Shown: positions 1-64,000 of the stretch, piece after piece | Layout: each line of letters opens with the position of its first letter | Position numbering within the stretch: the first letter of the stretch is position 1 | NCBI RefSeq assembly: GCF_004337365.2 | Contig: NZ_CP044016.1 | Span: 3,534,001-3,598,000, forward strand | Length of the DNA stretch: 64,000 nucleotides | DNA from: Rhizosphaericola mali | Lineage (GTDB): Bacteria > Bacteroidota > Bacteroidia > Chitinophagales > Chitinophagaceae | Direction of reading: 5' to 3' | Notes under the pieces: model-generated | What the model was told of the DNA's origin: nothing | Seen by the model: only the letters and a program-made list of their open reading frames with translations | The model's database searches: none | Made by a program: the position numbers and the translations under genes

Positions 1-1269
1 CGTATTTTGTGGGATGGGTATCGTATATTGAACAATTTCATTGTTATCTTCTTCTTTGATCCATGCCGTTTTTACGTCATTCGTTCCGTTTATCTTGTAG
101 TCAATTGCAGTAAAGCGAACTTTTGTATTAGAACGATTCTTTACTTCAGTAACTATTTTCAATTCATCACCTGGTGCTATGGTTTCGTCCGAAGTAGTGG
201 AAGATAAATACAATCCCAAAACTTGTTGAATAATCGTTTTGACTTCATTCAACTTTTCATTTTTCCAATCAGATTTTTCTAGTGCAGAAATATCTTTATA
301 GGTTTGAATGAGTCGTGGTAAAATTATAGTTGGATTTTCCAATGAAAAATGTGCTATTAATCCGTTGACATCTTGTTGTACTTTTTCAGAATGAGGAATT
401 CTACTCCAAGTGGTGTTCACATCTTCAAACAAATCTTTCTTTGCCGTCACACCTAAAGTCGGCTCAAAATATTCCTCAATCGATCCACGGTTTCCTGCAG
501 ATCCGAATGCTTGACTTTTGTGCATACTACGACTTTCTGCCGCCATTTCACCTATGGATTTTCCCAATGCACTATTGTATTCGCCAATATTGAAATGAAT
601 TAAATTTTTGGCATATTCATCAAAAACTTTTTTACTAGAAAATCCCCAAGCACTCGTATTCCAAACCAATCGTTTTACTTTCCAAGGTTTTACATATTTT
701 AATTGTTCGGGAAACATATTGGGATCTCCGGCTGCTTTGAACGCCGCTTCTGCCAATATCGATGACGCACTATGTTGACCATGACCGGCACGTGCATCCT
801 TAGGAAACCTTGTAATCATTACATCTGGCTGCAGATTTCGAATAATCCAAACCGCATTTGCCAGCAAAGTATCTTTCGGCCATTTAGTAAAAACCTCTTC
901 TGGGTTTTTAGAAAAGCCAAAGTCATTTGCCGTAGCGAAATATTGATGACCACCATCCAATCGACGCGCCTGCAACAATTCTTGCGTCCTGATAATGCCT
1001 AATTTTTCACGCATTTCTGGTCCGATCAAGTCTTGACCACCATCGCCGCGTGTTAAGGATAAATAGTTGGTATTGTACAGTTTTTGATTGGCATAATAAG
1101 CAATTAACGCTGTATTCTCATCATCTGGATGAGCTGCCATATATAAAACCGTACCTAAAACATTCAGCTTTTTAATTTCCTGATAAATTACCGAAGACGG
1201 CACAGCCATAGGCTTTTGCGCCCATGTAAATAAGGGAAATAATAGTATAAATAAAAATCGTCTACGCAT
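1..1269 (-). CDS. PIG-L (LmbE-type) deacetylase, exported; 3' end outside window
   Basis: The frame is open for 423 codons from ATG 1269 to the left edge, so the C-terminus is missing. The N-terminus is a signal peptide (MRRRFLFILLFPLFTWAQ) predicting export. Residues about 46-51 read AHPDDE, the zinc-binding signature of PIG-L/LmbE N-deacetylases, followed by LTRGDGGQD and a later GHGQHSAS segment that supplies further His ligands. Family members remove N-acetyl groups from GlcNAc-containing substrates; here the substrate is unknown. About 200 residues beyond the catalytic domain follow, as in the large Bacteroidota PIG-L proteins. An M28 peptidase gene lies upstream on the same strand (72 bp gap), so co-transcription is possible. 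Family assignment is firm; substrate is not inferable. Confidence 0.85.
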   Translation of the reverse strand, partial: MRRRFLFILLFPLFTWAQKPMAVPSSVIYQEIKKLNVLGTVLYMAAHPDDENTALIAYYANQKLYNTNYLSLTRGDGGQDLIGPEMREKLGIIRTQELLQARRLDGGHQYFATANDFGFSKNPEEVFTKWPKDTLLANAVWIIRNLQPDVMITRFPKDARAGHGQHSASSILAEAAFKAAGDPNMFPEQLKYVKPWKVKRLVWNTSAWGFSSKKVFDEYAKNLIHFNIGEYNSALGKSIGEMAAESRSMHKSQAFGSAGNRGSIEEYFEPTLGVTAKKDLFEDVNTTWSRIPHSEKVQQDVNGLIAHFSLENPTIILPRLIQTYKDISALEKSDWKNEKLNEVKTIIQQVLGLYLSSTTSDETIAPGDELKIVTEVKNRSNTKVRFTAIDYKINGTNDVKTAWIKEEDNNEIVQYTIPIPQNT

Positions 1270-1340
1270 GTATTTGATTGAATTGAACAAATGAATTGCC
1301 TAGCAAATTTACATTCTATTCTTTCAAAAAACGCAAGTGG

Positions 1341-2618
1341 TTACAATGCATCAAAGAAGCGCTCTACCAGCAATTGATAATTGCCCCATGCGTCGAAAGG
1401 CAGTGACTTATATGTGTCATTGATATCGTGATAGTTAACACCACCTAAAGTATAGGAGAAAAAACAAGGAACGCCTTTCTTGTAAAACCAATAATGATCA
1501 CTATTGGCAGCGGAACCTCTTACTTTAATATCCGCCAATAAATGTATCGATTTATTAATAGCATCCAAAATGGTAAACTGTTTAGTAAAAATGGTACTGT
1601 TCACAACTTGAATACCAGTTTTACCGGTTCCTGCCATATCAAAATTCCAAAGAAACTTAATTTTCCTTAAATCAAATAAAGGATTTTGGGTAAAATATTC
1701 GGAACCTTTTAAGCCTATTTCCTCTCCCGAAAAAAATAAAAATACCATCGTATACTTTGGAGGATGCAAAGCGTAATGTCGCATCAGCGATAACACAAAA
1801 CCTGTTCCACTCGCATTATCATTGCCTCCAGGAAATAAAGTTCGTTTTCCCATTCTTCCCAAATGATCATAGTGTGCGGAGACGACGATAAACGAATCAG
1901 GCTTTTGCGTACCACGTATATATCCTGCAAGATTTTGCGTAGTATAAGCAGAATCAAATTTTGCAGTAACATCTAACTTTAGAGTTGTGGGAGCTTCTAT
2001 TTTTTTGTGTAGTTCGATCATCGTTTTGTTACTCTGAAAAGGCACAACTGTCCAAGTCAATTTTTGCGGACTATACAAAATCACTCCTTTTATATCTACA
2101 TCTGGACTATATTGTAGATACTCCATATTTTGATTAATCACTTCTGTCATTTCTTTGGATTCCGTAGAATCTTTTTCATTATTGAAATACAGAAAATTAC
2201 TCTTTGCTTTGCGCACTAGTGAAAACATATTTGCAGTATCCAACAAATCACGGCGTTTACCTTCTACTATATTGAATTTTCCTTTAGCCGAATTACTCGT
2301 AGCTCCTATCAAAAAATCTACACCAGGTTGTAAGTTTTTTCCATCGATAGCTACTTTCATTTTATCGGGAAAATAATTAACAGGAAATTGATAAGTTTGT
2401 TTGTATGTATTGTTCGAAAATGGAGCAACGTACCAGTCTTGCATTTGTTGAGCGATAAATTTCGCCGCTTTTGCGTCTGCTTTTTTATAGTAGCCACGCC
2501 CGTTCATTCTTTTAGCGGCCAATTTTTTGACCATTTTTTTGCCATAAATCGCATCTTGTTGGGCGTAAACATTTCCCAAATTCAAAATTAAAAATATCGT
2601 TAAAAGAAGTCTCCCCAT
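1341..2618 (-). CDS. M28 family zinc peptidase, exported
   Basis: A 425-residue protein with a signal peptide (MGRLLLTIFLILNLGNVYAQ). The C-terminal half carries the M28 aminopeptidase pattern: HYDHLG at 249-254 (His ligand 249), GGNDNASG near 264-271 (bridging Asp 267), and SGEEIGLKGSEYF near 297-309 with catalytic Glu 299 and ligand Glu 300. A late His (YHDIND) completes the expected metal set. It probably cleaves N-terminal residues from peptides in the periplasm or outside the cell. I start at ATG 2618, not at an in-frame TTG 12 bases further upstream, because the ATG gives a clean signal peptide. Upstream lies a TTTG-type promoter element about 9 bases from the ATG. It is divergent from the sialidase-like gene. 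Confidence 0.9.
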   Translation of the reverse strand: MGRLLLTIFLILNLGNVYAQQDAIYGKKMVKKLAAKRMNGRGYYKKADAKAAKFIAQQMQDWYVAPFSNNTYKQTYQFPVNYFPDKMKVAIDGKNLQPGVDFLIGATSNSAKGKFNIVEGKRRDLLDTANMFSLVRKAKSNFLYFNNEKDSTESKEMTEVINQNMEYLQYSPDVDIKGVILYSPQKLTWTVVPFQSNKTMIELHKKIEAPTTLKLDVTAKFDSAYTTQNLAGYIRGTQKPDSFIVVSAHYDHLGRMGKRTLFPGGNDNASGTGFVLSLMRHYALHPPKYTMVFLFFSGEEIGLKGSEYFTQNPLFDLRKIKFLWNFDMAGTGKTGIQVVNSTIFTKQFTILDAINKSIHLLADIKVRGSAANSDHYWFYKKGVPCFFSYTLGGVNYHDINDTYKSLPFDAWGNYQLLVERFFDAL

Positions 2619-2661
2619 CGTTTTCGACAAATTATTACCTACGAAGATGATGTTTATTCTT

Positions 2662-2669
2662 TACATTCG
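2662..2669 (+). promoter_or_regulatory. Possible -7 element (TACATTCG) of sialidase-like gene
   Basis: TACATTCG differs at one position from the Bacteroidota -7 consensus TAnnTTTG and lies 22 bases before the TTG codon at 2692. No good TTG -33 box is visible. If real, the two ATGs at 2647 and 2650 are upstream of the transcript. Confidence 0.35.
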
Positions 2670-2691
2670 TAGCCCGTCTAAAACAATTCAA

Positions 2692-3732
2692 TTGAAAAAA
2701 CTACTTTTCTTATTATTTATATTATCCGTTAGCACGAGTTATATTTTTGCGCAAAAACAATATCAAATTATTGATTCTGGCACCATTATCAACGAACCGA
2801 ATTTCAAAATGTATCATGCAGTGACTATTGTCCAGATTGACAAAGACTCGTTGCTTTACGCATGGTTTGCGGGCGATCATGAAGGTGCAAAAAATGTCTG
2901 TATTTGGGGAAGTTATCGAAACTTAAAAAACAAAAATCAATTTTCTGCGCCCTTCAAATTAGCAGAAGGAGTTACCTCAAAAGGCGATTCTATGGCTTGT
3001 TGGAATCCTGTTTTGTTTAAATCTACAACTGGGCAATTATTTTTGGACTATAAAGTAGGTCCGAATCCACGAGAATGGTGGGCGGAAAGAAAAATTTCTT
3101 TGGATAATGGACACACTTGGACCAATCCTGATAAACTTTCAGATAGTTTGCTTGGTCCGATCCGAAACAAGCCTATTCAATTGCAAAACGGAACAATACT
3201 TTATCCTTCTAGCACGGAAAGTAACGATGAAAAAAAATGGATTTCACATATAGAAAATTCCGATAAATATGGTAAAAATTGGAAATACCTCCCTATCAAC
3301 TGCGACACTTTTGGCGTAATCCAACCCTCCATTTTAAAATATAAAAAAGGAAAATTACAATTGTTGATGCGCAGTCGTCAAAATGTAATCGTTTCTACCT
3401 GGTCGACAGATAACGGAAATAACTGGTCTAAATTACAATCGATAAACCTTCCCAATCCCAATAGTGGTATTGACGCTGTGACATTGCATAATGACTTGCA
3501 AATGCTGGTCTATAATCCTATGTTAGCAGGTAAGGATTGGTGGATGGGACGCGCCAAACTCAAAGTTGCCATTTCCAAAAATGGAATAGATTGGCAAGAT
3601 ATTTTAACCTTAGAAAATCATGATAAAGGGGAATATAGTTACCCTGCAATAATTGAAGATTCAAATCACATCATTCATATAGCCTATACCGATGACCGAA
3701 AAAATTTAAAATTTGTGGATGTAAAAATGTAA
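2692..3732 (+). CDS. Sialidase-like (BNR-repeat) exported protein
   Basis: A 346-residue protein with an N-terminal signal peptide ending near IFAQKQ. The body resembles the six-bladed sialidase/BNR fold: YHAVTIVQI and YAWFAGDHEGAKN near the start, Asp-box-like SLDNGHTW, SWSTDNGNNWSKL and SKNGIDWQD repeats, and RNKPIQLQNGTILYPSS in the middle. Exo-alpha-sialidases hydrolyse terminal sialic acids, but many family members act on other sugars, so substrate is open. Start choice: ATGs at 2647/2650 are in frame, but a promoter-like TACATTCG lies between them and TTG 2692, and the TTG start gives a compact signal peptide; 2647 remains possible. It is divergent from the M28 peptidase gene. Confidence 0.7.
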   Translation: MKKLLFLLFILSVSTSYIFAQKQYQIIDSGTIINEPNFKMYHAVTIVQIDKDSLLYAWFAGDHEGAKNVCIWGSYRNLKNKNQFSAPFKLAEGVTSKGDSMACWNPVLFKSTTGQLFLDYKVGPNPREWWAERKISLDNGHTWTNPDKLSDSLLGPIRNKPIQLQNGTILYPSSTESNDEKKWISHIENSDKYGKNWKYLPINCDTFGVIQPSILKYKKGKLQLLMRSRQNVIVSTWSTDNGNNWSKLQSINLPNPNSGIDAVTLHNDLQMLVYNPMLAGKDWWMGRAKLKVAISKNGIDWQDILTLENHDKGEYSYPAIIEDSNHIIHIAYTDDRKNLKFVDVKM

Positions 3733-3765
3733 TATTTCTAAATACATATATAAATGAATTAAGAG

Positions 3766-3773
3766 TACATTTG
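3766..3773 (+). promoter_or_regulatory. -7 promoter element TACATTTG
   Basis: An exact TAnnTTTG match 26 bases before ATG 3800, the gene for the TonB-domain protein. No TTG at the usual -33 distance. Confidence 0.6.
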
Positions 3774-3799
3774 CAACACCTAGTATACCTTTACTCAGA

Positions 3800-4951
3800 A
3801 TGACAAAGAGACACGCTATATTTATACTTCTAATTTGGTTAATAAGTTTACCATTATCCACTCTCAAGGCACAAAAAGAAGAATTAAGACATATTTATTA
3901 TTTTGATAGTTTAGACCATGCCACAGTAGAAGATTCTAGTGTTTTTCAAAATAAGCAATACAAAACAGAAGAGGGATGGAGAATCGAATATTGGGAAAGA
4001 CGCGAGCAACCACAATTTATTCTATATAGATCAGAGACAAAATCAGATACTTCATATAAACCAAAATGGGTAAAAATTCTTCGATACTATAAAAATGGTA
4101 CTCCAATGGAATATAAATTCCTTAAATCTGGAATTCCTCAATCTACTATACACTATGATAAATATGCTGTTAAAAATGCGGAGATTAAATATAAAAATGG
4201 GAGAATAGTTCAACAACTCGGTTGGGATTCTCTCGGTCACAGTATAGTTCCATTTAAATATGAACAAAAAGCACAATTTTCCATATCTCCAAAAGGTTGG
4301 CAAGATTTCATTTCCAAAAATCTAAATGCCGACATACCTCGTGACAAAAATGCACCTATAGGAAATTACAAAGTTATCGTCAGATTTTCTATAGACACTT
4401 TAGGTAACGTAGAAAATGTAAAGACAATTCAAGATCCTGGTTACGGCACTGCAGAAGAGGCAATGAGAGTCATAAAAAATTCTCCCAAATGGAAACCTGC
4501 AATATTTTTAAATAAAAAAATAATATATACCCAAAGTCAGTTAATCACATTTCAAGTTCTTGACAATCCTTCAGTGCTTTTTGAGGATACAATTATCAAA
4601 TACACTGACGAGACGCAAAAATATGTAAGTGCAAAAAATGCCACGCATAAAATAGTAGATTACAAAGTAAATGATACAACTAGAGTTACAACAATATTAA
4701 ATATTGCAACCAATAAGTTTGTAGGAAAAGCGTCGACTATTTTTTCTAAAGACGGACATATTTATGTTAATATGCAAGCATTAAACTCACAAGGAAATAC
4801 AATCACACTAACAAAAACAGTAGATAACAAAATTAAACGCATTTTAAAATATCATCCTAATGGAAGAAAAAGTTCTGATGTTCAATTTGGAGAAAATGGA
4901 ATTCCAATAAATACAAGACGATGGGACGAAAATGGTAATTTAATCAAATAA
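3800..4951 (+). CDS. TonB C-terminal-domain protein with MORN-like repeats
   Basis: A 383-residue exported protein (hydrophobic signal, cleavage near LKAQKE). The segment at about 187-255 (VIVRFSIDTLGNVENV, then SPKWKPA and ITFQV) matches the C-terminal domain of TonB, which in Bacteroidota often occurs in stand-alone exported proteins rather than true energy transducers. On both sides are short repeats of the type YYKNGTPMEYKFLKSG and YHPNGRKSSDVQFGENG, resembling the toxin-antitoxin/MORN-like tracts that accompany such domains. There is no N-terminal transmembrane anchor plus Pro-rich linker, so a canonical TonB role is unlikely. It is convergent with lipB (17 bp gap) and has its own promoter. 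Confidence 0.7.
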   Translation: MTKRHAIFILLIWLISLPLSTLKAQKEELRHIYYFDSLDHATVEDSSVFQNKQYKTEEGWRIEYWERREQPQFILYRSETKSDTSYKPKWVKILRYYKNGTPMEYKFLKSGIPQSTIHYDKYAVKNAEIKYKNGRIVQQLGWDSLGHSIVPFKYEQKAQFSISPKGWQDFISKNLNADIPRDKNAPIGNYKVIVRFSIDTLGNVENVKTIQDPGYGTAEEAMRVIKNSPKWKPAIFLNKKIIYTQSQLITFQVLDNPSVLFEDTIIKYTDETQKYVSAKNATHKIVDYKVNDTTRVTTILNIATNKFVGKASTIFSKDGHIYVNMQALNSQGNTITLTKTVDNKIKRILKYHPNGRKSSDVQFGENGIPINTRRWDENGNLIK

Positions 4952-4968
4952 AGAAGAGTATTGAACTT

Positions 4969-5679
4969 CTATTCTATCACAATTTCCACATTAAAAATCT
5001 TTTCAAAATTTTTCCGAAGTGTAGCTTTTACCTCTTCCATATCTAATTTACGACCGATCTCTTTTTCCATAGAAGTCGCAGTTTTACCTTGAATACCACA
5101 TGGAACGATATAGTTAAAATAGTCTAAATCCGTATTGACATTTAGGGCAAATCCATGCATCGTCACCCAGCGACTGCAACGAATACCCATCGCACATATT
5201 TTGCGTGTATGATCCGGTTCGATCCAAACGCCGGTTTCTCCTTTACTTCTACCTCCCTCAATCCCATATTCCGCAATTGTATCGATCATCACTTGCTCCA
5301 TGCTACGCAAATACCAACCAAGATCCTGCTTCATTTGTTCCAAATCAAAAATAGGATAACCCACAATTTGACCAGGTCCGTGAAAGGTTATATCTCCACC
5401 ACGATTGATATGAAAATATTCGATACCCATCTCCTCTCTTTCCGTATCCGAAATAAGTACATTATCCTCATGTCCGGTTTTACCAAGGGTGTACACCAAA
5501 GGATGCTCTACAAATAATAACTCGTGCTGTATACCTGCGGCCGCATAATCTGGTTGATCTGAAAGTTTTCTCGCTTCCGATTTTTTCTCCACTCTTTCCT
5601 TCAACATTCGTTCTTGTAAGTCCCATGCATCCTTATACTCCATATTGCCCAAATCCTTAAAATATACTTTCTGTACCAT
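4969..5679 (-). CDS. lipB: Octanoyl-[ACP]:protein N-octanoyltransferase
   Basis: A 236-residue cytoplasmic enzyme that transfers octanoyl from acyl carrier protein to lipoyl domains, the first step of endogenous lipoate synthesis. The family signature RGGDITFHGPGQIVGYP is at 93-109. The catalytic Lys is K160 (KICAMGIR) and the acyl-accepting Cys is C194 (IVPCGIQ), both at family positions. Length is usual. ATG 5679 gives the normal LipB N-terminus (MVQKVYFKDLG). It is divergent from the pseudouridine synthase gene, with a TACCTTTG element 23 bases upstream. Confidence 0.95.
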   Translation of the reverse strand: MVQKVYFKDLGNMEYKDAWDLQERMLKERVEKKSEARKLSDQPDYAAAGIQHELLFVEHPLVYTLGKTGHEDNVLISDTEREEMGIEYFHINRGGDITFHGPGQIVGYPIFDLEQMKQDLGWYLRSMEQVMIDTIAEYGIEGGRSKGETGVWIEPDHTRKICAMGIRCSRWVTMHGFALNVNTDLDYFNYIVPCGIQGKTATSMEKEIGRKLDMEEVKATLRKNFEKIFNVEIVIE

Positions 5680-5702
5680 TGTTCATCTTTTTAATCGGAT
5701 AC

Positions 5703-5710
5703 CAAAGGTA
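5703..5710 (-). promoter_or_regulatory. -7 promoter element of lipB (TACCTTTG)
   Basis: An exact TAnnTTTG match on the minus strand, 23 bases before the lipB ATG. No TTG -33 box at the ideal spacing. Confidence 0.6.
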
Positions 5711-5746
5711 ATATATCTTTAGAGATGTGAAATGCGGTTCACATCT

Positions 5747-5754
5747 TACATTTG
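5747..5754 (+). promoter_or_regulatory. -7 element (TACATTTG) of pseudouridine synthase, near-leaderless
   Basis: TACATTTG lies only 4 bases before ATG 5759. Transcription should start at or next to the initiation codon, giving a leaderless or almost leaderless mRNA. It also rules out the in-frame ATG at 5732, which would be upstream of the transcript. Confidence 0.65.
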
Positions 5755-5758
5755 CACA

Positions 5759-6808
5759 ATGAATGAAGAATTAGACAACATTACGCCTGAGGAAAATTCG
5801 GAATCGCTCTATGAGCGTAGCAGTTTTGTCGTGGACAAAGGACAAGATTTGTTACGCATAGACAAATGGCTTCATGCCAAGCTCGCAGGAGTGACTCGAA
5901 ATAAGATTCAGCAAAGTATTGCTGCCGGTTTTCTTACCGTTAATGGACAGATTGTAAAAAGCAATTATAAAGTACATCCTGGAGATCAAGTGTTATTAAT
6001 GAGCCTCACGGCACCTCCAGACACTTCGGAAATTGTTCCAGAAAATATTCCGTTGGAGATTGTTTACGAAGATGATGCCGTGATTGTGATCAATAAGAAG
6101 CCCAATATGGTGGTACATCCTGGTGTCGGCAATTATACAGGAACCTTATTAAATGCGATTGCTTATCATTTCCAAAAAGCAAATATTAATACCGATGACG
6201 AGGCATTACCTCGCTACGGCATGGTGCATCGTATAGATAAAAATACAACCGGACTAATTGTATTAGCCAAAACAGCAGTGGCGGCAGCACATTTAGCCAA
6301 ACAATTTTTTGATCATACGGTACATCGCAGATATGTCGCAGTTGTTTGGGGTGATATGGAGGAGGAAGAAGGAACTGTAAATGCACACATCGCTCGCCAT
6401 CCTAGAAATCGTAAAATATTTGCACCATTTCCAGAGGGTGAGATTGGCAAACATGCCATTACGCATTGGAAAGTTTTGGAAAAATTAAATTACGTAACAG
6501 TTGTCGAGTGTCGATTAGAAACAGGCCGTACACATCAGATACGAGTTCACATGAAATATATTGGCCATACGCTATTCAACGATGCTGAATATGATGGAAA
6601 TAGAATTTTAAAAGGGACCGTTTATGGCAAATACAAACAATTTGTAGATAATTGTTTTGAAATATGTCCACGAGTGGCGTTGCATGCCAAAAGCTTAGGA
6701 TTTATCCATCCGACCACCGGAGAAGAAGTTCTTTTTGAATCTGAATTACCAGAAGACATGACGCAACTTATCCAAAAATGGGAGAAATATATTAGTTACG
6801 CCAACTAA
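5759..6808 (+). CDS. rluD: RluA/RluD family 23S rRNA pseudouridine synthase
   Basis: A 349-residue protein with an N-terminal S4 RNA-binding domain (about 30-80, LLRIDKWLHAKLAGVTRNKI) and a pseudouridine synthase domain. The catalytic motif HRIDKNTTGL carries Asp 160, and RTHQIRVHMKYIGHTL is the conserved downstream block. RluD-type enzymes isomerise uridines in helix 69 of 23S rRNA; RluA-family paralogues look alike, so the symbol is by best resemblance. I use ATG 5759 because the promoter element TACATTTG lies between it and the upstream ATG 5732. A strong bidirectional terminator follows the gene. Confidence 0.9.
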   Translation: MNEELDNITPEENSESLYERSSFVVDKGQDLLRIDKWLHAKLAGVTRNKIQQSIAAGFLTVNGQIVKSNYKVHPGDQVLLMSLTAPPDTSEIVPENIPLEIVYEDDAVIVINKKPNMVVHPGVGNYTGTLLNAIAYHFQKANINTDDEALPRYGMVHRIDKNTTGLIVLAKTAVAAAHLAKQFFDHTVHRRYVAVVWGDMEEEEGTVNAHIARHPRNRKIFAPFPEGEIGKHAITHWKVLEKLNYVTVVECRLETGRTHQIRVHMKYIGHTLFNDAEYDGNRILKGTVYGKYKQFVDNCFEICPRVALHAKSLGFIHPTTGEEVLFESELPEDMTQLIQKWEKYISYAN

Positions 6809-6838
6809 AAATTATAGTCTAAAAAATATATTTTTCGT

Positions 6839-6886
6839 AGTATAAATAAAGCCACATTTCAAATGAATTGTGGCTTTATTTATACT
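6839..6886. terminator. Bidirectional intrinsic terminator
   Basis: A perfect 18-bp stem (6839-6856 with 6869-6886) and a 12-base loop. AT-rich flanks give U-rich tracts in both directions. It separates the convergent pseudouridine synthase and TPR genes. Confidence 0.85.
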
Positions 6887-6900
6887 ATTTCTATTATAAT

Positions 6901-7908
6901 TTAATGGCTATAATATTCTCCTTTTAGAGGTTTGAATATTACAGAACGATGGAACGTATTAAATGCATTTAAATCATCTTGATGCAAACTTGCCCAGTTG
7001 TTATATGCCGCCTCATTTGAGGAAGAAAATAACCATTGATTATACGCTTCAAAATTTCCTTGTTTTAATAGTTGACGTTCTCTATCAAACAATCTAAAAG
7101 GGTACGTTTTATAGTTATCACTTTGGAACCAATCAACAATAAATTGGCCTCTCAATGCTATCAAACTTTCTGTTGTTACACCGTCAGATAAAATATTGGT
7201 ATATTTTTCTAATGTAGTCGCTACTGCTTTTTCAAACGGTTTTCCACTAGAAATATATTTACCAATTACGGTTGAACTAGCAAACAAAGCTTTGTATTGA
7301 TTAAAAAGTAATATTTTGATCTCTTTAGTTCTTGGTGTCAGACTTTCTAGATCTACAAACATTTCACCATATAAAACACTCCATAATGGATTATTATTGG
7401 TAGCATATAGCTTAGCTAATTCGTAATAGTTTCCGCTAATATTGGGGTCAACTTGAATGCCTTTTTCAAAAACTTTTATTGCCTCCTTCTGATCCAAATC
7501 ACCTAAATATGCAGATCCTAATTCTGCATATAATAAAGCACTATTAGGAAATTTATTTATGCCTTTAGATAATACTTTAATAGCATCTTTATATTGCACA
7601 ATGGAACTATATGCACTTCCCACTAATTGAAAAACCATATCCTGCGCATCACTTCTTTCCAAAAGTGGCTTACCTAAACTAATTACATTCGAAAAATTAC
7701 GATTATAATAATTAACTAAGACTTTATCTTGTTGAAGTTCATAATTATCGGGGTATTGTTTCAAGCTTGCATCCAATCTTTCTATTGCTTTACCAAAGCC
7801 AATATCCTGCAAAGACCCCATAATATCTTTTGAATCAGCTTCCGCACTTTGCGCCATAGCACCAAGTCCTAAAGACATTAAAGAAGCTAATAAAAATGTT
7901 TTTTTCAT
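6901..7908 (-). CDS. Exported TPR-repeat protein
   Basis: A 335-residue protein with a signal peptide (MKKTFLLASLMSLGLGAMAQS). Residues about 35-190 contain tetratricopeptide-like helical repeats, e.g. LSKGINKFPNSALLYAELGS followed by AYLGDLDQKEAIKVFEKGIQ. The C-terminal 140 residues have no motif I recognise. TPR proteins scaffold protein contacts; partners are unknown. It has its own promoter (TATATTTG 15 bases upstream of the ATG) and lies downstream of the serC-DUF1015 pair on the same strand. Confidence 0.8.
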   Translation of the reverse strand: MKKTFLLASLMSLGLGAMAQSAEADSKDIMGSLQDIGFGKAIERLDASLKQYPDNYELQQDKVLVNYYNRNFSNVISLGKPLLERSDAQDMVFQLVGSAYSSIVQYKDAIKVLSKGINKFPNSALLYAELGSAYLGDLDQKEAIKVFEKGIQVDPNISGNYYELAKLYATNNNPLWSVLYGEMFVDLESLTPRTKEIKILLFNQYKALFASSTVIGKYISSGKPFEKAVATTLEKYTNILSDGVTTESLIALRGQFIVDWFQSDNYKTYPFRLFDRERQLLKQGNFEAYNQWLFSSSNEAAYNNWASLHQDDLNAFNTFHRSVIFKPLKGEYYSH

Positions 7909-7923
7909 ACAAATATTTTAGTC

Positions 7924-7931
7924 CAAATATA
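7924..7931 (-). promoter_or_regulatory. -7 promoter element of TPR gene (TATATTTG)
   Basis: An exact TAnnTTTG match on the minus strand, 15 bases before the ATG at 7908. Confidence 0.55.
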
Positions 7932-7945
7932 AAGGTGTTAAAATT

Positions 7946-9178
7946 TTATTCATTAATCAAATGTGTCAACAATCCGTCACGTAATTTTGGCTCAAACCAA
8001 GTGCTTTTCGGAGGCATCACATTACCACTATCTGCAATTGCAAATAATTGATCGATCGTTACAGGATACAAACTAAATGCCACTTTCATTTTATCCGAAT
8101 CAACCAATCTTTCCAATTCATCCAACCCTCTTATCCCTCCTATGAAATCGATCCTCTTATCCGTACGTGGATCTTGAATCCCCAAAATAGGATCAAGCAG
8201 CCCATTTTGCAATATTGACACATCTAAAATCCCAATAGGATCTTCATTTATAATAGTAGATTTTGATTTTAAGGAGTACCACTGTTTTTCCAAATACATT
8301 CCAAATATATGAGGCTCTGCAGGTAACACTTGAAAGTCTGAAGTTTCTACATCAAAATTTATTGCTATTTCTTTCAAAAAGTCATTTGAACCTAATCCAT
8401 TCAAATCTCGAACTACACGATTGTATTCCATAATATGCAATTGATTTGCAGGAAATAATGTAGTTAAAAAATGAGCAGGCTCAACTTTTGATTCCGTATA
8501 TAATGCGGTCCTTACTTTTGCTGCAGAGGCTGCACGATGGTGACCATCCGCTATATATGTATTTGGGATTTTTTTTGCAAACAACTCTGTTATTGCTTCG
8601 ATTTCTACATAGGAATCGACAACCCAGACCATATGTTTCACTCCATCCTCTGCAACAAAATCATACAATGGAGCATGATTATTTCGCCAGTTTTGAACTA
8701 AACTATCTAACTCAGCCAAATTACGATATGCCAAAAACACATTACCGGTCTGCGCCTCCGTAATTTGAATATGATTGATTCTATCTATTTCTTTTTCTGG
8801 ACGGGTAAATTCATGTTTTTTGATAATATCATTTTCATAGTCATCCAAAGAACTAACTGCGACAATACCCGTTTGTTCTCGACTATCCATCGTCAAACTA
8901 TAAATGTAATAAGCAGGTTTATCCTCTTGTAACAAAATATTGTTTTGCAAAAATGATTGCAAATTTTCTTTTGCTTTTTGATATACAATTGGATCGTGAA
9001 CATCCGTTCCTGCGGGGAGATCTATTTCACTTTTTGTAATATGCAAAAATGAATAAGGACTATGTTCAGAATTGGCTCTCGCTTCATCACTATTAAGCAC
9101 ATCATAAGGGAGACTACCCACTTGGGATGCCAATTCTGGTTGGGGTCTTACTGCTTTAAACGGTCTAATCCTAGTCAT
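7946..9178 (-). CDS. DUF1015 family protein
   Basis: A 410-residue cytoplasmic protein with the DUF1015 hallmarks: N-terminal IRPFKAVRPQPELA and SLPYDVLNSDEAR, then the central YIADGHHRAASAA block (about residues 208-220). The biochemical function of the family is not established, but the gene is repeatedly found beside serine-biosynthesis genes. Here it starts 24 bases after the serC stop on the same strand, so the two are very likely one operon, suggesting a role tied to serine or phosphoserine metabolism. That last step is inference. Confidence 0.85.
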   Translation of the reverse strand: MTRIRPFKAVRPQPELASQVGSLPYDVLNSDEARANSEHSPYSFLHITKSEIDLPAGTDVHDPIVYQKAKENLQSFLQNNILLQEDKPAYYIYSLTMDSREQTGIVAVSSLDDYENDIIKKHEFTRPEKEIDRINHIQITEAQTGNVFLAYRNLAELDSLVQNWRNNHAPLYDFVAEDGVKHMVWVVDSYVEIEAITELFAKKIPNTYIADGHHRAASAAKVRTALYTESKVEPAHFLTTLFPANQLHIMEYNRVVRDLNGLGSNDFLKEIAINFDVETSDFQVLPAEPHIFGMYLEKQWYSLKSKSTIINEDPIGILDVSILQNGLLDPILGIQDPRTDKRIDFIGGIRGLDELERLVDSDKMKVAFSLYPVTIDQLFAIADSGNVMPPKSTWFEPKLRDGLLTHLINE

Positions 9179-9202
9179 ATTGGTATTATCGCTAAGGAAA
9201 TA

Positions 9203-10276
9203 TTATCCTTTTTGTGCTTCAAAATTTTTCATTAATGAAATCAATGCTTCTAAATCTTCCATGGGTAATGCATTGTACATGCTCACTCTCAATCCACCTA
9301 CACTGCGGTGTCCTTTTACTCCGACCATTCCATTAGCTTTACATTCATCCAAAAATGCATTTTCTAAAGTTTTATCATCAATAGTAAAAGTCGCATTCAT
9401 TCTACTTCTATCTTCTTTGACTACTAAAGGACGGAATAGATTACTTTCATCCAAATAGTTGTAGAATTTAGTCGAGCGTGCAACTGCTCTTTTCTCCATT
9501 TCTTCCAAACCCCCTTCTTTTTTGATCCATTTTAGCGTCAATAGAGATACCAAAATAGAGAAAACTGGAGGAGTATTTAATAGGGATTCTGCCTTAATAT
9601 GTTCTCTATAGTCCATAATTGGCGGAATCGGACGTTTTATTTTTCCTAATAATTCTTTTTTTACCACAACAATCGTTACGCCAGCACTACCAATATTTTT
9701 TTGAGCACCTGCATAAATCATATCATATTTATCAAAATTCATCGGGCGACTAAAAATATTGCTACTCATATCCGCAATCAAAGGCACGCCGTTGCTGATG
9801 GGCTCCGTAAACCATTCCGTACCTTCCACCGTATTATTTCCTGTAAAATGCAAATAAGGCGCATCTGCAGGCACGGTGAAATCTTTTTGAATATAACTAT
9901 TGTTTTTATCTTCTGTATTGCTGACAACATTTACATTTCCAAAATATTTGGCTTCTTGGATTGCTTTTCTGCCCCAGATACCGTTGTTGATATACGCAGC
10001 AGTAGCATCATTGTCCAAAAGATTCATTGGCACTTGCATAAATTGCGTCGTACCACCACCTTGCAAATAAATGACTTCATAATCATCGCCCAATCCCATC
10101 AATTCCTTGACCAACGAGCGCGCTTCATTAATAGTATCTACAAACCAATTGGTACGATGTCCAATTTCTAAAATAGACAAACCAATACCATTAAAATCAT
10201 GCACCGCCGCAGCCGCTTGATCCAATACCTCTTGAGGCAATATTGATGGACCAGAATTGAAATTATATTTTTTCAT
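9203..10276 (-). CDS. serC: Phosphoserine aminotransferase
   Basis: A 357-residue class V aminotransferase that converts 3-phosphohydroxypyruvate and glutamate to phosphoserine; a PLP enzyme also used in pyridoxal phosphate synthesis in some bacteria. The N-terminus KKYNFNSGPSILPQEVL is diagnostic. The PLP lysine is K193 in IYAGAQKNIGSAG, and HRSVGGLRVSMYNALP is the C-terminal phosphate/substrate block. Length is typical. It is the first gene of a likely serC-DUF1015 operon. serA and serB are not in this window. Confidence 0.97.
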   Translation of the reverse strand: MKKYNFNSGPSILPQEVLDQAAAAVHDFNGIGLSILEIGHRTNWFVDTINEARSLVKELMGLGDDYEVIYLQGGGTTQFMQVPMNLLDNDATAAYINNGIWGRKAIQEAKYFGNVNVVSNTEDKNNSYIQKDFTVPADAPYLHFTGNNTVEGTEWFTEPISNGVPLIADMSSNIFSRPMNFDKYDMIYAGAQKNIGSAGVTIVVVKKELLGKIKRPIPPIMDYREHIKAESLLNTPPVFSILVSLLTLKWIKKEGGLEEMEKRAVARSTKFYNYLDESNLFRPLVVKEDRSRMNATFTIDDKTLENAFLDECKANGMVGVKGHRSVGGLRVSMYNALPMEDLEALISLMKNFEAQKG

Positions 10277-10331
10277 TTATTTGAATACTTTAATAAAGCT
10301 GAAAAGTACGATATTTAACCGAATACTTATT

Positions 10332-10973
10332 TTAATGCGATTTGTGTTCTAAATCTGTAACACCTCCTGATACAGTAAATTTCATCGCTTCCGAGGATTT
10401 TACATGATCACCGACAAATTTAATTTTTTCATTAGGAACCATATAAGTTATCCCTGAAAGTGCATAAGAATGGGGCACATAGACAATTACATGATCATCC
10501 AAACCAAATACGCTTGCACTATCTTGCGTAATAAAACCTATACGCCAAATATCTGCCCCATCTACATTTACTAAAACAGGTTTATCAAACTTCTTTTTAT
10601 TACCCGTAAATGCTTGTAAAAAATCTTTGACCGAAGAATAAATTAATTTAATACCTGGTGTTTTTTCTAATAGATGGTCTAAAAAATTGACCATTTTTCC
10701 GACTAGATAAGTGGAGGAAATTCGACCTATAATTAGTAATAAGGCTAGCGTAACGACTAACCCTAAACCTGGAATCCTGTATAATCCAAACGCATCCTGT
10801 TTGAATATTTGTGGGAAAAAGGTTCCTAAAATATTCGGAATAATATTATCAACGGCAGTAAATATCCACCAAACCACATAGATTGTCACCGCCAGTGGCG
10901 CTATAACAATCAATCCTTGTAAAAAATATTGAAATAGGGATCTTATTGAAAATGGACTCCTTTTCTTTGCCAC
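10332..10973 (-). CDS. DUF502 family inner-membrane protein
   Basis: A 213-residue protein with two N-terminal membrane segments (FLQGLIVIAPLAVTIYVVWW; LGLVVTLALLLIIGRIS) and a soluble C-terminal part with the DUF502 pattern LEKTPGIKLIYSSVKDF and YVPHSYALSGITYMVP. The function is unknown; relatives are membrane-associated. No ATG lies near the N-terminus: I choose GTG 10973 (VAKKRSPFSIRS), which gives the usual family length; an in-frame TTG at 11063 would add 30 residues with no family resemblance. It is divergent from the SDR gene at 11095. Confidence 0.8.
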   Translation of the reverse strand: MAKKRSPFSIRSLFQYFLQGLIVIAPLAVTIYVVWWIFTAVDNIIPNILGTFFPQIFKQDAFGLYRIPGLGLVVTLALLLIIGRISSTYLVGKMVNFLDHLLEKTPGIKLIYSSVKDFLQAFTGNKKKFDKPVLVNVDGADIWRIGFITQDSASVFGLDDHVIVYVPHSYALSGITYMVPNEKIKFVGDHVKSSEAMKFTVSGGVTDLEHKSH

Positions 10974-11094
10974 AGATTTATTTACTTTTGAATGAGGTGC
11001 GAAGTTCTTTGCTTTTATACAAGCAAAAAAATATATTTTACTTTGGCAACCATTTTTAAGCAATATTGTATTTAGATCATAGACTCAAAAAAAC

Positions 11095-11799
11095 ATGCAA
11101 ATAGTAATAACAGGTGCTTCGAAGGGATTAGGATTAGCAATGGCAGAGCGATTTTTAAGCGACACAAGTGGACATACAGTCATCTTATGTGCTAGAAATA
11201 AAGAATTATTGAAAGAGAAAGCAATCAATCTTCAAGCTAGATTTCCAAGAACTTTAGTACATTATTTTGGCGTAGACCTTTCCAAAAGAAAAGATATAGT
11301 TAAGTTTTCAGAAAAAGTTAATCATATTGGGACCACGGATATACTTATAAACAACGCAGGATTATTTGTACAAGGTAATACGTTTGACGAACCAGAAGGC
11401 CAATTGGAATCTATGCTGACGACAAATCTATTGAGTGCCTATCATCTGACTCGTGCCTTACTACCTGCCATGATTAACAATAAATTTGGACACATATTTA
11501 ATATTTGTTCCGTGGCATCTTTAAAAGCATATCCCAATGGAGGCTCTTATAGCATCAGTAAATATGCATTAGATGGATTTACGAAAAATCTCAGAGAAGA
11601 ATTAAAAGACAAGGGCATCAAGGTCACTGGAATTTTCCCAGGAGCGACCTTAACAGATAGCTGGGCAGGAGTAGATATAGACCCAAAAAGAATAATGGAA
11701 GCAAAAGATGTTGCGGATATGGTTTATACAGCTAGCTTTCTATCTGCTCAGGCTGTCGTAGAAGATATTATTTTAAGACCACAATTGGGAGATTTGTAA
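11095..11799 (+). CDS. SDR family oxidoreductase
   Basis: A 234-residue Rossmann-fold dehydrogenase of the classical short-chain type. The cofactor motif TGASKGLG is at 6-13, the NNAG motif near 83-86, and the active-site pair Ser and YSISK (YxxxK) near 140-156. Family members reduce or oxidise carbonyl/hydroxyl groups with NAD(P)H; the substrate cannot be told. The gene stands alone, divergent from DUF502 and convergent with the FtsB-like gene 10 bp away. Confidence 0.85.
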   Translation: MQIVITGASKGLGLAMAERFLSDTSGHTVILCARNKELLKEKAINLQARFPRTLVHYFGVDLSKRKDIVKFSEKVNHIGTTDILINNAGLFVQGNTFDEPEGQLESMLTTNLLSAYHLTRALLPAMINNKFGHIFNICSVASLKAYPNGGSYSISKYALDGFTKNLREELKDKGIKVTGIFPGATLTDSWAGVDIDPKRIMEAKDVADMVYTASFLSAQAVVEDIILRPQLGDL

Positions 11800-11809
11800 A
11801 GCGATTCCT

Positions 11810-12133
11810 TCAATTTTTATCTTCATTGTCGGCTTCATTTGGGTCGACAATGAAAACCTCTTCACTATCTTTTTTCATATAAAGTTGCTCTCTAGCATAT
11901 TTTTCCATCGTGCTATTATTTTTATGCAACTCTTCCAATTGTTCTTTTGTAGAATCAATTTGTTTGAGATAAAAATCTTTACTTTTCAGAATTTTATTCA
12001 AATCATGTTTGCGTTGCAATTGTACAAAAAGATCATTTCTATCAAAAAATAAAATCAATGCCAAAAAGATACAAGTCGTAATGATGTATTTATTTTTCAG
12101 GTATTTTATTATCGTCTTTTTGTCTACCGCCAT
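11810..12133 (-). CDS. FtsB/DivIC-like septum formation initiator
   Basis: A 107-residue bitopic protein: short cytoplasmic N-terminus, one membrane segment (YIITTCIFLALILFF, about 16-30), then a coiled coil (about 40-75) and the conserved YAREQLYMKKDSEEVFIV tail. This is the DivIC/FtsB pattern; these proteins form a division complex with FtsL and FtsQ in the inner membrane. Length and the membrane-coil-tail order fit well. It overlaps no neighbour and seems to be a single-gene unit. Confidence 0.85.
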   Translation of the reverse strand: MAVDKKTIIKYLKNKYIITTCIFLALILFFDRNDLFVQLQRKHDLNKILKSKDFYLKQIDSTKEQLEELHKNNSTMEKYAREQLYMKKDSEEVFIVDPNEADNEDKN

Positions 12134-12221
12134 GATTTGTCCCCTTAATGCAAAGTAAATGGTTAATATTTAAATGCTTTGTATTGTGAATAATTATATT
12201 GAATTTTCTATACTTATCAAC

Positions 12222-13691
12222 TTATCCACCAATCACATGCAAACACCTTTCCAAAATAGTAATTTGTGCTAATTGCTCATCATCGTCCCAATGCGCATAC
12301 CCTAATCTCAATGCATGATAATCTTTCGATTGAAAAAGACAATAATCAGGCAAATAGACATTTTGAGCCGCAAGTGATTTTTTTAATTTGGGTAAATGAA
12401 TATTCCAAGGAAATGAAATCCAAAAAGCCAAACCGCTTTTCGGAAGAATCGTTTCTATCGGCAAATGAGCTATTTTGGAGAAAAAATGATCACGTCTTAG
12501 TTTGTAGATTTTCCGATTTTTAGTCAATATTTTTTCTAATTGTTGCGATTGCAAAAGTTGTGTCATAAATTGTATTTGTCCAAATACGGGAAATAAATTT
12601 AAATATTGATACAATTTTTCCAACTCCAGAATTAGATTATTTGGACCCAAAATATATGTGGAAAATAGTTGTGCAGACACCGACTTTTCCAAAGAATTTA
12701 CCTGAATCACCCAACCAAATTCATCTAAAGCATACAAACTCGGAACCGATTTATTGGAAAAAGAAAGCGCTCCTTCCGAAGAATTTTCCAAAATAATAAT
12801 TTCATTCTCCTGTGCAAATTGTAAAATCGCAATCCGCTGAATGAGAGACAATTCTGATGTTGTTGGATAATGTGCTTGCGGCTCTAAATAAAGTAATTTA
12901 ATCTTATTTTTTGCGTGAATATTTTTCAGAGAAGACAAATCAATCCCATCTACTGTTGTCATAGGAACGGTCTTAACTAAAACACCTTTTTGTTGTAATA
13001 GCATATTTACTTTGTACGCACCAGGATTGGTCGTTACCACGCAATCGCCTGCTGAAATCAAAACTTCTAACAACATTTCAATGGCTAGTGAAAGACTATT
13101 TACCAATAAAATATTCTCCTCTGCTATGTTTAAATTTTGCGAAGAATGGATGTATTTTAAATATTGAAAGGATAGGAATCGATAAGCATTTTGCATCTTT
13201 TGAGTAGAGGCATTTTCAAAAAACAAATCATTCTTTTTTGTAGCAAATTTTTCGAAAAATAGTCGTTCATCCAAGATCCCATCATTCCAAAAATAAGAAG
13301 CATTAGAGGGCAGCTGCTCTGTTTCTAAAATTCTATTTTTGGAAATAAAATAGGGCGCTTTTTCAATGATAGATTGTGAATTTTCAATACTTCTATTCCC
13401 AATTTCAATCCTCACATAAGACACTTTTGCGCCCTTATTGGGCAAAATTTCCACATATTCTTCTTCCGATAAAAATTCGATTGCTGCAATAATAGTTTTG
13501 CGGTGAACTTTCAACAATTCTGCTAACGCGCGCGTTCCTGGTAAAAAATCACCTTGAGCAATAGATTGATTCTGTATCAATACCATTATTCTCTGTGCTA
13601 TTTGCATATAAATTGGAAAATCCTTGTTTTTCCTATCAAGAGCAATGACATCTCGAATCAATTCCAAAACCGGACTACTTTCTTTTTTCAA
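12222..13691 (-). CDS. MocR-like regulator: GntR HTH fused to degenerate aminotransferase domain
   Basis: A 489-residue protein: GntR-type winged helix at about 25-95 (PGTRALAELLKVHRKTI), then a class I aminotransferase-like domain. MocR regulators use PLP as effector. Here several conserved sites differ: the usual SK(T/S)L-P---RLGY stretch reads EKSVSAQLFSTYILGP, keeping the Lys but losing the phosphate-contact Arg, and the pyridine-nitrogen Asp block (EDDYD) reads LENSSE. Catalysis is unlikely and PLP binding may be altered. The start must be TTG 13691: a stop lies just upstream and the next ATG (13607) would cut into the family-conserved N-terminus. It is divergent from a TonB receptor gene, its likely target by position. 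Confidence 0.85.
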   Translation of the reverse strand: MKKESSPVLELIRDVIALDRKNKDFPIYMQIAQRIMVLIQNQSIAQGDFLPGTRALAELLKVHRKTIIAAIEFLSEEEYVEILPNKGAKVSYVRIEIGNRSIENSQSIIEKAPYFISKNRILETEQLPSNASYFWNDGILDERLFFEKFATKKNDLFFENASTQKMQNAYRFLSFQYLKYIHSSQNLNIAEENILLVNSLSLAIEMLLEVLISAGDCVVTTNPGAYKVNMLLQQKGVLVKTVPMTTVDGIDLSSLKNIHAKNKIKLLYLEPQAHYPTTSELSLIQRIAILQFAQENEIIILENSSEGALSFSNKSVPSLYALDEFGWVIQVNSLEKSVSAQLFSTYILGPNNLILELEKLYQYLNLFPVFGQIQFMTQLLQSQQLEKILTKNRKIYKLRRDHFFSKIAHLPIETILPKSGLAFWISFPWNIHLPKLKKSLAAQNVYLPDYCLFQSKDYHALRLGYAHWDDDEQLAQITILERCLHVIGG

Positions 13692-13721
13692 AACTGGATC
13701 ATTTTACGTACCGGAAAGTTA

Positions 13722-13731
13722 TACATTTTTG
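13722..13731 (+). promoter_or_regulatory. Possible -7 element of TonB receptor gene (TACATTTTTG)
   Basis: TACATTTTTG is a TAnnTTTG-like element with two extra bases, 9 bases before ATG 13741. It lies in the 49-bp gap shared with the divergent MocR-like gene, where an operator would also be expected. Confidence 0.35.
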
Positions 13732-13740
13732 CCCACTCAA

Positions 13741-15639
13741 ATGAAGAAAATGCAATTAAGAAATTTATTATTCCTCTTGTCTACAAGTTTATCTTTTTGC
13801 AAATATGCCCAAAGTCAAACGATCAAAGACTCCATCGAAGGTAAGCCCCTAGAAAATGTTGTAATTCAAGAAAACAGATTTAATACCACATTAGAAAAAG
13901 AAAATAAAAACATACAAGTTATCACTCGTGATCAATTAGATCAATTACCTATTCGATCTATCAATGAAGCTTTGAGTTATGTGGCCGGTGTCGATTTTAG
14001 ACAACGTGGTCCTGCGGGCATTCAAGGTGATGTAAGCATCGATGGTGGTACATTTGACGAGACATTAGTACTAATTAACGGAGTTAGAGTGACCGATCCA
14101 CAGACAGGCCACAACATGATGAACCTTCCGATCACAATGGATGTTGTTGATCATATTGAAATTATAAGAGGTGCAGCGGCTCGTATATATGGAGTGAATG
14201 CATTAACAGGAGCTATTAACTTTGTTACAATTACACCAAAGAACAATCATCTCTCTTTGTCTTTAAATACAGGAACCAATTTCAAACAAAGTGTGGAAAC
14301 AACTCATGATTATAATAGTTGGGGCGGAGCAATAACCGGCAGCTGGGTACATGGGAAAAATTCCAATCTATTTTCTGCTGCACATAATAATGGAAATGGC
14401 TACCGTTACAATACTGCGTATAGTAACAATAAAGCATTTTATCAAGGAAAATACTTTACACATGAGAATGATTATGTAGAAACTATGGCAGGTTATTCTT
14501 ATAATAATTTTGGAGCAAACGGTTTTTATGCACCACCTGGAGATCTCAATTCCGGAGAAACAACTTATAACGTATTAGGAGAAATTGGTTATCATACAAA
14601 ATTAAGCTCTAATTGGCAATCTTATCCAAGAGTAAGTTATCGTTTTTCACAAGATGATTATCGGTATATCAAAAATCCATTAACCGCTCGGAATCTCCAC
14701 AAAACACATATTTTCAATGCGGAATGGAACAATACCATTCATACAAATACGGGAGATATTGGTTTCGGTATAGAAGCTAGAAACGAACATATTTTGAGTT
14801 CTAATTTAGGCAATCACGATCGTTATAACTATGGACTTTCGGGCGAATATAAATTTGCAGACTTAGGAAAATTAGCATTGACAGCAGGTGGATATTTGAA
14901 CTATAATACGGCATACGGTTGGCAATTTTTTCCCGGATTAGATGCAGGATATTCGATACTACCATCTTTGAAATTATTTACAAATATTGGTACGGGACAA
15001 CGTCTCCCGACTTATACCGACTTGTATTACAAAGGCCCTTCCAATATTGGCAATCCAGACTTAACTCCTGAAAAAGCAGATTATGCAGAAGGTGGACTAA
15101 AATATTTTCTTAAGAATTTCAATGTTACTGCAAGTTATTTTTATCGTAGAATTAATGATTTTATTGATTGGACAAAAACAGATATTAATTCTGCTTGGCA
15201 ACCTAATAATTTCCAAAGAATTAATACACAAGGTTTCACTCTTGCGGCCAACTACAAATGGAGTCATCCAAAAAATACAGCCTTTAAAACTATAGAAATC
15301 CATGCTTCATATACCAATCTACAACCCAAAATAGACAAACCAGCAGCAGACAACAATGTAATATCCTTATACACGATTAGCAATCTTCGTAACCAAGTTG
15401 TAGGAACGATTAGTAGCGAAATTATCCAAGGACTACAATGGAGTGTAAGTACGAGATATTTGGAAAGAATTAGCTACAAAAAGTATTTCCTACTCGACAG
15501 TAAAATCCAATATAGTTGGAAAAATAAAATCCAAATATTTGTAGATGCTACGAATATTACCAATGTGACTTATGTTGAGGCAGCGGCAGCACCACTTCCT
15601 GGCAGATGGTATAATACAGGAATTCAATTTCAATTATAG
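13741..15639 (+). CDS. TonB-dependent outer-membrane receptor
   Basis: A 632-residue protein: signal peptide, plug domain (about 40-155; NVVIQENRFNTT, then GVDFRQRGPAGIQGDVSIDG and IRGAAARIYGVNALTGAINF) and a 22-strand-type barrel ending in aromatic ...RWYNTGIQFQL. It lacks the carboxypeptidase-like N-terminal domain of larger Bacteroidota receptors, and its size resembles vitamin/siderophore receptors of the BtuB type. The ligand is unknown; no cobalamin riboswitch fits in the 49-bp upstream gap. ATG 13741 (MKKMQLRNLLFLLSTSL) is the start; the frame is open further back inside the divergent regulator gene. The Crp/Fnr gene follows. Confidence 0.88.
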   Translation: MKKMQLRNLLFLLSTSLSFCKYAQSQTIKDSIEGKPLENVVIQENRFNTTLEKENKNIQVITRDQLDQLPIRSINEALSYVAGVDFRQRGPAGIQGDVSIDGGTFDETLVLINGVRVTDPQTGHNMMNLPITMDVVDHIEIIRGAAARIYGVNALTGAINFVTITPKNNHLSLSLNTGTNFKQSVETTHDYNSWGGAITGSWVHGKNSNLFSAAHNNGNGYRYNTAYSNNKAFYQGKYFTHENDYVETMAGYSYNNFGANGFYAPPGDLNSGETTYNVLGEIGYHTKLSSNWQSYPRVSYRFSQDDYRYIKNPLTARNLHKTHIFNAEWNNTIHTNTGDIGFGIEARNEHILSSNLGNHDRYNYGLSGEYKFADLGKLALTAGGYLNYNTAYGWQFFPGLDAGYSILPSLKLFTNIGTGQRLPTYTDLYYKGPSNIGNPDLTPEKADYAEGGLKYFLKNFNVTASYFYRRINDFIDWTKTDINSAWQPNNFQRINTQGFTLAANYKWSHPKNTAFKTIEIHASYTNLQPKIDKPAADNNVISLYTISNLRNQVVGTISSEIIQGLQWSVSTRYLERISYKKYFLLDSKIQYSWKNKIQIFVDATNITNVTYVEAAAAPLPGRWYNTGIQFQL

Positions 15640-15658
15640 AAATCAGAAAACATAGCTT

Positions 15659-15666
15659 TAAATTTG
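15659..15666 (+). promoter_or_regulatory. -7 promoter element TAAATTTG of Crp/Fnr gene
   Basis: An exact TAnnTTTG match 17 bases before ATG 15684. It supports that ATG over the in-frame TTG at 15675. Confidence 0.55.
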
Positions 15667-15683
15667 AAGTAAAATTGAAAACG

Positions 15684-16256
15684 ATGTTTGATTTTACAGA
15701 TAGTTTAAAAGCGCATTTTCCCTACGTAGAAAAAGAGGAATTGGAGATTATTCAATCCCTCTTTTCGTTTGAAAAATATGCAAAAAACTCCTTCTATCTG
15801 AAAGAAAAGAGGCGATGCGAGAAACTTAGTTTTATCCAAACTGGCCTCATCAGAATATTTAAACAAACAGACAACAAAGAAATAACGCAATGGATCTGTA
15901 CTGAAGGACATCTCGTTTCCGAAATTGGCAGTTTTTTGTTTGACTACGATTCTCGTTGGTCTTTTCAATTTCTCACAGATTCCGAATTATTTACAATTCA
16001 AAAAACAGACTATAATAGATTAATCGAAAAAATTCCAAGATGGCATTTCATTGAAAAACAATTATTAGCGCAATGTTTCCTTACTATGGAAAATAGAATA
16101 TTTAAACAATTGGCACTATCGGCGGAGGAGCGTTATCAAGATTTTTTTCAAGATAATAGTGAATTATTTAATCAAGTTCCATTACAATATCTTGCATCTA
16201 TGCTTGGCATGACTCCCGAAACATTTAGCCGAATTAGAAAAAAATCTCTACACTAA
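15684..16256 (+). CDS. Crp/Fnr family transcriptional regulator
   Basis: A 190-residue protein with an N-terminal cyclic-nucleotide-binding-like beta roll (about 25-115; YLKEKRRCEKLSFIQTGLIR) and a C-terminal winged helix (QYLASMLGMTPETFSRIRKK, about 168-187). No Fnr-type cysteine cluster and no clear cAMP phosphate-binding signature is present, so the effector is unknown, as for most Bacteroidota members. The gene begins 44 bases after the TonB receptor stop and has its own promoter. Confidence 0.85.
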   Translation: MFDFTDSLKAHFPYVEKEELEIIQSLFSFEKYAKNSFYLKEKRRCEKLSFIQTGLIRIFKQTDNKEITQWICTEGHLVSEIGSFLFDYDSRWSFQFLTDSELFTIQKTDYNRLIEKIPRWHFIEKQLLAQCFLTMENRIFKQLALSAEERYQDFFQDNSELFNQVPLQYLASMLGMTPETFSRIRKKSLH

Positions 16257-16327
16257 ATTCTTGATTTTTATCAATCCAATCAATGCAAGTTCCTTAGAAC
16301 TTTGCATATGAAATAAATATGCAAATC

Positions 16328-16756
16328 ATGGCAAAGAAAGAGATATACACAGAAATCAAAATATATGCAACTCCAGAAAAAATTTGGAATATCTTAACCG
16401 ACTTCTCAAACTATCATAGCTGGAATCCATTTATAGATCAGATTAGCGGCGAAATTTTAGAGGAGAAGAAAATACAAGTAAAAATAAATCCAGTTGGCGG
16501 TAACCCAATGCAATTCAAACCGACACTCCAACACATCGAAATAAATCATAAATTGAGTTGGCTCGGAATATTTTTATTCAAAGGTTTGTTTGACGGATTG
16601 CATCAATTTGAAATAATAGATAATAACGACAGTTCAATTCAATTTATACAAAAAGAAAACTTTAGTGGTTTATTGGTTTCATTATTCAACCTTGACAAAA
16701 CTCGGCTAGGTTTTGAGGCAATGAACCAAGCACTCAAACAAAAAGCTGAACTATAA
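16328..16756 (+). CDS. SRPBCC family protein
   Basis: A 142-residue protein with the START-like helix-grip fold pattern: IYTEIKIYATPEKIWNILTD at the N-terminus, SWNPFIDQISG, then a beta-rich middle and a C-terminal helix. SRPBCC proteins bind hydrophobic ligands in a deep cavity; no specific role can be assigned. An in-frame ATG 9 bases upstream (16319) is an alternative; MAKKEIYTEI looks like the natural N-terminus. A bidirectional terminator overlaps its stop codon. Confidence 0.8.
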   Translation: MAKKEIYTEIKIYATPEKIWNILTDFSNYHSWNPFIDQISGEILEEKKIQVKINPVGGNPMQFKPTLQHIEINHKLSWLGIFLFKGLFDGLHQFEIIDNNDSSIQFIQKENFSGLLVSLFNLDKTRLGFEAMNQALKQKAEL

Positions 16757-16788
16757 AAAAAGCTACTTTTGAGTAGCTTTTTTTATAG
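16751..16788. terminator. Bidirectional intrinsic terminator
   Basis: A perfect 17-bp stem (16751-16767 with 16772-16788), loop of 4, with A7 and T7 runs inside the stem arms. It closes the SRPBCC gene and the convergent telA. Confidence 0.9.
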
Positions 16789-16789
16789 T

Positions 16790-17869
16790 TTAATTTCCCG
16801 TTTTAAGTAATCTTGTTTTCAGATTATTCTCAGCTTCTAACAATTGTGTTTCCACGGCACGGCGTTTTTCACGCCCTTCTTGCTGTATCCTCAAGACTTC
16901 ATCAATGGTAGAAATAATATTATTATTGGCAGTTGTGATTGTTTCAATATCAACAATACCGCGTTCTGTTTCTTTAGCTACATCGATAGTAGTTTGTTTG
17001 AGTATCTCGCTATTTTTACGCAAAAGTTCATTCGTTGCATCCGTAACAGCTTTTTGTGCAGCAAGGGCTTGTTGCGAATGTGCAATTCCTAATGTCAAAA
17101 CCATTTGATTTTTCCATAGTGGTAAAGTATTGACAATACTTGATTGGATTTTTTCCATCAAAGCAGAACTATTACTTTGTACCAATCTAATTTGCGGAGC
17201 GGTTTGCAGAATGACCATTCTAGTTAATTTTAGATCGTGCAATTTTTTATCAAATCTTTCCAATTGCTGTTGCAAATCTTTATATTCTTGGATTTTAGCT
17301 TGATCATTGGACGCTTCTGCTTCAGCTTTGATAGCAGGCAGCATTTCATTGTTTGCTTCTAACAATTTTTGATCTCCCGCTTCTATATACAAGGATAAGT
17401 CTTTGAAATATTGCTGATTTTGGACAAATAATTTATCCAAAACATTAATATCTTTCATCAAGCCTTGATAGTGCTGCTCCAATTTCAATTCAATCTGATG
17501 AATATTTTTTTCAACAGATGCATATTGATCTTTTAGTCTGCGTATTTTTTTCCCAATATTATCAAAAAATGGAAAAATGCTTTTTTTATTCGCTTCTTCA
17601 TCAAAATTTTTGACATTATTTTTCAAGTCCAACAAAATATCTTGCGCAGATCCGAGATCTTGTGTTTTTACTTGGCGTAAAATCTCATCAGAGAATGCAC
17701 TCACCTTATTCTGACTACTCAATCCGTATTGAATAATTCCCGTCGTATTACTGAAATCAATCGACTTTTTATAGTCTTCAATTTTCTTTTGTTCTTCTTG
17801 TGTAAAAACGGGTTTTTCATTACCATTTTCTTCTGGCGTATTGATAAGTGATAAATCTTGAAAAGCCAT
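16790..17869 (-). CDS. telA: TelA family toxic-anion-resistance protein
   Basis: A 359-residue cytoplasmic, largely helical protein of the TelA family (ISLPFFDNIG-like FPFFDNIGKKIRRLKDQYAS, LVQSNSSALMEKIQSSIVNTLPLW, and GIVDIETITTANNNIISTID). Members are linked to tellurite and other toxic-agent tolerance; the molecular action is unknown. It begins 15 bases after the stop of the XpaC-like gene, so the pair is an operon, a frequent arrangement for these two families. A terminator overlaps the 3' end. Confidence 0.88.
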   Translation of the reverse strand: MAFQDLSLINTPEENGNEKPVFTQEEQKKIEDYKKSIDFSNTTGIIQYGLSSQNKVSAFSDEILRQVKTQDLGSAQDILLDLKNNVKNFDEEANKKSIFPFFDNIGKKIRRLKDQYASVEKNIHQIELKLEQHYQGLMKDINVLDKLFVQNQQYFKDLSLYIEAGDQKLLEANNEMLPAIKAEAEASNDQAKIQEYKDLQQQLERFDKKLHDLKLTRMVILQTAPQIRLVQSNSSALMEKIQSSIVNTLPLWKNQMVLTLGIAHSQQALAAQKAVTDATNELLRKNSEILKQTTIDVAKETERGIVDIETITTANNNIISTIDEVLRIQQEGREKRRAVETQLLEAENNLKTRLLKTGN

Positions 17870-17884
17870 AGTTTTTATTTTAAA

Positions 17885-18673
17885 TTATTTTAATAAATTT
17901 CTATTTTTTAGTTGTTGGATATATACTTCGCGCTCGGCGGAAACTTCCAAAATCGATGCATCATATAGATTCGTTACCTCATTTTCAATAGCGACAACTG
18001 CCTGATCCAATGTTTTTTCAATTTCTAATTTTGAGTTGGCGACTTTGACATTATTCAGATTAGAAGTTTGAATACTTTTATATTGTCCTAGCATATTCAA
18101 AACTGTTTGATGACGCACTGTCATTAACTCCGCTTTTTGTTCGTCTTTTTCAATGATAGCTTTGAAGCAGTTGAATATTTTATCAATATTATTTTGAACA
18201 TTGCGATTTTGAATCGCATTGCGATATTGCAATAATTGGGATACATACTCCTGCGGAGAATTGACTATTTGTGGTTTCCATACAATCAGCGAGCTTGGAC
18301 GCGTCACCCAGTCCAAGACCAATTCCTCTTTTAATTCCAATCTTTTTAAGTAAGATTTGGTTTGACTTAAAAGCACAATATTTCCAATCAAATAACAAGC
18401 TAAATAGGAAATAAATGTCGCCAAACTGGCAAATAAAAGCGTAAGATCAAAATGCTGTGTTTTCCTCAAAAACAAAGCCATAATCCCCACTTCCACTCCT
18501 AAGAAAATGAAACCAAGCGCCACCCACGAGCGCACTTTTGCACGATATCCTTGATCAATCATTGCAATAGGGAACAAATGAATAGGCATCGGAACGAATG
18601 CAACAATGGACAAAATCGGCCAAATCATCCTTTTCACTTCCCAACCATAACTTTTTTTAGTCATCCAACCCAT
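17885..18673 (-). CDS. XpaC-like membrane protein
   Basis: A 262-residue protein with four hydrophobic stretches in the first 120 residues (PILSIVAFVPMPIHLFP; SWVALGFIFLGVEVGIMALF; LLFASLATFISYLACYLIGN) and a helical, soluble C-terminal half. Together with its place directly before telA this suggests the XpaC family (5-bromo-4-chloroindolyl phosphate hydrolysis protein), but the match is by layout more than by signature residues. I start at ATG 18673; ATG 18664 is also possible. The -7 element TAAATTTG ends only 3 bases before ATG 18673, so the message should be leaderless or nearly so. An in-frame TTG at 18709 lies upstream of the promoter. Confidence 0.7.
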   Translation of the reverse strand: MGWMTKKSYGWEVKRMIWPILSIVAFVPMPIHLFPIAMIDQGYRAKVRSWVALGFIFLGVEVGIMALFLRKTQHFDLTLLFASLATFISYLACYLIGNIVLLSQTKSYLKRLELKEELVLDWVTRPSSLIVWKPQIVNSPQEYVSQLLQYRNAIQNRNVQNNIDKIFNCFKAIIEKDEQKAELMTVRHQTVLNMLGQYKSIQTSNLNNVKVANSKLEIEKTLDQAVVAIENEVTNLYDASILEVSAEREVYIQQLKNRNLLK

Positions 18674-18676
18674 AAT

Positions 18677-18684
18677 CAAATTTA
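18677..18684 (-). promoter_or_regulatory. -7 element TAAATTTG of xpaC-like/telA operon, near-leaderless
   Basis: An exact TAnnTTTG match on the minus strand whose final G is 3 bases from ATG 18673. No TTG at ideal -33 spacing. Confidence 0.6.
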
Positions 18685-18814
18685 ATTGTATTATGCGAAA
18701 GGAGAACAAAATCTTCCATTAATGGCAAATAACTAACACAAATGGTAATTGTATTATTATGTTTAAGAAATTCTTTTAATCAAAATGATTGAAAAATCTT
18801 TTTGATTTTTTGGC

Positions 18815-19759
18815 CTAGTCATTAATAAATTTTACAATATCAGTAACCAACAATTCAGAAATTGGTAAATCTGGATTATTGTATGTCGCTATATTAGCTT
18901 GTCGCTCTCTATCAACAATAGTTTTCATTATATGATTCACATTTTTTAAAATAATCAATTGGCTTTTGGAATTGGCAGCATGCAAGTTTTCCGCATCTTT
19001 TACGCCAATTTGAATGTCATTATCTCCTTGAAGAATTAATATTGGGATATTCAATTTTTTAATTTCAAATTGAGGATCATATTTAAACCAAGAAATCATA
19101 TAAGGTTGGACACTTGGGCGAAAAAGGGTATTTAAACTTTCTGGAATATTTGATACTAGCTTTCCATGTTTTAACGAATCAATAATAGGAAAGCTGTTTT
19201 TTTGAACAATCAGAGGTTGACTCGATAGTTGGTTTTTTAAAATTTCATCTGCTGATTCTCCTGCGCCCGCCATGGAAATAAACATATTAGCATTTCCAAT
19301 TTTTGCTGCAATCATTCCGATTAACGAGCCTTCACTATGTCCAAATACTATGACTTTGGAATATTTATTTTTTGAGTTAAGTAGTTTTATCCACTTAACA
19401 GCATCATCAATGTAATTATTAAATCTCACATCTTCCTCCTTCGTACCAGATGCGATACTCGCTCCGACCCCACGTTTATCATATCTTACAGAAGCGATAT
19501 TATGATTAGCTAAAGAGTCAGCTAAATATTTTAATGAATTATTACTCATAAAAGGATTATTACCATTTCGATCGGTAGGTCCTGATCCTGCAATTATTAA
19601 AACTATAGGAATTTTATGTGCCATTTTTTCTGGCTCAGTTAATGTACCAAATATATTACCCGTTGTAGTATTTAACTCAATATCAGATTCTTTCATTTGA
19701 CTATACAAGTTTGAATTAAAGATTAATACGATTAAAAGAAGGAACCATTTTCTAGACAT
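18815..19759 (-). CDS. Exported alpha/beta hydrolase
   Basis: A 314-residue protein with a signal peptide (MSRKWFLLLIVLIFNSNLYSQ). The alpha/beta-hydrolase core shows the oxyanion block IAGSGPTDRNGNNP, the nucleophile elbow GHSEGS (Ser near 150), the acid in ILQGDNDIQIG and the catalytic His in NVNHIMKT. Such enzymes are esterases or peptidases of the dienelactone-hydrolase-like type. No substrate clue is given by the context; flanking genes face the same strand but with gaps of 40 and 105 bases. Confidence 0.85.
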   Translation of the reverse strand: MSRKWFLLLIVLIFNSNLYSQMKESDIELNTTTGNIFGTLTEPEKMAHKIPIVLIIAGSGPTDRNGNNPFMSNNSLKYLADSLANHNIASVRYDKRGVGASIASGTKEEDVRFNNYIDDAVKWIKLLNSKNKYSKVIVFGHSEGSLIGMIAAKIGNANMFISMAGAGESADEILKNQLSSQPLIVQKNSFPIIDSLKHGKLVSNIPESLNTLFRPSVQPYMISWFKYDPQFEIKKLNIPILILQGDNDIQIGVKDAENLHAANSKSQLIILKNVNHIMKTIVDRERQANIATYNNPDLPISELLVTDIVKFIND

Positions 19760-19799
19760 AATTTATAGTTTTATTTGAAGTAAAGTGTAAAATTGTATA

Positions 19800-20378
19800 C
19801 TAAAAAAGTAATTGATAAATAATGGGAATTTTAGTTAATATTTCACCTAGAACAATGATCAAAATAAAAGATAACTTTAGTTTCGTTCCTGTAAGATTAA
19901 AACAGACTTTGTATGCATTGTATAGTAATATAATATGCAGAATTGTACCAACTATAGAAATCAAAGCAAGCATTAATATTTTGCCGAAGTCAATATTTAA
20001 CAAATTGGACGGTGTGACATTTGTAGGAATTAGATTTGGGAAAATGAATGCCATCAGAGGTGCAATAACTAAAGGAATTCTTGCAAAAATAGTAGTGCCC
20101 AATAAATCAATTGCCCTTGGCCAACGACCGGCACCACAGAATAAAAATCCTAAACAGAAGAATATACACGTTAGTAACCAACCTATAATTTGATCGAGTA
20201 AAAATCTCGTAAAAGGAAAATAAATTGGTTTAGAAAAATGTATATCAATCAATCCATCAAATCTGCAGAAACTAAAATAGCTCAAAAGTGTAGTTATTGC
20301 AAGAAATAAAATACCAATAATTAAAGTTTTTGCTCCTGCCAGATAGTAAAAAGGTGTTAGAATTTTATTCTGAGTCAT
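19800..20378 (-). CDS. YIP1-like multi-pass membrane protein
   Basis: A 192-residue very hydrophobic protein with about five membrane segments (LIIGILFLAITTLLSYF; IIGWLLTCIFFCLGFLF; IPLVIAPLMAFIFP; ILMLALISIVGTILHIIL; LSFILIIVLGEILTKIP). The architecture and the GRWPRAIDLLGTTIFARIP stretch recall YIP1-domain proteins; identity is tentative. The ATG overlaps the stop of the DUF2089 gene (ATGA), implying translational coupling. With that zinc-ribbon/HTH partner, a membrane-bound antagonist or sensor role is conceivable but unproven. Confidence 0.65.
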   Translation of the reverse strand: MTQNKILTPFYYLAGAKTLIIGILFLAITTLLSYFSFCRFDGLIDIHFSKPIYFPFTRFLLDQIIGWLLTCIFFCLGFLFCGAGRWPRAIDLLGTTIFARIPLVIAPLMAFIFPNLIPTNVTPSNLLNIDFGKILMLALISIVGTILHIILLYNAYKVCFNLTGTKLKLSFILIIVLGEILTKIPIIYQLLF

Positions 20379-20629
20379 TTCTCCAGTTTTTTAATAATAT
20401 TATCTAAATAGTTTCGCACAGTTGGATAGCTTAACTGCATTTTCTCCGCCATAATTTTAATATTCCCACTATTGATCACAAAATCTAATACAAATTGGCT
20501 TTCTTCAGGAGTCAATTGCAATAATGGTGGCAATGGATATTGACCCGTTACGGTGGTTCCACAGGAATTACAATTGAGAGTCTGCACTATGAGTTGATCG
20601 CCGCAACTTGGGCATATTTTCGGTATCAT
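20375..20629 (-). CDS. DUF2089-like zinc-ribbon/HTH small regulator
   Basis: An 84-residue protein. The N-terminus has a zinc ribbon (CPSCG at 6-10, then CNSCG near 19-23). The second half is a helix-turn-helix of the sigma-region-4/LuxR type (LTPEESQFVLDFVINSGNIK and MQLSYPTVRNYLDNIIKKLE). This is the DUF2089 layout, thought to be DNA-binding. The stop codon overlaps the start of the downstream membrane protein by 4 bases, so the two are one translational unit. Confidence 0.8.
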   Translation of the reverse strand: MIPKICPSCGDQLIVQTLNCNSCGTTVTGQYPLPPLLQLTPEESQFVLDFVINSGNIKIMAEKMQLSYPTVRNYLDNIIKKLEK

Positions 20630-20684
20630 ATTTTAATAAAGTTAAAAACAAATTTAATTTTATTAAAATATTTTTTAAATAAAT

Positions 20685-21017
20685 TTAATCATTTGTTACT
20701 TTCCCTTGATGAAAAGTAACAAATGATTAAGTCGTTCTAAGGCAAACAAAGCGGTTTCAAATTGCTTATTTTTTTAATAGCATTTATCTTTATAACAAAA
20801 AAGACTGATTAATAAATTTATTCGGAAGTCGAACCAAACGTCAGCAATACAGCGAAAGTAAAAATATAGCGGAATGGCGTTTTGTGCAATTTAAGCTCTA
20901 GAATTTCAGCCAATTACTAGCACAAAACAATGCCTGAAGCGTATATTTTTACGGTGCGTAGCATTCGCCTTATTGCGGACTTGATTTTTTGGTTCTTTTT
21001 TATCAAGAAAAAAGAAC
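20685..21017. repeat. Element bounded by two inverted hairpins
   Basis: The left hairpin is a perfect 18-bp stem (20685-20702 with 20713-20730) with loop CCCTTGATGA. The right hairpin is a 10-bp stem (20992-21001 with 21008-21017) with loop ATCAAG. The loops and flanking stem bases are inverse to each other, so the segment has imperfect inverted ends, each itself a palindrome. Inside, TTTTGTGC (20880-20887) is inverted at 20920-20927. The inner part is less AT-rich than its surroundings. It looks like a non-coding, non-autonomous repeat; only one copy is present here, so repetition is inferred, not seen. Confidence 0.5.
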
Positions 21018-21033
21018 ATATCCAATAAAAATA

Positions 21034-21059
21034 AGGGAACAGTAAGACTACCATTCCCT
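21034..21059 (-). terminator. Intrinsic terminator of the FAD/Fe-S dehydrogenase gene
   Basis: On the minus strand AGGGAA pairs with TTCCCT (21034-21039 with 21054-21059) with an inner GTA/TAC pairing, followed by TTATTTTTATT. Confidence 0.6.
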
Positions 21060-21085
21060 CTATCATCAAATCAAAACCAATATAA

Positions 21086-23920
21086 CTATGCAGTCACTTC
21101 ATCAATCAGATAGAAAATCGATTTAAAATTAATCTCACTGTATTCACTCATACCAATCTCACATGGACGATTGGTAGAATATCCTTCTGTACAAGACGAC
21201 GGGATTTGTTCTTTCAAATGCCTTTGACCATGTGCATTCAATTCAGGAAAAGTAAAACCTCTATCACCTGCGAAACCACAACAATTAGTTTCTATCAACT
21301 TCACTTCCTCTGCGCACATTCCAGACAATTTAACCAAATTATCCACCATCCCAATTTTCTTGGCAGAGCAAACTGGGAATACTGTAGCAATTGCTTGTTT
21401 GTGTTTTACTTGGAGTTGAGGCATCACAAATTCCAACATAAATTGAATTGGATCATAGACCTTTAAAATATCCGATTTGAAATGGTGCAAACTTGTATAA
21501 TAACAGGAGCTCATATCATATACGATCGGCCATTTCCCATTCTCGCTTGCAGTCATTAAATCTGCTTCCAAATTATCAGAAAGTTTATTTCCTTCCTCCA
21601 CCAAACCCTTACTACTGAAAGGCATGCCGCAACAATGACTATTTATATTTTTTGGATAAATGATCGTAAATCCGGCTTTAGTTAACAGCTTTTCGGTCAA
21701 TTGCACAAGGTTCAAATCCTTTTTATCATAACCTTTATCCTTTCCCATACCACGATTGATACAAGAGGCGAAATACACCACTTTTCGTTCTTGACCAGCA
21801 TTGACTATGTCTTGTTTAATTTTTTGTCCACCTTTTGGCGTGTAAGGATTCCATTGGGGAATAGCATCACCCGATAATTTGCGTAAGCCGCCAGCGATTC
21901 CTCCCATTATTTTATCTCCAATAATACTTTGTACACCACCAACAATATTCAAAGCGACACGCATTCCTGCTGTTGTTGCTCCCATATGATCGGCAAATTT
22001 ATCAGCGATCTTTTTCTCTTTATCCGAAGCTAATTGTTTGCGTAAATCTTTTACATACAATCCTGTATCAATTCCAACTGGACATGCCAATCCACACAAT
22101 CCATCTGTCGCACAAGTCTCATCCACCGTGTATTGCGCATCTTTTTTAAATTGTTCGAGTCGCTGTGGATCTTCACCCGTTTCTTGCAAACGCGTAATTT
22201 CTCGACCTACAACAATACGTTGACGAGGAGAAAGCGTCAAACCTTCCGCTACACAACTTGATTCGCAAAAACCACATTCCATACATTTGTCTACAATCTC
22301 ATTAGAGGCGGGCAATGGTTTTAAATTTTCTAAATGAATTTTTGGATCGTGGTTGATAATCACACCCGGATTGAGCAAATTATTTGGGTCAAATATTTGC
22401 TTGATGCGCATCATGATATTATAGGCAGCTTCGCCCCATTCCTGCAAAACAAAAGGAGCCATATTACGACCTGTTCCATGTTCTGCTTTCAACGAACCTT
22501 CAAATTTATCCGCAATCAAATCTGCTAATTCGTCCATCATATCCGCATATCTTTTCACTTCGGACGCTTCCGAAAAATCTTGGGAAAATACCATATGCAA
22601 ATTTCCAGCCATCGCATGTCCGAATAAAGTAGCATCATGATATCCGTATTTTTTGAAAATAGCTTTCATCCCTATACAAGCTGCAGCCAGATTTTCTACC
22701 GGAACAGCGACATCCTCAATTATACAAGTCGTGCCCGTTTTACGCAAACCACCAACTGTTGGCAACAAACCTTTTCGCGCTTCCCAATTGAAAGCATATT
22801 GCTTAATATCTTTATCCGAACGCACAAATTCAAAAGGATGCGAAGTCGGAATTTCAACAATCGCATCACGTACTTTTTGTTGATTTACAGCAAGATCCGC
22901 CTCTTTTTCCGTCTGACATTCCACCAATAAAACACAAGCAGATTCGGGTAATGTTTTGAAATAAGCTGGCGCCATCGGATGCGTTTCCACAGACCGAATA
23001 CTATCGCGATCCAACAACTCAACTGCTGCGACAAAGGATTCTTTTAAAAGAGGAACGACGCGACAAGCGTCTTCAATCGTATTGAAAATCAACATCGCGC
23101 AGGATTTGTACTTAATATCCACCACCGTCTGATACGTGATATCAGAAATAAATGCCAATGTTCCTTCCGACCCAATCATCAAATGCTTGATAATGTCTAT
23201 TGGATCCTCAAAATCGACTAATGCATTGATGCTATAACCAGTGGTATTTTTGATTTTGTATTTTCGGATAATCCGCTCTTTTAAAACCTCATCCGAATTA
23301 ATGGTATTTTTTAAATCAATAATTTCTTGAAGTAAATCAGGCCTATTTTTGGCAAATGCCTTTCTTGAATAGGGATCAGAGGTATCTAAAATAGTTCCAT
23401 CCTGCAATACGATTCGAATATCTGCAATTGTACGGTAGGTATCTTGTCGATTGCCGCAGCACATGCCACTTGCATTATTTGCAGCAATACCGCCAATTAA
23501 AGCCGAACCGATAGACGCTGGATCGGGACCAATTTTTCGACCATAAGGTTTTAATATAATATTCGCTTTCGTTCCCACGATCCCAGGTTGAAAACGAACA
23601 CGCTCTCCTTTTTGATCCAAAACTTGATACTGTTTCCAATTATGCGAACAAACCACCAAAATAGAATCTGTAATTGCTTGTCCCGCCAAACTGGTACCAC
23701 CAGCCCGAAAAGTAACTGGCAGTTGCAATGCCGCCGCTTCTTGCAATACCGACACGACCTCAGATTCATTATGCGCTTGCACAATTATTTTGGGTAAAAG
23801 TCTGTAAAAGCTTGCATCCGTTCCGTACGCCAATATTTTTAATGGATTGGTTACTAATCGATCTTCGGGTACAACACGAGCAATTTTATTTTTAAATTCT
23901 TGGTAAGTAGCAGGTAACAT
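21086..23920 (-). CDS. FAD-linked oxidase with Fe-S and CCG domains (D-lactate dehydrogenase-like)
   Basis: A 944-residue fusion. Residues about 40-260 form an FAD-binding PCMH domain (RAGGTSLAGQAITDS, GLIGGIAANNASGMCCGN-type block), then the FAD-linked oxidase C-terminal domain (about 270-540, HGTGRN). A 4Fe-4S ferredoxin pair follows (CMECGFCESSC near 545 and CATDGLCGLACP near 600) and finally two cysteine-rich CCG modules (HCCGMPFSS; NCCGFAGDRGF). This order matches quinone-linked D-lactate/D-2-hydroxyacid dehydrogenases of the Dld-II/GlcD-GlcF fused type, oxidising a 2-hydroxyacid at the inner membrane face. Substrate among D-lactate, glycolate or D-2-hydroxyglutarate is not settled by sequence. 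Monocistronic with its own terminator. Confidence 0.85.
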   Translation of the reverse strand: MLPATYQEFKNKIARVVPEDRLVTNPLKILAYGTDASFYRLLPKIIVQAHNESEVVSVLQEAAALQLPVTFRAGGTSLAGQAITDSILVVCSHNWKQYQVLDQKGERVRFQPGIVGTKANIILKPYGRKIGPDPASIGSALIGGIAANNASGMCCGNRQDTYRTIADIRIVLQDGTILDTSDPYSRKAFAKNRPDLLQEIIDLKNTINSDEVLKERIIRKYKIKNTTGYSINALVDFEDPIDIIKHLMIGSEGTLAFISDITYQTVVDIKYKSCAMLIFNTIEDACRVVPLLKESFVAAVELLDRDSIRSVETHPMAPAYFKTLPESACVLLVECQTEKEADLAVNQQKVRDAIVEIPTSHPFEFVRSDKDIKQYAFNWEARKGLLPTVGGLRKTGTTCIIEDVAVPVENLAAACIGMKAIFKKYGYHDATLFGHAMAGNLHMVFSQDFSEASEVKRYADMMDELADLIADKFEGSLKAEHGTGRNMAPFVLQEWGEAAYNIMMRIKQIFDPNNLLNPGVIINHDPKIHLENLKPLPASNEIVDKCMECGFCESSCVAEGLTLSPRQRIVVGREITRLQETGEDPQRLEQFKKDAQYTVDETCATDGLCGLACPVGIDTGLYVKDLRKQLASDKEKKIADKFADHMGATTAGMRVALNIVGGVQSIIGDKIMGGIAGGLRKLSGDAIPQWNPYTPKGGQKIKQDIVNAGQERKVVYFASCINRGMGKDKGYDKKDLNLVQLTEKLLTKAGFTIIYPKNINSHCCGMPFSSKGLVEEGNKLSDNLEADLMTASENGKWPIVYDMSSCYYTSLHHFKSDILKVYDPIQFMLEFVMPQLQVKHKQAIATVFPVCSAKKIGMVDNLVKLSGMCAEEVKLIETNCCGFAGDRGFTFPELNAHGQRHLKEQIPSSCTEGYSTNRPCEIGMSEYSEINFKSIFYLIDEVTA

Positions 23921-24069
23921 ATATCATCGCATTTATTCTGATGCAAAATTGGAATATTTCTATTAACAAGAAATGTATTTTTTTTCCTAAAAATGGTACA
24001 ATTTTCCGAATACAAATTTCATTTTAGCAGAAATGTCTACAAGAGAGAATGCAATTACGTATAATCTTT

Positions 24070-24077
24070 TAGATTTG
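24070..24077 (+). promoter_or_regulatory. -7 promoter element TAGATTTG of VanZ-lspA operon
   Basis: An exact TAnnTTTG match 19 bases before the VanZ-family ATG at 24097. Confidence 0.55.
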
Positions 24078-24096
24078 CTGAAATTTTAATCTAGGC

Positions 24097-24507
24097 ATGA
24101 CATCAAATAAAAAGTGGATTCTATTATACATTCCCGCATTCTTATGGGCTGTATTGATATTTCTACTACTGACATTACCTCCACAAACATTTGAGGATGA
24201 ATCCGTTTCTGTCATTCCTCAATTTGACAAAATCGTTCATGCTGGGTTATTTGGCGCCATGGTTTTCTGGTTGGCACTTCCACTAGCTAAAAGATACAGT
24301 TCATCGAGCAAAATTTTGATTTGGTTTACTATTGCTTCTTCTTTGTATGGTTGTGCGATGGAATTTGTACAAAAATATTGCACTTCTGATCGCGATTTTG
24401 ATGTTTGGGATATGGTAGCGGATACCGTCGGGGCAATTTTATCCTATTTCTGTATGCGTTACATATTTAACCAATATCAAAAGAAAAAAAATATCCAAAT
24501 CGCTTAA
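24097..24507 (+). CDS. VanZ family membrane protein
   Basis: A 136-residue protein with four membrane segments (WILLYIPAFLWAVLIFLLLT; VHAGLFGAMVFWLALPLA; ILIWFTIASSLYGCAMEF; MVADTVGAILSYF). The conserved VanZ-like features FDKIVHAGLFG and ASSLYGCAMEFVQ plus DVWDMVADTVGA are present. VanZ relatives occur widely outside vancomycin resistance; no resistance role is implied. lspA starts 30 bases downstream on the same strand, so they are likely co-transcribed. Confidence 0.85.
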   Translation: MTSNKKWILLYIPAFLWAVLIFLLLTLPPQTFEDESVSVIPQFDKIVHAGLFGAMVFWLALPLAKRYSSSSKILIWFTIASSLYGCAMEFVQKYCTSDRDFDVWDMVADTVGAILSYFCMRYIFNQYQKKKNIQIA

Positions 24508-24537
24508 CGCTTTCTCTCAATTAATTTCTCTATAAAA

Positions 24538-25167
24538 ATGAAACTTAAATATACGGCTTTTATTATCCTCATCATTTTGGCATTGGATCAATTCATCAAG
24601 ATTTATGTAAAAACTCATTTTTACATGGGTGAAGATGTGCGCGTTTTGGGTAATTGGTTCCATTTACATTTTATTGAAAATCCAGGCATGGCTTGGGGTA
24701 TGAAATTTGGTGGGGATTGGGGTAAAATTGCGTTGACTGTTTTTAGATTGATTGCCGTTATTTGGGGTACATTTTACATTAAGAAAATTGTCAAAGCAGA
24801 GATGCAACGAGGCTTTATTATCTGTGTATGTTTAATTTATGCAGGTGCCGCTGGGAACTTGATTGATAGTATTTTTTATGGAAAAATATTTAATGTCAGC
24901 GATCCTTATATGCAAAACATTGCGACTTTATTTCCCAAAGAAGGCGGTTACGCTGGCTTTTTACATGGTCGCGTGGTAGATATGTTTTATTTCCCTTTGG
25001 TCGATACTATTTTACCCAATTGGGTTCCGTTTATGGGCGGGCAAAGATTTACATTTTTTGATCCTGTCTTTAATTTAGCGGATATGTCCATCTCTACGGG
25101 AGTGATTAGTTTGCTTGTTTTTCAAAGCAAATTTTTCCCAAAAAAAGTGGAAAATAACGCCGTGTAA
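24538..25167 (+). CDS. lspA: Lipoprotein signal peptidase (signal peptidase II)
   Basis: A 209-residue inner-membrane aspartic protease that removes signal peptides from prolipoproteins after lipidation. Four membrane segments; conserved blocks HFIENPGMAWGM, AGNLIDSI (101-112) and FNLADMSIST. The catalytic Asp pair is D148 (GRVVDMF) and D182 (FNLAD). About 25 extra residues separate GNLIDS from VVDMF, making the protein longer than the 160-170 residues of proteobacterial enzymes, as in other Bacteroidota. Several lipoprotein substrates are encoded in this window (YceI-like protein, CtpA-like protease, 44.5-kb lipoprotein). Confidence 0.95.
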   Translation: MKLKYTAFIILIILALDQFIKIYVKTHFYMGEDVRVLGNWFHLHFIENPGMAWGMKFGGDWGKIALTVFRLIAVIWGTFYIKKIVKAEMQRGFIICVCLIYAGAAGNLIDSIFYGKIFNVSDPYMQNIATLFPKEGGYAGFLHGRVVDMFYFPLVDTILPNWVPFMGGQRFTFFDPVFNLADMSISTGVISLLVFQSKFFPKKVENNAV

Positions 25168-25233
25168 ATTCATTTCCCTACAAAAAAATTTAAAAATTGT
25201 TTTCCAAATTGGCATAAATAATATATGGACAGT

Positions 25234-25263
25234 TTGTTCAGTTGTTCGAAACCATTATTTTTG
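25234..25263 (+). promoter_or_regulatory. Promoter TTG-N19-TATTTTTG of peptidylprolyl isomerase gene
   Basis: TTG at 25234-25236 and TATTTTTG at 25256-25263, spacing 19, both boxes matching the Bacteroidota consensus; the start codon is 30 bases downstream at 25294. Confidence 0.7.
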
Positions 25264-25293
25264 CCGTCTTATAAAAATTAAGTAGAACAAATT

Positions 25294-27405
25294 ATGTCTG
25301 TTATTCAAAAAATTCAAGAGAAAGGTGCCTGGATAATTTTTGTCCTCATCGCTCTTGCACTAATTGCCTTTATCCTAATGGACTCTTCCTTTAGCAGAGG
25401 AAATTTATTTTCCAATACGACTACTATCGGAAAAGTAAATGGAGTAAAAATTGAAAGAGCTGATTTCGAATCCCAACTTGATCTTATCCAACAAATGCAA
25501 GGTCAAAATGCTGCTCCACGTGATCAAATGATCGGTCAAGTGTGGAATTATGAAGTACAATTGACTGCATTACAAAAACAATATGACATTTTAGGCTTGG
25601 CCTTCACATCTGGCGAATTGGACAATGCTTTGTTTGGTAATAATCCGCCTCAATTTATGCGTCAACAATTTACAGATCCTAAAACAGGAATGTATGACGT
25701 AAATATGGCGAGACAACAATTTGCCCAAATCAAAAAGAACTTGAATAATCCACAAGTTCAAATGTTTGAAAAAGCATATATACAACCTTTGATCGACCAA
25801 ACTTTGGCACAGAAATATCAAACATTGATAACTAACGCTACTTATATTCCAAAATGGTTGGCCGAAAAAGAAACTGCGGACAACAATTCTGTAGCTAGTT
25901 TCTCTTATGTAAATGTTCCTTACACAACCGTTCCTGATGATCAAGTAAAAGTTTCTGACGACGAAATCATGGCGTATGTAAAAAAACATGAAAAACAATT
26001 CAAACAAAAATTTGAAACTCGTAGTATTTCCTATGTAAGTTTCAATGCTGCAGCTACAAAAAGTGACTCAACAGATATCAAAAATCAATTGATTCAATTG
26101 AAACCTAATTTTGCTAGTGCTACAGATGTTAAAGCATTTTTATCTGCTCAAGGAGCAACCGTTCCCTATTATGGTGGCTATATCGGTGGTAAATCTATAC
26201 AAGATCCATTCAAAGATTCTATTTTCCATGTTGGTGTTGGTAATATCTACGGACCTTATAATGACGGACAAAGTTTTGTTTTAGCGAGATTGGTTGCTGA
26301 AACGCCAATTGCAGATACAGTAACCGTTCGTCACATACTCGTTGCAACACAACAACAAGATCCAAATTCTGGTCAGTTGACTCCAGTAAGAGACGATAGT
26401 GCCGCCTTGAAAAGATTAGACAGCGCGATTGCTGCCATCAATCAAGGAGCTTCATTTGATTCTATTTGTGCAAAATATTCTGACGATCCAGGATCTAAAG
26501 GAAATGGTGGAAAATATGAAGATTTAGTTCCAGGTAAAATGGTCCCAGAGTTCAACGATTTTGCATTTACAGGAAGTGTGGGTGAAAAGAAAACAGTAAA
26601 AACAACGTACGGTTATCATTTTGTAGAAATTCTTTCTCGTAAAGGAACTGATATGGGGTATAAAATTGCCTATCTAGGTAAACCAATTGAAGCAAGTGCA
26701 ACAACCATTGATAAAGCAAGTAATGCAGCTGCCCAATTTGCTGCAGTTAGCCCAGATGCAAAATCATTGATTAGCAATGCTGAAAAATCTAAACTGAATG
26801 TTATTCCATTAGCAAATATTCAAGAAAATGATTTCAACGTAGGTCAATTAGGTGAAAATAGAGCATTTGTAAAATGGATTTACGATAATAAAGTTGGAAA
26901 TATTTCTGCGCCAACACAAGTCGGAGATTTATACATTGTAGCTGCAATTACAGCGATTCACAAGCCAGGTTTGCCTGATGCGGCATCTGCTCGTGCAACA
27001 GTTGAGCCTATTGTTAGAAATGAGAAAAAAGCTGCGTTGATCATCAACACTAAATTCAAAGGTAGTTCTCTTGCTGATTATGCAAAATCAGCTGGCGTTC
27101 AAGTATTGAATGCGGATAGCATTTCATTCTCAGGTAGCTTTATACCAGGTATAGGAAGTGAACCAAAAATTGTTGGTGCTGCATTCAATAAATCTATGTT
27201 GAACAAAACAACTATTCCATTAGCTGGAAATAGCGGCGTATTTGCTATTCAAGGTAAAAATATCAGTGCAGTTGCTACTGGTGGCTCCCCTGATCAAATC
27301 CGTCAGTCATTGAAACAATCTTTACTACAACAAAGTGGTAATAGTGCATTGAATGCATTGATTGAATCTGCAGACATCAAAGATTACAGATCCAATTTTT
27401 ATTAG
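25294..27405 (+). CDS. PpiD/SurA-type peptidylprolyl isomerase, membrane-anchored
   Basis: A 703-residue protein with an uncleaved N-terminal membrane anchor (GAWIIFVLIALALIAFILM, about 11-29), a SurA-N-like helical chaperone region (about 40-230), a parvulin domain (about 335-450; VRHILVATQQQ, SDDPGSKGNGGKYEDLVPGKMVPEF, TTYGYHFVEIL) and a degenerate second parvulin-like tail. This is the PpiD architecture: a periplasmic folding factor that helps outer-membrane and secreted proteins fold, fitting a genome rich in outer-membrane barrels. The anchor distinguishes it from soluble SurA. Own promoter and strong terminator. Confidence 0.9.
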   Translation: MSVIQKIQEKGAWIIFVLIALALIAFILMDSSFSRGNLFSNTTTIGKVNGVKIERADFESQLDLIQQMQGQNAAPRDQMIGQVWNYEVQLTALQKQYDILGLAFTSGELDNALFGNNPPQFMRQQFTDPKTGMYDVNMARQQFAQIKKNLNNPQVQMFEKAYIQPLIDQTLAQKYQTLITNATYIPKWLAEKETADNNSVASFSYVNVPYTTVPDDQVKVSDDEIMAYVKKHEKQFKQKFETRSISYVSFNAAATKSDSTDIKNQLIQLKPNFASATDVKAFLSAQGATVPYYGGYIGGKSIQDPFKDSIFHVGVGNIYGPYNDGQSFVLARLVAETPIADTVTVRHILVATQQQDPNSGQLTPVRDDSAALKRLDSAIAAINQGASFDSICAKYSDDPGSKGNGGKYEDLVPGKMVPEFNDFAFTGSVGEKKTVKTTYGYHFVEILSRKGTDMGYKIAYLGKPIEASATTIDKASNAAAQFAAVSPDAKSLISNAEKSKLNVIPLANIQENDFNVGQLGENRAFVKWIYDNKVGNISAPTQVGDLYIVAAITAIHKPGLPDAASARATVEPIVRNEKKAALIINTKFKGSSLADYAKSAGVQVLNADSISFSGSFIPGIGSEPKIVGAAFNKSMLNKTTIPLAGNSGVFAIQGKNISAVATGGSPDQIRQSLKQSLLQQSGNSALNALIESADIKDYRSNFY

Positions 27406-27428
27406 TAGAAGAAGATAATCATACTTCA

Positions 27429-27458
27429 AAAGCGTTAACGAGATTTCGTTAACGCTTT
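27429..27458 (+). terminator. Intrinsic terminator of peptidylprolyl isomerase gene
   Basis: A perfect 13-bp stem (27429-27441 with 27446-27458), loop GATT, followed by a T run. Confidence 0.9.
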
Positions 27459-27476
27459 TTTTATGTTTGGAAATAC

Positions 27477-27484
27477 TAACTTTG
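27477..27484 (+). promoter_or_regulatory. -7 promoter element TAACTTTG of DUF2480 gene
   Basis: An exact TAnnTTTG match 15 bases before ATG 27500; it shows the in-frame TTG at 27467 is upstream of the transcript. Confidence 0.6.
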
Positions 27485-27499
27485 ATATCCAAAATCAGC

Positions 27500-28018
27500 A
27501 TGGATATGGCAGAAGAAATAATTAATAAGATTGCGTTGAGTGGCATTCAGACATTGGATTTGGCTAAATATTATCCTGAAACGTCCAATCTCATTACGTT
27601 GGATCTCAAAGGATATTTATTTATGGAGATGATTTTAAAAGAAAAAGATTTCAGAAAGCAATTATCCGAAAAAGATTGGAGCGAGTATGATGGGAAGATT
27701 GTTTGTATCATTTGTTCCGTTGATGCGTTGATTCCTCATTGGGCATACATGTTATTGGCGTCCTATTTAAAAGCCAATGCAAAAGAAGTTTTTATCGGTA
27801 CGCAAGAACAATGGATAGAAAAAACAATTCTTTCAAATATTGAAAATCAATTAGAAATAAATGATTTGGAAGAAGTGCGTGTCGTAATCAAAGGTTGTGG
27901 AGATAAAAATATACCCGCTTCGGCTTATTATAAAATCACAGAATTACTTTTACCTGTAGCAAAAAGCATCATGTACGGAGAACCTTGCAGCACCGTTCCC
28001 GTATTTAAACGTAAATAG
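27500..28018 (+). CDS. DUF2480 family protein
   Basis: A 172-residue soluble protein typical of DUF2480, a family confined to Bacteroidota: AEEIINKIALSGIQTLDLAKYYP at the start, LKGYLFMEMILKEKDFR, and the C-terminal VIKGCGDKNIPASAYYKITELL with PVAKSIMYGEPCSTVPVFKRK. The function is unknown. The conserved single Cys in IKGCGDK and in GEPCST could be functional. It sits between a terminator and pheS with its own promoter; pheS has another. Confidence 0.85.
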   Translation: MDMAEEIINKIALSGIQTLDLAKYYPETSNLITLDLKGYLFMEMILKEKDFRKQLSEKDWSEYDGKIVCIICSVDALIPHWAYMLLASYLKANAKEVFIGTQEQWIEKTILSNIENQLEINDLEEVRVVIKGCGDKNIPASAYYKITELLLPVAKSIMYGEPCSTVPVFKRK

Positions 28019-28052
28019 CAAATTAATATCGTTTATTTACATCTACATTGAT

Positions 28053-28060
28053 TAAATTTG
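28053..28060 (+). promoter_or_regulatory. -7 promoter element TAAATTTG of pheS
   Basis: An exact TAnnTTTG match 12 bases before ATG 28073. The alternative TTG start at 28058 is inside this element and is rejected. Confidence 0.6.
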
Positions 28061-28072
28061 CGCACTTATATC

Positions 28073-29101
28073 ATGGAAGAAATATTAGAACAAATTGCCA
28101 CGCTTAAAAATGAAATAAGCGCCGCAACTGCAACAAATAAAGACGAAATAGAAGCCTTCAGAATTAAATATTTGGGTACTAAAGGAATCGTAAAAGCTTT
28201 GATGGGCGAAATGAAAAACGTCCCTAATGAGCAGAAACGTGCTTTTGGTCAGACAATGAATGAATTCAAATTGTTGGTAGAAGATAAATATAATTCACTT
28301 AAAGAAAGTGAAGAAGATTTAGAAAATGCTGCGGGAGATGAAGATTTGTTTTTACCTGGACAACAAATTCCAGTAGGAACAAGACACCCGATCAGTTTAG
28401 TTAGAAATCGTATCATCTCTATTTTTCGCAAATTAGGATTTGCTGTTGCTGAAGGTCCCGAAATTGAAGATGATTGGCACAATTTCACGGCGATGAATCT
28501 TCCAGAAGATCATCCAGCACGTGATATGCAGGATACTTTTTACATTCATCAAAATCCGTCTTGGCTTTTGCGTACGCACACAAGTAGCACGCAAGCGCGT
28601 ACGATGGAAAAACAAAAACCACCTATTCGCATTATTTGCCCAGGTCGTGTTTACCGCAATGAAACAATTAGCGCGCGTGCACACTGTTTTTTCCATCAAG
28701 TAGAAGGTCTATATGTAGCAGAAAATGTGAGTTTCGCGGATTTGAAACAAACTTTATATTTCTTCGTAAAAGAAATGTTCGGACCAGATGTGAAAATTCG
28801 TTTCCGTCCATCTTATTTTCCATTTACTGAACCAAGTGCGGAAATGGATATTAGCTGTTTAATCTGTGGTGGCGAAGGTTGTAATGTATGCAAACATACA
28901 GGTTGGGTGGAAATTTTAGGTAGCGGAATGGTACATCCTAATGTTTTGGAAAACTTTGGTATCGATAGCAAAAAATATACAGGATTTGCCTTTGGAATGG
29001 GTATGGAACGTATATGCCAATTGAAATATCGAGTAAATGACTTACGCTTATATTCGCAAAATGATTTGCGTTTTCTAAAAGAATTTTCTGGAGCGCTTTA
29101 A
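28073..29101 (+). CDS. pheS: Phenylalanine-tRNA ligase alpha subunit
   Basis: A 342-residue class II aminoacyl-tRNA synthetase subunit that with PheT charges tRNA-Phe. An N-terminal coiled coil (about 1-85) precedes the catalytic core: GTRHPISLVRNRIISIFRKL, motif 2 region RPSYFPFTEPSAEMDI, and motif 3 GFAFGMGMERICQLKYRV. A CLICGGEGCNVC cluster sits between them, as in many PheS proteins. pheT is not adjacent, which is common in Bacteroidota. Strong terminator follows. Confidence 0.96.
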   Translation: MEEILEQIATLKNEISAATATNKDEIEAFRIKYLGTKGIVKALMGEMKNVPNEQKRAFGQTMNEFKLLVEDKYNSLKESEEDLENAAGDEDLFLPGQQIPVGTRHPISLVRNRIISIFRKLGFAVAEGPEIEDDWHNFTAMNLPEDHPARDMQDTFYIHQNPSWLLRTHTSSTQARTMEKQKPPIRIICPGRVYRNETISARAHCFFHQVEGLYVAENVSFADLKQTLYFFVKEMFGPDVKIRFRPSYFPFTEPSAEMDISCLICGGEGCNVCKHTGWVEILGSGMVHPNVLENFGIDSKKYTGFAFGMGMERICQLKYRVNDLRLYSQNDLRFLKEFSGAL

Positions 29102-29105
29102 TATT

Positions 29106-29136
29106 AAAATGGTTGTCAATATTAGACAACCATTTT
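29106..29136 (+). terminator. Intrinsic terminator of pheS
   Basis: A perfect 12-bp stem (29106-29117 with 29125-29136), loop of 7, followed by TTTT. Confidence 0.85.
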
Positions 29137-29170
29137 TTTTGCGTTATATTTATTGAAATTTAAGGTAACG

Positions 29171-30625
29171 ATGGACAGTTTGCTCTTTTTAGAATATTTA
29201 TACGTTCCGATTATTATTGGATTTTGTATACATATTGTCCTCAATACCAAAAACACTAGTAAGACACTCGCTTATCTTCTATTAGTAATTTTCCTACCAC
29301 TCTTAGGTATTATTATATATCTACTTCTCGGCATCAATCAACGTAAAAATAAATTATACAGTCGAAAATTATTGGCAGATCAAGACATTGACAAAAGTAT
29401 CACCGATTATTTTCATTCATTAAATACCGCAGCTTTTCTTTCCCAAAATGAATCCTTATTACGACAAGAAAAAACAGCAAGATTTGTAGCAAAAGATTCG
29501 TTCAGTCCTGTGCTACTACACAACGATGTCAAAATTTTGAATAATGGCGAACTTACCTTTCCTGAAATATTTCATAGTATTGAAAAAGCGAAATCACATA
29601 TTCATATAGAATTTTATATTATTGAAAATGACCAAACTGGCAAACAACTAAAAGAATTACTAATAAAGAAAGCACAACAAGGTATCCAAGTAAGAATTAT
29701 TTATGATGATTTTGGAAGCATGGGCATACGTAATGAATATGCGGAGGAATTACGCAAATATGGTGTTGAGATTTACCCATTTATGAAATTAAAATTTGTT
29801 CAATTTGCAAATAGAGTAAACTATAGAAATCACCGCAAAATTGTTATTGTTGATGGAATCACTTCTTTCGTTGGAGGATTGAATATTTCAGATAGATACC
29901 GCAATGACTTAAACAGTAAACAACATAGTTATTGGAGGGACACACATATTCGTATTGATGGACTAGCAACTTATTCATTACAAAATATATTTTTATGTGA
30001 TTGGAATTTTGCCGCAAACCAATACCTCACGCCTAATGAAGACTTTTTCCCGCAAATAAAAGAGAAGTCAAAATTTAACAAGACAATTCAAATCGTCTCC
30101 AGTGGGCCAGATAGTGAAAACCCAACAATTATGTTTGCTTTAATGCAAGCGATAGCTAGTGCACAAGAGGAGGTATTAATCACAACTCCCTATTTCATAC
30201 CCTCATCTTCAGTTCTCAATATCTTAAAGATTTCAGCAATTAGTGGTGTCAAAATAAAAATTTTAGTTCCATTTCATTCTGATTCTAAAATTGTAGGTGC
30301 TGCAACTTCTGCATATTTTGATGATTTACTAGATGTAGGTATTGAGATTTATCAATATAAAAAAGGATTTATACATAGTAAAACAATGGTTTGTGACCGG
30401 GAAATTGCAATCATAGGAACTGCCAATATGGACATTAGAAGTTTTGATTTAAATTTTGAAGTCAATGCCCATATATATAATCCAACGATTGCTCAAGAAT
30501 TAGCAGCTAATTTTTATGATGATATCAATAATGCCGATAAAATAAATCCTGCCATTTGGAAAGAAAGATCTGTATCTGAAAAACTAATCTCCAATATTGC
30601 AAAACTTTCCTCCTCTTTATTATAA
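29171..30625 (+). CDS. cls: Cardiolipin synthase
   Basis: A 484-residue phospholipase-D superfamily enzyme condensing phosphatidylglycerols to cardiolipin in the inner membrane. Two N-terminal membrane segments (LYVPIIIGFCIHIVL; LAYLLLVIFLPLLGIIIYLL) precede two HKD motifs: HRKIVIVDG with FVGGLNISDRY in the first half, and HSKTMVCDREIAIIGTANMD in the second. This is the bacterial ClsA-type layout. I start at ATG 29171; an in-frame TTG 18 bases upstream has no support. Confidence 0.92.
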   Translation: MDSLLFLEYLYVPIIIGFCIHIVLNTKNTSKTLAYLLLVIFLPLLGIIIYLLLGINQRKNKLYSRKLLADQDIDKSITDYFHSLNTAAFLSQNESLLRQEKTARFVAKDSFSPVLLHNDVKILNNGELTFPEIFHSIEKAKSHIHIEFYIIENDQTGKQLKELLIKKAQQGIQVRIIYDDFGSMGIRNEYAEELRKYGVEIYPFMKLKFVQFANRVNYRNHRKIVIVDGITSFVGGLNISDRYRNDLNSKQHSYWRDTHIRIDGLATYSLQNIFLCDWNFAANQYLTPNEDFFPQIKEKSKFNKTIQIVSSGPDSENPTIMFALMQAIASAQEEVLITTPYFIPSSSVLNILKISAISGVKIKILVPFHSDSKIVGAATSAYFDDLLDVGIEIYQYKKGFIHSKTMVCDREIAIIGTANMDIRSFDLNFEVNAHIYNPTIAQELAANFYDDINNADKINPAIWKERSVSEKLISNIAKLSSSLL

Positions 30626-30631
30626 ATAAAA

Positions 30632-30657
30632 AGAACCGCTCTGAAAAGAGCAGTTCT
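30632..30657 (-). terminator. Orphan minus-strand terminator
   Basis: An 11-bp stem with one mismatch (30632-30642 with 30647-30657), loop of 4. The U tract (CTTTTTATTTA) follows it only on the minus strand, while the plus side has no T run. No minus-strand gene lies upstream for more than 2 kb, so it would end an unannotated transcript. Confidence 0.6.
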
Positions 30658-30804
30658 ACTACAAATCGGTTTAAAAATATCTTAGACAAGACGCTTCGTT
30701 CCGTTTGCTAACCTATGAAAAACACCTAATTTTTAATAACCACTAGGTAAATTTAAAACCAAGTAGATTATTATTTATTTTTAAATTACTTATTTCAATT
30801 AGAG
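30658..30804 (-). ncRNA. Candidate small RNA (tentative)
   Basis: Postulated from the orphan terminator and a TAATTTTG element (minus strand, 30810-30817) that would start a transcript near 30804. The stretch 30665-30720 is less AT-rich than its surroundings. No family (6S, SRP, tmRNA, RNase P) was recognised. Boundaries are guesses. Confidence 0.25.
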
Positions 30805-31132
30805 AGAAACAAAATTAATAAATTAGATTAAACTAAAAAATATTTAAATATAAATATTTGCATATTTTTTATTTAGGTTACCCAAAATTACTAAGCATAA
30901 AAATAGTACAATAAGAATCAAAGTTATTGACATTATAATACATATAAAATTACTGCTATATGTTTCCTAAAAAAATATAAAAAAGCCATTAAAAAAGTGT
31001 TGGTCAATTATCTCCAGTAAATTTCAGTATAAAAGTATTAAAAATTTAGCTCATCCAAAAATATGGTTTTATAAAAAAATATCGACTCCCATAATAAAAG
31101 TTAAAACTATCAACGGAATTCGATAATTTTGA

Positions 31133-31161
31133 TTGTAGAATAGATAGGGAACGTACATTTG
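31133..31161 (+). promoter_or_regulatory. Promoter TTG-N18-TACATTTG of RRM gene
   Basis: TTG at 31133-31135 and TACATTTG at 31154-31161, spacing 18: one of the best matches to the Bacteroidota consensus in the window. ATG 31182 is 20 bases downstream. Confidence 0.75.
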
Positions 31162-31181
31162 TGGCTTATTAATTTATTTAT

Positions 31182-31532
31182 ATGAAATTATTCGTTGCTG
31201 GACTACCTCGTGATTTTGACGATGTAGATTTTAAAGAAATGTTTGAGTTATACGGCACTGTTGCATCTGCAAAAGTGATTATGGATAGAGCAACTCAAAA
31301 GAGTAAAGGATTTGGTTTTTTGGAAATGCCTGTAGACACAGAAGCGAATAGTGTTATTACTACATTGAATGGTGTAAAGATGGCGGGCAAACCATTGGTT
31401 ATCAAAGAAGCAACCGAACAAGCAAGCGCTCCACAAGGCCCAAGACAAGGTGGATTCAGACCACAAGGTCCAAGACAAGGTGGCGGTGGTAATTACAATA
31501 GACCTAATGGTAGATCTCAAAATCGTTATTAA
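31182..31532 (+). CDS. RRM-domain RNA-binding protein with Gly-rich tail
   Basis: A 116-residue protein: one RNA recognition motif (1-80) with RNP2 KLFVAGLP and RNP1 KSKGFGFLEM, then a low-complexity Gly/Arg/Pro tail with two copies of PQGPRQGG. Small single-RRM proteins of this type are common and often highly expressed in Bacteroidota, where they act as post-transcriptional RNA binders. The tail is encoded by a 23-bp direct repeat. DUF423 begins 5 bases after the stop and is probably co-transcribed. The consensus promoter supports high expression. Confidence 0.92.
   Translation: MKLFVAGLPRDFDDVDFKEMFELYGTVASAKVIMDRATQKSKGFGFLEMPVDTEANSVITTLNGVKMAGKPLVIKEATEQASAPQGPRQGGFRPQGPRQGGGGNYNRPNGRSQNRY
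31431..31483 (+). repeat. 23-bp direct repeat inside RRM gene tail
   Basis: Copies at 31431-31453 and 31461-31483, differing at one base, period 30. They encode the duplicated PQGPRQGG. Confidence 0.85.
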
Positions 31533-31537
31533 TCTAC

Positions 31538-31918
31538 ATGGAGCCTAAAAATATCTTCTTGCTCATCGGAGCAATATTTGGTGGTTTCGCTGTTATACTT
31601 GGTGCATTTGGCGCGCACTATTTCAAAAAACTAATTTCGAAAGAGCGATTAGAAAGTTTTGAAACTGATGTAAAATACCAAATGTATCATGCAATCGTCT
31701 TATTAATTGTAGGAGTTGCACTCCCACTCAATACTTCCAGTCAGATATGGGCTTGCCGATGTTTTGTGATCGGCACAATTCTGTTTTCTGGAAGTATTTA
31801 TTTTTTAAGTTTTGCCGATTATTGGAAGAAAAATCTTAAGTTTTTGGGACCTATAACTCCTTTAGGTGGTTTATTTCTCATAATTGGCTGGGGTAGTCTA
31901 GTAGCCTATTTTCTCTAA
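31538..31918 (+). CDS. DUF423 family membrane protein
   Basis: A 126-residue protein with four membrane segments and the DUF423 signature near the N-terminus (IFGGFAVILGAFGAHYFKK) and YQMYHAIVLLIVGV. A C-terminal TPLGGLFLIIGWGSLV block is also typical. Function unknown (YwdK-like). It starts 5 bases after the RRM gene, sharing its promoter. Confidence 0.88.
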   Translation: MEPKNIFLLIGAIFGGFAVILGAFGAHYFKKLISKERLESFETDVKYQMYHAIVLLIVGVALPLNTSSQIWACRCFVIGTILFSGSIYFLSFADYWKKNLKFLGPITPLGGLFLIIGWGSLVAYFL

Positions 31919-31970
31919 TTTTGGAGAAAAAACGTCACAAAATTCATGTATTCTTTAACTTCACGCACAC

Positions 31971-32996
31971 ATGAATCGTAAAGACTTTCTAAAAAATACA
32001 AGTTTAGCTTTTGGTGCTGCAGCACTTTCCATTTCTACTAAAGCAAATACGCTTACTCGAAAGAAAATCACAATTCCTCCTTATTTAAAATCAGGCGATA
32101 CGATCGGAATAACTTGTCCGGCAGGACATATTTCATTAGAAGAAATACAACCTTCATTGGAAGTAATGCAATCATGGGGATTGAAAATCCTAATTGGTGA
32201 AACGGTTGGCAAAAAATGGGGCACATTTGGAGGTACAGATCAAGAACGTATTGAGGATTTTGAAAAAATGCTTCGAAATACAAATGTCAAAGCGATCATG
32301 TGTGCTCGAGGTGGTTATGGGATTGTTCGAATAATTAATGCTATAAATATTAATCTTTTGGAAGAAAATCCTAAATGGATTATTGGTTTTAGTGATGTAA
32401 CGGTTTTGCATAGTCACATCAATAGCAATCAGCGTATTGCGACGATTCATTCCAAAATGTGCAATAGTTTTCCTGATGTATGGCAGACGGCAGAACAATT
32501 ACGCAAAGACTCCATTATTTCCATACAAAAAGCGCTTTTTGGAGAGGCTGTTAATTATAATATTTTACCAAACTCTTATAACAGGATTGGCATCGCAGAT
32601 GCGGAAGTAATTGGAGGCAATCTACGCACAATAGAAAACTTAGCAGGTACCATATCTGAAATCCAAACAAAAGGGAAAATTCTCTTTTTGGAAGAAGTTG
32701 AGGAGCCGATGTACAATGTAGATCGTATGTTTTGGAATCTAAAGCGTACAGGAAAATTAGCAGAATTGAAAGGACTGATCATCGGCGGATTTAAAATCAA
32801 GCCTGACGATGATCCTGCAGATGCTTTTGGTTTATCCATGTATGAAATCATTTTAGAAAAAACGAAAGAGTACGATTATCCGATTTGTTTTGATTTTCCA
32901 GTCGGACATCAAGTAAATAATTTTGCTATTAAGTGTGGCGTGAAACACCATTTACAAGTATCCGCATCCAATATAGTTTTTAAAGAAATACAATAA
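31971..32996 (+). CDS. LD-carboxypeptidase (S66), signal-bearing copy
   Basis: A 341-residue S66-family serine peptidase, which cleaves the L,D bond before the terminal D-Ala of muropeptide tetrapeptides, or microcin-like substrates in MccF relatives. The N-terminus MNRKDFLKNTSLAFGAAALS resembles a Tat-type signal, with RK in place of RR. Catalytic Ser is in GFSDVT, Glu in FLEEVEEPMYNVDR, His in FPVGHQVNN; RGGYG is also conserved. Its stop overlaps the ATG of the next gene by one base (TAATG), and that gene is a paralogue. Confidence 0.88.
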   Translation: MNRKDFLKNTSLAFGAAALSISTKANTLTRKKITIPPYLKSGDTIGITCPAGHISLEEIQPSLEVMQSWGLKILIGETVGKKWGTFGGTDQERIEDFEKMLRNTNVKAIMCARGGYGIVRIINAININLLEENPKWIIGFSDVTVLHSHINSNQRIATIHSKMCNSFPDVWQTAEQLRKDSIISIQKALFGEAVNYNILPNSYNRIGIADAEVIGGNLRTIENLAGTISEIQTKGKILFLEEVEEPMYNVDRMFWNLKRTGKLAELKGLIIGGFKIKPDDDPADAFGLSMYEIILEKTKEYDYPICFDFPVGHQVNNFAIKCGVKHHLQVSASNIVFKEIQ

Positions 32997-33910
32997 TGAA
33001 AGAGCTCATTTTACCTCCATATTTGAAACAAGGTGACACGATTGGAATTGTTTGTCCATCAGGCTACATGCCAAAGGAAAATGCCGAAAATTGTATTCTT
33101 TTTTTGGAAGAACAAGGTTTCAAAGTCCAAACTGGCCCAACACTTGGAGGTCAATTTCACTATTTTTCAGGTACGGATCAAGAACGTTTGGATGATTTAC
33201 AAAGGATGTTGGATGACACCAACATTAAGGCGATATTATTCGGACGTGGAGGATATGGTATGAGTCGTATTATCGACAGGTTAGATTTCTCCAAATTTAA
33301 AAAACAACCCAAATGGATCATTGGCTATAGTGATATCACCTTATTGCTTTTGCATCTAGAAAATAAGCTGCGAATTGCATCTTTGCATGCACCCATGGCG
33401 GGCGCATTTAATAAAGAAGTAGCATCTGAAACATATCGCAATTCTTTACTTCCTGCAATTACTGGGGACCGATTGAAATACAAAATCGATGCCGAACCGT
33501 TAAACATTTTAGGCAAATGTCAAGGAGAATTAATTGGAGGTAATTTATGTTTACTAGCGCATTCTTTAGGAACACCTTCTGCACCAAAAACAAAAGGAAA
33601 AATATTATTTATCGAAGAAGTTGGCGAATATATTTATGGCGCTGATCGATATATATGGCAATTGAAAAGAGCCGGTTTTTTCAAAAACTTAGCAGGTATT
33701 ATTATCGGAAGCTTTTCGGATATGAAAGACACAACCATACCTTTTGGCTCGACCATGGAAGAAGCAATTTTGAATGATTTAAAAGAATATAAAATCCCCA
33801 TTGCTTTCAACTTTCCGGTTGGTCATACAGAGCGAAATGTTGCATTGAAGGTCGGCGTCAAATTCAAATTAGACGTTCAAAAAAAAGCTACCACATTAGA
33901 GGAACTATAA
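32996..33910 (+). CDS. LD-carboxypeptidase (S66), cytoplasmic copy
   Basis: A 304-residue paralogue of the preceding gene, without any signal peptide (MKELILPPYLKQGDTIGIV). The Ser-Glu-His triad is in GYSDIT, FIEEVGEYIYGADR and FPVGHTERN. This form is the typical LdcA of peptidoglycan recycling, acting in the cytoplasm. The TAATG overlap with the upstream paralogue indicates coupled translation. Its last 6 bases overlap the end of the convergent flavoprotein gene. Confidence 0.9.
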   Translation: MKELILPPYLKQGDTIGIVCPSGYMPKENAENCILFLEEQGFKVQTGPTLGGQFHYFSGTDQERLDDLQRMLDDTNIKAILFGRGGYGMSRIIDRLDFSKFKKQPKWIIGYSDITLLLLHLENKLRIASLHAPMAGAFNKEVASETYRNSLLPAITGDRLKYKIDAEPLNILGKCQGELIGGNLCLLAHSLGTPSAPKTKGKILFIEEVGEYIYGADRYIWQLKRAGFFKNLAGIIIGSFSDMKDTTIPFGSTMEEAILNDLKEYKIPIAFNFPVGHTERNVALKVGVKFKLDVQKKATTLEEL

Positions 33911-34984
33911 TTCTGGAAAAAATAAAGCGTGTTGACTTCCTGTTTGAAAGTCTCTCCATATTTGATTTAGTAATGTATCATGATGCATTATGGTCAAACC
34001 ACAATATGGGAAAAGCATATTGACAATGTCCCGGCATGTTCTAGCTAAAGATTGCGCAGATTCATTTACATGAGAATAGTCGATATCTAATTTCTCTGCA
34101 ACTACATCCTGCCAAGTTGATTCGACATTTGTAAATAATTCTTGACGGACATTTTCTAATTGACCTTCCAAATCCAATACAATGGAATTCAAATGCGCAT
34201 TTTCTGAAAGAAGATTACCATCTTTTCCCTTTTTTATAGAAAAATATTTTTTGCACTCTTCTATAAAGTGAATCGTCATGCCTGATAGATTCGCACCAAC
34301 TGTCGCCCCCGCCAATGGATGAAATGGATATCGATACAATGCAGTATTTATAATTGGATGATTTTCATCAATGGCAAATATTCTATTTTTAGGTACTTCA
34401 TTTTTCACTAATTCAAATGAATGTCCAGCAGATGCGACCAAACCAATTTCGCTCCAACTACTAGAAATCCCAACTTCATTTTTCAAAAAGCAAAAAGATT
34501 GAATAATTTCTGAATCATTTTTGGAAATACAATTCGCTGTAAAAACGGTAGCATCTGGAGCGCCACTCGCATATTTCCAATTACCAGAAATTTGGTATTC
34601 GTTCTCTAAGGCTTCAAAAATACCCGTCGGTGCACCACTTCCAGCCAAACAAGCTTTGGGATTTGCAAAAATCAATTTGGCAAAATTTTCATCCAAATAG
34701 CCACCAAACCAGCCGGCACCACTACATAATGTAAATACCCAACCAGCCGAACCGTCTACCCAACCAATAGCTTCTTCAAAGCGAACAATTTCTGGCAACG
34801 TCCATTCTAATCCACCATATATTTTGGGAACCAATGCAAGAAACCATTTTTGGGAATAAAAAAGAGCTAACTGTTTGTCAGTTAGCCTTTTATTTTTTTC
34901 TGCTTGCGCTGCATCTGTTCTGATTATTTCAATCCATTCTTTTTTTAGCAATTCGGATGGATGATTTGCAATGTTCAAATTCAT
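33905..34984 (-). CDS. Acyl-CoA dehydrogenase-like flavoprotein (possible group D monooxygenase)
   Basis: A 359-residue protein of the acyl-CoA dehydrogenase superfamily: VPKIYGGLEWTLPEIVRFEEAIG at the N-terminus, SGNWKYASGAPDA in the beta domain and a C-terminal helical domain ending NQIWRDFQTGSQHALFF, the pattern of the Acyl-CoA_dh_2 domain of DszC/HpaH-like flavin monooxygenases. No clear acyl-CoA dehydrogenase catalytic Glu was found. Its ATG overlaps the stop of the persulfide dioxygenase gene by one base (TAATG), so the pair is translationally coupled. A role in sulfur or organosulfur chemistry is inference. Confidence 0.75.
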   Translation of the reverse strand: MNLNIANHPSELLKKEWIEIIRTDAAQAEKNKRLTDKQLALFYSQKWFLALVPKIYGGLEWTLPEIVRFEEAIGWVDGSAGWVFTLCSGAGWFGGYLDENFAKLIFANPKACLAGSGAPTGIFEALENEYQISGNWKYASGAPDATVFTANCISKNDSEIIQSFCFLKNEVGISSSWSEIGLVASAGHSFELVKNEVPKNRIFAIDENHPIINTALYRYPFHPLAGATVGANLSGMTIHFIEECKKYFSIKKGKDGNLLSENAHLNSIVLDLEGQLENVRQELFTNVESTWQDVVAEKLDIDYSHVNESAQSLARTCRDIVNMLFPYCGLTIMHHDTLLNQIWRDFQTGSQHALFFPEL

Positions 34985-36396
34985 TAATTTAAAACGCTTT
35001 TACTTTTTTCCGTAGGAATCTTCGTTTCTTTTAGCGCAGCATAACCACCCAAAATATTATGGATATTATGAAATCCTTGTCTTTTGATTAAAGAAGCTGC
35101 AATAACACTTCTGTAACCGCCAGCACAATGCAGATACACATTGAACAATTCTTCCATATCTGCCAAATATCCAGCAGGATCAATCAATTTATCCAAAGGA
35201 ATATTGTCTGCTTTTACAACATGTCCTTCTGCATATTCACTTTCTTTGCGTACATCCAAAATAATCAAATTATCATCAAATTGGTAATCCATAGCCACTT
35301 CGTCTGCCGGTATATTGACAACCAAATCAATCTGCTTTCCAGCATTTTTCCAAGCGTCAAATCCTCCTTTCAAATAACCACCAAATTTTTCAAAACCAAC
35401 TCTCGCCAATCTTGTCGCCGTTTCTTTTTCCTTACCTTCATCTGTCACCAATAATAGCGTCGCGTCAAACGGCAATAAACTGCCTGCCCATTCTGCAAAT
35501 CGGCCATTCAAGCCTATGAAAATACTTGTTGGGATAAAGCCATCCGTAAAATCTGATTCATTTCTTGTATCTAAAATGATTACATTTTCCTCTTTAGATT
35601 TTACTTCAAATGAGTCTACATCCAACGCCTGTAATGCGTTTTCCAACACAGAATCCAAAGAAGCATATCCTTTTTTGTTGATTTCAGCATTGATCGGAAA
35701 ATAAGCTGGAGGCGTAGAAAGACCGTCCGTTACATTGGAAATAAACTCACCTCTACTTTTAGATAAGAGTGCATAATTGGTCTCTTTTTGTTCGCCTACA
35801 GTACTAAATGTTTTCGAACTCAAACTTTTTCCACAGCTACTTCCCGCACCGTGTGCAGGGTAAACGATCACATCATCTTGTAAAGGGAAAATTTTTGCAT
35901 GCAAACTATCATACATCAATCCAGCAAGATCCTCTGGCGTATACAATTCACCTTTTTGGGATAAATCAGGACGACCAACATCTCCAACAAACAAAGTATC
36001 ACCCGTAAACACAGCATATTCTTTACCATCAGCATCTTTGAGAAGATAGCAAGTACTTTCTAATGTATGTCCAGGTGTATGTAAAACTTCTAGGGAAATA
36101 TTTCCAATAGGAAAAGTCTGATGATCTTTTGCGATGATGGCTTTGAAGTTGGGCTTCGCATCCGGACCGTAAACTATTGGTGCTCCAGTTGCCTTACTCA
36201 AGTCCAAATGCCCACTCACAAAATCTGCATGAAAATGTGTTTCGAAAATATACTTAATCGTTGCGTTTCTATCTTTTGCCAACCCAAGATAATTATCAAG
36301 ATCTCGCATTGGATCGATAATTACCGCTTCGCCATTATCCTCTATATAATAGGACGCCTCACTGAGGCATCCTGTATAAATCTGTTCTACGTACAT
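34984..36396 (-). CDS. CstB-like persulfide dioxygenase-rhodanese
   Basis: A 470-residue three-domain protein. Residues 1-240 are a metallo-beta-lactamase-fold persulfide dioxygenase (HFHADFVSGHLDL, HTPGHTLES, FTGDTLFVGDVGRPDL). Residues about 255-360 are a rhodanese-like domain without active-site Cys (the loop reads LLVTDEGKEKE). Residues about 365-465 are a rhodanese domain with Cys in LHCAGGYRS. This order, including the dead middle domain, is that of staphylococcal CstB, which oxidises low-molecular-weight persulfides to thiosulfate. It lies below an ArsR gene and above a coupled flavoprotein gene on the minus strand. Confidence 0.88.
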   Translation of the reverse strand: MYVEQIYTGCLSEASYYIEDNGEAVIIDPMRDLDNYLGLAKDRNATIKYIFETHFHADFVSGHLDLSKATGAPIVYGPDAKPNFKAIIAKDHQTFPIGNISLEVLHTPGHTLESTCYLLKDADGKEYAVFTGDTLFVGDVGRPDLSQKGELYTPEDLAGLMYDSLHAKIFPLQDDVIVYPAHGAGSSCGKSLSSKTFSTVGEQKETNYALLSKSRGEFISNVTDGLSTPPAYFPINAEINKKGYASLDSVLENALQALDVDSFEVKSKEENVIILDTRNESDFTDGFIPTSIFIGLNGRFAEWAGSLLPFDATLLLVTDEGKEKETATRLARVGFEKFGGYLKGGFDAWKNAGKQIDLVVNIPADEVAMDYQFDDNLIILDVRKESEYAEGHVVKADNIPLDKLIDPAGYLADMEELFNVYLHCAGGYRSVIAASLIKRQGFHNIHNILGGYAALKETKIPTEKSKSVLN

Positions 36397-36416
36397 AAAC
36401 TTAAGATTATTCTACG

Positions 36417-36444
36417 CAAAATTACGAAAAAGATAAGCGACCAA
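36417..36444 (-). promoter_or_regulatory. Promoter TTG-N17-TAATTTTG of cstB-like operon
   Basis: On the minus strand TTG at 36442-36444 and TAATTTTG at 36417-36424, spacing 17; 20 bases before the start codon at 36396, within the gap after the ArsR gene. Confidence 0.6.
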
Positions 36445-36456
36445 AAAGGAATTAAT

Positions 36457-36792
36457 TTATTTCAAAAGATCACCTACGAATCCATTGATTTCATCAATAC
36501 GTGCGTAGTTTAAAGTGTAGTAGATAAATTTTCCTTCTCTTTGCGTATCCACGATATTGGCTCTACGCAAAATAGCTAAATGTTGAGAGGCTACGGACTG
36601 TTCGATTCTCAATTTGATATAGATTTCTGTTACAGTCAACTTCTGCTTTTCATCAATCAATTTGATAATCTGTAGTCTTAATTTGTGATTTAAAGCTCTT
36701 AATGTCAAAGCTGCTTTCTTCAATTGAATAAAATCAATGGAAGTTTCTGATTTCGACTCTGGATTTTTTAATAAAATCTGCTGTTGTGACAT
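36457..36792 (-). CDS. ArsR-family winged-helix regulator, cysteine-free
   Basis: A 111-residue ArsR/SmtB protein with the winged helix at about 25-95 (LRALNHKLRLQIIKLIDEKQ; QSVASQHLAILRRANIVDTQ; REGKFIYYTLN). It contains no cysteine at all, unlike the persulfide sensors BigR/SqrR and most arsenic or metal sensors. It lies directly upstream of the CstB-like operon and 26 bases downstream of tsaB, so it may control the sulfur operon, but by some non-thiol signal, or it may control another target. Confidence 0.88.
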   Translation of the reverse strand: MSQQQILLKNPESKSETSIDFIQLKKAALTLRALNHKLRLQIIKLIDEKQKLTVTEIYIKLRIEQSVASQHLAILRRANIVDTQREGKFIYYTLNYARIDEINGFVGDLLK

Positions 36793-36818
36793 AAATAGTT
36801 TTTGTTTTTTAAGTGCAA

Positions 36819-37517
36819 CTAATTTGTTGACGTGGGTTTTGCTGTTGTATAAAATTCTTTGAAATAATTAGGTTGACTGTAAGCGACATCACTAAAATCT
36901 GAAATAGCAAATTTTGCTTGTGCCAACGTATTTACTTGTGAGACATTCATAGTTACGTCTAGAAACTGAGCATTAGCTTGCACATTTAAAAGTGGTTTCA
37001 ATTTAGAAGCACCATTGCCACTAAAAAGCAACTTACCTTTCTCAAGCCAATTATCCCAATAAGTTGCTTCTAATGTAATAGCTTGTATATCTGTCAATAA
37101 TTCTAACTCTTGATTATAAATCGCCGTAAAAACATCCAAACGTCTTGCATCGATCATCGGACAAAAAAATAATGCATCTCCAATATTAGAAACATAATCT
37201 TCTTTTGCCGCCAAAGCCATTGCTTGTAATGTATTTACAAGTATTAATGGTTTGTTTTGAGCATAGCAGACACCTTTGGCAGATGCCATAGCGACTCTTA
37301 ATCCAGTATAACTGCCAGGACCTTCTGTTACTGCGATTGCATCCAAATCTTGGAATAAAACTCCAGATTTGTCTAAAATTTCAACAACGGCTGGTTGGAT
37401 AAATGAAGCGTGGTCTCTCTGTTCAAAGTTTTCTAAAATGTCAATTTTCTCGTTATTTCTATACAATCCGACGCTCGCTCTATCTGTCGATGCGTCTAAT
37501 GATAAAATCAAAGACAT
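36819..37517 (-). CDS. tsaB: tRNA threonylcarbamoyladenosine synthesis protein TsaB
   Basis: A 232-residue ASKHA-fold protein, partner of TsaD and TsaE in making t6A37 in ANN-decoding tRNAs. The N-terminal LSLDASTDRASVGLYRN and the block VTEGPGSYTGLRVAMASAKG are diagnostic of TsaB/YeaZ. Length matches. The ArsR gene begins 26 bases after its stop, so they may share a transcript from the promoter at 37580. Confidence 0.93.
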   Translation of the reverse strand: MSLILSLDASTDRASVGLYRNNEKIDILENFEQRDHASFIQPAVVEILDKSGVLFQDLDAIAVTEGPGSYTGLRVAMASAKGVCYAQNKPLILVNTLQAMALAAKEDYVSNIGDALFFCPMIDARRLDVFTAIYNQELELLTDIQAITLEATYWDNWLEKGKLLFSGNGASKLKPLLNVQANAQFLDVTMNVSQVNTLAQAKFAISDFSDVAYSQPNYFKEFYTTAKPTSTN

Positions 37518-37579
37518 TTTGATAATTGATAAGCTCTAAAAATTTATATCTTGTTGTTTCTTAAACAACCTAAAAGTAA

Positions 37580-37587
37580 CAAAAATA
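37580..37587 (-). promoter_or_regulatory. -7 promoter element TATTTTTG of tsaB
   Basis: An exact TAnnTTTG match on the minus strand 62 bases before the tsaB ATG. A TTG lies 20 bases further up (37608-37610). A 7-bp hairpin (37553-37569) would lie near the 5' end of the transcript. Confidence 0.5.
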
Positions 37588-37667
37588 AATAATATGAGAA
37601 AAATATTCAATTCTATTTGAAATAAATTAATATTACAGCACTTTTGAAAGAATTAAATAAAAAAATC

Positions 37668-38051
37668 ATGGCAATTGAAATAATAAATACGAAAAATGCG
37701 CCGGCGCCTATCGGACCATACAATCAATCTGTAAAAGCTGGAAATTTTTTATTTGTAAGTGGACAGATTCCTTTAGACCCAATTTCTATGGAATTGGTAA
37801 ATAAAACGGTGGACGAGGAAACGCATCAAGTATTTAAAAATATCTTAGCAATTTTGAAAGAAGCAGGTGCCACTTTGGACAATGTAGTTAAAGTAACAGT
37901 TTTCTTAAGCGATATGTCCCTATTTGCTCAAGTAAATGAAATTTATGGTTCATATTTTACAAAAAATGAACCTGCTCGAGAATGTGTTGCTGTCAAAACT
38001 TTACCTAAAAATGTAAATGTCGAGATTAGCGTTACTGCATATCTAGATTAA
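37668..38051 (+). CDS. ridA: RidA family enamine/imine deaminase
   Basis: A 127-residue YjgF/RidA protein that hydrolyses reactive enamine/imine intermediates from PLP enzymes. Signature blocks APAPIGPYNQSVKAGNFLFV, SGQIPLDP and EPARECVAVKTLPKNVNVEI are present, with the carboxylate-binding Arg in PARECV. I start at ATG 37668 (MAIEIINTK); an in-frame TTG at 37644 adds an unconserved extension. A terminator follows and overlaps the end of the convergent glycosyltransferase gene. Confidence 0.93.
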   Translation: MAIEIINTKNAPAPIGPYNQSVKAGNFLFVSGQIPLDPISMELVNKTVDEETHQVFKNILAILKEAGATLDNVVKVTVFLSDMSLFAQVNEIYGSYFTKNEPARECVAVKTLPKNVNVEISVTAYLD

Positions 38052-38058
38052 TCTTATA

Positions 38059-38094
38059 GAAACGGGACTTTCAATCCCATTGAATTCCCGTTTC
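38059..38094 (+). terminator. Intrinsic terminator of ridA
   Basis: Outer 9-bp stem (38059-38067 with 38086-38094), inner TTCAAT/ATTGAA stem, then TTTTTT. It overlaps the stop of the convergent glycosyltransferase. Confidence 0.85.
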
Positions 38095-39225
38095 TTTTTT
38101 ATTATTACTACCAATTATAGCACAACTCTTTTTATAAAATAAATATTGGTAACGTGTTTTATTTTTTTGCATAAACATTAATGCTTGACTGTAGCTCCAA
38201 TTTTTTCCAACACAAAACAATACGGTATCTGCTCCATCTAACTTCTGTTGATCAATTATTTCAAACCCTTCAATATTTTTTTTCAGAATAGATTCTGCTG
38301 ATTCAAATATGGACGAATCTCCCATAAAACAAATCGTTTTAGGATGAAATGAATTAGTATTTGCAACCTTATTACCTAATCTTTCAAATAATGCACGTCC
38401 TTTAACTGCTCCATTTAAAAAGGATTTAAATAATAATTTATTCCAATTTCTATAATATTTCGCTACATATAAAATCATTGCCTCGTAGAAAACTTTTACA
38501 TGCTTGGATTTATTCTGCTTGGTACTCTCCCCTTTAAAATGCAAGATAGATTGCGTACCCAAATAATAATTGCAATAACCTTTCAATATTATTTGTTGCG
38601 AAAGATCAATATCTTCTCCATACATGAAAAACTGTGGATCAAAACCACCAATAGACTTCACGACAGTTGTCCTCGCCATAAAAAAGGCTCCCGCAATAAC
38701 ATCAATAAAACAATCAGAATCCTTTGATACATTGCCCAAGGCATATTTATTAAAGAAAGCTGAACTAGGAAAAATAGTCGACAATCCTGTTAATTTCATC
38801 AATGACACAGAGAAAGTAGGTATACTTCGTTTACTTTCAGACAAAAAACAACCATTGCCATCCAACATCTTCACACCCAATCCTCCAATAGAAGCATCCA
38901 ATTCAAATTGTCTAATACAACTAGTTAGAACATTTTCTGTTATGATAGTATCAGGATTTAGAAATAGCACAAGATCACTACTTACATATTTTAAAGCTTC
39001 ATTATTTGCCTTACCAAAACCTACATTCTCTTTTAGGTAAATAAATTGGACTTCTGGAAATTTTTCTTCCATTAATACGTTATTTGGCAGAAATGTAGCA
39101 TTATCAACAACTATAATTTGTACTTTATCCATATTATTGTCCACGGATAGCAAAGAATACAAGCAATGCTCTAAAAAATAAGGGACTTGATAATGTACAA
39201 TAATAACTGATAAGGATAAAGCCAT
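38071..39225 (-). CDS. Glycosyltransferase family 2
   Basis: A 384-residue GT-A enzyme: LSVIIVHYQVPYFLEHCLYS at the start, VVDNAT, the DxD-like region LVLFLNPDT (about residues 85-95), and MYGEDIDLSQQI acceptor/metal motif. This resembles the rhamnosyltransferase-like GT2 proteins of surface polysaccharide synthesis. The C-terminal 90 residues carry an extra Rossmann-like segment (FHPKTICFMGDSSIFESAE) of unknown use. No neighbouring polysaccharide genes besides lpxA, which is divergent. Confidence 0.85.
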   Translation of the reverse strand: MALSLSVIIVHYQVPYFLEHCLYSLLSVDNNMDKVQIIVVDNATFLPNNVLMEEKFPEVQFIYLKENVGFGKANNEALKYVSSDLVLFLNPDTIITENVLTSCIRQFELDASIGGLGVKMLDGNGCFLSESKRSIPTFSVSLMKLTGLSTIFPSSAFFNKYALGNVSKDSDCFIDVIAGAFFMARTTVVKSIGGFDPQFFMYGEDIDLSQQIILKGYCNYYLGTQSILHFKGESTKQNKSKHVKVFYEAMILYVAKYYRNWNKLLFKSFLNGAVKGRALFERLGNKVANTNSFHPKTICFMGDSSIFESAESILKKNIEGFEIIDQQKLDGADTVLFCVGKNWSYSQALMFMQKNKTRYQYLFYKKSCAIIGSNNKKETGIQWD

Positions 39226-39429
39226 GTATATAAAATCGTTTAAAAATAGATAATCATTATATTAACGTAAATAAAAGTGCAAGATTTTGTTATAATTTAT
39301 AAAATATCATAGATAATTATTAAAAATTAAATTTTCATTAATTCTTGCCTTATTTTTGATATAACAAAGATTTTGCAAATAATAATGAGGTGTTTTTTCG
39401 CAGAAATGAAAATAATGCATTAATTTGTC

Positions 39430-39437
39430 TATTTTTG
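39430..39437 (+). promoter_or_regulatory. -7 promoter element TATTTTTG of lpxA
   Basis: An exact TAnnTTTG match 69 bases before the lpxA ATG, leaving a leader of about 60 bases in which no regulatory fold was recognised. Confidence 0.5.
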
Positions 39438-39506
39438 CGCCCCATTTGGCATAAGTAATAATCAAGTTGCGTGGAAAACTCCAATTTGTTATTTTAAAAT
39501 TAGTAA

Positions 39507-40322
39507 ATGAGTAATACTCTTTCATACATACATCCAGGAGCAAAAATTGCTCAGAATGTACAAATTGATCCTTTTTCTGTTATACATGACAATGTTGAAA
39601 TTGGAGAAGGTACATGGATTGGCAGTAATGTAACCATTTTTGGAGGTGCACGAATTGGGAAAAATTGTAAAATTTTTCCTGGAGCTGTAATTTCTGCTGT
39701 TCCGCAGGATCTTAAATACGCAGGAGAAGAGACTACTGCGGAGATCGGCGACAACACAACAATCAGAGAATGTGTAACCGTAAACAAAGGAACTTCAGAT
39801 AAATGGAAAACAGTTATTGGTAAAAACTGTTTGATCATGGCATATGCACACGTTGCACATGATTGTATCATTAGTGACCATTGTATTATAAGTAATAGTA
39901 CCCAACTTGGAGGACATATTACTGTAGATGAATGGGCTATTATAGGAGGCAGTTGCGCATTTCAACAATTCACCCATGTAGGTGCTCATTCTTATACTGG
40001 TGGTGGTTCTTTGGTTAATAAAGATATACCTCCATTTGTTAAAGCGGTAAGACATCCAATTAGTTTTGGAGGGATAAATGTAGTTGGTTTAAAAAGGAGA
40101 GGTTTTACATCCGAACAAATTAACTTGGTCATGGAAATCTATCGTTATGTATATAACCGTGGATTGAATACTTCTCAAGCTATACAATCTATTGAGAGTG
40201 AATTTGCACAAACGGAAGTACGTGATGAAGTTTTGGAATTTATCAGATCAAGTAAATTAGGAATTATCAAAGGTGCACCGATGTCCCTTTTGGGTGAAGA
40301 GCTCACTGCAGATGCAGAATAA
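39507..40322 (+). CDS. lpxA: UDP-N-acetylglucosamine acyltransferase
   Basis: A 271-residue left-handed beta-helix enzyme that adds the first 3-hydroxyacyl chain to UDP-GlcNAc in lipid A synthesis. Hexapeptide repeats run from residue 8 to about 190 (IHPGAKIAQNVQIDPFSVI; IGKNCKIFPGAVIS). The catalytic His lies in AYAHVAHDCIISDHC, followed by GGHITVDEWAIIGG. The C-terminal helical domain starts at about 195. Length is typical. A palindromic terminator follows. Confidence 0.95.
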   Translation: MSNTLSYIHPGAKIAQNVQIDPFSVIHDNVEIGEGTWIGSNVTIFGGARIGKNCKIFPGAVISAVPQDLKYAGEETTAEIGDNTTIRECVTVNKGTSDKWKTVIGKNCLIMAYAHVAHDCIISDHCIISNSTQLGGHITVDEWAIIGGSCAFQQFTHVGAHSYTGGGSLVNKDIPPFVKAVRHPISFGGINVVGLKRRGFTSEQINLVMEIYRYVYNRGLNTSQAIQSIESEFAQTEVRDEVLEFIRSSKLGIIKGAPMSLLGEELTADAE

Positions 40323-40352
40323 ATTTAGTAGAATACTAGAAAATCTTAATAA

Positions 40353-40392
40353 TTAAAAAATAAGCGACTTAATTAAGTCGCTTATTTTTTAA
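40353..40392. terminator. 40-bp perfect palindrome, bidirectional terminator
   Basis: The 40 bases 40353-40392 are fully self-complementary, with A- and T-rich ends. It closes lpxA and contains the stop codon (40382-40384) of the convergent gene. Confidence 0.85.
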
Positions 40393-41497
40393 TATCTCCG
40401 GGACTAGTACAAATAAATAGTTTACTAGAATTCTCTGCATTAGTAACTTTACCTTCCAAGATACTTTGTCCCGTATCACCAGGATCATTTCCGTGTCCTA
40501 ACGGCCAAGTACCCTTTGTATCTTGTATTTCAATACCAGATATTGCAGCAATACATAATCCAAAATCTGTACAATTATTTTTGTTCAAATGATACTTTTT
40601 ACGACTATATTGCCTTACCATTTTGATGATCAATTTGAATTGCTTATAAGAAATAAACTTTCCAACTGTTTCATCCCAAAGATGCAAAGAATCATTTTTA
40701 AATGTAGAACTTGTTCCTGGCATTAAAGGTGTCGCCGATAAAAAGTTGTCTTTATCTGGATAAAAGCCAAAGGTTCTAGAGACAGACTTCCCATTGGGTT
40801 CAAATTTCACCAAAGTAATAAACATGTGTCCCACATTATTAATCAATCCAAATTGCTTTCTTTTTCCAAATTCCGGTTGTTTAAGATGCAACATAATTCC
40901 ATAAGCTAAACCTTCCTCATCATCTTTAAAAGGAGCTAATAATTTTCGATTCGTAATAGTTTTAGACCTAACATCTCTAGATTTATTTCTTAACAGAATG
41001 GTGTCGTTTCCAAAAACAAAGGCCGCGTTTTTTTCAACAGAATCTTCAGAAAAATGCTCCGTTGGAAACTCTAAAAAACTGCTATCAAAGGAGTTATGAA
41101 ACTTTTCATTAGACATACTTGCGTCATCAAACGCAGAAGCTAGAGAAAAATATTTTAATGCCAATGGATAATTTTTATAACGCGCCATTAACACCGCAAG
41201 ATTATAATAGGCTTTGTTGGATATCCATTTGATGCCCTTTGTTTTTTTAGTATTACTTATGTATTGAAAAAAAGAATTGATTGCATTTGGATCCATTTTT
41301 TCCACGGCAATCTCTCCTGTAGAGATTGAGTCTAAATCAAATGTAATTTTAGATAAAGGCGTCAATCTTTTGACCGAATCATTCACAACAATTATAGACC
41401 CAGAATCAAAAGTTCGATTGGGTCCACTCCTTTGGCTATAGGAACTAATTGCCGTAAAAAAACTAAAGAGAAAAAATATGATTTCTTTGAGGTTCAT
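40382..41497 (-). CDS. Exported protein of unknown function, possible Cys/His peptidase-like
   Basis: A 371-residue protein with a signal peptide (MNLKEIIFFLFSFFTAISSYSQ). The middle (about 88-125) has a TPR-like stretch (NLAVLMARYKNYPLALKYFS). The last third carries LINNVGHMFITLVKFEP and, further on, NKNNCTDFGLCIAAISGI: a GH...  and NNC pair resembling the His and Cys of permuted NlpC/P60-like or DUF4105-like (Lnb-type) enzymes. I do not recognise the family with certainty. The stop codon is inside the shared terminator. No operon partner. Confidence 0.6.
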   Translation of the reverse strand: MNLKEIIFFLFSFFTAISSYSQRSGPNRTFDSGSIIVVNDSVKRLTPLSKITFDLDSISTGEIAVEKMDPNAINSFFQYISNTKKTKGIKWISNKAYYNLAVLMARYKNYPLALKYFSLASAFDDASMSNEKFHNSFDSSFLEFPTEHFSEDSVEKNAAFVFGNDTILLRNKSRDVRSKTITNRKLLAPFKDDEEGLAYGIMLHLKQPEFGKRKQFGLINNVGHMFITLVKFEPNGKSVSRTFGFYPDKDNFLSATPLMPGTSSTFKNDSLHLWDETVGKFISYKQFKLIIKMVRQYSRKKYHLNKNNCTDFGLCIAAISGIEIQDTKGTWPLGHGNDPGDTGQSILEGKVTNAENSSKLFICTSPGDIKK

Positions 41498-41583
41498 CTC
41501 TAGCTAGAAAATTATCGCGCAAAGATACTACTTAAATTGTTTTTTATAAATACTGCAATTCTAATGATTTTCTTAAATAAATT

Positions 41584-41613
41584 TTGAAACAATGTTTCAT
41601 TATTTTATTTTTG
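41584..41613 (+). promoter_or_regulatory. Promoter TTG-N19-TATTTTTG of TonB receptor gene
   Basis: TTG at 41584-41586 and TATTTTTG at 41606-41613, spacing 19; 25 bases before ATG 41639. Confidence 0.7.
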
Positions 41614-41638
41614 CAACTTCATATCAATAAAACAATTA

Positions 41639-44053
41639 ATGAATTTTAAAAAACCAGTACTAATTTCTTCTTTCCTTATAATAATGCAAAGTGGATTTTC
41701 ACAAAAAAACACGACTAACCCGATAGATATTTCTGGAAAAGTTTTAGATATTTCAAACAATCTGCCCATCAGAAATGCAACCATACTCATACATGAATTA
41801 AATATTTCTACGCTAACCGATTCCTTAGGGGAATATCATCTGCATGTAAATAAAAAAGGGATGTATCTTTTTGAAATTTCAGCATCAGACTTTGCATCAA
41901 CGGCAGAAAATATCCAGGTAAACAACGACATTTCAAGAAATTTTGCGATATCCCCAAGCGTATTGGAACAAAATGCCGTGATTGTAACGGGAGTTGCAGC
42001 TGCTATATCAGCCAAGCGCAATCCACAACCAACCGTTTCCGTTTCCAAAAAAGACTTATTAAGATCAACGTCTACTAATATTATGCAAGCAATTGCAGAA
42101 AATGTTCCAGGTGTTTCAATTTTAACAACGGGACCAGCGATAGCCAAACCATTTATCAGAGGATTGGGATATAATAGGGTTTTAACGATTAATGATGGGG
42201 TGCGTCAAGAAGGCCAACAATGGGGCGACGAGCACGGAATTGAAATTGACGATTATAGCGTACAAAAAGTAGAAGTTTTAAAAGGACCGGCATCATTGAT
42301 GTATGGAAGTGATGCACTTGCAGGTGTAATAAATATTTCCTCCCAATTACCGGCACCAGAAGGAACCATTAATGCCAACGCAACAAGTGAATATCAAACG
42401 AACAATCTTTTGCGTGGTTTTTATGGAAATATCTCAGGAACCAAACATGGCTTTAGTTTTAACGCATACGGTTCGTATAAAGGAGCCGAAGATTACCGAA
42501 ATAAATATGATGGACGTGTATTTAACTCCAAATTTTACAACAAAAATTATGGAGGCATGTTGGGTTATCAAGGCAATTGGGGACATAGCCGTTTACTTTT
42601 AACCAATTTTGATCAGCATATTGGCATGGTAGAAGGGGAAAGAGATGAAACTACAGGGCAATTTATCAAAGACCTTCCAGATGGAGAAACTGCGATTGCT
42701 ACGAATAGTGATTTCTCTAAAATCAAACCCGAAATTCCTTACCAACATGTCAAACATTTTAAGGTAACTTCAGATAATCAATTTAAAATAGGACAAGGTT
42801 CTTTAGATGCGATTATTGGTTGGCAAAGAAATCAAAGACAAGAATTTGGTGATGCTGCAGCATTTTATACGCCTGATGCTTATTTTGATTTAAAAACGTT
42901 GACTTACACATTCCGTTATCATTTACCCTCTATGGGAAATTGGAAAACAGTTGTGGGTACAAATGGAATGCAACAAAATAATAAAAATCGTGCTGAGGAA
43001 GTCTTGATTCCAGATTATAATTTGTTTGACATTGGTGGTTTTGCAGTAACTCAATATATCAAAAACAAATTCACGTTTACAGGTGGTTTGCGTTATGATA
43101 CAAGACACGTACATGGAAAAGAAATGTCAGATCCAGATGATCCTTCTGAAACCAAATTTCACAATTTGAGCAAAAATTTTTCTAACGTTTCTGGGAGTGC
43201 TGGAGTCAGTTATGAAGTAAGTAAATCAACTGTATTAAAATTTAACATTTCTAGAGGTTTCCGAGCACCAAATATGGCTGAACTAGCAAGTAATGGTGCA
43301 CACGAAGGGACTTTGCGTTACGAAATTGGAAATACCAATTTGAAATCAGAAAAAAGTTTGCAATTTGATGGTGGCGTGGAAGTGAATACAGAACATATTT
43401 CCTTAAATGCTTCCTTGTATTATAATCATATCAATGATTTCATTTTTTACCAAAGAGTACAAAATGCTGCTGGAGGCGACTCCACTATGGTGGATGAAAA
43501 TGGAGGTACAATCAATGTGTATCAATTCAATCAACATGATGCGAATTTATTCGGCGGAGAATTTACTATAGATATCCATCCACATCCTTTGGATTGGTTG
43601 CATTTTGAAAACTCCTTCGCATACACGCGTGCAAAATTTACCAATGCCATTGACAATTCGAAAAATATCCCAGACATTCCAGCGGCACATTATGTGGCAC
43701 AATTAAAAGGTAATTTTTTAAAAGAAGGAAAAACAATCCGCAATCTGTATGTGGGCGTAACCAGCGATTACACATTTGCACAAAATGACGCTTTTACAGG
43801 TTTTGATACCGAAACAAAAACAGGAGATTATTGGTTGGTAAATGCATCTGTTGGTGCAGACATTTCACATAATGGAAAAACGATGTTTAGTATTTTCTTA
43901 AATGGAGAAAATTTGGGTAATGTCGCTTATCAAAGTCACCTGAGTAGATTGAAATATTTAGCTACGAATAATGCAACAGGAAGAATGGGCGTATTTGGAA
44001 TGGGCCGAAATTTTAGTATAAAAGTGAATGTTCCACTTACTTGGAATTGGTAA
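41639..44053 (+). CDS. TonB-dependent receptor with carboxypeptidase-like N-domain
   Basis: An 804-residue outer-membrane receptor: signal peptide, carboxypeptidase-regulatory-like beta-sandwich (about 28-105; SGKVLDISNNLPIRNATILI), plug (about 112-225; TVSVSKKDLLRSTS, GPAIAKPFIRGLGYNRVLTI, VLKGPASLMYGSDALAGVIN) and barrel ending FSIKVNVPLTWNW. The plug's NDGVRQEGQQWGDEHGIEID loop resembles that of heme/zinc-type receptors, but ligand assignment is uncertain. Consensus promoter upstream; no riboswitch seen. Confidence 0.9.
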   Translation: MNFKKPVLISSFLIIMQSGFSQKNTTNPIDISGKVLDISNNLPIRNATILIHELNISTLTDSLGEYHLHVNKKGMYLFEISASDFASTAENIQVNNDISRNFAISPSVLEQNAVIVTGVAAAISAKRNPQPTVSVSKKDLLRSTSTNIMQAIAENVPGVSILTTGPAIAKPFIRGLGYNRVLTINDGVRQEGQQWGDEHGIEIDDYSVQKVEVLKGPASLMYGSDALAGVINISSQLPAPEGTINANATSEYQTNNLLRGFYGNISGTKHGFSFNAYGSYKGAEDYRNKYDGRVFNSKFYNKNYGGMLGYQGNWGHSRLLLTNFDQHIGMVEGERDETTGQFIKDLPDGETAIATNSDFSKIKPEIPYQHVKHFKVTSDNQFKIGQGSLDAIIGWQRNQRQEFGDAAAFYTPDAYFDLKTLTYTFRYHLPSMGNWKTVVGTNGMQQNNKNRAEEVLIPDYNLFDIGGFAVTQYIKNKFTFTGGLRYDTRHVHGKEMSDPDDPSETKFHNLSKNFSNVSGSAGVSYEVSKSTVLKFNISRGFRAPNMAELASNGAHEGTLRYEIGNTNLKSEKSLQFDGGVEVNTEHISLNASLYYNHINDFIFYQRVQNAAGGDSTMVDENGGTINVYQFNQHDANLFGGEFTIDIHPHPLDWLHFENSFAYTRAKFTNAIDNSKNIPDIPAAHYVAQLKGNFLKEGKTIRNLYVGVTSDYTFAQNDAFTGFDTETKTGDYWLVNASVGADISHNGKTMFSIFLNGENLGNVAYQSHLSRLKYLATNNATGRMGVFGMGRNFSIKVNVPLTWNW

Positions 44054-44466
44054 TTCACAGGCAAATTTTAAAAAGATTACAGCGAAAGCGATATAGTAGA
44101 GTATTTGCACTTTCAATTTGAATCAAATTAAATAATTAACCATGTATTTTTTGAATATATTTTTTTTAAAAAAATATATTCAAAAAATAGTGTGAACTAA
44201 ATTGATATAATAAAAGCCGCTAAATAATACTAAGGAAAAGTCTAATATACATTTTTAACAATGTATTTTTTTCTTGTAAGTATACGGATCAAATGAAGAT
44301 ATTCTAGTTGATGAAAAAAACGAGCATATAATGACCACAATTAAAATAGTTCCTATTTATGGACTATCAACCAATCATGTAATTTTTTTCGAATAATGAC
44401 CTCAACAATAAAAAGTCTGATCACACTCGTAATCTATTTTTCACTAAACCTAAAGCATTGTATACT
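44054..44466. other. 413-bp intergenic region, no gene
   Basis: Between two convergent genes. No convincing reading frame; contains a 45-base palindrome (44145-44189) and otherwise plain AT-rich sequence. Confidence 0.7.
44145..44189. repeat. Long AT-rich perfect palindrome
   Basis: A 22-bp perfect stem around a single central base (44167), with runs of T and A. It could act as a terminator for the TonB receptor gene, 92 bases after its stop, or be an extrusion-prone palindrome. Confidence 0.6.
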
Positions 44467-44919
44467 TTAATTTACTGTCAAATTGGCAACAAATGGGTGT
44501 GTTAATGTCGAGTCGTTCACTACTATTTTATTAAGAGTTGAGTCTGCAGATGTATATGTACCTGATCCAAATTGACTAATATTGGATGGATATAACTTAA
44601 TCTGCGTATCATAAATTGTCAAAGTATCACTATTGGATAAAAATAAAGTATCTGCATTAAAAATGGCATAGGCATTAATAGAAAACGTACCTCCTTTATC
44701 GACGGTAATAGGTAATATAAAATAAGAATTAGCACTATCATATGTTACCCCTTGTACAAAAGTGCCATATTGAGTAGCATATATTGTGCTGTCTGTATTT
44801 TTCACCTCAAAACTTGCCAATCCACTAGTATCAGTAGTATTGATAGGATCATAACTTTTATCCTTTGAACAACTAATAACCAACATCCAAAATGCAAAAA
44901 TTGCAACTATATATTTCAT
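44467..44919 (-). CDS. Small lipoprotein of unknown function
   Basis: A 150-residue lipoprotein: MKYIVAIFAFWMLVISCSKDKS has a clear lipobox (VISC). The mature part is rich in Ser, Thr, Asp and beta-prone, without a family I recognise. I start at ATG 44919, since the upstream in-frame TTG at 44973 would bury the signal. The YceI-like lipoprotein gene lies upstream on the same strand, but a terminator separates them. Confidence 0.65.
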   Translation of the reverse strand: MKYIVAIFAFWMLVISCSKDKSYDPINTTDTSGLASFEVKNTDSTIYATQYGTFVQGVTYDSANSYFILPITVDKGGTFSINAYAIFNADTLFLSNSDTLTIYDTQIKLYPSNISQFGSGTYTSADSTLNKIVVNDSTLTHPFVANLTVN

Positions 44920-44990
44920 ATATGCTATATTAATATCTTGTAAATAACGACAATTTATCGAAAGAAATTGCAATATTAAGGTAAATAAAA

Positions 44991-45014
44991 AAGCAACTTC
45001 TCTCGAAGTTGCTT
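44991..45014 (-). terminator. Intrinsic terminator of YceI-like gene
   Basis: A perfect 10-bp stem (44991-45000 with 45005-45014), loop of 4, followed on the minus strand by a T6 run. Confidence 0.85.
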
Positions 45015-45036
45015 AATAAGGAATAATCTTATATAA

Positions 45037-45714
45037 TTATTTCGTATTTCCAGAAACATTCAAAGTTAACTCTATATCTTTACTGATTGCCCAATCTGCA
45101 GGATTGGTACCACTAGCACCATATTTCAATCCCCAAGATGTACGATCAACCGTGAATTTTGCTTGTAAATCAGCTTTACCATTCGCAACATCGATTTTAG
45201 CAGGGAAAGTTACGTTAACAGTAGAGTCTTTGATTGTCATATTACCACTTACAATATTAGTAGCGCCAGCTAATAAGCTCTTTGCTTTAGTAGAATCGTA
45301 TGGTTCAACTTTAGTGATAGCAAATTTTACAGTAGGATATTTCGCTACATCAAAGAAATCTGGACTTTTCAAGTGACCTGCAAGTTCTTCTGGTTTTTTG
45401 TCCGCCTCTGTTACAGAAGTGGGATCAACGTATAATGTATTCAAATCAACAGTGAAAGAACCAGCAGTGATAGCATCATTTTCAATAGAGAAATCTCCAC
45501 TTGCAACTTTTAATGTCCCAAAACGTGGAGCTAAACCACCTTTATGTGTTGCTCTCCAGCCAATTACACTATTAGTTGTGTCCACTGAATAATCAGTTCC
45601 TTTTGCTGCAGTTACTGTTTGTGCAGAGGAGGTTGCTGCTTCATCAGATTTTGGAGTACTGTTACAAGCAGATAATGCTGCTATTATGGATAAACCTAAA
45701 AATGCTTTTTTCAT
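45037..45714 (-). CDS. YceI-like lipoprotein
   Basis: A 225-residue protein with lipobox LSAC at residues 13-16 (MKKAFLGLSIIAALSACNST) and a YceI domain (about 40-222): YSVDTTNSVIGWRATHKGGL, FGTLKVASGDFSIEND, and the C-terminal DRTSWGLKYGAS followed by ISKDIELTLNVS. YceI proteins are lipocalin-like beta barrels that bind polyisoprenoid-type lipids in the periplasm. As a lipoprotein it is likely tethered to a membrane. Own promoter and terminator. Confidence 0.9.
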   Translation of the reverse strand: MKKAFLGLSIIAALSACNSTPKSDEAATSSAQTVTAAKGTDYSVDTTNSVIGWRATHKGGLAPRFGTLKVASGDFSIENDAITAGSFTVDLNTLYVDPTSVTEADKKPEELAGHLKSPDFFDVAKYPTVKFAITKVEPYDSTKAKSLLAGATNIVSGNMTIKDSTVNVTFPAKIDVANGKADLQAKFTVDRTSWGLKYGASGTNPADWAISKDIELTLNVSGNTK

Positions 45715-45733
45715 AATTGTTTCAAATTTTAAT

Positions 45734-45763
45734 CGAAGGTAAATATTTTATTTGTTACAACAA
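45734..45763 (-). promoter_or_regulatory. Promoter TTG-N19-TACCTTCG of YceI-like gene
   Basis: On the minus strand TTG at 45761-45763 and TACCTTCG (one mismatch to TAnnTTTG) at 45734-45741, spacing 19. Confidence 0.5.
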
Positions 45764-45788
45764 ATAAAGTTGTATTTATTTTTTATAA

Positions 45789-45823
45789 AAAAAGCAATCA
45801 TTTTGTTAAAATGATTGCTTTTT
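45789..45823. terminator. Bidirectional intrinsic terminator
   Basis: A perfect 16-bp stem (45789-45804 with 45808-45823), loop GTT, with A5/T5 ends. It ends the outer-membrane barrel gene on the minus strand. Confidence 0.85.
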
Positions 45824-45845
45824 GAAAAGATTTTATAGTGAAATA

Positions 45846-48581
45846 TTACATTTCCATACCACCACCTTGGTCTCCACCTACTTCTTTATTATTTTTCCTT
45901 TTAAATAAGTTGGCATCCATTTTACCAAATCTCCAACTAAAGTTCAATCTAAATACCTGTGGATTGCTCAACCGTTTTTGATACTGTTCCATGTATGCGG
46001 TTTCTGAGAATGTTTTATTGTAATTAGATCTGAATATATCGTTCATAGATGCTGTAACTGAGAAAGAATTTCCATTTTTTCCTTTCCAATCCTTTTTCAA
46101 TGCAGCGTCCACAAAGAATCTTTCTCCAATATAACCTTGTGCAGTACCCAAAGAACTGAAATTAAATCCACCTCCATTTCTACCACCTGAGCTACTAGAA
46201 CTACTACCTCCAGAATTAGGTAATACTGTTTTTCCGAAATATTGAATATTCGCTTGGAAAGTTAGCCCCCATGGTAATTTGTATTCATTATTCAACTTAG
46301 CATTCCAACTTACACGTTTATTGGTCGTTCCTAATTCCGTATTACTTGCATCAATGACCGTTCTATACAAGTTAACATTACCAGTTACTGTCCATTTTTT
46401 AGTTGCTGCAATGCTATTGGTTAATTCCAAACCGTAAGTATAGCTGTGATTTGCATTCATATATGTATTTACCAAAACGGAATCAGCAGTATTCCCTTCG
46501 GATGGCTCCGTGTACTGATAATTGGTAATCATATTAGAAGTGTAGCGCATATAACCAGTCGCTAAGAAATTACCACTATGAGAATAGGTTTTATTATAGG
46601 ATAGTTCATAATTACTTGTAAACTCCGGTTTCAAGTCTGGATTACCTGTTGAGATATTGTATGGATCAGAATAGTTATATATAGGTAACAATTGGAAGAA
46701 GTTAGGACGATTAACTTTTCTGGAATAGTTAAATTGTAAACATTGATCGTTTGGTAAAGTATATGTCAAGAATAAACTTGGAAATATATTTACAGGAAAC
46801 TTAACTTTAAAATTTGTCGATGCGGAATCTATTTGATCGGTATTCATTAACACGTTTGTACCACTGTAGTTGGAATTTTCTGCTCTAATGCCAACTTGGT
46901 AGCTGAAATGATCCCCAATTTTAGAAGAAAACTGAGCGTACGCTGCTAATACCGTTTGTTGATAATTATATTTACTAGATATTGCACTTCTAAATACGGG
47001 ATCTTCCAATCCACCTGTACTATCAGTAAATTGACGGCTATCACTATATACAGTTTGATGCTCTGCTCTTAATCCCGCTTCAAATTTTGACTTATCAGAC
47101 AATGGATTTTCATAATCAACTTGACCAATCCAGTCTTTATGGCGATTGATCATATTCGTATTTAAGGTTAACGCAGGATTTCTAACATCCGTAAAATCCG
47201 GATCATTATAATATTGCGTTAATATATCCGTAAATCCATTACCATTGGCACTGTTGTATTGAAAATTAGCTGTCAAATCATGATTGTCTTTATCACCAAA
47301 TGAGTGTTTGTAATTAAACTTACCGTTATAATTGGTAAAATGCATTTTGGATAATGAATTTAAATTGCTGTATGCAAATGGTGTTGCACTTGCATTCGTT
47401 CCATCAATGGAGTCAATATGCTGAGGTTGATCATTACCCATATGACCATCAAAAATACCACCACCTAGGGTGAATGTATTTTTATTATCCATCAAATAAT
47501 CCATGGATAAATTACCGGTCATCATTCTAAATGTTCTTAATCCACTACCATCTTGCAACAAAGTAGTGTTGTTGTAAGTATTGGTACGGTCCAAAGTATT
47601 TGTACTTTTATTTCTTCTGCGCATATACATCGCATCTGCTGTCAAATTAAACTTACCTTGTCTGTAACTGAAATCACCGCCTAAGTTAGAACCCCAACGT
47701 GTATCCCCACCGGCACGAAGACCACCATTATATCCAGTCTTCTTATTTTTCTTTAATACGATGTTAATAATACCGCCGCCGCCGCCAGATGCGTCATATT
47801 TGGCAGAAGGGTTGGTAATCAATTCTACTTTATCTATCAAATCAGAAGGAATTTGTTCTAATGTCAAGGTTGTAGGCATCCCATCGACATAGATTTGTGG
47901 TGTAGCATTGCGCATCGTAACGTTACCATCTATATCTACATTTACCGTAGGAATGTGTGATAACAACTCTTGAGCTGTCTGACCTGTATTAGCAATATCT
48001 CTGTCTGCATTAAAAATTTTACGATCTACCCCCATTTGAAAAATTGGTTTAGTAGAACTTGTTACTGTAACTGCATTTAAATCAGTCGCGGATTGCGTTA
48101 AAGCAATATCTCCAAGGTTTTTGTCAGCTCCTCCCCCCATTATTGCACTAGGGTTAAATCCTCCTTGACCTCCATTATTATTACCAGCTACAGGTTTTGC
48201 ACCCATTCCACCAAACGAAACATCTTGATTCGAAACGGTATAACTTAAAGCATTTACGGAAAGTTTTAATTTTTCGTGTGTAGGAAGGTCATTAAATTCA
48301 AAATCGCCATTACTACTCGTCATAACGGTAGTTAACAATATTTCTTTTGGTAAGTTCGTAGAGCTATCAAATATGGATTTGAATAATTGTACACTTGCAC
48401 TACCAATCCCTTTATTCGTCGTAGCATCTACTATCTTGCCGTATAAATGGCCATTTTTGGCATCTATACGGTTTTGAAACTGAGCCTTGTTAGGCGCAGC
48501 TTTCGTCGTATCTTTTTCCTGAGCTTGAATCGTTGCTATAGATATCATGGAGACACTCAGCAACAGAAAAATTTTTTTCAT
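45846..48581 (-). CDS. Outer-membrane barrel protein of TonB-receptor type (OMP_b-brl_3-like)
   Basis: A 911-residue protein: signal peptide (MKKIFLLLSVSMISIATIQAQ), carboxypeptidase-like domain (about 45-130; NGHLYGKIVDATTNKGIGSA), plug-like region (about 165-270; AQELLSHIPTVNVDIDGNVT, YVDGMPTTLTLEQIPSDLID, SAKYDASGGGGGIINIVLKK) and a long barrel. The plug with a Gly-rich SGGGGGIINI turn is typical of the Bacteroidota family described as outer membrane beta-barrel proteins, which lack a proven ligand. A Ser/Gly-rich low-complexity loop lies near residue 800. ATG 48581 is used; an in-frame GTG at 48614 is upstream of the signal. Confidence 0.85.
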   Translation of the reverse strand: MKKIFLLLSVSMISIATIQAQEKDTTKAAPNKAQFQNRIDAKNGHLYGKIVDATTNKGIGSASVQLFKSIFDSSTNLPKEILLTTVMTSSNGDFEFNDLPTHEKLKLSVNALSYTVSNQDVSFGGMGAKPVAGNNNGGQGGFNPSAIMGGGADKNLGDIALTQSATDLNAVTVTSSTKPIFQMGVDRKIFNADRDIANTGQTAQELLSHIPTVNVDIDGNVTMRNATPQIYVDGMPTTLTLEQIPSDLIDKVELITNPSAKYDASGGGGGIINIVLKKNKKTGYNGGLRAGGDTRWGSNLGGDFSYRQGKFNLTADAMYMRRRNKSTNTLDRTNTYNNTTLLQDGSGLRTFRMMTGNLSMDYLMDNKNTFTLGGGIFDGHMGNDQPQHIDSIDGTNASATPFAYSNLNSLSKMHFTNYNGKFNYKHSFGDKDNHDLTANFQYNSANGNGFTDILTQYYNDPDFTDVRNPALTLNTNMINRHKDWIGQVDYENPLSDKSKFEAGLRAEHQTVYSDSRQFTDSTGGLEDPVFRSAISSKYNYQQTVLAAYAQFSSKIGDHFSYQVGIRAENSNYSGTNVLMNTDQIDSASTNFKVKFPVNIFPSLFLTYTLPNDQCLQFNYSRKVNRPNFFQLLPIYNYSDPYNISTGNPDLKPEFTSNYELSYNKTYSHSGNFLATGYMRYTSNMITNYQYTEPSEGNTADSVLVNTYMNANHSYTYGLELTNSIAATKKWTVTGNVNLYRTVIDASNTELGTTNKRVSWNAKLNNEYKLPWGLTFQANIQYFGKTVLPNSGGSSSSSSGGRNGGGFNFSSLGTAQGYIGERFFVDAALKKDWKGKNGNSFSVTASMNDIFRSNYNKTFSETAYMEQYQKRLSNPQVFRLNFSWRFGKMDANLFKRKNNKEVGGDQGGGMEM

Positions 48582-48773
48582 ATCAATATTTATCAAGTGA
48601 GATGAGAAAACCACCGCTATTTCTCATTCGAAGTGCGAAGATCTATGTTATATTGGAATCCCTCCACATTACTTCGGTAAAATTGCTTAGTTTTTAGGCA
48701 AATGAAAAGGACTTTAGGATTAGTGGTAAAATAACAATTTGAATGGATTTTTTTAGTAAATCACCCATACAAA
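48582..48773. other. 192-bp gap between barrel gene and tRNA terminator
   Basis: Nothing recognised beyond likely promoter sequence of the barrel gene; no clear TAnnTTTG match was found. Confidence 0.5.
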
Positions 48774-48806
48774 AAAAAGCTTTGATACTGATTATCAAAG
48801 CTTTTT
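48774..48806 (-). terminator. Intrinsic terminator of tRNA-His
   Basis: A perfect 14-bp stem (48774-48787 with 48793-48806), loop of 5; on the minus strand its arm ends in a T run immediately after the tRNA. Confidence 0.9.
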
Positions 48807-48807
48807 G

Positions 48808-48882
<75 letters not shown>

Positions 48883-48893
48883 ATAAGGGGCTG

Positions 48894-48922
48894 CAAAAAT
48901 AAGCGATAAATTTGATCTGCAA
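48894..48922 (-). promoter_or_regulatory. Promoter TTG-N18-TATTTTTG of tRNA-His
   Basis: On the minus strand TTG at 48920-48922 and TATTTTTG at 48894-48901, spacing 18, ending 11 bases before the tRNA 5' end. An exact match to both boxes. Confidence 0.75.
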
Positions 48923-49081
48923 AATATTTATGCAAAAAATTAATAAGAATCTTTTAAACTCATTAACATCGAGATAAAAAATTTAGCTTAATTTGGCAGC
49001 GTGGAGTGTTTATTTTCGGACAAACTAAAAGCTAATCTTTTTACGACGAATAATACATTACCTTTCAAATATTAAGTTATA

Positions 49082-51307
49082 ATGCTACAAAAACTGGAAA
49101 AAATTATGTTAAGCAAGAGAACGGTCCCTTTTTTAATATTGGTGATGTTAGCAGGGGTCTTAGGCTCGGTCAGTTGTAAAGGAAAAATGAAAGAGACCGA
49201 TACTACAGTACAGCAACAACAATTATTAATGTACATCGGCATGGTATTAGAGCGCGACCACTATAGTCCCAAACCGATTGATGATGCTTTTTCTAAAGTA
49301 GTTTTCGATAAATATATGTCTTCAATTGATAATCAATTTTTAAAAGACAATTTTTTACAATCCGATATTGATAGCCTTAAAGGTCTGTATTATACCAAAT
49401 TGGATGACGAAATTCATGGTACTGCTAAAATGTCTTTCTTCTTAGCTGCAGTAGAGGTTTTAAATAGAAGGTCTAAAGAAGTAGATAAATTCTATAATGA
49501 AATTTTAGCTAAACCATTCAAATTTACGGATGACGAAACATACCAAAGTGATAAAGATACGAACTCCATATATAAAAATTCGGGATTGGAAGTTTACAAA
49601 GATCAAAATAATATTTATCCCAAAAATGATCAAGAACGTTACGATGTTTGGCGTAAGAAATTGAAATACCAAACATTAACTCGTTTTGTTGACTTACAAA
49701 ATCAAAGAGATAAAGCAGCAGACACCTCTTCTTTAAAGAAAAAATCAGATGCTGATTTGGAAAAAGAAGCTAGAGAGGCCGTTAAAAAAATGATGGATCG
49801 TGCCTTCAAAAAATCAAAATCTGATTTTGATGAAGAGCAACAATATTCCCTTTTTGTAAATACAATTTGCAAAATTATGGATCCTCATACCGATTATTTC
49901 CCTCCAATTGAAAAGAGAGAATTTGATGCGGAAATGGGAAATAGTTTCTTTGGTATCGGTGCGCAATTACAAGAAACGCCAGATGGTACCATCAAAATTG
50001 TGGATATTCTAAAAGGGCTACCAGCTTATAGAACTGGTAAAATGAAAGTCAATGACGTTATCCAAAAAGTTGCACAAGGCGATGGACCTGCTGTTGACAT
50101 TAGCGGATACTCCATTACAGATGCAGTGAAATTGATCCGTGGAGCAAAAGGATCTGTAGTTACTTTGACGATGAAACGTGCAACAGACGGTACAGTTTAT
50201 GTACTTTCTATTGTAAGAGATGAAGTAAAACAAGATGAGTTGGCTGCAAGAAGTGCGGTTATCAATCAAAATGGTAAAAAAATCGGCTACCTATATTTAC
50301 CTGAATTTTATAATGATTTCAATAATCCTAACGGTGCAAAATGTGCGGTCGACGTTCGTAATGAGATTATTAAATTAAAAAAAGATAGTATCCAAGGTCT
50401 TGTTTTTGATTTACGTTCTAACAATGGAGGTTCTTTAATGGATGTAATTCAAATCGTTGGATTATTTGTCCCACAAGGACCAGTTGTTCAAGTTAGAGAC
50501 AGAAATGGAAAAGTAGAACAATTAAAAGACGAAGATAAAGATGTATTATATGACGGCCCTATGACAGTTATGATTAATAATCTAAGTGCTTCTGCTGCAG
50601 AGATTTTTGCCGCAGCCATCCAAGATTATCACAGAGGTGTGATTATCGGAAGTGATAGTTACGGAAAAGGCACTGTGCAACGTCAGATGATGCTAGGTAA
50701 AGCAAATGAAAATGGTGATCCAGAATTTGGAGCATTAAAACTTACTTTCCAAAAATTTTACAGGGTCAATGGGGGTTCTACACAGAGAAAAGGAGTTGTA
50801 CCAGATGTTGTATTACCTGATCAATATTCCATTTTGAAATTAAGAGAAACGGATGCAGAATTTTCCTTACCATACGATAAAATAACACCAGCTAGTATTA
50901 CTTACTATACGCCAAAATATGATGCCGCAAAAATTGTACATGCTTCTCAAACAAGAGTGAATGAAAATGCGATTTTTACTGCAATTCAGAAAAACATTGA
51001 TTGGTTCAAGAAAAATGAGGATAAACCTATAAGTCTTAATTTGATCAAATACAAAGAAGAGCGTGCTGCAATGTCCAAAATCAATAATAAAGACGATAGT
51101 TTGTTTATCTTAAAACAACCTTTATCTGTAAAAATTGCAAGCGATGATTACAATAAAGTATATAAAAATGATGATTCTGCAAAAGGAAAACGCTATCAAG
51201 ATTGGTACAAAGCTCTAGGTAAGGATGTATATATAAAAGAGGCTTCTAATACAATTTTGGACATGATCTCCACAAAATTAGTCGTAACAGAACCGAAAAA
51301 GAAATAG
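49082..51307 (+). CDS. C-terminal processing protease (CtpA/Prc type, S41), lipoprotein
   Basis: A 741-residue periplasmic serine protease. The N-terminus carries a lipobox (GSVSCKG) after RTVPFLILVMLAGVL. A helical N-terminal region (about 45-260) of the Tsp/Prc kind precedes a PDZ domain (about 285-375; FFGIGAQLQETPDGTIKIVD, GLPAYRTGKMKVNDVI) and the S41 catalytic domain with Ser in NNLSASAAEIFA and Lys in GSDSYGKGTVQ. The DUF3340-like C-terminal region follows. It should trim C-termini of envelope proteins. ATG 49106 is an alternative start that shortens the n-region of the signal. A hairpin terminator follows. Confidence 0.92.
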   Translation: MLQKLEKIMLSKRTVPFLILVMLAGVLGSVSCKGKMKETDTTVQQQQLLMYIGMVLERDHYSPKPIDDAFSKVVFDKYMSSIDNQFLKDNFLQSDIDSLKGLYYTKLDDEIHGTAKMSFFLAAVEVLNRRSKEVDKFYNEILAKPFKFTDDETYQSDKDTNSIYKNSGLEVYKDQNNIYPKNDQERYDVWRKKLKYQTLTRFVDLQNQRDKAADTSSLKKKSDADLEKEAREAVKKMMDRAFKKSKSDFDEEQQYSLFVNTICKIMDPHTDYFPPIEKREFDAEMGNSFFGIGAQLQETPDGTIKIVDILKGLPAYRTGKMKVNDVIQKVAQGDGPAVDISGYSITDAVKLIRGAKGSVVTLTMKRATDGTVYVLSIVRDEVKQDELAARSAVINQNGKKIGYLYLPEFYNDFNNPNGAKCAVDVRNEIIKLKKDSIQGLVFDLRSNNGGSLMDVIQIVGLFVPQGPVVQVRDRNGKVEQLKDEDKDVLYDGPMTVMINNLSASAAEIFAAAIQDYHRGVIIGSDSYGKGTVQRQMMLGKANENGDPEFGALKLTFQKFYRVNGGSTQRKGVVPDVVLPDQYSILKLRETDAEFSLPYDKITPASITYYTPKYDAAKIVHASQTRVNENAIFTAIQKNIDWFKKNEDKPISLNLIKYKEERAAMSKINNKDDSLFILKQPLSVKIASDDYNKVYKNDDSAKGKRYQDWYKALGKDVYIKEASNTILDMISTKLVVTEPKKK

Positions 51308-51337
51308 GTTCATTTTTTTAGATAAATTTGTAAAATG

Positions 51338-51373
51338 ATCCCTGCTTTCGCGAATATTTGAGAAAGCAGGGAT
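51338..51373 (+). terminator. Hairpin terminator after CtpA-like gene
   Basis: A perfect 12-bp stem (51338-51349 with 51362-51373), loop of 12, followed by a short T-rich stretch (TTATAATTT). It lies only 17 bases before the thioesterase start. Confidence 0.65.
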
Positions 51374-51389
51374 TTATAATTTAGAATAT

Positions 51390-51872
51390 ATGAAGAAAGA
51401 AAATACAAATGAGCTCGTTTTTAGATTTTTATCTGAGCCATCAGACGTAAACTTCGGCGGTAAAGTTCATGGAGGTGCCGTGATGAAATGGATTGACCAG
51501 GCAGGTTATGCATGTGCTGCAAATTGGAGTGAAAGCTACTGCGTAACAGTTTATGTAGGAGGTATTCAATTCTACAAACCAATTGCCATTGGCGATTTGA
51601 TCGAAATTAAATCAAAAATTATATACACAGGAAAGACAAGTATGCATGTAGGCATTGATGTGTATGCAGGCAAGCCTCAAAGTAAAGAATATGTACAGAC
51701 CACACATTGTGTTATCGTTTTTGTAGCAGTTAATGAAAATGGCGCGCCTATTCCAGTAAAAAAATGGACGCCTGAAACAATATCTGATAAAAGCTTAGAA
51801 GCATATGCACTGCGATTAATGGATCTAAGAAAATCCATTGATGATGAGATGAAAAAACAAGGAAAAATCTAA
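51390..51872 (+). CDS. Acyl-CoA thioesterase, hotdog fold
   Basis: A 160-residue hotdog-fold hydrolase of the YciA/BFIT-like acyl-CoA thioesterase group: RFLSEPSDVNFGGKVHGGAV and MKWIDQAGYACAANWSE carry the catalytic-loop Asp, and IKSKIIYTGKTSMHVGIDVYA is the second conserved block. It hydrolyses acyl-CoA esters to free acids; chain length preference cannot be read. It begins 16 bases after the upstream hairpin, so promoter position is unclear and read-through may contribute. Confidence 0.9.
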   Translation: MKKENTNELVFRFLSEPSDVNFGGKVHGGAVMKWIDQAGYACAANWSESYCVTVYVGGIQFYKPIAIGDLIEIKSKIIYTGKTSMHVGIDVYAGKPQSKEYVQTTHCVIVFVAVNENGAPIPVKKWTPETISDKSLEAYALRLMDLRKSIDDEMKKQGKI

Positions 51873-51992
51873 CACATAATAAAAATAATTATCTATCAAT
51901 TTGGTAGACTAAATATTTCTTTACACCTTTGTCGTCCTTTTTTATTAACAAAATGTTAATTCAATATTTTGTTCAATCAAAATTCGACAATT

Positions 51993-54806
51993 ATGAAAAG
52001 AAAATTTAAAATCCACATTTTTGTAATGAGTATTAGTATACTCCTTTTACAAAATGTGGCTTTCAGCCAAAACACCTCCATTATTCAAGGTGTCGTGAAA
52101 AACACAAGCGGTCAAGTATTATCTGGAGCCTCTATCCAAAGTGGGAAAAAAATTGCGACTTCAGACGAAAAAGGAATCTATCATTTATCCTTATCCCCTG
52201 GCGAGTATTCAATAAGCATTAACTTAATAGGTTTTCAAGATCAAAAAAAGAAAATTACATTATCAGAAAATCAAGTTATCAATTTAGATTGGGCACTTTC
52301 AACAGATACTACGAGCAATCTAAATAATGTAGTAGTTATCGGAAGTCGTGCCGCTCCTCGTACCTCATTGACCTCCCCTGTTCCAGTTGATGTATTTGAT
52401 ATTAAAAAAATTGCCTCCTTAGGTGCGCAGACGACGGTCGGACAAATATTAAATTATGTAGCACCATCTTTTACATCTACTTCCCAATCATTAGGAGATG
52501 GAACAGATGAGGTAGATCCTATTTCACTAAGAGGGTTAGGTCCTGACCAAGTTTTGGTTTTGGTAAATGGGAAAAGAAGATACACTTCTGCCTTGGTAAA
52601 TGTCAATGGTACATTTGGCAAGGGAACAGTAGGTACAGATTTGAATGCCATTCCCGTTGCAGCTATTGATAGGATCGAAGTTTTACGTGATGGTGCTGCC
52701 GCTCAATATGGAAGTGATGCCGTTGCGGGTGTGATCAATATTATTTTGAAACATAATGTAAATCAGTTCAACGCTTCCGTAACTGCCGGTGAATATGCAA
52801 CGCGTGCAAAAGCTTTGAATGAAACTTTCCATGATGGACAATCTAATCAGATTGCTTTGAACTATGGAATTCCATTGACCTCGAAAGGTGGATACATCAA
52901 TTTTTCGGGATCATTTGATTATAGAAAACCAACTAATCGCGGAGGTATTTACACAGGAAGTATTTACAATGCTTATGGTCCGGATAAAACTGCCGCTGGT
53001 GCATTGGTTGCACATGACCAAACGGATTCATTTTTAAATGCAACAGGAACAAGCAGAAGGGATTATAGTTTGATTGTCGGACAGTCAAGGATTAGAAGTG
53101 GTCAATTTGCTTATAATGCTTCTTTGCCTTTAAGTAATAATGCGACTTTATATTCCTTCGGTACATTCGGCTATAGAAATGGATTGGCGGCAGGATTTTA
53201 CCGTTATCCAAATGATACAAGAAATATTCCGTCTATTTATCCATTGGGATATATGCCTTATATCGGAACGAGCATTTACGATAAATCCATCGCAGTGGGC
53301 ATAAAAGGAAAAACGAATAATGGATGGAATGTTGATTTTAGTAATACATACGGTCAAAATCAATTTGAATATCATGTGCAGAATTCACTTAATGCTTCAA
53401 TGGGAACAAATTCACCTACTTCATTCAATAATGGTGGTCCAAAATTTTCTCAAAACACAGTTAACCTCGATTTGAACAGAGATTTTGATTGGTTATCTGG
53501 CGTTAATTTGGCATTTGGTGGAGAATATAGATATGAACATTATCAATTGATTGCTGGAGATGCAAATAGTTATACTAATTATGGATTGGCAGATAGTGTT
53601 GGCGTAAATGCGAATGGTACACCCATTTTAGTTTTGGACCCGAATGGATCTTACAATACATTATTTGGACGAGATGGCAATCCAGTACCTGGTGGTTCTC
53701 AAGTATTCTCAGGATTCCGACCAGCGAATGCTGCCAATGCGACTAGAAGTGCAGTTGCCGGTTATGCAGATGCAGCAGTAAATTTTACGAAAAAATTCCT
53801 TGTCGATGGAGCTATTCGCTATGAAAATTATAGTGATTTTGGTTCTACTTTAAATGGAAAATTATCCTTCCTTTACAAGTTAACAGAAAATCTTTCCCTG
53901 AGAGGTTCCGGTAGTACAGGCTTTAGAGCACCATCATTACAACAAATCTATTATGCAAATACCGCTACACAATTTACCAATGGCGTTGCATACGAAGTAG
54001 GGACATTTACCAATGGTAGTCGTGCCGCTAAATTATTGGGAATTCCATCTCTCAAACCAGAAAAATCCAAAAGTGTTAGCGCGGGAGTAACAGGAAGATT
54101 TGGAAAATTCACAGCTACTGTAGACGGATATTTCACAAGAGTAAATGATCGTATAGTGTATACTGACCAATTTTCTGGTAGCAATGCTGCCGGCGCTTCT
54201 GCCGCAGATCAAGAATTGTATCAAATATTAGCACAAGCGGGAGCGCAAAAAGCACAATTTTTTGCCAATGCAATTAATACAGAAACCAAAGGTATTGATG
54301 CGGTATTTTCTTATACGGAGCATCTCGGAAAAGGAACATTCCGCGCAGATCTTTCTGGTACAATTTCTCAAACGCAAAAAGTCGGACCTGTACACGCGTC
54401 CGAATTGCTGAAAGGAAAAGAAAGTACGTATTTCAGTCCAGCAAGTTTAATTTATTTGACCAACGCAGTACCTAAACAAAAATTAAATTTAGGTTTGAAC
54501 TATAACATATCTAAATGGATTTTCTTTGTTAGAAACAATTATTTTGGAGGTGTTACGGAGCCAGTAACTACAGTTGCAAATCAACAGTTTTATAATCCAA
54601 GATGGGTAACGGATGTCTCCATTGGTTACCAAATTATTAAGGAAGCGAAAGTAACTATTGGTTCTAATAACGTATTCAACGTGTATCCAGAAACGATTAA
54701 TATTGCTGCGAATAGTAATAGTGGTCAATTCGTATATCCAAGAGCAACAAGTCAATTTGGATTTAATGGTCGATATGTTTTTGCAAGAGTTGAGTTGAGT
54801 TTATAG
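51993..54806 (+). CDS. TonB-dependent receptor with carboxypeptidase-like N-domain
   Basis: A 937-residue outer-membrane receptor: signal peptide ending VAFSQ, carboxypeptidase-like domain (about 28-110; IIQGVVKNTSGQVLSGASIQ), plug (about 120-265; SPVPVDVFDIKKIASLG, ISLRGLGPDQVLVLVNGKRR, IEVLRDGAAAQYGSDAVAG) and barrel ending RYVFARVELSL. The plug loop with DEVDPISLRGLGPDQ and the NGKRRYTSALVN stretch is typical of a large receptor group with siderophore- or carbohydrate-like ligands; the ligand here is unknown. I start at ATG 51993, since the in-frame TTG at 51969 is not needed for the signal peptide. Confidence 0.9.
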   Translation: MKRKFKIHIFVMSISILLLQNVAFSQNTSIIQGVVKNTSGQVLSGASIQSGKKIATSDEKGIYHLSLSPGEYSISINLIGFQDQKKKITLSENQVINLDWALSTDTTSNLNNVVVIGSRAAPRTSLTSPVPVDVFDIKKIASLGAQTTVGQILNYVAPSFTSTSQSLGDGTDEVDPISLRGLGPDQVLVLVNGKRRYTSALVNVNGTFGKGTVGTDLNAIPVAAIDRIEVLRDGAAAQYGSDAVAGVINIILKHNVNQFNASVTAGEYATRAKALNETFHDGQSNQIALNYGIPLTSKGGYINFSGSFDYRKPTNRGGIYTGSIYNAYGPDKTAAGALVAHDQTDSFLNATGTSRRDYSLIVGQSRIRSGQFAYNASLPLSNNATLYSFGTFGYRNGLAAGFYRYPNDTRNIPSIYPLGYMPYIGTSIYDKSIAVGIKGKTNNGWNVDFSNTYGQNQFEYHVQNSLNASMGTNSPTSFNNGGPKFSQNTVNLDLNRDFDWLSGVNLAFGGEYRYEHYQLIAGDANSYTNYGLADSVGVNANGTPILVLDPNGSYNTLFGRDGNPVPGGSQVFSGFRPANAANATRSAVAGYADAAVNFTKKFLVDGAIRYENYSDFGSTLNGKLSFLYKLTENLSLRGSGSTGFRAPSLQQIYYANTATQFTNGVAYEVGTFTNGSRAAKLLGIPSLKPEKSKSVSAGVTGRFGKFTATVDGYFTRVNDRIVYTDQFSGSNAAGASAADQELYQILAQAGAQKAQFFANAINTETKGIDAVFSYTEHLGKGTFRADLSGTISQTQKVGPVHASELLKGKESTYFSPASLIYLTNAVPKQKLNLGLNYNISKWIFFVRNNYFGGVTEPVTTVANQQFYNPRWVTDVSIGYQIIKEAKVTIGSNNVFNVYPETINIAANSNSGQFVYPRATSQFGFNGRYVFARVELSL

Positions 54807-54823
54807 TATTTGTATACACAAGT

Positions 54824-54860
54824 AAAAGCCGTCATTACAAAGTTAGTGGCGGCTTTTTTG
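54824..54860 (+). terminator. Intrinsic terminator of TonB receptor gene
   Basis: AAAAGCCG pairs with CGGCTTTT around an 18-base loop, followed by TT. A simple GC-core stem of about 8 bp. Confidence 0.75.
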
Positions 54861-54976
54861 GGATTTAAATTTGAAAAAAAATATGTTATTTATAAATAAA
54901 AAATGTACTTATTGAAATTTTAAATATTCGAAGCGTACTATAAAATGACTTTAGTTGCAAGCTAATCCGTGATGAT

Positions 54977-56428
54977 TTATTCAACGATTAGTTTGGACGT
55001 ATAATTTTTGCCATTCGCTATTATTTTTACAAAATATACACCTTTTGTAATGTCGGAAATGTTTAAATTAAAGACATTTGAATTCTTTGGAAAGGTAAAA
55101 TTTTTAACTACAATACCATATAGATTTATCAATGATCCATTACCTCCGTTTATAGTTGGAAGTTTAAGGTTTGCGATGCCATTTACTATAGGATTGGGGT
55201 AAATGACAAAAGTATTATTGGTATTTGGCAAATAAATGCTCAATATATTACTCCAATTATTATTCCCATCCATATCAGTTTCTTTTAGCCTATAATAGAC
55301 CTCTCCTAAGTGTGGATTTTTATCTACATAATTATAAGTCTTGGTACTGGTACTATTACCAGCTGCTGGTATTGAAGTAATATTTTCCCAAGTTTTTTGA
55401 TTAGAAGTACTTCTTAGAATTTCGAATGTTTTAGTATTTATTTCATTTATGGTATTCCAATCAATAGAAACCATATTTTCGACTATATGCAACGTAAAGG
55501 AACTCAATGTAATAGGGAGTGTCGTTCCCGCTGGTGTTTTTAATAAATACTTGACAATACTAGAATTTGCTCCTGCATTGTCCGTTACATAATATTTAAA
55601 TGAAACTCCATTTTGGGAAGACAATCCGTAAAATCCCAATAAATTGGGATCACTACCTGAAGCAATTGTATAGGGTAGATTGACGAATGCACCATCATAA
55701 TATATTTTAGTAGTAGTATTATCAGAAGCATCTGGATCGACACTTGTAATAGTGAAAGATTGAATATTTCCATCATTGTCTGTACCTGTTGGCATACTAG
55801 CGTAAGTATTTCCAGCGAGTATACCTTTATAACCTGATACATTTGTAAGTGAAAACATCCAAGGTAACATTGACGTATTATTAATAGATGTGGCTTGTGG
55901 AATTTGTTGAATTCCAAAATTTAATTGAACATTGGTGATATTGCTTTGGTTTGTTGCTATAGAAAAAAGGCCATTCGTTGCAGAATTTCCAATGGAAGAA
56001 GTATTGCCAGGTTCTACATTTACTGCTCCTTGTGTATAATTCCACCCATTATTTATGGTAGAAGTAAAAAAAGTATTTGTTCCCATGTCCGTATTTACAA
56101 TAAGGGCATAGATTCGATATGGTTGGAGCATACTAAGATCGCTAAAGCTAAATTGATCATTGGTGATCTTTGTTCTCGTCACATAACCCATAGGTGCAGA
56201 ATTTATCCCGCCTGCATCCATCAAATAAATATACGAGGCTGCATTTGTAACAAGGCCGGCATTATTGTCATCCATATAGCCGTTGCCATTTGAATCGTCC
56301 CATACATAACCTGAAATAGAAGATTATGCTTGAATATCATTACCATAAATAACACTAAATAGGAAAAAAAACAATTGAGTTATTACAAATGAATTTACCC
56401 AAGAAACTAATTTAAAATGAAGAGACAT
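54977..56428 (-). pseudogene. T9SS type A sorting-domain protein interrupted by an in-frame stop
   Basis: Reading minus-strand from ATG 56428 gives a 34-residue signal peptide (VNSFVITQLFFFLFSVIYG, ending DIQA), then TAA at 56324-56326, then an uninterrupted frame to 54977: SSISGYVWDDSNGNGYMDDN, an SdrD-B/Ca-binding-like start, a large beta-rich middle, and a C-terminal T9SS sorting domain (YPNPIVNGIANLKLP ... GVYFVKIIANGKNYTSKLIVE). The stop sits exactly where a Gln would follow Ala, so a single C-to-T change in CAA explains it. Without the signal peptide the rest (from ATG 56275, 432 residues) could not be exported. A sequencing error cannot be excluded. Confidence 0.8.
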
Positions 56429-56580
56429 TTTCGTTTTTTAAAAGATAGAATTGTATAATTATAGATCTTACAACTAGAGGATTCGTCGAGTTGTTTCTTT
56501 AACAAAAGTCTTCATTAATGATATGCAGATATTGGAAAAAAGTATGCAGTTTTAGTATTTTTTGATAGAACTACGAGCTA

Positions 56581-56630
56581 TTTTAAAAGCACACAAGCGA
56601 CCCGATTGAGTCGCTTGTGTGCTTTTAAAA
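56581..56630. terminator. Bidirectional intrinsic terminator
   Basis: A perfect 21-bp stem (56581-56601 with 56610-56630), loop of 8, A/T-rich ends. It ends the SDR gene transcribed from the right. Confidence 0.9.
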
Positions 56631-56641
56631 TACAAAATCTC

Positions 56642-57406
56642 TTACAAAACCATTCCACCGGAAACCTCTATGCGTTGACCATTTACCCATTTGGCATCAG
56701 GTGTACAAAGGAATGCAACGACGCCACCAATGTCATCAGGCAAACCTACACGTCCCAATGCTGTGAAGCTGGCAACTTGTGCATTTACCTCTTTGTTGTC
56801 CCTTACGTGCCCACCACCAAAATCAGTTTCAATAGCACCAGGCGCAACTGTATTTACACGAATGCCTTTGCTGCCTAATTCTTTGGCTAAATATCTGGAC
56901 AAAACTTCAATCGCTCCTTTTGTCGCGCCATAAGCAGACGAGCCAGGAAAACTAAAGCGCGCCAATCCGGAAGAAATATTGACAATACCACCGCCTTCAT
57001 TCAAATAAGGTAATAATTTTTGTGTTAAGAAAAATACACCTTTGTAATGAATATTGATGACTGTATCAAACTGTTCTTCCGTTGTTTCTGCAAATGGAGC
57101 ATACAAGGCTGTGCCTGCATTATTGATTAGGAAATCGAAATTAGGAGAACCTGTTACTTCTTTCAAATGGTCTGTCGCTTCTTTTACGAATGCGTCAAAA
57201 CTTTTGATATCACTTGTATTCAATTGTAACGCAATGGCTTTTTGTCCCAATGCTTCAATTTCTGTTACGACCTTGTCGCCTTCTGTTTTGTTACTATTGT
57301 AGGTTAAGATTACATCCAAACCTTTTTTGGCTAAGTTAATCGCCATATTGCGTCCCAATCCACGGCTTCCGCCAGTTACTAACGCTATTTTTGTGTTTTC
57401 ACTCAT
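56642..57406 (-). CDS. SDR family oxidoreductase (AraC-linked, copy 1)
   Basis: A 254-residue classical short-chain dehydrogenase: TGGSRGLG at 11-18, NNAG near 91-94, active-site Ser in NISSG and YGATK, and the family C-terminus VNGQRIEVSGGMVL. It is close to 3-oxoacyl-ACP-reductase-like enzymes, but the substrate is not known. The AraC-family gene lies 95 bases upstream on the same strand. A similar AraC-SDR pair occurs at 60.6-62.4 kb. Confidence 0.88.
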   Translation of the reverse strand: MSENTKIALVTGGSRGLGRNMAINLAKKGLDVILTYNSNKTEGDKVVTEIEALGQKAIALQLNTSDIKSFDAFVKEATDHLKEVTGSPNFDFLINNAGTALYAPFAETTEEQFDTVINIHYKGVFFLTQKLLPYLNEGGGIVNISSGLARFSFPGSSAYGATKGAIEVLSRYLAKELGSKGIRVNTVAPGAIETDFGGGHVRDNKEVNAQVASFTALGRVGLPDDIGGVVAFLCTPDAKWVNGQRIEVSGGMVL

Positions 57407-57501
57407 GATTTTTAAATTTTAGGATACAAAGTTCAGAAGAAAAATACAATTGGATCTTACACGGAACAATCCATTTTTTGCAAATTTCAAATATCAAAAT
57501 T

Positions 57502-58434
57502 TTAAGCTCTATACTTCAACGGAGTCAATTGTGTATATTTTTTAAAGAAATTAGAGAAATGCGCCACTTCTTCAAATCCTAGTGAATCTGAAATGTGCGA
57601 AACCGTCCAATCTGTTTGTTTCAATAAAATGCGCGCTTCCTGCGCCAATCGGTTATTGATAATTTCAGTAGTGGTTTTGCCGGTGGCATCTTTTAAAACT
57701 TTATTCAAATGATTGACATGTACTGCCAATCGATCTGCATAGTCTTTGGCATTGCGCAAAGGTTGTATTTGTCCGTTCGGATCGATGGGAAATTGTCGTT
57801 CCAATAATTCCACGAACAAAGATACAATTCTGGAAGATGCATTTTGCACGTGATACATGCTGGTATTGGGTTGTAGCTTTTGCCCGAAATGTATCAATTC
57901 CAATACATAGTTGCGCAGTAAATCATATTTGAATGCATAGTCAGAATTGATTTCTTGTTTGATTTTATCAAATATTGCCGCTGCTTGCTCGTGTTCTTTT
58001 TTGCTCAATTTGAAAATAGGGAAACCGCCCGGTTTGAATATGGGAAGTTCGTCAATTAAAATTCCGGTCTTTTGTTTCATCAAAAAATCTTCCGTAAAAA
58101 CACAAAATGTTCCCGACAAGGATTCATCTTTTGGAATCCAATGATACGGCACACGTGGTGTGGCAAATAGAAGTGCATAGTCTTCCACCTCAATCGTTTT
58201 GTCTGCATATTCTGCCACGCAAGGTCCTGCAATCAAACTTATCTTATAGTAAGCACGGCGATTGTACGGCATTTGACCGTCCATTTTTTGTTTTTTAATC
58301 GTATCTGCAATACTAAAAACATTAAAATGTCCAATATCTTTTTGGATGCCTTGTGGCAATATTTCGTCCACATTTTTTCCTAATATTTCGGAAATTTCGT
58401 AATAGAATTCGGATAAAGAAGTAAGTTTTTCCAT
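57502..58434 (-). CDS. AraC family transcriptional regulator (copy 1)
   Basis: A 310-residue protein with an N-terminal cupin-like sensor region (about 35-190; IGHFNVFSIADTIKK, RRAYYKISLIAGPCVAEYAD) and two helix-turn-helix repeats at the C-terminus (YADRLAVHVNHLNKVLKDAT and DSLGFEEVAHFSNFFKKYTQ). AraC/XylS proteins activate nearby genes on binding a small molecule; the downstream SDR gene is the plausible target. About 40 % similar by eye to the regulator at 61538-62431. Confidence 0.88.
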   Translation of the reverse strand: MEKLTSLSEFYYEISEILGKNVDEILPQGIQKDIGHFNVFSIADTIKKQKMDGQMPYNRRAYYKISLIAGPCVAEYADKTIEVEDYALLFATPRVPYHWIPKDESLSGTFCVFTEDFLMKQKTGILIDELPIFKPGGFPIFKLSKKEHEQAAAIFDKIKQEINSDYAFKYDLLRNYVLELIHFGQKLQPNTSMYHVQNASSRIVSLFVELLERQFPIDPNGQIQPLRNAKDYADRLAVHVNHLNKVLKDATGKTTTEIINNRLAQEARILLKQTDWTVSHISDSLGFEEVAHFSNFFKKYTQLTPLKYRA

Positions 58435-58454
58435 ATTTGACTATTTGCAAATAT

Positions 58455-58462
58455 CAAAGATA
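58455..58462 (-). promoter_or_regulatory. -7 promoter element TATCTTTG of AraC gene (copy 1)
   Basis: An exact TAnnTTTG match on the minus strand, 20 bases before the ATG at 58434. Confidence 0.55.
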
Positions 58463-58684
58463 GTAAACTTATAACGGTTAAATGTGTTCGATTTTATCTA
58501 CGTGGTTTCTGTTGGTAAGACTTGTGATATTAAATTTCTATAAGTTTAAATTTTATAAAAAACCATTTGTTGTAATTTAAACTGTTAATGTTACTTTTAG
58601 TATTAATTAAGAACTGAAATATTAAATTTGACTTGAATAGGAATTTAATTTTTACTCGTTGCCTTTCTATTAAATTGTAATGTT

Positions 58685-59809
58685 ATGAATTTTAATAAAT
58701 TGATTATTTGCTTCTTGTTGTGTTTCTATTATCAAAATCTCAATGCCCAAATTTCTATTTTGCAAAAAGTTATAACAAAGGTGGAGCGGTATGAAAATTT
58801 TAGTTATAAGGAACATGTACTCATAAAAAGTTCTTTTAATCCTAAGCCAATTGAAAATGATGAGAAATATGTATTCCTTAAAATGCCAAATGTTAAGTAC
58901 AATTATTTTTTTAAACAGGATGTTAACGGTAGTGTATCAACTTATAATGAAGCAGGTTTAGTGGAATTAGATTACAAGGATAGTTCTTATTCGTTTATTG
59001 ATACAAATAGGTATTCATTTGATAATACCTTACTTGGTTATTTGAATCAGTTAAAAGAGATTGTAAATAATCCTAAATGTTTCGAACAAAAAAAAGATAC
59101 TTTGATTAATGGTTTCTTTTGCTATCATTTTATTGAAAAGGATGTCGATTCTACATCTAATGAAAGAGGAGATTATCTATTTAAGCATTGGTTCATAAAT
59201 AAGAGTTCAAATAATGTCACTAGTATAATTTATATGTGGAGAATGCGGGATGCAGGAAAAAATTTGATTACAAATTGTATGCAATCAATTTATACAGATT
59301 TGAAATTCGATCAATTGGGCATTAATAAGTCAATCTTCAATATTCCATCAAATTTTAAATTAAAAAATATAGAAAAGCGTTCTTTGTTACCAACGGGGGT
59401 AATTGCGCCTGATTTTGTAATGCATTCTACTGAAGGAGATTCTTTAACATTAGCCCAACTTAAGGGTAAAGTAGTTATTATAGACTTCTCCTTTATTGGA
59501 TGTTTGCCATGTTTACAGGCAATAAAACCAATGAATAACATTCTTAAAAAATATAAAAATAGTCCAGTTGAAATCATTAGTGTTTATCCTCAAAGAGATT
59601 TGAGTTCTATAAAAAATTATATAAAAGAACATGATATTCAATATTCTATTTATTTTGATAAATACAATGGAAGTAAACTGTATGATATACCTGGATATCC
59701 TAGTTTTTACATTATAAATAAAGATGGGGTAATTGCTTATTCATTAGAGGGTTTTGTAGATGATTTTGAAGAAAAAATATCTAAAATTATTGATAAACAG
59801 CTATTATAA
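58685..59809 (+). CDS. TlpA-like thioredoxin-domain exported protein
   Basis: A 374-residue protein: signal peptide (MNFNKLIICFLLCFYYQNLNAQ), an N-terminal region of about 210 residues that is beta-rich and not recognised, and a C-terminal TlpA/ResA-like thioredoxin fold (about 240-374; GVIAPDFVMHSTEGDSLTLA, VVIIDFSFIGCLPCLQAIKP with CLPC, DIPGYPSFYIINKDGVI). Such proteins are periplasmic thiol oxidoreductases or reductants. The CxxC is intact. Local G+C is low, like its downstream neighbour. No operon partner besides the membrane protein 155 bases downstream. Confidence 0.85.
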   Translation: MNFNKLIICFLLCFYYQNLNAQISILQKVITKVERYENFSYKEHVLIKSSFNPKPIENDEKYVFLKMPNVKYNYFFKQDVNGSVSTYNEAGLVELDYKDSSYSFIDTNRYSFDNTLLGYLNQLKEIVNNPKCFEQKKDTLINGFFCYHFIEKDVDSTSNERGDYLFKHWFINKSSNNVTSIIYMWRMRDAGKNLITNCMQSIYTDLKFDQLGINKSIFNIPSNFKLKNIEKRSLLPTGVIAPDFVMHSTEGDSLTLAQLKGKVVIIDFSFIGCLPCLQAIKPMNNILKKYKNSPVEIISVYPQRDLSSIKNYIKEHDIQYSIYFDKYNGSKLYDIPGYPSFYIINKDGVIAYSLEGFVDDFEEKISKIIDKQLL

Positions 59810-59939
59810 GTACTTTGCATTGTTATGCATGGTTTCTGCTTGTAGGATGTTGCGGCTATAAAAATTAATGTTTAATCTCGTTTAAATGGTAATTATAAAA
59901 GCAAACACGTTTTTCTAATATTCCATACTATAATTTTTT

Positions 59940-59947
59940 AAATTTGT
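59940..59947 (+). promoter_or_regulatory. -7 promoter element TAAATTTG
   Basis: An exact TAnnTTTG match 17 bases before ATG 59965, so the small membrane protein gene has its own promoter. Confidence 0.55.
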
Positions 59948-59964
59948 GAATATAAATTCTAGTT

Positions 59965-60615
59965 ATGGTATTTATTTCCCGAGTTCTATATTTTATAAGT
60001 CACCACGGCTTCTACTCCACTATTCTATTTATTTTGGTTCTGTTGTTATTGTCTCGTCTGTTGAAGAAAGTCAGAATCTTTCTTTTAATAATACCATTAT
60101 TTGTATTTAATATTTTCTTTTCTCAATATCTGAATGCCTGGTTTTTAAATAAATATGGCGTAGAAAGTACGGCAATTATCACCTCAGATGAAGAGACTAA
60201 TTCTACTTTGAATGATCGGTATATACACGACTATGAAGCTATTGTGGAAAAATTAGATGGAAGTTATACGAATACCTCTTTTTCTACTATAACTGCAGCA
60301 ATCTATCCCATCGAAAACGCCATACGCATTCCATCTGTGAATACACATTTTCCTGTAAAATTTATACCTGGATATGAAAAAAATATAGTCATACTTTTCA
60401 ATCTCTCAGAGGATGGGAAATGGCTTTCAAGATATGAAAATCAGAAGCTTATCGATAAGGCAACTATTCAATATAACGCGGATAGTTCTAATCCGGCTTT
60501 CATTAAAGAATATATTTCTGCTATGGAAAATTATATGAAAAGTTATAAGGATAGTAATGCAAACTATACAAATAAAATACAACAACTAAAGAGACGATTA
60601 GCTGCACCTCAATAG
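59965..60615 (+). CDS. Small membrane protein of unknown function
   Basis: A 216-residue protein with two N-terminal membrane segments (GFYSTILFILVLLLLSRLL; IFLLIIPLFVFNIFFSQYL) and a soluble remainder (about 65-216) with a GVESTAIITSDEETNSTLND beta-rich start and a helical C-terminus. I recognise no family. Codon pattern and a promoter just upstream support a real gene. It sits between the two AraC-SDR modules. Confidence 0.65.
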   Translation: MVFISRVLYFISHHGFYSTILFILVLLLLSRLLKKVRIFLLIIPLFVFNIFFSQYLNAWFLNKYGVESTAIITSDEETNSTLNDRYIHDYEAIVEKLDGSYTNTSFSTITAAIYPIENAIRIPSVNTHFPVKFIPGYEKNIVILFNLSEDGKWLSRYENQKLIDKATIQYNADSSNPAFIKEYISAMENYMKSYKDSNANYTNKIQQLKRRLAAPQ

Positions 60616-60630
60616 TTATTGTATTATAGT

Positions 60631-61458
60631 CTATTCGAAATTAGTTGATGATGACAATTCTTTCCATTGCTCCATTTCTTTTAGTAATTGTACATTTTTA
60701 TCTTTTGCACGTTGATAAGCATCACTACCCAAAAATAAAAGAGGTGGTGGATTTTCAGTTTGAACTAATTGGATAAATGCCTGTGCAACTTTATCTGGAT
60801 TTCCCAATTGTTTGCCATCAATATCATTCATTTTTTGGTGTGCCGTTCTTAAGAAATGATAGTCTTCGATCTGCTTGGAACTATAAGCGATCGAATCTGG
60901 TTTAGCGAAATTGGTTCTAAACCAACCCGGTAAAACTGCAGTAACGCGTATGCCTAAAGGTTTCAAGTCGTTTGCCAAGGATTCCGAAAGACCTGTAACG
61001 GCAAATTTTGCAGCCGAATAAATGCTCCAGCCAAGTCCCGGCGCAAAGCCCGCAATAGACGAAATGTTGATGATATGTCCTGAATGTTGACTGCGTAGAT
61101 ATGGCAATGCTTGTTGGACAACCTTAACGACCGCAAAGAAATTTACATTAAAATTGTCCGCAATTTCTTGTTCGGATAATTCCTCAATTGCGCCACCGAT
61201 ACCATAGCCAGCATTGTTGATAATCACATCGATTCTGCCAAAATGCTTTTGTGTTTTTTCGAGAGATATTGCGATGGATGTATCGTTTGTTAGGTCCACT
61301 TCTATAGGTAAAAAATTCTCATTTTCGATATCCGAAAATGCCGCTAAGTTTCTAGAAGTTGCAGCAACTTTTTTGCCTTGCGATAATAATTGATGCACTA
61401 GAGAGCGGCCGATTCCTTTGGATGCTCCGGTAATATACCAAACATTTGAATTTTCCAT
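60631..61458 (-). CDS. SDR family oxidoreductase (AraC-linked, copy 2)
   Basis: A 275-residue classical SDR: ITGASKGIGRSL at 9-20, NNAGYGIGGAIEEL near 86-99, active-site Ser in NISSIAG and YSAAK, and ITAVLPGWF-type (RVTAVLPGWFRTNF) proline motif. The C-terminus extends about 30 residues beyond copy 1. Substrate unknown. The AraC-family gene lies 79 bases upstream on the same strand, and this gene also has its own promoter. Confidence 0.88.
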   Translation of the reverse strand: MENSNVWYITGASKGIGRSLVHQLLSQGKKVAATSRNLAAFSDIENENFLPIEVDLTNDTSIAISLEKTQKHFGRIDVIINNAGYGIGGAIEELSEQEIADNFNVNFFAVVKVVQQALPYLRSQHSGHIINISSIAGFAPGLGWSIYSAAKFAVTGLSESLANDLKPLGIRVTAVLPGWFRTNFAKPDSIAYSSKQIEDYHFLRTAHQKMNDIDGKQLGNPDKVAQAFIQLVQTENPPPLLFLGSDAYQRAKDKNVQLLKEMEQWKELSSSTNFE

Positions 61459-61477
61459 TTTTTCACTTTTTAGAATG

Positions 61478-61485
61478 CAAAAATA
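61478..61485 (-). promoter_or_regulatory. -7 promoter element TATTTTTG of SDR gene (copy 2)
   Basis: An exact TAnnTTTG match on the minus strand, 19 bases before the ATG at 61458, in the gap after the AraC gene. Confidence 0.6.
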
Positions 61486-61537
61486 GAAACGTAATTAGAG
61501 ATTTTAGTAGTAATTAGAAAACTATAATTTGTAATAA

Positions 61538-62431
61538 TCAAACCAATTTAAAAGAAGTTGGATTTAAATCGGTCTGTTTTTTAAAGAATTTATTAAAATG
61601 TGCTAAATCTTCAAAGTTTAAGGCTTCGCAAATTTCAGAAATTGACCAATCTGTGTGTTTTAATAATATTTTTGCTTCGCCCAATATTCGCTCGAAAATA
61701 TGTTGACTCGTTGTTTTTCCAGTTACTTTTTGCACACATCGATTAAGATAATTGACATGGATGAACATTTTATCTGCAAATGCTTTGGGTGTGCGTAGTT
61801 CTAGCTGATCTGACTTATACTGAATAGGGAATTGCTGTGCCAGTAGTTCTTCAAATATCATGGTGATTCTCGTACTTGCATCGCCATGATGAAAAATATT
61901 TTCTGCTGGAGTCCATTTCATCGCCAAATAATATAGTTCGCTTACATAATTTCTAATGAGCTCATATTTGTAGATATAGTCGCTGCGAACCTCTGTCAGC
62001 ATCTTTTGAAATAAGGTTTCGGCTTCCTGATAATTGTTTTTGGATAAATGGAAAATTGGCGGAGTCGCAGATTTGAAAATGGAAAGATTGTCAATGTCTA
62101 ATTTAAAATCTCCTTGAAATAATTCATTTTTAAATACACAAAAATAGCCTTTCGTATTTTCCGATAATGGCTGGTAAGAATACGGAATATTAGGATGAAA
62201 AAACATTAAAGTATCGCCATCAACTTCAATATTCTGATTGCCATATCGAAACATATTTTTACCAGAAAAGAGCATTATTTTATAGAAATTTCGACGAATA
62301 TGAATGGGCAATTCTTCATTTTGTCGCATTCTAGTTTCAATTTCGAATACGTTAAATTGTCCAATGGTTTTGTGTAAATTCTCCGGATACGTATGAAACT
62401 TATGCTGATAAAACGCTTCTAAACTTTCCAT
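61538..62431 (-). CDS. AraC family transcriptional regulator (copy 2)
   Basis: A 297-residue protein with the same layout as the regulator at 57502: sensor region (IGQFNVFEIETRMRQ; IRRNFYKIMLFSGKNMFRYG) and two C-terminal helix-turn-helix repeats (FADKMFIHVNYLNRCVQKVT and EALNFEDLAHFNKFFKKQTD). It is preceded by no recognised TAnnTTTG element. Likely regulates the SDR gene directly downstream; the two regulators are paralogues. Confidence 0.88.
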   Translation of the reverse strand: MESLEAFYQHKFHTYPENLHKTIGQFNVFEIETRMRQNEELPIHIRRNFYKIMLFSGKNMFRYGNQNIEVDGDTLMFFHPNIPYSYQPLSENTKGYFCVFKNELFQGDFKLDIDNLSIFKSATPPIFHLSKNNYQEAETLFQKMLTEVRSDYIYKYELIRNYVSELYYLAMKWTPAENIFHHGDASTRITMIFEELLAQQFPIQYKSDQLELRTPKAFADKMFIHVNYLNRCVQKVTGKTTSQHIFERILGEAKILLKHTDWSISEICEALNFEDLAHFNKFFKKQTDLNPTSFKLV

Positions 62432-62519
62432 TTATTCAATCTATATTGGTAAAATTGAAACTAAGTTAAGAAAAAAATAGTTGAGAGAATATATAGCTTA
62501 TCATTTCAATTAATATTGA

Positions 62520-63107
62520 TTAAAATAATGGCGTTCCTTTAAAAATATCAGATTCGGATAATGGGACAAGTTGACCATTTAAAGTTAGCATACGATTGTT
62601 GAAATCAGGTAAGATGGTCACCGTTGCATTATTGTCACCACCATATAAAGTGATCGTTATCTGCGCATTAATACGGATTCCAAATACACTAAACGAATAA
62701 GTAATATTTCCTTTTTTGTCCGTACTAGTCGTAATGTCCGAAGCCGAACCATCAACCGTAACACCACCAATACCATTGGAACCTGAGAATCCATTATTAA
62801 AAGCAACTTGCACGGTAGATTTCGAACCATTCATCAGTACAAAATTGGTATTAGCCATTACAAAACTCGTTGTTCCGTCGTTGAACACGACCTCCGTTGC
62901 TTCCAATACGAATTTTTTACTTTTCAAAGCAGCAACTGCCTGATCATAGGAAACTTCGTGACGAATCTTAGTTAATTCCTTCTTATCCGCTCTAAAAACT
63001 AATATAGAATCTTTTTTAGCTTTTTTCGAGGAGCTCTGTGCAGCAGCAGTACTTACTACAAATAAAGATAAAATCGCAAAAAAAATGTGTGAAATAGGCT
63101 TTTTCAT
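62520..63107 (-). CDS. DUF4251 family exported protein
   Basis: A 195-residue protein with a signal peptide (MKKPISHIFFAILSLFVVST, cleavage near AAAQ) and the DUF4251 pattern: KKFVLEATEVVFNDGTTSFV, NTNFVLMNGSKSTVQVAFNN, NGIGGVTVDGSASD. The family is a small beta-rich periplasmic domain of unknown function, mostly from Bacteroidota. Its neighbours give no functional hint. Confidence 0.85.
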   Translation of the reverse strand: MKKPISHIFFAILSLFVVSTAAAQSSSKKAKKDSILVFRADKKELTKIRHEVSYDQAVAALKSKKFVLEATEVVFNDGTTSFVMANTNFVLMNGSKSTVQVAFNNGFSGSNGIGGVTVDGSASDITTSTDKKGNITYSFSVFGIRINAQITITLYGGDNNATVTILPDFNNRMLTLNGQLVPLSESDIFKGTPLF

Positions 63108-63381
63108 AATGAGAGGTTTTTTGTACTATAAAATTATCAAATATTTTTTGATTATAGTTAGCTGTATATGTCTAATTTGGTCAAAATATTGAGAAGATTT
63201 ACATTCAATGCTTAGGGGTTGATTAATATGTAAAACGAATGAAATTACTCAATTGCTCGCTCAAGCATTAGCGAAGTCGTGCTTATATTGATCGTATTTA
63301 CATACAAGCATCATTCATTCCTCATTTATGTTTGCACAAGTTTAGATGTATTTTTTCTTATGAATAATTAATTCTGATAGA

Positions 63382-64000
63382 TCATTTTAAAAATCTATTA
63401 TTTTCAATAAAATTATATCCTATATCAATGGTGATTTTTTTGTTTTTTTGTTCGAATGTAAAGAAACGACCATCTGTTTTTATTTTCCCATCTTTTGTCA
63501 TAATTGGGGTCTTTATTGACTTTTGCTGATTAACTTTTATTCCCTTTAAGATTTCTGATTGCAAGAAAAAACTTTCTGATTTAGATAACCTTAATTTTCT
63601 ATCTCCTTTAATCAAAACAATGATAGAGGGTAATTGAAAATTAATATCGATGTGTTTCCATTCAATTGATGAATCCATTTCCATGTTCAAAAGATTCCAA
63701 TATGCCCAAACTATAAAAGTGGGGCTCGCTAACCCATAATCCTTTATTGATTTTATAATTTGTGTATGATTTGTAAAAGATAAATATATCGTCTGAAGAT
63801 CTGAAGTTCCAGATACATAACTAGAATCTATAGAACTAAGATTTGCCTTAGAGAAATCTCGCCATAGACGTTGTAATCTGTCTTTTTGTAATATTGTTTT
63901 AACGAAGATTCTGCTGTTTCCACTATCTTTTGCTAATAAGGTATTTCCATTTTTATTAATAAGAATATCCATAGGAATACAAAATCCGAAACACTCAGAA
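63382..64000 (-). CDS. DUF6438-like protein, 5' end outside window
   Basis: The frame is open from 63382 to the right edge; a Met at 63972 is not the likely start, because the codons before it read SECFGFCIP, the CFGxC(P) signature at the beginning of DUF6438 domains, followed by MDILINKNGNTLLAK. Residues after this give a beta-alpha domain of about 130 residues (KLRLSKSESFFLQSEILKGI near the middle). The protein probably has a signal peptide beyond the window. Function of the family unknown. Confidence 0.7.
   Translation of the reverse strand, partial: SECFGFCIPMDILINKNGNTLLAKDSGNSRIFVKTILQKDRLQRLWRDFSKANLSSIDSSYVSGTSDLQTIYLSFTNHTQIIKSIKDYGLASPTFIVWAYWNLLNMEMDSSIEWKHIDINFQLPSIIVLIKGDRKLRLSKSESFFLQSEILKGIKVNQQKSIKTPIMTKDGKIKTDGRFFTFEQKNKKITIDIGYNFIENNRFLK

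Follow-up and report, generated by a model that had tools for sequence, protein, structure and literature searches.

A monooxygenase-like flavoprotein encoded behind cstB in Rhizosphaericola mali is probably a relocated member of thiamine-linked operons

Observation

In a 64,000-nucleotide stretch of the Rhizosphaericola mali genome (contig NZ_CP044016.1, positions 3,534,001 to 3,598,000; here referred to as "the window"), the gene for a flavin monooxygenase-like protein directly follows the gene for a CstB-like persulfide dioxygenase. We consider it probable that this flavoprotein is a monooxygenase of the Rv3094c/HsaA type, that its gene moved from a thiamine uptake operon headed by a TPP riboswitch to its place behind cstB, and that it still oxygenates a thiamine-related or similar heterocycle. 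Because homologues are often encoded in vitamin B1 uptake operons, the protein probably represents a moved vitamin B1-related oxygenase and not a component of some new sulfur pathway.

A tightly spaced gene pair kept in two species

The genes of the locus lie on the reverse strand. Read in that direction, tsaB (tRNA t6A synthesis; positions 36819 to 37517; TIGR03725 136.8 bits against a cut-off of 69.3) is followed by the gene for a 111-amino-acid (aa) ArsR-family regulator without Cys (36457 to 36792), of which tsaB is the usual upstream neighbor, then by cstB (34984 to 36396; 470 aa) and the flavoprotein gene (33905 to 34984; 359 aa), which has cstB and an S66 peptidase gene as its neighbors. 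As an earlier note on this DNA had reported, the stop codon TAA of cstB and the start codon ATG of the flavoprotein gene have one base in common (junction TTAATG). The arrangement is not limited to this strain: a genome of a second species of the genus has the junction CTAAATG, a zero-base gap. Since the coupling recurs in a species that has diverged this far (CstB 70% and flavoprotein 56% identical), it is more than chance, and both proteins may be made from one message in fixed ratio. No genes for sulfide:quinone reductase, TauE, or CstA were recognized by eye among the open reading frames (ORFs) of positions 30000 to 41000, six of which were run against Pfam.

The upstream protein of the pair has the domain order of CstB, that is, a metallo-β-lactamase (MBL) domain, a Cys-less and inactive first (pseudo-)rhodanese, and an active C-terminal rhodanese, with an active-site-type Cys in the second rhodanese only. 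The MBL motif THFHADF begins at residue 53, Cys188 lies within HGAGSSCGKS, and Cys424 of the C-terminal rhodanese lies within HCAGGYRS. Approximately whole-length matches to the solved MBL-rhodanese proteins 3tp9 (E 1e-70) and 3r2u (E 2e-57), the latter of which we take to be Staphylococcus aureus CstB, align both Cys positions. This bears out, at the level of sequence, the earlier assignment of a CstB-type enzyme with putative persulfide dioxygenase activity. Unlike the S. aureus cst locus, the locus has a Cys-free ArsR protein in place of CstR.

The flavoprotein groups with FMN monooxygenases

The predicted fold of the flavoprotein (pLDDT 93.8) is most similar to that of Rv3094c (PDB 7f70/7f72/7f74; Z 42.7 over 347 residues, rmsd 2.0), which is also found by profile search (E 1e-43) and by a single-sequence match of near whole length (E 3e-26). 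Next come HsaA, p-hydroxyphenylacetate hydroxylase C2 (HpaH-C2), XiaF, and two Rhodococcus hydroxylases (Z 38 to 42). The protein shares with HsaA, C2, and XiaF its fold and a conserved WRDxH-type C-terminal end with a near-invariant His (His352), while differing from these oxygenases in sequence (14 to 20% identity; 87.6 bits against the cut-off of 450 for the NCBIfam HsaA model).

A true acyl-CoA dehydrogenase is not the closest group, in either fold (Z 32 to 34.5, against 42.7 for Rv3094c) or profile (E 1e-4 for human branched-chain acyl-CoA dehydrogenase and for named dehydrogenases such as 2jif, against 1e-43 for Rv3094c); the entries 5gj7/5z8t, titled putative acyl-CoA dehydrogenase and flavin-containing monooxygenase, match at E 2e-17. 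The C-terminal WRD...H stretch, read from the sequence rather than from a residue-level superposition, has no Glu motif resembling YEGT, which is presumably the site of the catalytic Glu in acyl-CoA dehydrogenases. DszC and methanesulfinate monooxygenase are among the relatives found by profile, and the DszC/TdsC dibenzothiophene monooxygenases belong to the same superfamily. DszC (profile E 4e-13, Z 33) is no closer in fold than the dehydrogenases, and a DszC-like desulfurase is not the closest group. Judged by sequence and predicted fold, the nearest relatives of the flavoprotein are the FMN monooxygenases Rv3094c and HsaA, with acyl-CoA dehydrogenases and DszC further off. The earlier reading of the protein as monooxygenase-like rather than dehydrogenase-like is supported, but the label "DszC-like" is imprecise, Rv3094c and HsaA being nearer.

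According to PMC9904262, the Mycobacterium tuberculosis protein Rv3094c is an FMN monooxygenase acting on ethionamide by S-oxygenation; its gene is transcribed together with that of a predicted reductase, and Phe221 is a gate residue. The R. mali protein is only 22% identical to Rv3094c and aligns Ala225 with this Phe, and no flavin reductase gene was recognized beside its gene. The flavin reductase family PF01613 had no match in the R. mali genome (0/1; controls 13/14). Catalysis by the flavoprotein would use reduced flavin and O2. An anti-phage role was rejected, as neither CstB nor the flavoprotein was matched by PADLOC.

Homologues accompany PnuC/PnuT transporters and TPP riboswitches

A gene of the PnuC/PnuT family (PF04973) lies directly upstream of the flavoprotein gene, on the same strand, at 6 of the 13 flavoprotein loci of relatives other than R. 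mali. It holds the directly upstream position likewise at 9 of 20 phylum-sample loci, at 4 of 16 further loci drawn from the top 20 of 72 matches within the family, and at 66 of 80 named GTDB loci (the best 80 of 505 relatives), where 57 of the 66 are Mucilaginibacter by record title and the loci with another title have it in 9/21. These sets overlap, some genomes being in more than one (L180 is the G001 contig, and the contigs of L212, L221, and L229 are as long as those of G412, G428, and G152). Neighborhoods were covered for 13/13 loci of relatives and for 20 of the 25 additional phylum-sample loci (without G263, G300, G107, G404, and G390), and were read within about 1.5 kb at the 16 family loci; genes without a family match were named by BLAST to a labelled neighbor or by eye. 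We call the transporter PnuT because of its linkage to TPP riboswitches, which makes this an inferred name.

TPP riboswitch matches stand directly upstream of 14 of the 15 transporter- or receptor-led units tested (5/6 among the relatives and 9/9 in the phylum sample); two of the 14 reach the Rfam cut-off, and the other 12 have E values of 1e-8 to 3e-4 per genome. In one genome (G002), a match above the cut-off leads a TonB receptor gene and then the flavoprotein gene. Among the 66 PnuT-linked GTDB loci, 59 have a gene for a TonB receptor-like protein ahead of the transporter, and genes for a PF01663 phosphodiesterase-family protein (43 units) and a ThiE/TenI-like protein (30 units) follow on the same strand within four ORFs. 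The linkage is not universal: of 18 genomes scanned for riboswitches, nine carry the flavoprotein gene with no PnuT partner or, in G012, with a pair that has no riboswitch. TPP matches in those nine are located elsewhere in the genome; the exception is G215, with one between the flavoprotein gene and a downstream TonB receptor gene.

According to PMC5613172, the OMthi-pnuT-tnr3 operon of Bacteroides is a thiamine operon with a TPP riboswitch. The homologue units resemble it in joining a TonB receptor and PnuT under such a riboswitch, and differ in having the flavoprotein behind PnuT where the Bacteroides operon has tnr3; the main text of that paper does not mention acyl-CoA, flavin, or monooxygenase. 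Our search of the open-access literature, a scope that excludes most subscription journals and is not proof of being unpublished, returned no report of a flavoprotein-PnuT link or of a flavoprotein-CstB pair.

The R. mali genome itself has three TPP riboswitches, located before ThiM-ThiE-ThiD-TenA, a TonB receptor, and two PnuC-family genes. None is near the window flavoprotein, which has no adjoining PnuT gene and no riboswitch at gathering score within the window, so that its substrate may have changed. ThiC had no match in this genome. Dependence of the flavoprotein on a missing ThiC is a weak explanation: ThiC is absent from 14 of 15 genomes with the PnuT-flavoprotein pair, but equally from 42 of 59 relatives; ThiC occurs in 3/14 family genomes with the flavoprotein and 5/22 without it, and the two do not track each other.

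Placement of the cstB-linked pair and a model for its origin

In a quick tree, the two cstB-linked flavoproteins form a pair (SH-aLRT 95) within an 11-row subclade that lacks PnuT linkage (subclade fork 87, drawn open). This subclade groups with mostly PnuT-linked rows (fork 90), and more PnuT-linked rows lie outside it (forks 84 to 88), so the pair appears, with moderate support, to nest among PnuT-linked homologues. The window protein is 29 to 43% identical to the PnuT-linked members compared. Other members of the subclade have various other neighbor genes, and an Rfam scan of six subclade loci (60.9 kb) found nothing at E 0.05.

We suggest that the older context of the flavoprotein in Bacteroidota would be a thiamine uptake operon under a TPP riboswitch, comprising a TonB receptor, a PnuC/PnuT transporter, and the flavoprotein, which the gene would have left in the lineage to this genus to settle directly behind cstB. 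The cstB promoter, which lies in the arsR-cstB gap, would now drive its expression through read-through and translational coupling. The protein most likely would still use O2 and reduced FMN to oxygenate a heterocycle related to thiamine, or an S/N-heterocycle similar to it; the adjoining CstB would oxidize persulfides to sulfite by itself.

Alternative readings

The earlier note had proposed that the set may be a distinct reactive-sulfur pathway. Applied to this genus, CstB and the flavoprotein would form one module: the flavoprotein would oxygenate a sulfur compound, releasing persulfide or sulfide for CstB to clear. We regard this as unlikely. The near-zero junction in both species, the promoter element upstream of cstB in both, the S-oxygenase activity of the closest solved relative, Rv3094c (PMC9904262), and the DszC and methanesulfinate monooxygenase relatives all speak for such a module. 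However, among all loci examined the flavoprotein adjoins CstB only in the two genomes of this genus, for which reason we give the proposal little weight; the same holds for the ArsR-cstB-flavoprotein triple, which rejects, for these loci, a three-family module conserved across Bacteroidota. CstB-type matches occur in 59/59 relatives (some not full-length), against 14/59 for the flavoprotein. Nor is there a clear signal of specialization. Both cstB-linked members differ at positions 187 and 226, which are kept in 79 and 80 of 85 PnuT-linked proteins, as well as in the 11 relatives listed; in all, conserved residues are replaced at 7 positions in the pair, against up to 8, 14, and 24 in other pairs without PnuT linkage (50 to 60% identity). 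PnuT-linked pairs average 0.04 departures, a figure to be read knowing that these proteins themselves define the conserved residues. That the gene order is incidental, with the flavoprotein co-expressed behind another gene and having no functional link to CstB, has about an even chance of being true, and it is compatible with relocation because it denies only the sulfur link. It fits the other neighbors of subclade members and the ArsR-cstB pairs that stand without the flavoprotein in most family genomes having the pair. It sits less easily with a coupling that has persisted while the two species diverged considerably.

A role in reactive-sulfur sensing for the ArsR protein, by a Cys-independent mechanism, seems doubtful, a shade more so than the sulfur module. 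Its lack of Cys was noted earlier and was confirmed by our count (0 Cys), which leaves the locus without an adjacent Cys-bearing CstR, BigR, or SqrR sensor; the protein scores 52.5 of 155 bits against the BigR model. This is no peculiarity of R. mali, given that 25 of 30 orthologues have no Cys and five have one (30 best-scoring loci, proteins trimmed to the homologous start). For sensing speaks the gene order: of 36 family genomes, 22 have cstB directly downstream of the ArsR gene and another 4 have a tandem-rhodanese gene there (from the top ArsR match and the CstB matches listed per genome). Against it, the ArsR gene follows tsaB in 28/30 and 16/20 loci examined (3 genomes twice) with or without cstB downstream; the protein belongs to a tsaB-linked family, of which it would be an old regulator. 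cstB moreover keeps a promoter element of its own, TAnnTTTG, which we take to be the consensus of the -7 element, in 13 of 16 arsR-cstB gaps, whereas 500 first-order Markov resamplings averaged 0.7 and never exceeded 5 (16 of the 22 pairs; the L067 stretch ended before the ATG). In the window this element is TAATTTTG (36417 to 36424, reverse strand), 28 nt before the cstB ATG, with a TTTG read by eye 17 nt upstream (36442 to 36445) as a possible -33 element. No shared operator was noticed by eye in these gaps, and the ArsR protein may or may not bind at the cstB promoter.

A more speculative extension of the thiamine link, to which we assign still less probability than to ArsR sensing, is that the flavoprotein is an undescribed Bacteroidota flavin monooxygenase for O2-dependent thiamine salvage, made at low TPP. 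It would open or S-oxygenate the damaged thiazole ring, freeing the pyrimidine for re-use, and would be wired to cstB here as the released sulfur enters persulfide oxidation. If true, vitamin B1 salvage would be joined to reactive-sulfur clearance.

Implications

Relocation of a thiamine-linked monooxygenase, the reading we prefer, gives a hint of function for a large family classed by Pfam among the acyl-CoA dehydrogenases, whose members resemble monooxygenases and tend to be encoded together with a TonB receptor, PnuT, and a TPP riboswitch. It raises the question of what role an O2-dependent enzyme may have in vitamin B1 acquisition. For the R. mali locus, a concrete history, probable relocation behind cstB, replaces a guessed sulfur pathway.

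Locus organization and transcription

Four minus-strand genes follow one another in the order tsaB (37517-36819), arsR (36792-36457), a cstB-like persulfide dioxygenase-rhodanese gene (36396-34984), and the flavoprotein gene FLV (34984-33905). Two tandem S66 LD-carboxypeptidase genes (31971-33910), which have one base in common, converge on FLV, and the second overlaps it by 6 bases. The stop codon of cstB overlaps the FLV start codon by one base, as the earlier note correctly observed; in G001, the only other genome of the genus examined, they directly abut, and the contig stops within FLV, so the region downstream of FLV is unreadable there. Within the FLV coding region, a 9-bp hairpin with a T-run lies on the minus strand at 34865-34887; three such sites were found in the region, within chance (2.0 expected).

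A TAnnTTTG element was present near the cstB start in 13 of 16 arsR-cstB gaps, whereas 500 Markov resamplings averaged 0.7 gaps with it and never exceeded 5 of 16. It lies 21 to 28 nt before the cstB ATG in 12 of these 13 gaps; the remaining stretch ended before the ATG. The window copy is TAATTTTG (36424-36417, minus strand). From this element, we infer that cstB and FLV are probably one unit transcribed from a promoter in the arsR-cstB gap, with arsR probably grouped with tsaB, directly behind which it lies in 28 of 30 loci in one set and 16 of 20 in another (three genomes are counted twice).

The dioxygenase and its neighboring regulator

Judged by its sequence, the cstB-like protein looks like an ordinary CstB-type protein: it aligns with 3tp9 and 3r2u across nearly its full length, carries the MBL motif THFHADF, Cys188, and Cys424, and has a first rhodanese domain without Cys. 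Matches, some not full-length, occur in 59 of 59 relatives. The absence of Cys from the adjacent ArsR protein was confirmed but is a family-wide trait (25 of 30 orthologues are Cys-free, and 5 have one Cys). Within the family, 22 of 36 genomes have cstB next after arsR, and another 4 have a tandem-rhodanese gene there; the association of ArsR with sulfur enzymes is thus real yet not constant. A second ArsR paralogue stands behind arsR in many loci from other families of the order; we saw it, with 0 or 1 Cys, at loci L260-L269, L277, L278, L064, and L080, and at L260 and L261 it is followed by cstB.

A predicted flavin monooxygenase

Pfam recognizes only a C-terminal acyl-CoA dehydrogenase 2 domain in FLV, and NCBIfam returns an HsaA match far below its cut-off. 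The closest solved relative is Rv3094c (profile E 1e-43), and the confident predicted model (mean pLDDT 93.8), which was also compared by Foldseek, aligns with Rv3094c at Z 42.7, with HsaA, HpaH-C2, XiaF, and two Rhodococcus hydroxylases at Z 38-42, and with DszC at Z 33. A C-terminal stretch including His352 is near-invariant in alignments of 28 and 30 sequences. Given the Z scores, the profile match, and this stretch, FLV is assigned by homology to the Rv3094c/HsaA-type flavin monooxygenases; a dehydrogenase was rejected, as acyl-CoA dehydrogenases reach only Z 32-34.5. Rv3094c is reported to S-oxygenate ethionamide using FMN (PMC9904262), which by analogy sets an example of S-oxidation without showing that FLV acts on the same substrate. 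Counting against our reading, a search of the R. mali genome for a PF01613 flavin reductase had no hit.

Linkage of the FLV family to thiamine uptake

Of 59 relatives, 14 carry an FLV homologue; at E 1e-20 the count among 395 phylum genomes is 30, and at E 1e-30 72 of the 294 genomes of the family have one. These three counts include R. mali itself. A further 505 homologue-bearing stretches come from GTDB. A PnuC-family transporter gene (PF04973) directly precedes, and often overlaps, the homologue in 6 of the 13 other relatives and in 9 of the 20 loci examined from the phylum. The same order, here called PnuT-linked, appears in 66 of the best 80 named GTDB loci, although 57 of these are Mucilaginibacter and thus not independent; among loci with other titles, the count is 9 of 21. 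Ahead of the transporter, 59 of the 66 also have a TonB receptor-like gene. On the 3' side of FLV in these 66, which are among L180-L259, the same strand carries within 4 ORFs a phosphodiesterase-family gene (PF01663) in 43 loci, a gene like ThiE/TenI in 30, and a thiamine pyrophosphokinase-like gene, named by eye, in 13; the L113 copy of the last had no Pfam match.

A TPP riboswitch match lies directly upstream of 5 of 6 transporter-FLV units in relatives and 9 of 9 in phylum loci, before the transporter or, in four cases, before the receptor leading the unit; in genome G012, the pair is present and no riboswitch was detected there. Only two of these 14 matches (G008 and G023) reach the Rfam gathering score, the other 12 having E values of 1e-8 to 3e-4 per genome, and all 14, including those 12, sit at the expected leader place. 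In G002, the match exceeds the cut-off, and a TonB receptor and then FLV come after it. In those of the phylum genomes scanned that lack the pair, TPP matches are located elsewhere; the exception is G215, which has one in the interval from FLV to a TonB receptor gene downstream. The arrangement is like the OMthi-pnuT-tnr3 operon as described in PMC5613172, but with FLV as the third gene. A point against our reading is that FLV presence does not track ThiC within the family (ThiC is present in 3 of 14 genomes with FLV versus 5 of 22 without).

In R. mali, TPP riboswitches precede ThiM-ThiE-ThiD-TenA, a TonB receptor, and two PnuC-family genes, and ThiC had no match in the genome; a thiamine system separate from the FLV locus is retained. 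Elsewhere (L163, L164, and L165, from G012, G018, and G027), a TPP match of 43-51 bits, below the Rfam cut-off, leads a TonB receptor gene. A CstB homologue comes after the receptor on that strand, separated from it in 2 of 3 by a gene that looked by eye like a zinc peptidase, and the 90 nt ahead of the called CstB ORF lack a TAnnTTTG element. This is a possible second CstB-thiamine link.

Probable relocation of FLV

In a quick maximum-likelihood tree, the window FLV pairs with that of G001 (SH-aLRT 95), adjoining Arachidicoccus, Siphonobacter, and Filimonas homologues. Its subclade of 11 rows, none of them PnuT-linked (support 87, left open), groups with 13 mostly PnuT-linked rows (support 90), and further PnuT-linked rows lie outside (supports 84-88). 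Six loci of the subclade had no Rfam matches, and the window had no riboswitch at gathering score. The simplest history would have FLV move out of a thiamine operon and later, in this genus, settle behind cstB. The cstB-linked pair departs from conserved residues to an extent also seen in other pairs lacking PnuT linkage. The genus-specific coupling may be functional, since it is intact in two species whose FLV proteins are only 56% identical.

The distinct reactive-sulfur pathway that the earlier note proposed for this locus is weakly supported, and the window FLV is probably a relocated member of a family linked to thiamine uptake. The more useful finding is the family itself, flavin monooxygenase-like and linked to thiamine uptake.
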